Below are positions 1 to 16,144 of a stretch of DNA of 16,144 nucleotides, one piece after another. Origin of the DNA: Candidatus Aminicenantota bacterium (GTDB taxonomy: Bacteria > Acidobacteriota > Aminicenantia > Aminicenantales > JAFGAV01); the NCBI GenBank assembly GCA_016867615.1, contig VGJG01000004.1:1-16144 (forward strand), in the 5' to 3' direction. The stretch's first letter is position 1, and each line of letters starts with the position of its first letter. The position numbers were made by a program, and so were the translations under genes. The notes below the pieces were generated by a model. It worked only from the letters and a program-made list of their open reading frames with translations. It searched no databases and had not been told where the DNA came from.

Positions 1-969
1 CTGGATGTAGTTCGGCAGGAGTGGGATCTTGCCGCCGCCGCCGGGCGAATCGATGACGTAGGCCGGCACGGCCAGCCCGGAGGTCCAGCCGCGCAGCCCC
101 TCCATGACCTCCAGCCCCTTCTCGACCGTGGTCCGGAGGTGGTCGGTGCCGCGGACATAGTCGGCCTGGTAGATGTAGTACGGACGGACGCGGCAGACAA
201 GCAGCCGCTGCATGAGCCGCTTCATCACCTCGGGGCTGTCGTTCACGCCCTTGAGGAGGACGGTCTGGTTGCCGAGGGGGATGCCGGCGTCGGCCAGCAG
301 CCCCAGGCCCCGGGCCGCCTCGGCGTCGAGCTCGTCCGGATGGTTGAAATGGACGTTGATGTACAGGGGATGGTATTTCCTCAGCATGGCCGCCAGATTG
401 GGCGTGATGCGCTGGGGGAGGAAGCAGGGCATGCGCGTCCCGATGCGGATGATCTCCACATGGGGGACGGCGCGCAGCGCGCTGAGAATGCTCTCCAGCT
501 TGTCGTCGACCATCATCAGAGGGTCCCCGCCCGAGACGATGACGTCCCGCACCTCGGGATGCTCGCGGATGTAGCTCAGGCCGTCCTCGAGGTGCCGGGG
601 GTTGATCTTGTCCGGCTGCCCGACCTTCCTCTTGCGCGTGCAGAAGCGGCAGTACGAGGCGCAGGCCGGCGAGACCAGGAACAGCAGCCGGTCCGGGTAG
701 CGGTGGATGATGCCCGGCACGGGCGAGTCCAGGTCCTCGCTCAGGGGGTCGTTGGCCCCGGAGTTCTCCCTGAGCTCGGCGGCGTCCGGAACGACCTGCC
801 GGTACAGGGGGTCCTTGCGGCCCTTGATGAGGCCGGCGTAGTGGGGTGTGATCTGGGCCCGGAATACCCGGCAGATCTTCTTGACTTCATCCTGGTTGAG
901 ATGGAAGCGGTCCGCGATCTCCTCGGGAGTCCGCAGGCTGTCTCTCAGTTGCCGTTGCCATTCTTCCAT
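1..969 (-). CDS. kamA: Lysine 2,3-aminomutase (KamA, radical SAM), 3' end cut by window edge
   Basis: The first 323 codons are present; the C-terminus lies off the left edge. KamA enzymes use a [4Fe-4S] cluster, SAM and PLP to turn L-alpha-lysine into L-beta-lysine. The radical SAM motif is C103-x3-C107-x2-C110 (CASYCRFCTRK), followed by SGGDPL at 146-151. The PLP lysine is K314 in DSPGGGGK. D270 and D307 match, with identical spacing (37 residues apart, 7 residues before the PLP Lys), the two aspartates (D293, D330 in the clostridial enzyme) that hold the substrate epsilon-amino group. This favours lysine over glutamate as substrate. The start is the ATG at 969, with a GAAGGAGA SD overlapping the stop of the upstream GNAT gene 18 nt away. 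It is the last visible gene of a four-gene operon. EpmB-type enzymes that modify EF-P are the main alternative, but no efp gene is nearby. Confidence 0.93.
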   Translation of the reverse strand, partial: MEEWQRQLRDSLRTPEEIADRFHLNQDEVKKICRVFRAQITPHYAGLIKGRKDPLYRQVVPDAAELRENSGANDPLSEDLDSPVPGIIHRYPDRLLFLVSPACASYCRFCTRKRKVGQPDKINPRHLEDGLSYIREHPEVRDVIVSGGDPLMMVDDKLESILSALRAVPHVEIIRIGTRMPCFLPQRITPNLAAMLRKYHPLYINVHFNHPDELDAEAARGLGLLADAGIPLGNQTVLLKGVNDSPEVMKRLMQRLLVCRVRPYYIYQADYVRGTDHLRTTVEKGLEVMEGLRGWTSGLAVPAYVIDSPGGGGKIPLLPNYIQ

Positions 970-987
970 TGGTGCGTCCCGTCTCCT

Positions 988-1461
988 TCAGCCGAAATAT
1001 TTGACGTAGGTCACCCGGTCGTCGCCGGGTTTGTAGAAGCCGGCGATGCGCGCCGCTTCCCGGTAACCCAAGGCCAGGTAGAAGTCCCGCGTGGGCTCGT
1101 ACCCGGTCTGGGAGGAAGTCTCGACGAGGAGCAGCCGGGCGCCCTTGCCGCGCAGCTTCTCCTCGACATGGGTCATCAACAGCCGTCCGACCCCCGCGCC
1201 CCGCCGCTCGGGCGCCACGGCGATCCAGTACAGGTCGTAGGTCCCCGAGGTCAGGGGCGTCGGGCCGAAGGCGGCGTAACCGGCCGCCCGGCCGTCGCCG
1301 TTCCGGAAGACGACCAGCTCGTAATCCCCGCTCTCCGGCCGGTCGAGATAGGAGTCGATGACCTCCTCGGCCACGGCGACCTCGCGGGGAGTGAACAGGG
1401 ACGTGCGCTTCAGGATGTCCATCACGCCCTCCTTGTCGGACTTCGCCATAGGCCGGATCAT
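988..1461 (-). CDS. GNAT family N-acetyltransferase
   Basis: A 157-aa single-domain GNAT protein. The acetyl-CoA pyrophosphate-binding motif is PERRGAGVGRLL (about residues 83-94), preceded by the strand DLYWIAVAP. The C-terminal motif B (FYLALGYREAARIAGFY) is typical of RimI-like and small-molecule acetyltransferases. Its ATG overlaps the stop of the upstream ATP-grasp gene as ATGA, and kamA starts 18 nt after its own stop, so translation is coupled on both sides. The substrate cannot be read from sequence. Next to a lysine 2,3-aminomutase, a beta-lysine or beta-lysyl product is the obvious guess, as in the AblA/AblB pair that makes N-epsilon-acetyl-beta-lysine. This protein is, however, much shorter than AblB/YodP and does not obviously belong to that subfamily. 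Confidence 0.88.
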   Translation of the reverse strand: MIRPMAKSDKEGVMDILKRTSLFTPREVAVAEEVIDSYLDRPESGDYELVVFRNGDGRAAGYAAFGPTPLTSGTYDLYWIAVAPERRGAGVGRLLMTHVEEKLRGKGARLLLVETSSQTGYEPTRDFYLALGYREAARIAGFYKPGDDRVTYVKYFG

Positions 1462-2471
1462 GGCTTCCCGTTCCTCGCCTGGGCGTTGTGGATCATATGC
1501 TTCCAGAAGCGGCTGTATTCGACCCCGGCCGCGCCGAGCGCCCGGGCGAAACCGGCGTTGTGGCTGACATCCGGGTTGGGGTTGACCTCGAGGATGAACA
1601 CCCGGCCCCGCTTGTCCATGCGGAAATCGACCCGGGCGTAATCCCGGCAGCCCAGGGCGCGGAAGGCCTCGAGGGCGTGGCTCTGGAGCCGGTCGCGAAG
1701 CTCATCCTCTATGGCCGCCGGGCAGACGGGCGGGGTCTTGATGTACAGCTCGCTCGTCTCGAACCACTTGGCCTCGTAGCTGATGATGCGCGGCTGGTCC
1801 TTGGGCAGGGCGGTGAAGTCGATCTCGGACACGGGCAGGGCCCTGAGACCGTCCGCCTCCATGACGGCCACGTTGAACTCCCGGCCGTCGATGAACTCCT
1901 CGACCAGGACCGGAAGCCCGAAGCGGTCCCGGACGGCGGCCAGGACCGTGCGCAGCGCGTCCTCGTCCCGGACGACCGACCCGGGGGTGATGCCCATGCT
2001 GGCGTCCTCGGCGTTGGGCTTGACGATCAGGGGGAACTTCAGGGGCGGGATATCGTCCGCGGACTGCACCAGGCGGGCGGCCGGCGTGGGCAGCCCGTGC
2101 GAGGCCAGGACGGCCTTGGCCTTGAACTTGTCCTGACAGAGGCTGAGGGCCCGCATGACGTTGCCCGTGAAGGACACGCGCAGCAGCTCGTACACTCCGG
2201 CCACGTTGGACTCGAGGCGCGTCGTGCCGCTGAAGCTCTCGCAGAGATTGATGACCACGTCGGGCTTGACTTCCTGGATGCGCCGCAGAAAACCGACGAA
2301 ACTCTCCTTGACGGGGATCAGGACGGCCGGATAGCCGAGGGTCAGCACGGCCTCGTACACCTCGCGGGCCATTTCCTCGACCGTCTCCTCGGACAGTTCC
2401 TTGTCGGCGGCCTTGGGGTTGGGGATGTAGACCTCGTAGACCACGCCGACCAGTGGCTTGCCGTTGTTCAT
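1458..2471 (-). CDS. ATP-grasp ligase, D-Ala-D-Ala ligase-like (paralogue B)
   Basis: A 337-aa ATP-grasp enzyme of the D-alanine--D-alanine ligase C-domain type. Visible parts are the N-terminal Rossmann-like domain (LVGVVYEVY at 7-15), ATP-binding Lys in IVKP (K151), a divergent nucleotide loop EDASMG at 155-160, SYEAKW at 231-236, ARVDFRMD at 279-286 and the metal-binding EVNPNPD at 295-301. True Ddl enzymes have a GSS-type loop and N-x-x-PG near the C-terminus. Here both are changed (DASMG; NPNPDV), so the acceptor or product is probably not D-Ala-D-Ala. It likely forms an amide or peptide bond through an acyl phosphate. It starts at the ATG at 2471, overlapping the stop of the upstream ATP-grasp gene by ATGA, and it ends overlapping the GNAT start. 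No mur, dcw or cell-wall genes are nearby. Confidence 0.9.
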   Translation of the reverse strand: MNNGKPLVGVVYEVYIPNPKAADKELSEETVEEMAREVYEAVLTLGYPAVLIPVKESFVGFLRRIQEVKPDVVINLCESFSGTTRLESNVAGVYELLRVSFTGNVMRALSLCQDKFKAKAVLASHGLPTPAARLVQSADDIPPLKFPLIVKPNAEDASMGITPGSVVRDEDALRTVLAAVRDRFGLPVLVEEFIDGREFNVAVMEADGLRALPVSEIDFTALPKDQPRIISYEAKWFETSELYIKTPPVCPAAIEDELRDRLQSHALEAFRALGCRDYARVDFRMDKRGRVFILEVNPNPDVSHNAGFARALGAAGVEYSRFWKHMIHNAQARNGKP

Positions 2472-3520
2472 GACCGGATCCCCCAGCGGCGGGCCGCCTC
2501 CTCCACGACGCGGTGGATCAGCCCGGAGTAGGTGTAGCCGGCCGTGCGCGCGGCCTTGGGCAGGCAGGAGTTTTCCTCGGGGTTGGGCAGGATGCCGGGC
2601 AGGGGGTTGACCTCCAGGATGTTCGGCTCCCCCTTCTCGTCCAGACGGACATCGACCCGGCACCAGTCCCGGACGCGGAGCAGCCGGCAGGTCCTCTCGA
2701 CGACGTCCCGGATCTTCTTCTCCAGGGCGGCGGAGATGTCCGCCGGACAGCGGAAAATGGGCAGCGGGTTCTCGGGCGTGTCCCAGATCCACTTGGCCTC
2801 GTAGGAGTAGATGGGGTTGGCCCCCCGGGGCAGAAGCCCGTGGTCGATCTCGACGATGGGCAGGACCTCGTAACGGGGCGGGTTGCCCAGGAGTCCCACG
2901 GTGAATTCCCGGCCGCTCAGAAACTTCTCGACGATCACCGGCTGGGCGTATCGCGCGGAGATCTCCGACGCCCGCTCCTCGAGTTCGGACCGCGTCCGGA
3001 CGACGCAGTTGTCGGCGATGCCCTTGCTCGAGCCCTCGTAGAGGGGCTTGACGATGGCCGGCAAGGCCGCCGCGTCCGGCACCGGCTCTCCCGCTTCCAC
3101 CGTCCAGAAAGCCGGCGTGGGAACGCCGTGATAGGCCAGGATCTCCTTGGCCCGGGATTTGTCGAGACAGATGCCCAACGTCAGCGGGTCGGAGCCGGTG
3201 TAGGGCAGGTCGAGCACCTCGCACATCACGGGGATATGCGACTCGCGGCTCGAGCCGAAAAGGCGCTCGGCGATGTTGAAGACCAGGTCGGGGCGCGCCC
3301 CGCGCAGCCGGTCGTAAGCGTCCTTATCGGCCTCGACGGGAACGACCTCGTGCCGCTCCTCGAGCGCTTGAATGATGGCCCGGATGGTTTCGTCGGAATC
3401 GCACTCGGCATACATATCCGGTGGAGGCTCGCCGTCTTCCTCCGTCACCTCTCCCGTTTTTTTCAGGCGCAGCCACTCGGCCATGCCGTTTTTAGAGCTG
3501 AACACAAGAGCGACTCTCAT
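2468..3520 (-). CDS. ATP-grasp ligase, D-Ala-D-Ala ligase-like (paralogue A)
   Basis: A 350-aa ATP-grasp protein and the first gene of the operon. Motifs are K158 in IVKP, the nucleotide loop YEGSSKGI (161-168), SGREFTVG (202-209), SYEAKW (239-244), RVDVRLD (288-294) and LEVNPLPGI (302-310). These are closer to canonical Ddl than in the downstream paralogue. SYEAKW, SGREF and RVDxRxD are shared by both, so the pair came from a duplication within this subfamily and then diverged. The N-terminal 35 residues include a charged insert (EVTEEDGEPPP) unusual for Ddl. The start is the ATG at 3520. SD support is weak: the nearest purine run, AAGGGGA, lies about 17 nt upstream. A strong promoter lies at 3602-3629. 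Function is inferred as an amide-bond-forming ligase; a housekeeping Ddl role is unlikely given the kamA/GNAT partners. Confidence 0.9.
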   Translation of the reverse strand: MRVALVFSSKNGMAEWLRLKKTGEVTEEDGEPPPDMYAECDSDETIRAIIQALEERHEVVPVEADKDAYDRLRGARPDLVFNIAERLFGSSRESHIPVMCEVLDLPYTGSDPLTLGICLDKSRAKEILAYHGVPTPAFWTVEAGEPVPDAAALPAIVKPLYEGSSKGIADNCVVRTRSELEERASEISARYAQPVIVEKFLSGREFTVGLLGNPPRYEVLPIVEIDHGLLPRGANPIYSYEAKWIWDTPENPLPIFRCPADISAALEKKIRDVVERTCRLLRVRDWCRVDVRLDEKGEPNILEVNPLPGILPNPEENSCLPKAARTAGYTYSGLIHRVVEEAARRWGIRS

Positions 3521-3601
3521 GGCACGAAACTTGTATGTCCCCTTTTTTTCTCAGCGGCCCTTGCCGTTTTTACTTGAATAATTCATCTTCTCTTAACTCA
3601 A

Positions 3602-3629
3602 ATGATAGCCTTATTTTTTTAAATGTCAA
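3602..3629 (-). promoter_or_regulatory. Sigma70-type promoter of the ATP-grasp/GNAT/kamA operon
   Basis: On the minus strand, TTGACA (3624-3629), a 16-nt spacer and TATCAT (3602-3607). The -35 is perfect and the -10 matches at five of six positions. The next 30 nt upstream are almost pure A/T, like an UP element. The predicted transcript start is near 3595, giving a leader of about 75 nt before the ATG at 3520. Confidence 0.75.
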
Positions 3630-3774
3630 TACTTTTTTATTAATTTTTATACTTTTTTATGGATTAAGGATTTTGGTACCCCAACCCGTTGTGGCGAACA
3701 CCCACTCCGGTCAAAGTCGAATCGGACCTGGTAGGTATGTTGCGCATGAGTTGACGTTCCCTATATGTATATTT

Positions 3775-3808
3775 AAAAATACGTCCCCGAAGATATCATG
3801 GGGATACG
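3775..3808 (-). terminator. Probable intrinsic terminator of the 274-aa gene
   Basis: On the minus strand, a stem of GGGG/CCCC plus CGT/ACG with a 2-nt bulge (arms 3800-3808 and 3782-3788, loop 3789-3799) is followed by TATTTTT. It lies about 50 nt past the stop of the minus-strand gene ending at 3857. The stem is short and bulged, so confidence is moderate. Confidence 0.45.
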
Positions 3809-3856
3809 CAGCATGGTTTCCCTGAGCGCGCCTCGTCCCGTTCTTCTCCGCGCGCT

Positions 3857-4681
3857 TCAGGGCAGGAAGGTCGTATCGAGGTAAAAAGACCTGCCGGGAA
3901 GGGACCGTCCCCTCGGGGAACGGGAACCGGGCCGCTTGTCCAGGACATGCACGCCCGCTCTGCTCAAATCGTCCAAGAGAATCGAATCGGTCTCTTTTTC
4001 CACGTGGAGGACGATCCCGCCCCCGGCGCTCCGGGCGGCGCGTCCGAGGTCGCGGATGCGTTCCGAATCCGTCAGGAGGTCGATCGCGTTGTCTCCGACA
4101 TGGACCCAGGCTCCCTCTTCGGCCGGCGTTTCGGCTTCCGGAGAAAGAGCCCCGTGATGGTAGTAAACGAGCTCCGCCCCGTCCCGGATTCTCGAGAGGG
4201 CCAGGCGGCGGAGAACGCCGGCCGGCCGGCTCCTCTCCCTGTTGGAGAGGTGGACATCGACGCCGCTGCGGAGCAGCTCGCCCAGGGAGTCCGGGCCCAG
4301 GCGCCCGGCCTCTTCCCCTTCATCGAGGGGGCCGTGGTGAAAGAAGGCCACGTACGCTCCCGAGGGCTCGGCCGTCCGTCCGAGGCGGACGAGGTCGAAG
4401 ACGACGGGCCGGATGTCGTCCGCGGTGAAGAGGTCGGCCCCCGCGGCGGCCAGCCATTCCAGGTCGCGCGCCTCGAGCTTGCCCGAATCGACGAGCCGGA
4501 AGCGCCGGCCGCGGCGACGGGCCCGGCCTGCGGCGTCGAGGAGCCAGGGGAAAGGATGCTGGTCGTCGCGAACGGTCGCTCCGGGCGGCTCTCCGGCTAC
4601 GTCGAGCAGACGGAATCCGCGGGCCGCCGCCCTTTCGGCGGGATCGCCGTCCGCTCTCTCTTTCCTTATCGCCTCCGTCAT
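3857..4681 (-). CDS. Hypothetical protein, 274 aa, unrecognised
   Basis: I do not recognise this family. The sequence alternates predicted beta strands and helices (RFRLVDSGK, LEWLAAAGADLFTADD, GVDVHLSNRER, GAWVHVGDNAIDLL, GGGIVLHVEK, AGVHVLDK), suggesting a soluble alpha/beta or TIM-barrel-like fold. There is no signal peptide, membrane segment or Cys cluster. The frame stays open up to 4807, but the promoter at 4707-4734 would put the transcript start near 4700. The first usable start is therefore the ATG at 4681 (MTEAIRKER). Its leader would be only about 20 nt, with a poor SD (GGA). The C-terminus is Arg/Ser/Pro-rich and ends in FYLDTTFLP. It is divergent from queC and separated from it by a palindromic repeat element. 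Codon use is typical of the window. Confidence 0.7.
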   Translation of the reverse strand: MTEAIRKERADGDPAERAAARGFRLLDVAGEPPGATVRDDQHPFPWLLDAAGRARRRGRRFRLVDSGKLEARDLEWLAAAGADLFTADDIRPVVFDLVRLGRTAEPSGAYVAFFHHGPLDEGEEAGRLGPDSLGELLRSGVDVHLSNRERSRPAGVLRRLALSRIRDGAELVYYHHGALSPEAETPAEEGAWVHVGDNAIDLLTDSERIRDLGRAARSAGGGIVLHVEKETDSILLDDLSRAGVHVLDKRPGSRSPRGRSLPGRSFYLDTTFLP

Positions 4682-4706
4682 AGTTTCCGTCCGTTCTCGG
4701 GTCCGA

Positions 4707-4734
4707 ATGATAGCACATCTCCCGGTCGTGTCAA
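4707..4734 (-). promoter_or_regulatory. Promoter of the 274-aa hypothetical gene
   Basis: On the minus strand, TTGACA (4729-4734), a 16-nt spacer and TATCAT (4707-4712). Hexamers and spacing are identical to those of the promoter at 3602-3629. Transcription would start near 4700, just upstream of the ATG at 4681, which decides the start codon of that gene. Confidence 0.7.
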
Positions 4735-4825
4735 TCGGCGTCCGGTCCCTCAGGCGCCGATGGCGCGGTCTCGACCGGCGGGCCGCTCTAAAATCACAGG
4801 CTTCCAATCAAGAACTCGACCCGCC

Positions 4826-4893
4826 TTTGGAGTGCGGCGACCCGTCGCCGCGATCCAAAACGGCCTCATGCAGCCGCACTCCAAAAAACGGCC
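4826..4893. repeat. REP/MITE-like palindromic element
   Basis: TTTGGAGTGCGGC at 4826-4838 recurs as its exact reverse complement at 4873-4885, giving 13-bp terminal inverted repeats on a 60-bp unit. Inside, GCGGCGAC (4834-4841) and GTCGCCGC (4844-4851) form a perfect 8-bp stem with a 2-nt loop. The right half contains an imperfect direct repeat, GCCGC-x3-CCAAAACGGCC (4847-4865) and GCCGC-x3-CCAAAAAACGGCC (4873-4893). It sits between two divergent promoters and encodes nothing. This architecture fits REP-type or small non-autonomous elements; no second copy is seen in this window. Confidence 0.6.
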
Positions 4894-4932
4894 GGCCTCT
4901 TTCGGTCGACATGGCGGCAACCAGGCGCCGTA

Positions 4933-4961
4933 TTGAAAAACGGCCCCGGGTGCACTATCAT
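4933..4961 (+). promoter_or_regulatory. Promoter of the queCDE operon
   Basis: TTGAAA (4933-4938), a 17-nt spacer and TATCAT (4956-4961). The transcript start would be near 4968, about 19 nt before the queC ATG. This makes the TTG at 4933, in the same frame, an implausible start. Confidence 0.6.
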
Positions 4962-4986
4962 CGACCCGAGGCCGAGACGGAATCCC

Positions 4987-5682
4987 ATGAGCTCCTGCGT
5001 CGTTCTTTTCTCCGGAGGACTCGACTCGACCACCGCCCTGTACTGGGCGCGGAAGAGCTACGGACGCCTCGAGGCCCTGACCTTCGATTACGGCCAGAGG
5101 CACCGGGTCGAGGTGGTCCTGGCCGCCCGCACCGCCTCGCGTCTGGGGCTGAAGTCCTTCGTCCTGGCCGTCGACCTGGCCGCCGTAGGCGCCTCGGCCT
5201 TGACCGACCCCTCGATCCCCGTCCCCGAGCTCGACGCGCTCCCCGGGGACGCGCCCCTTCCCTCGGCGACTTATGTCCCCTTCCGCAACGGGGTCTTCCT
5301 CTCCCTGGCCGCGGCCTGGGCGGAGGCCCGGGGCATCGGCGACATCGTCTGCGGGTTCAACACCCTCGATTCGCCCGACTACCCGGACACGCGGTCGGAG
5401 TTCGTGCGGGCCATGGAGCAAGCCGTGCGGCTCGGCACCAAGGCCGGCGCGCGCGGCGCGGCCCCGCGGATCATCGCTCCCTTCCTGAACCTGAAAAAGA
5501 GCGCCATCATCCGTCTGGGCCTCGAGCTTCAGGCCGATTACTCCCAGTCGGTGTCCTGCTACCGCGGGGAGGAGGTCCCCTGCGGTCGCTGCACGGCCTG
5601 CCTGCTGCGCCGGAGGGCTTTCGAGGAAGCGGGGCGGCCCGACCCCCTGCTCCTCAGGCTGGAGAAGGAGGGCAAGATATGA
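4987..5682 (+). CDS. queC: 7-cyano-7-deazaguanine (preQ0) synthase QueC
   Basis: QueC converts 7-carboxy-7-deazaguanine to preQ0 using ammonia and ATP, in queuosine biosynthesis. The 231-aa length equals that of the E. coli enzyme. The PP-loop ATP motif SGGLDS is at residues 9-14 and the family motif VPFRN at 97-101. The C-terminal zinc site is C191, C199, C202 and C205 (CYRGEEVPCGRCTAC). The ATG at 4987 is chosen because MSSCVVLFSGG begins as the family does and because the predicted transcript start lies between 4961 and 4987. Its stop overlaps the queD start as ATGA, so the two are translationally coupled. Regulation by a preQ1 riboswitch is not seen; the leader is too short to hold one. 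Confidence 0.96.
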   Translation: MSSCVVLFSGGLDSTTALYWARKSYGRLEALTFDYGQRHRVEVVLAARTASRLGLKSFVLAVDLAAVGASALTDPSIPVPELDALPGDAPLPSATYVPFRNGVFLSLAAAWAEARGIGDIVCGFNTLDSPDYPDTRSEFVRAMEQAVRLGTKAGARGAAPRIIAPFLNLKKSAIIRLGLELQADYSQSVSCYRGEEVPCGRCTACLLRRRAFEEAGRPDPLLLRLEKEGKI

Positions 5683-6026
5683 GCTGGACGCTGAGCGTCA
5701 GGGACCGGTTCCAGGCCGCCCACTTTCTTAAGGAATACCGGGGCAAGTGCGAGAGGGTTCACGGACACACCTTTCAGGTCGAGGTCAAGGTCCGGGTGCG
5801 GGAGCTCGACCGGACGGGCATGGGGGTCGACTTCACCGAGATCAAGAGAAAACTCGCGGAAGTCCTCCCCGACCATGTCCTGCTCAACGACGTCTACGAC
5901 TTCAACCCCACGGCCGAGAACCTCGCCCGCCGCTTTTTCCTGGACCTGAAAGAACACTTTGCCGTCCGGTCCGTCACGGTCTGGGAATCCGAGGATGCCT
6001 CCGCCACCTACGCTGAGGATCTCTGA
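5679..6026 (+). CDS. queD: 6-carboxy-5,6,7,8-tetrahydropterin synthase QueD
   Basis: QueD makes 6-carboxy-tetrahydropterin from dihydroneopterin triphosphate, the second step of the pathway. The protein is 115 aa, normal for the family. Zinc ligands are H15 (AAHF), H28 and H30 (VHGH). The catalytic Cys is C24, the Asp/His pair is D66-H67 (PDHVLLND), and E103 lies in VWESEDASATY. The start at 5679 has a strong GGAGG SD inside the end of queC. Its 3' end overlaps queE by 32 nt. A 6-pyruvoyl-tetrahydropterin synthase is the close relative, but the Cys spacing and the neighbours settle on QueD. Confidence 0.95.
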   Translation: MSWTLSVRDRFQAAHFLKEYRGKCERVHGHTFQVEVKVRVRELDRTGMGVDFTEIKRKLAEVLPDHVLLNDVYDFNPTAENLARRFFLDLKEHFAVRSVTVWESEDASATYAEDL

Positions 6027-6624
6027 GATCTTCGCCTCGGTCCAGGGCGAGGGCCTCCGCCAGGGTGAGCCCACGCTCTTCGTCCGCACCGCCGGCTGCG
6101 ACCTCCGTTGCCGCTTTTGCGACACCAAGACCGCCTGGAAAGGGGGCGCGCCGATGACCGTCGGGGACATCCTCGGCCGCCTGGCCCGGCTCCGGGAGCG
6201 TTTCCCGGCCGCGTGGGTCTGTCTCACGGGCGGCGAACCCTTTCTCCAGGACATCGGCCCGCTGGTCACGGCCTTGAAGCGGGAGGGGCTGCGGGTGCAG
6301 GTCGAGACGAACGGCCGGCATTACCGCGCCCTCGAGGCCGACTGGCGCACGGTGTCCCCCAAGCCTCCCTCCTACGCCGTGAGCCGGGAATACCGCCGCC
6401 TGGCAGCGGAGGTGAAAATCATCGTGACCCGGGAGCTGACTTTCGAGGTTCTCCGCCGGCTGCGCGGCTTCTTTCCCCCGGCCACGCCGCTCATCCTCCA
6501 GCCCCAGTCGCGCAGGAAATGGAGCGCGGCCAAGGGCCTGCGTCTTCTGGGCGGGAGTCTGCGAGCCGGGCTGAAGAACATTCGGCTCATGACCCAGGCT
6601 CACAAGGAGCTGGGGTTGAAATGA
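5995..6624 (+). CDS. queE: 7-carboxy-7-deazaguanine synthase QueE (radical SAM)
   Basis: QueE rearranges 6-carboxy-tetrahydropterin to 7-carboxy-7-deazaguanine. The 209-aa protein opens with LRISEIFASVQGEG, the QueE signature. It carries the cluster motif C35-x3-C39-x2-C42 (CDLRCRFC) and TGGEP at 78-82 for SAM binding. The ATG at 5995 is used because it places the QGEG motif at residue 17, as usual for the family. The GAGG next to it is too close for an ideal SD, so coupling to queD translation (32-nt overlap) is likely. A further in-frame ATG at 5959 would add 12 non-conserved residues. It ends 21 nt from the convergent minus-strand gene. A GACGCG/CGCGTC stem spans the stop codon (6623-6637) but has no T-tract. 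Confidence 0.95.
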   Translation: MPPPPTLRISEIFASVQGEGLRQGEPTLFVRTAGCDLRCRFCDTKTAWKGGAPMTVGDILGRLARLRERFPAAWVCLTGGEPFLQDIGPLVTALKREGLRVQVETNGRHYRALEADWRTVSPKPPSYAVSREYRRLAAEVKIIVTRELTFEVLRRLRGFFPPATPLILQPQSRRKWSAAKGLRLLGGSLRAGLKNIRLMTQAHKELGLK

Positions 6625-6645
6625 CGCGACGCGCGTCCCGGATAT

Positions 6646-6870
6646 CTATTCGGTCTCGTCCTTAGTTTCCTCGGCGCCGCCGGCTTCCGCCGGGCTCTCT
6701 TCAGGTTCGACGGCCCAAGCCTCACCGGTATCGGGACTTACCGGCTCCGTCTCGCCCTCCCCCTCGGCGGGCTGGGTTTTCCCCTGGCGCCGCAGTCGCT
6801 TCTCTTCCTGTTTTTTCTGCCTCTTGAGCTCTTTGCTCCGCTTGGCGCTTTTATACGCGCTTCGGGCCAT
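6646..6870 (-). CDS. Small charged hypothetical protein, 74 aa
   Basis: It begins MARSAYKSAKRSKELKRQKK and continues with a strongly basic, helix-forming stretch to residue 31. It then switches to an acidic, Glu/Pro-rich, probably disordered tail (ETEPVSPDTGEAW...ETKDETE). The AAGGAGGG SD sits at ideal distance before the ATG at 6870, so it is very likely expressed. I recall similar short KSxKRxKELxRQKKQEEK proteins from other anaerobic bacteria, always uncharacterised. The basic helix suggests nucleic-acid or ribosome contact, and the upstream neighbour on the same strand is an RRM protein, possibly co-transcribed across a 147-nt gap. No membrane segment or Cys. Confidence 0.75.
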   Translation of the reverse strand: MARSAYKSAKRSKELKRQKKQEEKRLRRQGKTQPAEGEGETEPVSPDTGEAWAVEPEESPAEAGGAEETKDETE

Positions 6871-6891
6871 AATCCCTCCTTGTCCGTTCGC

Positions 6892-6918
6892 TCTCCCCCG
6901 ACCGGCCGTAGGGGGAGA
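6892..6918. other. Hairpin in leader of the 74-aa gene
   Basis: TCTCCCCC (6892-6899) pairs perfectly with GGGGGAGA (6911-6918), loop of 11 nt. It lies just upstream of the SD of the minus-strand 74-aa gene. No T-tract follows on either strand, so this is leader structure or a processing site, not a clear terminator. Confidence 0.4.
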
Positions 6919-6991
6919 AACCCCTTTGAGGCAGGGGAACGCTGAACGACAGAGAACGCCCCCGGGACGCGCCCCGGCGTTCCAACACAGA

Positions 6992-7007
6992 CGCCGCGCC
7001 GGCGGCG
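6992..7007 (-). terminator. GC hairpin after the RRM gene, weak terminator candidate
   Basis: CGCCGC/GCGGCG stem with a 4-nt loop begins 10 nt past the RRM stop codon on the minus strand and is followed by TCTGTGTTGG, a poor T-tract. Further hairpins (GAACGCC/GGCGTTC at 6954-6982) follow. Read-through into the 74-aa gene is quite possible. Confidence 0.3.
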
Positions 7008-7017
7008 ACAGCCTGTC

Positions 7018-7299
7018 TTAGTATTTCCGTCCGAATCCGCCGCCCTGCGGCCGGTCCGTTCTGGGCTTGGCCTCGTTGACTTTCAGGGCCCGGCCCTTGA
7101 GGTCCCTGCCGTTCATGGCGGCGATGGCTTTCTCAGCCTCGTCTTTGTTGGGCATCTCCACGAAGCCGAACCCCCTCGACTGACCGCTGATCTTGTCGGT
7201 GATGATGGAGGCGCTCTGGACCGTGCCGTACACGGCGAAGGCATCTTTCAGGTCGGCCTCGGTCATGTTGAAAGATAGGTTGCCAACGTAAATATTCAT
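7018..7299 (-). CDS. RNA-binding protein, single RRM domain
   Basis: A 93-aa protein made of one RNA recognition motif and a short Gly/Arg tail (TDRPQGGGFGRKY). RNP2 is IYVGNL (3-8) and RNP1 is RGFGFVEM (42-49), with the aromatic residues that stack on RNA. Such bacterial single-RRM proteins (cyanobacterial Rbp-like) bind single-stranded RNA and are often cold-induced. The ATG at 7299 has an AAAGGAG SD; the longer open frame upstream (to 7470) lacks the family pattern and is not used. A TATAAT promoter about 180 nt upstream would give a long leader, as in many cold-shock genes. Cold regulation is an inference. Confidence 0.93.
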   Translation of the reverse strand: MNIYVGNLSFNMTEADLKDAFAVYGTVQSASIITDKISGQSRGFGFVEMPNKDEAEKAIAAMNGRDLKGRALKVNEAKPRTDRPQGGGFGRKY

Positions 7300-7479
7300 A
7301 CTCGTCTCCTTTGACGAGGGCGCCGTCCGGCAGGCATCCGCACGGCCCCGAGATAAAAGATCCAGATCAGGGAGAGGAGCATGGCCAGTCACGGTCCCTG
7401 CCCTAAGCCTTTCTCTGTCTCCTGTCGGCCCGCGGCCGGCTCCTCCGGAGCGCGTCCCTCGGACCGCCATGAGCCAGGA

Positions 7480-7509
7480 ATTATACCCAAAGAGGGGGAA
7501 AAAAGTCCA
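7480..7509 (-). promoter_or_regulatory. Promoter of the RRM gene
   Basis: On the minus strand, TGGACT (7504-7509), an 18-nt spacer and a perfect TATAAT (7480-7485). The start would be near 7473, leaving a leader of roughly 175 nt before the ATG at 7299. The promoter sits immediately behind the stop codon of the EamA gene. Confidence 0.5.
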
Positions 7510-7534
7510 GCCCCCACTTCCTCCGGCCGGATGC

Positions 7535-8476
7535 TCAGGCGCCGTTGCTCGAGGGGATCTTCGTCCTGGGGAAAAGCCTGTGCCCGGACCGGGTCAGGGT
7601 GACGCCCGCCAGAATGACGGCCGCCCCCAGGGCCTGGAACCCGGACAGCCGCTCGCCGAGGATGAAATGAGCGGACACGGCCGTCAGGACGGGGGTGACG
7701 TTGCCGTAGATCGCCGTCCGGCTGTTGCCCACGCGCCGCACGGAGCTGTACCAGATGACGAAGCCGATGACGATGGCGAAGACCGTGGAGTACGCCAGCG
7801 CCGCCCAGGCGCCCGCCGGCAGCCCGCGGCGCAAGCCCGACATCTCGGGCGCGGCCAGGGGCAGATAGGCCAAGGTTCCCGAGGCCATGGTCCAGGCCGT
7901 CAGCTTCAGGGGAGACATCCTCTGCAGGAGCGGCCGGGAGAAGACCGTGTACAGCGTCCAGAAAATATTGCCCACGAAGACGAGGACATCCCCCCGCAGG
8001 CCCTGGCCCCCCAGGGAGACGCCGCCCGGCTGCCGGGCGATGATCAGGTACAGGCCGCTGAACGAGATCACGATGCCCGCCCAGGCGGCGGCGTGCAGCT
8101 TCTCGTGCTTGAAGATCAGGCTGAGCAGGGCGATGAGCACCGGCGTCGTGGCCAGGATGAAGGAGGCGTTCGAGGCGCTCGTCCATTTCAAGCCCTGGAT
8201 GAAGAGAGCCTGGTAGAGGAAATTGCCCATCACGCCCAGGACGGCCAGCCGCAGCAGGTCCGGCCGGGAGACGGCCGCGGATCCCTCCCGCCAGCGGAGG
8301 ACGGCGAAGAGGATGGCGGTCGCGCCCGCCAGCCTCAGGAAATTGAAGACATGGGGCGAAGAGAACAGGGGCAGGCCGAGCTTCAGGACCGAGAAGTTCA
8401 GGGCCCAGATGACGACCGTCATGAGCATGAGCAGATCGGTCATCCCCAGCCCGGCTTCCTGGACTTCGTTCTTCAC
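7535..8476 (-). CDS. EamA/DMT-superfamily transporter
   Basis: A 313-aa inner-membrane protein of the drug/metabolite transporter superfamily, usual length about 300. Ten hydrophobic segments are visible in two EamA repeats, from LLMLMTVVIWALNF to LYLIIA and from VLVFVGNIFWTLY to AVILAGVTLT. The repeat-end signatures are present: ASFILATTPVLIALLS in the first half and AIYGNVTPVLTAVSAHFILGE in the second. The family exports amino acids, nucleobases or other metabolites; the substrate cannot be told. The start is GTG at 8476 with an AAAGG SD. An ATG eleven codons later (8443) is an alternative that begins directly at the first membrane helix. queF lies 85 nt upstream on the same strand, so the two may share a transcript. 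Confidence 0.92.
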   Translation of the reverse strand: MKNEVQEAGLGMTDLLMLMTVVIWALNFSVLKLGLPLFSSPHVFNFLRLAGATAILFAVLRWREGSAAVSRPDLLRLAVLGVMGNFLYQALFIQGLKWTSASNASFILATTPVLIALLSLIFKHEKLHAAAWAGIVISFSGLYLIIARQPGGVSLGGQGLRGDVLVFVGNIFWTLYTVFSRPLLQRMSPLKLTAWTMASGTLAYLPLAAPEMSGLRRGLPAGAWAALAYSTVFAIVIGFVIWYSSVRRVGNSRTAIYGNVTPVLTAVSAHFILGERLSGFQALGAAVILAGVTLTRSGHRLFPRTKIPSSNGA

Positions 8477-8561
8477 GGATCGGCCTTTCTGTGCATTGGA
8501 AACGACTTCTTAGGTTCGCCGGCCGGCGCTGCTTCGGATCACGGCCCGGGGGCCTCGGAGG

Positions 8562-9002
8562 TCAGCCGGATGTTCCGCTTCCGCCGCGCCTCCTCGGATG
8601 CCGCGCTTCGACCGCGGTGGCGATGCCTCCCCTGGGGTTGAACTCGCCGCGGACGACGGCCCGCGCCGGACGGCAGGCCCGCACGACGTCCGCCAGGATG
8701 CGGTTCACGGCGTTCTCCTGGAAGATCCCCAGGCCCCTGTAGGCCAGGATGTATTCCTTGAGCGACTTGAGCTCCAGGCAGCGCCCCGCGGGCTCATAGC
8801 GGATCGTCACCGTCCCGAAATCCGGCAGCCCCGTCTTGGGACAAACCGAGGTGAATTCCGGAATGTCGATGACGACCTCGTAACCGCGGAATTGATTGGG
8901 GAAGGTCTCGATCTCCGGCAGCCGGGCGGAGAGACCGGCCCGCGCCTCTTTCTCCCCGTAGCGGGCCCCGGCCGCGGGGGAGGAGTTTTTCTTTTTTCTC
9001 AC
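8562..9002 (-). CDS. queF: NADPH-dependent preQ0 reductase QueF (7-cyano-7-deazaguanine reductase)
   Basis: QueF reduces the nitrile of preQ0 to the aminomethyl group of preQ1 with NADPH, completing the free-base part of queuosine synthesis. The 146-aa protein is the short, single-domain type. Catalytic C54 lies in EFTSVCPKTGLPDFG with D61; the QueF motif ELKSLKEY is at 77-84; GIFQEN (92-97) carries the substrate-binding Glu (E96) with Gln in place of the His seen in Bacillus. No ATG is available. The GTG at 9002 is the only sensible start. A TATACT box only 7 nt upstream suggests a nearly leaderless transcript. It is separated from queCDE by three genes, on the opposite strand. The C-terminal 12 residues are Arg/Gly-rich and not conserved. 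Confidence 0.94.
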   Translation of the reverse strand: MRKKKNSSPAAGARYGEKEARAGLSARLPEIETFPNQFRGYEVVIDIPEFTSVCPKTGLPDFGTVTIRYEPAGRCLELKSLKEYILAYRGLGIFQENAVNRILADVVRACRPARAVVRGEFNPRGGIATAVEARHPRRRGGSGTSG

Positions 9003-9009
9003 GGCTCCA

Positions 9010-9015
9010 AGTATA
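9010..9015 (-). promoter_or_regulatory. Candidate -10 box of queF
   Basis: TATACT on the minus strand, 7 nt before the GTG of queF. No good -35 is present (TTTCCT at 9034-9039, 18-nt spacer). If used, transcription would start at or beside the start codon. Confidence 0.35.
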
Positions 9016-9087
9016 GCCCAACCCCTATAGATAAGGAAAGGGATCGCGCTCTCCTCTCCCCTGGAAATCAGGCCGCCGTTTGTGTCA

Positions 9088-9096
9088 TGATACAAT
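9088..9096 (+). promoter_or_regulatory. Extended -10 promoter of the gamma-lyase cluster
   Basis: TGATACAAT is an extended -10 element (TG-n-TACAAT) without a recognisable -35. The start would be near 9103, giving a leader of about 90 nt to the ATG at 9195. Confidence 0.4.
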
Positions 9097-9105
9097 CTAA
9101 GAACG

Positions 9106-9125
9106 GGCGGCCGCACCCGGCCGCC
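9106..9125 (+). other. Leader hairpin before the gamma-lyase gene
   Basis: GGCGGCCG (9106-9113) and CGGCCGCC (9118-9125) form a perfect 8-bp stem with loop CACC, at the very 5' end of the predicted leader. It is followed by GTCTTTGCTCTT, a weak T-tract. It may be a stabilising 5' hairpin or an attenuator. I find none of the conserved cores of the SAM riboswitch classes. Confidence 0.4.
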
Positions 9126-9194
9126 GTCTTTGCTCTTAGACAACGGCCCGCCGCCTTCGAGCGGCCCGGCCTGAACATTCATCAAGGAGCGATG

Positions 9195-10382
9195 ATGAAA
9201 GGCAAAACCTTCCGCAGCCCCTACACCAACGTCATCCACGCCGGCCAGGAGCACGACCCGCAATTCGGCGGGGTGTCCGTGCCCATCTACCAAACTTCGA
9301 CCTTCGCCTTCCGCGACGCCGACCAGGGCGCCGACCGCTTCGCCGGCCGCGACGCGGGTTACATCTACACCCGCATCGGCAACCCCACGACCAAGGCCCT
9401 GGAGGACAACCTGGCGATCCTCGAGGGAGGCTGCGGGGCGCTGGCCACGGCGACCGGCATGGCCGCCGTGACGACGGTCTACACCGCCCTGCTCGACAAG
9501 GACTCCCACCTCATCGGCACGGCCGCCTGCTACGGCCCGTCGCGCACGGTCATGGAGACCGAGTTCTCGCGCTTCGGCGTCACGGCGGATTTCATCGACA
9601 CCTCGGATCTCGGCCATGTCGAGCGTCTCATTCGGCCCAACACCCGGCTGCTCTACATCGAGACCCCGGCCAATCCCACCCTCATTCTGACCGACCTCCG
9701 CGCCTGCGCCCGCCTGGCCAAGAAGCACAATCTTCTCCTGGTCGTGGACAACACCTTCAGCAGCCCCCTGCTCCAGAGGCCCCTCGACCTGGGCGCCGAC
9801 GTCGTCCTCCACAGCCTGACCAAGTTCATCAACGGCCATTCGGACGTCGTGGGCGGGGTCGTCATCGCCCGGGAGGAAGCCCTGTTCAAGAAGCTGCAGA
9901 AAGTCCTCCGTCTCATGGGCGGCACCATGGACCCCCACCAGGCCTGGCTCGTCCTGCGCGGCGTTAAAACCCTTGCCCTGCGCGTCGAGAAGGCCCAGCA
10001 GGGCGCCGCGGAGCTCGCCCCGTACCTGGCCGCTCATCCCAAGGTCGCCTGGGTGAATTACCCCGGCCTGCCCTCCCATCCCCAGCACGAACTGGCCAAA
10101 TCGCAGATGTCGGGCTTCGGGTCGATGATCTGCTTCGGCCTGAAGGGCGGCTACGGGGCGGGAAAGAAAATGATCAACGCCGTGAAGCTCTGCGCTCTGG
10201 CCGTCTCCCTGGGGGGGATCGAAAGCCTCATCCAGCATCCGGCCAGCATGACCCACGCCGGCGTGCCCAAGGAAGAGAGGGAGGGCGCCGGGATCACCGA
10301 CGACCTCATCCGCCTCTCCGTGGGCTGCGAGGGGGTCGAGGACCTCAGGGCCGACCTGGAGCAGGCGCTGGACAAGGCGTGA
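9195..10382 (+). CDS. PLP-dependent methionine/cystathionine gamma-lyase family enzyme
   Basis: A 395-aa member of the Cys/Met metabolism PLP family. These enzymes eliminate the gamma or beta substituent of sulfur amino acids, giving 2-oxobutanoate, ammonia and a thiol, or they join or cleave cystathionine. The PLP lysine is K210 in SLTKFINGHSD, with D185 (VVDNTF) and the phosphate contacts Y58 and R60 (YIYTRIGNPTT) from the partner subunit. Y113 is present, but the position of the Cys that typifies methionine gamma-lyase (C116 in Pseudomonas) is P115 here. Overall similarity is nonetheless MGL-like (SLIQHPASMTH, SQMSGFGSM). The substrate is thus open between methionine, cystathionine and homocysteine. 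The ATG at 9195 is preferred over the adjacent ATG at 9192 for SD spacing (AAGGAG at 9184-9189). The next gene starts 17 nt downstream. Confidence 0.92.
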   Translation: MKGKTFRSPYTNVIHAGQEHDPQFGGVSVPIYQTSTFAFRDADQGADRFAGRDAGYIYTRIGNPTTKALEDNLAILEGGCGALATATGMAAVTTVYTALLDKDSHLIGTAACYGPSRTVMETEFSRFGVTADFIDTSDLGHVERLIRPNTRLLYIETPANPTLILTDLRACARLAKKHNLLLVVDNTFSSPLLQRPLDLGADVVLHSLTKFINGHSDVVGGVVIAREEALFKKLQKVLRLMGGTMDPHQAWLVLRGVKTLALRVEKAQQGAAELAPYLAAHPKVAWVNYPGLPSHPQHELAKSQMSGFGSMICFGLKGGYGAGKKMINAVKLCALAVSLGGIESLIQHPASMTHAGVPKEEREGAGITDDLIRLSVGCEGVEDLRADLEQALDKA

Positions 10383-10399
10383 GGGCGGAGGGCGTCCCG

Positions 10400-10603
10400 A
10401 TGACCGAATGCCGCGCCGACAAGAACCTCGCCCGGTGCAACTGCAGCTACGAGCCCTGCAGCCGCAAGGGCCTGTGCTGCGAATGCCTCCACTATCATTG
10501 GAGCCGCCGGGAGCTTCCGGCCTGCTTTTTCCCCGAGGCGGTCGAACGCTCCTACGACCGGTCGCTGAAGAGGTTCCTGGCGGTCCATAAGGACAAGGCC
10601 TGA
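10400..10603 (+). CDS. Cys-rich DUF6485-type small protein
   Basis: A 67-aa protein with eight cysteines, clustered as CNCSYEPCSRKGLCCECLHYH and a later C42 in LPACFFP, then an amphipathic helix (YDRSLKRFLAVHK). I recognise the pattern as the DUF6485 family of anaerobes, by memory of its consensus. The spacing suggests a zinc or iron-sulfur site. Function is unknown. The ATG at 10400 is chosen over the GTG at 10379 because GGAGG lies 9 nt before it and the family begins with this sequence. It sits 17 nt after the gamma-lyase and 3 nt before the radical SAM gene, so it is surely co-transcribed with both. Confidence 0.85.
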   Translation: MTECRADKNLARCNCSYEPCSRKGLCCECLHYHWSRRELPACFFPEAVERSYDRSLKRFLAVHKDKA

Positions 10604-10606
10604 GCC

Positions 10607-11599
10607 GTGGCCGCCCGGCCCAAGCCCCGCCGCGTCCGCTCCAGGGTCTACGGGCCCGTGCCCTCTCGCCGCTTGGGATTCTCGCTCGGCGTGGACATCG
10701 TGCCCTTCAAAACATGCTCCTACAACTGCGTCTATTGCCAGCTCGGGCCGAGCCGCAAAACCCGGGTCCGACGCGGGGCGTTCGTTCCCGTCGCGGAAGT
10801 CGTCTCCCAGGTCCGGGAACCCCTAAACAAAAAGGGACCGATCGACAGCATCACTTTTTCCGGGTCGGGCGAACCGACGCTCCATTCCGGCCTGGGCCGG
10901 ATGATCCGGGAGATCAAGACGTTTACGGACATCCCGGTCACCGTCCTGACCAACGCCTCGCTCCTCTCCCGCCGTTCCGTACGCCGAGCCCTCCTGGCCG
11001 CGGACCGGGTCGTTCCCTCTCTCGACGCCGCTTCACCTGATGTGTTCCGCGCCGTCAACCGGCCCCACCCTTCTCTGCGTCTGGAGCGGGTCCTCCGGGG
11101 GCTCGCCGATTTCCGCAGGGAATACAAAGGTCTCCTGTGGCTCGAGGTCATGCTGGTCAAGGGACTCAACGACTCCCCGGCCCACCTCGCCGCCCTGAAA
11201 AAAGCCGTGGCCCGCATCCGGCCGGACAAGGTGCAGCTCAACACCGCAGTGCGCCCTCCGGCCGAGAAATGGGTCAAGCCTTTGTCGGCCCGCGCCCTGG
11301 AGAGGATTTGCCGCCGCCTCGGGCCGGGCTGCGAGGTCGTGGCCGCGTTTCGCGGCCGGGCGCCCAAGCGCGCCGGGCCCGAGGACATGGAGCGCGTTCA
11401 ATCCCTGATCGGCCGCCGACCCGTGACCGCGGACGATATCGAAAGGTCGCTGGGTCTGCACCGGAAGATCGTGGAAGTCATCCTCACCCGGCTTCTGGGC
11501 GACGGCAGCGTCCGCCGCGCGCGACATGGGGGAAAGGAATTTTTTGAGACGGCGGCGCCGCTTTCCAGACGCCGGAAGAACACCTCAAAGGAAGGATAA
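10607..11599 (+). CDS. Radical SAM protein, COG0731-like
   Basis: A 330-aa radical SAM enzyme. YGPVPSRRLGFSLGVDIVP leads into the cluster motif C37-x3-C41-x2-C44 (CSYNCVYCQLG). The SAM-binding strand is ITFSGSGEPTLH. This N-terminal pattern marks the COG0731 group, related to the Fe-S oxidoreductase part of wybutosine enzymes; bacterial members are uncharacterised. The last 90 residues (ERVQSLIGRRPVTADDIERSLGL...GGKEFFE) look like a winged-helix domain (helices, then GDGSVRRARHGGKEFF as the wing), seen in some members. The start is GTG at 10607, 3 nt after the DUF6485 stop, with AAGG 10 nt before. Substrate unknown; the context suggests sulfur or amino acid chemistry, without proof. Confidence 0.9.
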   Translation: MAARPKPRRVRSRVYGPVPSRRLGFSLGVDIVPFKTCSYNCVYCQLGPSRKTRVRRGAFVPVAEVVSQVREPLNKKGPIDSITFSGSGEPTLHSGLGRMIREIKTFTDIPVTVLTNASLLSRRSVRRALLAADRVVPSLDAASPDVFRAVNRPHPSLRLERVLRGLADFRREYKGLLWLEVMLVKGLNDSPAHLAALKKAVARIRPDKVQLNTAVRPPAEKWVKPLSARALERICRRLGPGCEVVAAFRGRAPKRAGPEDMERVQSLIGRRPVTADDIERSLGLHRKIVEVILTRLLGDGSVRRARHGGKEFFETAAPLSRRRKNTSKEG

Positions 11600-11607
11600 A
11601 CGTTTCC

Positions 11608-12126
11608 ATGAACGAACATCCCGCCGACCGGTTGTCCTCCGCCGAGCTGAAGCACTGGCTGCGCGACGCGGCCCTCAACTGGCTGGCCCACGACGGGCTG
11701 TGGTTCCGCGCCGTCGAGGAGGCCCTCGGCTTGGAGAAGGCCATCGCCCTGGACAAGAAAGCCTGGGAGTCCTTCACCGTCATCGAGGCCAAACGGATCA
11801 TGAAGCGGCTTTCGATCCCGCCCGGGGGCGGCATCCCCTCCCTGGTCCGCGCCCTGGAGGGGCGCCTCTACGCCCTGATCAATGTCCAGGAAGTGAGCGA
11901 GGCGGACGAGCGGCGCTGCGTCTTCCGCATGAAGGCCTGCCGGGTCCAGGAGGCTCGGCGAAAGCAGGGGCTGGCCGACTTCCCCTGCAAGGAGGTGGGC
12001 ATCGTCGAATATTCCGGCTTCGCCCGGACGATCGACCCGCGCATCGAGACGCGCTGCCTCCACTGCCCGCCCGACCCTCATCCCCAGGACAGCTATTGCG
12101 CCTGGGAATTCATCCTCCGGGACTGA
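11608..12126 (+). CDS. DUF6125 family protein
   Basis: A 172-aa protein recognised from memory as DUF6125 by ALNWLAHDGLWFRAVE, the LDKKAWESFTVIEAKRIM segment, CRVQEARRKQGLADFPCK and the ending TRCLHCPPDPHP...CAWEF. It has Cys at 104, 111, 127, 150, 153 and 164. The CxxC near the C-terminus and the C127/C164 positions could bind a metal. The function is unknown; the family is found mainly in strict anaerobes. The ATG at 11608 has GGAAGGA about 14 nt upstream and follows the radical SAM stop by 8 nt, so it is probably the last gene of the gamma-lyase cluster. Confidence 0.85.
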   Translation: MNEHPADRLSSAELKHWLRDAALNWLAHDGLWFRAVEEALGLEKAIALDKKAWESFTVIEAKRIMKRLSIPPGGGIPSLVRALEGRLYALINVQEVSEADERRCVFRMKACRVQEARRKQGLADFPCKEVGIVEYSGFARTIDPRIETRCLHCPPDPHPQDSYCAWEFILRD

Positions 12127-12133
12127 ATCCGGC

Positions 12134-12162
12134 TTGACAAAAACCGGTGCGGATTTTATGGT
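12134..12162 (+). promoter_or_regulatory. Promoter of ilvE
   Basis: TTGACA (12134-12139), a 17-nt spacer and TATGGT (12157-12162). The -35 is perfect, the -10 matches at four positions. It starts 8 nt after the DUF6125 stop. The leader would be about 85 nt. Confidence 0.55.
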
Positions 12163-12252
12163 ATCCCCTCAAGGAGAAACCGCCTTCTTCCCCCTATGCC
12201 GCCGACCCCATCCCCGGAGGAAGACGGCTTCATCTCATTGCAGGAGCGTTTA

Positions 12253-13250
12253 ATGTACAAGCCCGCCCATTTTCTCAAGGCCAAGAAAATCTGGACCATG
12301 GGCCGCTTCGTGGACTGGCCCAAGGCGGTCGTCCATTCCATGAGCCATGCCCTCCACTACGGCAACTCCGTCTTCGAGGGCATCCGGGCCTATCCCACCG
12401 CCGAGGGGCCGGCCGTCTTCCGGCTGACCGAGCACATCGACCGGCTTCTCCTCTCCGCCCGCACGGCCAAGATGAAATCCCCCTATGACCGGGAGCGGAT
12501 CATCGAGGCGGTCCTGAAGACCATGAGGGCGAACAAGCTCCAGTCGGCCTACATCCGTCCCCTTCTTTTTTATTCTTACGGCAACCTGGGCCTCGTGCCC
12601 AAGTTTTCCCCCGTCGAGCTCCTCATCGGCGCCTGGGAGTGGGGCGCCTACCTCGGGGACAAGACCGAGAAGGGCGTCTCGGCCTATATCGTCCCCTGGC
12701 GGCGCATCCATCGCAGCCAGCTTGACATGCGGGCCAAGCTGGGCGGCTTATACACGCTGTCGACGATCAACGGCCTGGAAGCCAGGGAGCACGACTGCGA
12801 CGAGGCCCTGTTCCTCAACCTCGAGGGCCGGGTCGCCGAAGGTCCCGGCGAAAACATCTTCATCGTCAAAAAAGGCGTCCTGCAGACGAACGCCCTTCCG
12901 GAGTCGATCCTGGAGGGCATCACCCGGACGAGCCTGCTGGAGATCGCCGCCGACAGGGGGATCCCCACCCGAGTTGCGCCCATCCGTCTCAAGGACCTCT
13001 ACCGGGCCGACGAAGCCTTTTTCTGCGGCACGGCCGTCGAGATCGCTCCCCTCGTCCGGGTCGTGGACGGCTCGAATCCAAGGAAGACGGCCAAGCCCCA
13101 TACGATCGGCAGCGGCGAAAAAGGCGAGGTCACGCGGTTTCTGTGGGCGTCTTCCAGGACGCCGTCCGCGGCAAGCTGCCCGAATACCGGAAATGGCTGA
13201 CCCACGTCGACCGCAAGCCCGCCCGGCGTCCGCGGAGGTCCGGAGCCTAG
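12253..13250 (+). CDS. ilvE: Branched-chain amino acid aminotransferase IlvE, with apparent frameshift near 3' end
   Basis: IlvE interconverts Leu, Ile and Val with their 2-oxo acids. PLP fold-type IV features are present: HYGNSVFEGIR (35-45), the PLP lysine K162 in RAKLGGLY, EARxHDCDEALFLN, the cofactor segment RVAEGPGENIFIV (193-205) and FFCGTAVEIAPL (256-267). In the uninterrupted frame the protein stops at 13200 after 315 aa with a meaningless tail (ASSRTPSAASCPNTGNG). The expected C-terminus, GVFQDAVRGKLPEYRKWLTHV, is encoded in another frame and runs to a TAG at 13248-13250. One missing G in the GGG at 13145-13147 restores L-W-G-V-F-Q and a 332-aa protein. This is a base-calling error or a recent mutation. 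The start at 12253 has a CAGGAG SD. KLGGLY instead of KAGGNY is a mild divergence. Confidence 0.88.
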
Positions 13251-13318
13251 GGCCGACGAGGACGCGGGAGCGGGACGGCCGCCGGAACGGATGCCGCGCC
13301 CGCCGGTTATTAAAGAAC

Positions 13319-13984
13319 ATGCCCATGCCAAAAAACAGCTTGCGGAAGAGCCCGCTCACGGTTCCCTGGACCCTTCCCGAGCGCCGCTTCTACTCTTCCC
13401 TCCGCTCCCCGGCCGACATCCAGCGCCGGCTCAACCGCCTGGCCTACGACGCCGCTCCGGGGACGCGCTCCCCGCGCCGGGCTCTCCGGGAGCGGAAGGC
13501 CCACTGCTTCGAGGGCGCCCTGATCGCCGCGGCGGCTCTGCGCTTCCTCGGCCGTCCTCCGCTCGTCGTCGATATCCGGTCCTCGGACGACGACGACGAC
13601 CACGTCATCGCCGTTTTCCTCAGCCGGGGAGCCTGGGGCGCCGTGGCCAAATCGAACTACACCACCCTCCGCTACAGGGAGCCGGTCTACCGCACGATCC
13701 GCGAGCTGGTCATGTCCTACTTCGACGTCTACTTCAATGCCCTGGGCCGGAAGACGCTCCGGGCCTACTCGCGGCCGTTCGACCTGAGCCGCTTCGACGC
13801 CGCGGCCTGGATGACGACGGACCGGGATCTGGAGTTCGTGGGAGACGCGCTCGACCGCTCCCGCCATTACCGGGTCCTGACGCCGGCGATGGTCCGTTCC
13901 CTCGAGCCGGCCGACCCGGAGCTCGTCCGGGCCGGACTGCTGGGCGCCAGGAAGGAAGGCCTGTTCCGCCCCCGGCTGAGATGA
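13319..13984 (+). CDS. Transglutaminase-like hypothetical protein
   Basis: A 221-aa protein with a likely papain/transglutaminase-type core. C63 lies at the start of a helix (AHCFEGALIAAAALRFLG). H95 follows in a strand (DDDHVIAVFLSRGAWGAV), and KSNYTTLRYREPVY comes next, with N113 or a nearby polar residue as third member. The order Cys-His-Asn/Asp, a helix after Cys and strands after His fit the fold, but this is by pattern only. The region 136-165 (YFNALGRKTLRAYSRPFDLSRFD) looks like a conserved family stretch I cannot name. No signal peptide, so probably cytoplasmic. Start at 13319 (or ATG 13325) is weakly supported: only AAAGA lies upstream. It follows ilvE by 68 nt and ends 6 nt from the convergent decarboxylase gene. 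Confidence 0.72.
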   Translation: MPMPKNSLRKSPLTVPWTLPERRFYSSLRSPADIQRRLNRLAYDAAPGTRSPRRALRERKAHCFEGALIAAAALRFLGRPPLVVDIRSSDDDDDHVIAVFLSRGAWGAVAKSNYTTLRYREPVYRTIRELVMSYFDVYFNALGRKTLRAYSRPFDLSRFDAAAWMTTDRDLEFVGDALDRSRHYRVLTPAMVRSLEPADPELVRAGLLGARKEGLFRPRLR

Positions 13985-13990
13985 CCCGCC

Positions 13991-15403
13991 TCAAGCCCCG
14001 AGCTTTTCGGCCTCCGAGGTCAGAAGCTCCCAGGCCAGCCGGACGTGCCGCTCCTCCGTCGTCCTCTGGCCGACGACCAGCCTCAGGGTGAAGCGGCCGT
14101 TCAGGGCGGTGTGGGTCAGGAAGACCTTCCCCGTGTCGTTCACGGCCTCCATCAGCCGCTTGTTGAGGGCGCTCAGCTCCAATTCGTTCTTCCGGCCGTC
14201 ATTCCACCGGAAGCACACCAGGCTCAGGTTGACGGGCGCCAGGAGCTCGAAGCGGGGATGGGCCTCCACCCAGGAACGGAACAGCCGCGCCAGCCTCAGG
14301 TGCTCCCGGACCAGGGACCGGACGCCCTCGACGCCGTACGTCCTGATGACGAACCACAGCTTGAGGGCCCGGAAGCGGCGGCCGAGCGGAATTCCCCAGT
14401 CGCGGTAGTTTTTCACCACGGCGTCGCGGCCGGTCTTGAGGTACTCGGGATGGACCTCGAAAGTGCGGATGAGGAGCCCCGGGTCGCGGACGAAATAGGC
14501 CGAGCAGTCGAAATTGGTCAGCATCCACTTGTGGGGGTTGAAGACCAGCGAGTCGGCGAGCTCAACGCCATCGAGCAGCCCGCGCATCTCGGGCAGGACG
14601 GCGGCCGTGCCCGCGTAGGCGGCGTCCACGTGGAGCCACAGGCTCCGCCGCCGGCAGATCTCCCCGACGGCGCGCAGCGGATCGACCGCCCCCGAGGAGG
14701 TCGAGCCCACCGTGGCCACGACCGCGCAGGGCCTCAGGCCGCGCCGCGCGTCCTCGGCGACCGCCTCCTCCAGGCGGCCGGGGATGAGGGCGAAATGCTC
14801 GTCGACGGGGATGAGGCGCAGATTTTCGGCGCCGAGCCCGGCGATCTTGACCGCTTTCTCGACGCTCGAGTGGGCCTCCGTCGAGGCGTAGACCACGAGC
14901 GGGTCCCGCGCGCCGCGCCGGTTGGCGCCGAAGCCCGTGGAGACTTCGCGGGCGGAGAGGAGGGCGCACAGGGTGGCGGTCGAGGCCGTGTCCTGGATGA
15001 CCCCCGCCCAGTCCTCGGGCAGTCCGATCATTCCCCGCAGCCAGTCCATGACCGTCTCCTCGAGCTCGGCCGCGGCGGGAGACGTCTGCCAGACCATGCA
15101 CTGTGCTCCGAGCCCGGCGGTCAGCAGCTCGGCCAGGACCGAGGCCGGGCTGTTGTTCGCCGGAAAATAGGCGAACCAGCCCGGATGCTGCCAGTGGGTC
15201 ATGCCCGGCAGGATGTGGCTCTTGAAATCCTCGAAGATGCGCTCCATGGGCTCGCCGTTTTCAGGCGGAGCGGGCGGGATCTTTTTCCTGATGTCGCCGG
15301 GCTGAACCCGCGACATGACGGGCAGATTCTCGACGCTCTTGAAATACTCCGCGACCCAATCCACGAACTCGTGTCCGTGCCTTCGGAACAGCTCGATGTC
15401 CAT
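13991..15403 (-). CDS. Aromatic-L-amino-acid decarboxylase family (group II PLP decarboxylase)
   Basis: A 470-aa PLP enzyme, the usual length, that most likely decarboxylates tyrosine, tryptophan, DOPA or a related amino acid to the amine. The Schiff-base lysine is K292 in NPHKWML, D260 (HVDAAYAG) pairs with the pyridine nitrogen, and H178 (STEAHSSVEKA) stacks on the ring. Y321 in the mobile loop (HPEYLKT) equals human Y332. Its retention predicts true decarboxylation rather than the aldehyde-synthase activity seen when it is Phe. LGRRFRALKLWFVIRTYG and FTLRLVVGQRTTEERHVRLAWE match the C-terminal part of the family. The ATG at 15403 has a strong AAGGAGGG SD. The frame is open to 15619, but that extension covers the promoter and leader. 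It is a single-gene unit, convergent with the transglutaminase-like gene. Confidence 0.95.
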   Translation of the reverse strand: MDIELFRRHGHEFVDWVAEYFKSVENLPVMSRVQPGDIRKKIPPAPPENGEPMERIFEDFKSHILPGMTHWQHPGWFAYFPANNSPASVLAELLTAGLGAQCMVWQTSPAAAELEETVMDWLRGMIGLPEDWAGVIQDTASTATLCALLSAREVSTGFGANRRGARDPLVVYASTEAHSSVEKAVKIAGLGAENLRLIPVDEHFALIPGRLEEAVAEDARRGLRPCAVVATVGSTSSGAVDPLRAVGEICRRRSLWLHVDAAYAGTAAVLPEMRGLLDGVELADSLVFNPHKWMLTNFDCSAYFVRDPGLLIRTFEVHPEYLKTGRDAVVKNYRDWGIPLGRRFRALKLWFVIRTYGVEGVRSLVREHLRLARLFRSWVEAHPRFELLAPVNLSLVCFRWNDGRKNELELSALNKRLMEAVNDTGKVFLTHTALNGRFTLRLVVGQRTTEERHVRLAWELLTSEAEKLGA

Positions 15404-15441
15404 CGCGCCCTCCTTGATATCCGGTCTTATTTTGCTCTTAT

Positions 15442-15488
15442 CGGCTCCGTTTTTCCATATTGAGAGGCGAAACGAGGAAAAACAGCCG
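15442..15488 (-). other. Leader stem-loop upstream of the decarboxylase gene
   Basis: CGGCT-CC-GTTTTTCC (15442-15456) pairs with GGAAAAAC-AGCCG (15476-15488): 13 bp with a 2-nt bulge and a 19-nt loop. In the decarboxylase mRNA it sits about 26 nt before the SD. On the plus strand it is followed by TTTTT, so it would also work as a plus-strand terminator. A second stem, GGCGC/GCGCC (15526-15539), and a TTGAT/ATCAA inverted repeat lie further up. No known riboswitch is recognised. Confidence 0.45.
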
Positions 15489-15592
15489 TTTTTAGGGCCC
15501 TTTTTTGATCGAGAATCAAATAACAGGCGCCGCTGCGCCCGAAAAACGCGCAATTTGTGCTCCGGAAGAAGCCAAATCACGATGAATACAAA

Positions 15593-15621
15593 ATAATAAA
15601 AATAATTGTTGCTTTTCACAA
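15593..15621 (-). promoter_or_regulatory. Promoter of the decarboxylase gene
   Basis: On the minus strand, TTGTGA (15616-15621), a 17-nt spacer and TATTAT (15593-15598), in an AT-rich island. The start would be near 15586, giving a leader of about 180 nt. Overlaps a plus-strand promoter. Confidence 0.5.
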
Positions 15622-15637
15622 ATTTTCATGATATAAT
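15609..15637 (+). promoter_or_regulatory. Extended -10 promoter facing right, no clear gene downstream
   Basis: TGATATAAT (15629-15637), a perfect extended -10, with TTGCTT 17 nt upstream of the TATAAT hexamer (15609-15614). Transcription would start near 15644 and read into the right-end region, where no convincing coding sequence is found. Confidence 0.5.
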
Positions 15638-15697
15638 ATGTTCAATTTTTTAGCAGACAATTCCCATATTTCCTTCACGGGCCGTTCTCTTTATTGA

Positions 15698-15731
15698 TAA
15701 AAAAACCGCCTCGGCGCAAGCTGCGCCGAGG
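15698..15731 (-). terminator. Intrinsic terminator, minus strand
   Basis: CCTCGGCGCA (15709-15718) and TGCGCCGAGG (15722-15731) form a perfect 10-bp stem with a 3-nt loop. On the minus strand the stem is followed by CGG and then seven T residues. It would end transcripts coming from the right, that is, from a minus-strand gene outside the window or from the unassigned region, and it shields the decarboxylase promoter. Confidence 0.7.
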
Positions 15732-16144
15732 GCCGCTCCCGGCCCGGCCCCGCCTTGACTCCGTCACCGCCCCGTTTGTCTCCGTTCCTGGGACGAAGGA
15801 GGCTGCAACCCTCCGCCGAGATCGGGCGTATTACCAAATGGAAGCCGACGATGAAGACGCACCTCCTTTTTTCCTCCATAGATGCGAGAGTTCAGGAGTT
15901 ACTCCGCTCGACTCTCAACCCCTTCCCTTCGGCAGGCTGTCTTCCCCTCTGACGGGGAAGGCAGTCTGCCGCTTTCTCTCCCCTCCGTCCCGGCTGACCG
16001 TCGACCAGTTTCATTTATGTTTTTTCCATTACGATCTAGCAAAGGGAAGGAGCGTAGGGCGGTCGGTGGGATATGCTTATCGAGGGATCGGGGGGTGTTC
16101 GACGCTCCGCCATGCGGGCCGTTGACATCGGACAACGCCTTATG
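15732..16144. other. Right-end region without a convincing gene
   Basis: Open frames exist on both strands (for example 15694-16125 plus, 15899-16135 minus) but start with TTG, lack SDs, have low-complexity Arg/Ser/Gly-rich translations and do not resemble proteins. The region holds an 18-bp hairpin at 15930-15971. A TTGACA at 16122-16127 on the plus strand leaves exactly 17 nt to the window edge, so a plus-strand promoter may straddle the end; its -10 cannot be seen. Confidence 0.55.
15930..15971. repeat. Long hairpin / inverted repeat, 18 bp
   Basis: CGGCAGGCTGTCTTCCCC (15930-15947) pairs with GGGGAAGGCAGTCTGCCG (15954-15971) through 18 base pairs, two of them G-U, around loop TCTGAC. No T-tract follows on either strand. 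It could be a dispersed intergenic palindrome or the structured part of a non-coding RNA from the promoter at 15609-15637. Confidence 0.6.

Follow-up and report, generated by a model that had tools for sequence, protein, structure and literature searches.

Synthesis of the dipeptide osmolyte N-acetylglutaminylglutamine amide (NAGGN) involves an amidotransferase plus an acetyltransferase/ligase fusion, and in outline the route builds a capped dipeptide through amide bond formation by an ATP-grasp enzyme and a GNAT acetylation step. Beta-lysine occurs in streptothricin-type antibiotics. In the AblA/AblB system, a lysine 2,3-aminomutase and an acetyltransferase are encoded in a single operon, and in the EpmA/EpmB system a short KamA-type aminomutase is found. 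DdlB and the Van ligases belong to the family PF07478 and carry a set of ATP and magnesium residues. An operon from the Aminicenantales, an order that is widespread and hardly cultured, shares features with each of these systems. Unlike the AblA/AblB operon, it adds two ATP-grasp ligases to the aminomutase and the acetyltransferase, its GNAT has no AblB match, and its KamA belongs to a separate clade with a C-terminus shorter than that of LAM. Compared to the NAGGN route, the operon is without an amidotransferase and has KamA and two Ddl-like ligases.

The stretch of DNA analysed (the window; 16,144 nucleotides) is one entire contig of an Aminicenantales MAG. Its positions 1-3629 carry, on the minus strand, a promoter-led operon with the order AG1-AG2-GNAT-KamA. 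AG1 (2468..3520; 350 aa) and AG2 (1458..2471; 337 aa) are both Ddl-like ATP-grasp ligases (PF07478, E 7e-33 and 3e-32 respectively). They are followed by a GNAT acetyltransferase of 157 aa (988..1461; PF00583) and a KamA-type lysine 2,3-aminomutase (1..969; PF04055 and LAM_C), of which the first 323 aa are present, the C-terminus being cut by the contig end. The four proteins are separate chains. ATGA overlaps link AG1 to AG2 and AG2 to the GNAT gene, and KamA starts 18 nt past the GNAT stop. A sigma-70-type promoter (3602..3629, minus strand; 11/12 matches) lies ~80 bp before AG1, with TTGACA at 3629-3624, a 16 nt spacer and TATCAT at 3607-3602. Promoter-like sites in the 3000-5000 region of the window numbered 5, compared to a mean of 0.4 in shuffles. 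Ahead of AG1, 51 of 58 rows carry an exact TTGACA within a site matching at 10 or more of the 12 positions, compared to 48 of 3212 control windows. KamA of the sister genome (L033) is full at 363 aa and is the final gene of the operon; the next gene, ~0.3 kb past it on the same strand, resembles by eye an unrelated outer-membrane protein. The gene identities and coupled minus-strand operon of the initial annotation are confirmed by the ORF coordinates, the ATGA overlaps and the family matches, and the single promoter proposed there recurs before AG1. Its suggestion of further operon genes beyond the left edge is not borne out, as the edge hides just the end of KamA. No Rfam match above the gathering score was seen in the window or at L033, L037, L042 and L190. 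A defence system was considered and rejected, no PADLOC match at E<=1e-5 being obtained for any of the four proteins.

Within the order, the gene set is present or absent as a unit. Among 59 relatives, AG1 was detected in 38 (E<=1e-100) and KamA in 39 (E<=1e-60), both being present in 38 and neither in 20; in a phylum sample of 396, AG1 was found in 36, KamA in 80 and both in 35 (each E<=1e-60), these co-occurrence counts being raw and uncorrected for shared ancestry. Of the 20 relatives without AG1 and KamA, 19 belong to family f6 and one is G048; in the remaining relative, G003, KamA, the GNAT and a partial AG2 lie where a 4501-base contig ends. AG1 and KamA lie on one contig in 36 of the 38 genomes; in G014 and G039 the pieces sit at contig ends. 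KamA is found without AG1 in 45 of the 80 KamA genomes of the phylum sample. The AG1-AG2-GNAT-KamA order is seen in 14 of 17 named loci, which come from an AG2 contig scan reaching close relatives only and are labelled Aminicenantes, Acidobacteria and, in one case, Clostridiales. Of 15 regions taken from other classes of Acidobacteriota, 10 also have the full four-gene order. The order is thus conserved outside this genome, and the initial annotation passes this check, which it had set for itself. The order in the named loci, together with the TTGACA site recurring before AG1, places the operon beyond chance. Ligases without an adjoining KamA occur at three loci (L043, L087, L100). In G079 (L087) and in G063, KamA is located elsewhere (51% identity) and falls outside the operon clade, and no KamA was found in the genome of G378 (L100). 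When the neighbourhoods of 22 loci were roughly clustered, one non-cassette family (among those in at least 3 loci) linked the order with another class; it is present at L033, at L090 and in the window, where its member overlaps a Cys/Met PLP enzyme.

The CxxxCxxC radical SAM motif and the position of the PLP lysine (K337) are kept in 27 operon KamAs and in the window KamA, and so are the positions of LAM R134, D293 and D330, numbered from an alignment of the sister KamA to 2a5h. In LAM, D293 and D330 hold the epsilon-amino group of lysine. Judged from the alignment, the operon KamAs keep the residues expected for a lysine substrate. For the KamA tree, 27 operon loci, of which 15 are named and 12 belong to other classes, and 20 unlinked KamAs were chosen, L046 being omitted as its KamA is partial; 7 of the 20 unlinked sequences, including E. 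coli EpmB, were lost at the motif filter, and EpmB is thus outside the tree. A branch supported at 100/95 separates the 28 operon KamAs from the 13 unlinked ones. The window KamA fragment scored 438.7 bits and four KamAs of relatives, some of them incomplete, scored 441.8-471.7 bits against the AblA NCBIfam equivalog cut-off of 525.4 bits; the operon KamA does match the broader KamA subfamily TIGR00238. It is thus a KamA-family protein with a predicted role in beta-lysine production, and is not assigned as an AblA equivalog. The number of residues after K337 is 47-65 in 26 complete operon KamAs and 33-95 in the 13 unlinked ones; as these ranges overlap, C-terminal length alone does not mark the clade.

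The DdlB residues K97, K144, E180, E187, K215, D257, E270 and N272, the ATP/Mg set, are kept in AG1 and AG2 of the window. Compared to DdlB, the window AG1 retains R255, S150, G276 and S281 and has Y216 replaced by W and L282 by C. In AG2, S150 and S281 are both replaced by A and Y216 by W, and an NPNPD motif puts Asp at the position of G276. The Tyr216 position is occupied by Trp in 17 of 17 AG1 and 15 of 15 AG2 aligned rows, and E15 has no alignable counterpart in either ligase. With these changes, neither AG1 nor AG2 carries the full E15/S150/Y216 triad of D-alanine--D-alanine ligase. Their scores of 177.7 and 151.9 bits are far under the NCBIfam Ddl cut-off of 243 bits (NF002378). Both ligases, by their sequences, retain the ATP-grasp residues and not the D-Ala-D-Ala ligase signature. 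The NPNPD motif is also present in AG3, a third ATP-grasp protein of the window's genome, upstream of which 8.5 kb was read and contained no KamA; the Asp of NPNPD is therefore not specific to the pathway. In G013, a further divergent Ddl-like gene adjoins what by eye is a likely glutamate racemase (L188).

The solved structure nearest to the window GNAT is 2r7h, a protein from Desulfovibrio with the molecule name 'putative D-alanine N-acetyltransferase'. In G002, G050, G131 and G258, AG1-AG2-KamA is kept with no GNAT between AG2 and KamA, and acetylation, a step of the route proposed initially, is better regarded as optional. Distant GNATs are encoded elsewhere in G002 (40%) and G050 (34%); in G131 no GNAT was detected at E<=1e-4, and G258 gave just a weak match.

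From the family assignments, gene order, co-occurrence and residue patterns described above, we infer the substrates, the order of steps, the product and the role of the pathway. The operon would probably encode a dedicated pathway, complete in itself, that makes a small conjugate of beta-lysine. KamA, a radical SAM and PLP enzyme, would convert L-lysine to beta-lysine, and the two ATP-grasp enzymes would each activate a carboxylate as acyl phosphate and form an amide bond, coupling beta-lysine to one or two amino acids. The DdlB residues that hold the carboxylate of an amino-acid acceptor are retained in AG1. Two of them are lost from AG2, where Asp is present instead; a cationic acceptor, for instance beta-lysine, would fit such a site. 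Acetylation of a free amine by the GNAT would be an optional final step. Between a molecule of a protective or osmotic pool in the cytosol and a secreted natural product, we slightly favour the former. A more specific proposal, which we make tentatively and hold to be possible rather than probable, is that Acidobacteriota maintain in the cytosol a standing pool of an unreported class of N-acetylated beta-lysyl peptides (di- or tripeptides), made by a compact four-gene route in which the ligase with the Asp pocket joins beta-lysine. In the literature searched, outside of which most subscription journals lie, no paper linked KamA with paired ATP-grasp ligases. The fixed order across classes of the phylum, the presence or absence as a unit and the kept promoter point to a small molecule that seemingly nobody has sought. 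Of the interpretation in the initial annotation, the genes, the promoter, the gene order, the lysine-type active-site residues of KamA and the two divergent, apparently non-Ddl ligases stand, and the extra genes leftwards do not.

KamA and the GNAT, the latter acting as AblB, could instead constitute the N-epsilon-acetyl-beta-lysine osmolyte route, with the ligases having a separate role in the same operon. An aminomutase and an acetyltransferase in a single operon is indeed the abl arrangement, as given in PMC1224877, but the AblB family TIGR03827 is absent from the matches of the window GNAT and was detected in none of the 59 relatives, compared to 4 of 14 control genomes. The exclusion of the 13 unlinked KamAs from the operon clade also argues against this route, as does the finding that the ligases and KamA occur jointly or not at all within the order whereas some copies are without the GNAT; we consider it unlikely. 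Modification of EF-P by an EpmB-like KamA, a check on the initial annotation that had been set beforehand, is still harder to sustain. The C-terminus of the operon KamAs is shorter than that of LAM, as is that of YjeK/EpmB according to PMC2821294. However, AblA is the best family, with 438.7 bits against 243 bits for EpmB (TIGR03821 cut-off 369.3), and EpmA above its cut-off was detected in 0 of 40 genomes compared to 2 of 14 controls, the best EpmA matches lying nearly all in frames of ~500 aa that fit lysyl-tRNA synthetase. At the position of E. coli EF-P Lys34, the six EF-Ps of four genomes have Asn and Ala (two copies each, G000 and G001) or Arg (G017 and G048), and EF-P is present in 57 of 59 genomes as against KamA in 39. 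These results make EF-P modification extremely improbable; it and the AblA/AblB route are both disfavoured. That KamA belongs to lysine fermentation, of which it is step one according to PMC8674449, and is placed in the operon incidentally would agree with the many KamAs without AG1 in the phylum, but leaves the co-occurrence of AG1 and KamA in the order unexplained. Lysine 5,6-aminomutase (PF09043) was matched in 0 of 40 genomes, but 0 control genomes matched either, so this result is no evidence of absence; we hold this explanation to be very unlikely.

Several observations count against the dedicated conjugate pathway: the many KamAs in the phylum without AG1, the loci where ligases have no adjoining KamA, the copies without a GNAT, GNAT relatives that occur alone, the KamA scores under the AblA cut-off, and the NPNPD motif of AG3. 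It has also to be weighed against other roles for the ligases. Membership of AG1 and AG2 in the Ddl family, and R255, G276 and S281 retained in AG1, would be consistent with cell-wall D-Ala-D-X enzymes, beta-lysine entering peptidoglycan or a precursor. The low bit scores, the Trp at the Tyr216 position in all aligned AG1 and AG2 and the loss of S150, G276 and S281 from the window AG2 argue against this. In addition, family f6 of the same order is without orthologues of both ligases, which are thus not needed for the wall; it is in G013 another divergent Ddl-like gene that lies by the apparent racemase, and no mur or van gene was noticed by eye among the neighbour families of the 22-locus clustering. 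A wall function is in our estimate improbable. Synthesis by the ligases of a secreted, antibiotic-like beta-lysine peptide rather than a pool metabolite might be suggested by the weak similarity of the window GNAT to streptothricin and nourseothricin acetyltransferases, and the EamA transporter near 7 of 11 loci within the order is compatible with export. Unlike a patchy antibiotic cluster, the genes sit behind a conserved promoter and occur in 38 of the 59 genomes examined from the order, and the 22-locus clustering shows no transporter family bridging the order and other classes. The chance of such a product seems to us slight.

Relatives of single cassette proteins were also seen in other settings. 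Relatives of the GNAT (33-39% identity) are carried on 9 plasmids of other phyla; in 5 annotated plasmids of 6 examined, whose gene tables are incomplete, no KamA or ATP-grasp protein is annotated within 5 kb. AG1 relatives on plasmids gave 48 records, with a best identity of 37.9% among 20 listed, and on two of these plasmids (Sinorhizobium, Rhizobium) no KamA or GNAT is annotated beside the gene. The ligase tree gives weak support to the branching between AG1, AG2 and Ddl (53/77 at the root), and no weight is placed on it. In favour of the pathway, a single protein (P0279) fuses AG1 to a C-terminal portion of AG2. An AG1 relative with 62% identity (P0353, among 120 listed of 8000) is labelled Bacteroidota.

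The cassette consists of four minus-strand genes, two Ddl-like ATP-grasp ligases (AG1, 3520-2468; AG2, 2471-1458), an acetyltransferase (GNAT, 1461-988) and a lysine 2,3-aminomutase (KamA, 969 to the contig end), placed behind the promoter TTGACA-N16-TATCAT at 3629-3602 (minus). ATGA overlaps join AG1 to AG2 and AG2 to GNAT, and 18 nt separate GNAT from KamA; the coordinates thus bear out the layout proposed in the initial annotation. The window is the entire contig C4 of a 2.44 Mb MAG (completeness 82.7%), whose named relatives are mainly Candidatus Aminicenantes MAGs. The sister genome's locus (L033) carries the same genes at 84% (AG1), 85% (AG2), 78% (GNAT) and 91% (KamA) identity. There KamA is the operon's final gene and an unrelated gene begins ~0.3 kb further, which argues against the earlier suggestion of additional operon genes beyond the left edge.

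Conservation was analyzed in 59 relatives. AG1 (E<=1e-100) was present in 38 and KamA (E<=1e-60) in 39, with both in 38 and neither in 20, the latter comprising all 19 genomes of family f6 plus G048. In three f6 genomes the best KamA-like match reached only ~1e-32 to 1e-33. A contig end in genome G003 carries KamA, GNAT and a partial AG2. AG1 and KamA share one contig in 36/38 genomes, and GNAT adjoins AG2 in 35/37 AG1 genomes (G036 outside the count), being absent from this place in G002 and G050. In a phylum sample of 396 genomes (E<=1e-60), AG1 was found in 36, KamA in 80 and both in 35; 45 carried KamA without AG1. Sixteen AG1 genomes lie outside the order, and 10 of the 15 regions retrieved from them contain the complete cassette in order. 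Loci L094 and L099 are without GNAT, L087 (genome G079) has GNAT without adjoining KamA, and the L090 region stops at GNAT. L100 (genome G378) has only the two cassette ligases, its AG1 being without part of the ATP loop, and KamA was not found in that genome. The sixteenth, G323, has a partial AG1, GNAT and KamA on a single contig; KamA is sited elsewhere in the genome in G079 and G063.

The complete cassette was seen in the same order in 14 of 17 named loci, including two with KamA truncated at the contig end (L034, L046) and one with a broken GNAT frame (L035). L048 begins within AG2 and L038 is without GNAT. In L043 the expected KamA place is taken by a transposase-like gene (5978-6919; REP-type, by eye). 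These counts are not independent of the whole-genome counts: the contigs of many named loci also belong to the G-numbered genomes (e.g. L033 = G001:C15, L036 = G043:C1). The gene order is shared outside this genome, as had been expected, and the cassette is real and conserved. Similar REP-type genes (by eye) were also observed at the operon end in L037 (10679-11623) and L041 (10702-11676).

Among 58 rows upstream of AG1, 51 contain a perfect TTGACA with >=10/12 matches; some of the rows come from families with only ~51-55% AG1 identity to the window. Two of the remaining rows (L167, L178) are misplaced fragments. In the control, 250 bp windows from 14 loci that still contained the AG1 upstreams, 48 of 3212 scored. 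The promoter was absent as scored at L005, L027, L098, L099 and L100; L190, the L099 locus with the correct AG1 start, has TTGACA-N17-TATAAG.

Ligase residues were compared with E. coli DdlB. K97, K144, E180, E187, K215, R255, D257, E270 and N272 (DdlB numbering) are common to AG1 and AG2. AG1 also keeps S150, G276 and S281, with Tyr216 replaced by Trp and Leu282 by Cys; AG2 has Ala150, Trp216, Asp276, Ala281 and Gly282. From these residues we infer that AG1 would accept an amino acid whose carboxylate is free and that AG2 would take a different acceptor, perhaps a cationic amine. The genome has a third Ddl-like ATP-grasp, AG3 (G000:C6:13660-14628; L184:8565-9719, minus), which carries the NPNPD motif and adjoins a putative zinc metallopeptidase (PF15887, 27.7 vs cut-off 27). 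AG3 has Asp276 too, and the link of that residue to beta-lysine is thereby weakened. In one protein, P0279 (604 aa), residues 1-335 match AG1 (48%) and 394-567 the C-terminal part of AG2 (48%); unless it is an assembly artefact, this single chain hints that AG1 and AG2 may act jointly. A divergent Ddl-like protein at L188:2906-4816, adjoining a glutamate racemase-like gene (by eye), has S150 changed to Arg, K215 to Arg and Y216 to His, which is unusual for Ddl.

The closest solved relative of GNAT is 2r7h (E 3e-35). GNAT relatives occur on nine plasmids from other phyla. Six were examined (H23, H28 and H29 left out), the Ensifer record among them being without annotation, and KamA or ATP-grasp genes were annotated within 5 kb on 0/5 annotated plasmids. 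For the sister KamA, the sole match among solved structures was lysine 2,3-aminomutase 2a5h (E 4e-120), with C125, C129, C132, R134, D293, D330 and K337 kept; these positions serve the cluster, the carboxylate, the epsilon-amino group and PLP. A branch with support 100/95 separates the operon KamAs from 13 unlinked Acidobacteriota KamAs.

Among NCBIfam models the operon KamA scores highest with AblA, though under that model's cut-off; the glutamate and arginine aminomutase models rank lower. Service in the AblA/AblB route to N-epsilon-acetyl-beta-lysine is weakened, as AblB was found in 0/59 genomes. EF-P modification by KamA is weakened likewise: EpmA exceeded its cut-off in 0/40 genomes, and the Lys34 position is Asn, Ala or Arg in the EF-Ps of four genomes read. 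The two copies of the window's genome (C187:3180-3731, C220:1482-2039) have Asn and Ala, and those of G017 and G048 have Arg; a second EF-P match was absent from family f6, genus g12 and some other genomes. A role in lysine fermentation was only weakly tested, as the marker search (lysine 5,6-aminomutase) gave no match in 40 genomes and none in any control genome. Because a beta-lysine maker is linked to two amide-forming ligases, a beta-lysine conjugate is the simplest reading. The pathway logic is plausible, and a dispensable cap fits as the role of GNAT. No description of the cassette was found in the literature searched. The nearest known kinds are beta-lysine solutes and ATP-grasp-made capped peptides, and the cassette would be a variation on these.

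A second TTGACA-N16-TATCAT promoter, with the hexamers and spacing of the operon promoter, lies at 4707-4734 (minus). The ORF behind it (~3857-4690, minus) has no Pfam match; its product shows 31% identity over 266 aa to L034:4415-5275, a family also present in L033 and L045. Queuosine precursor genes occupy 4990-6624 (QueC by Pfam; QueD- and QueE-like frames by eye), and in L033 and L037, too, QueD/QueE-like frames precede the operon.
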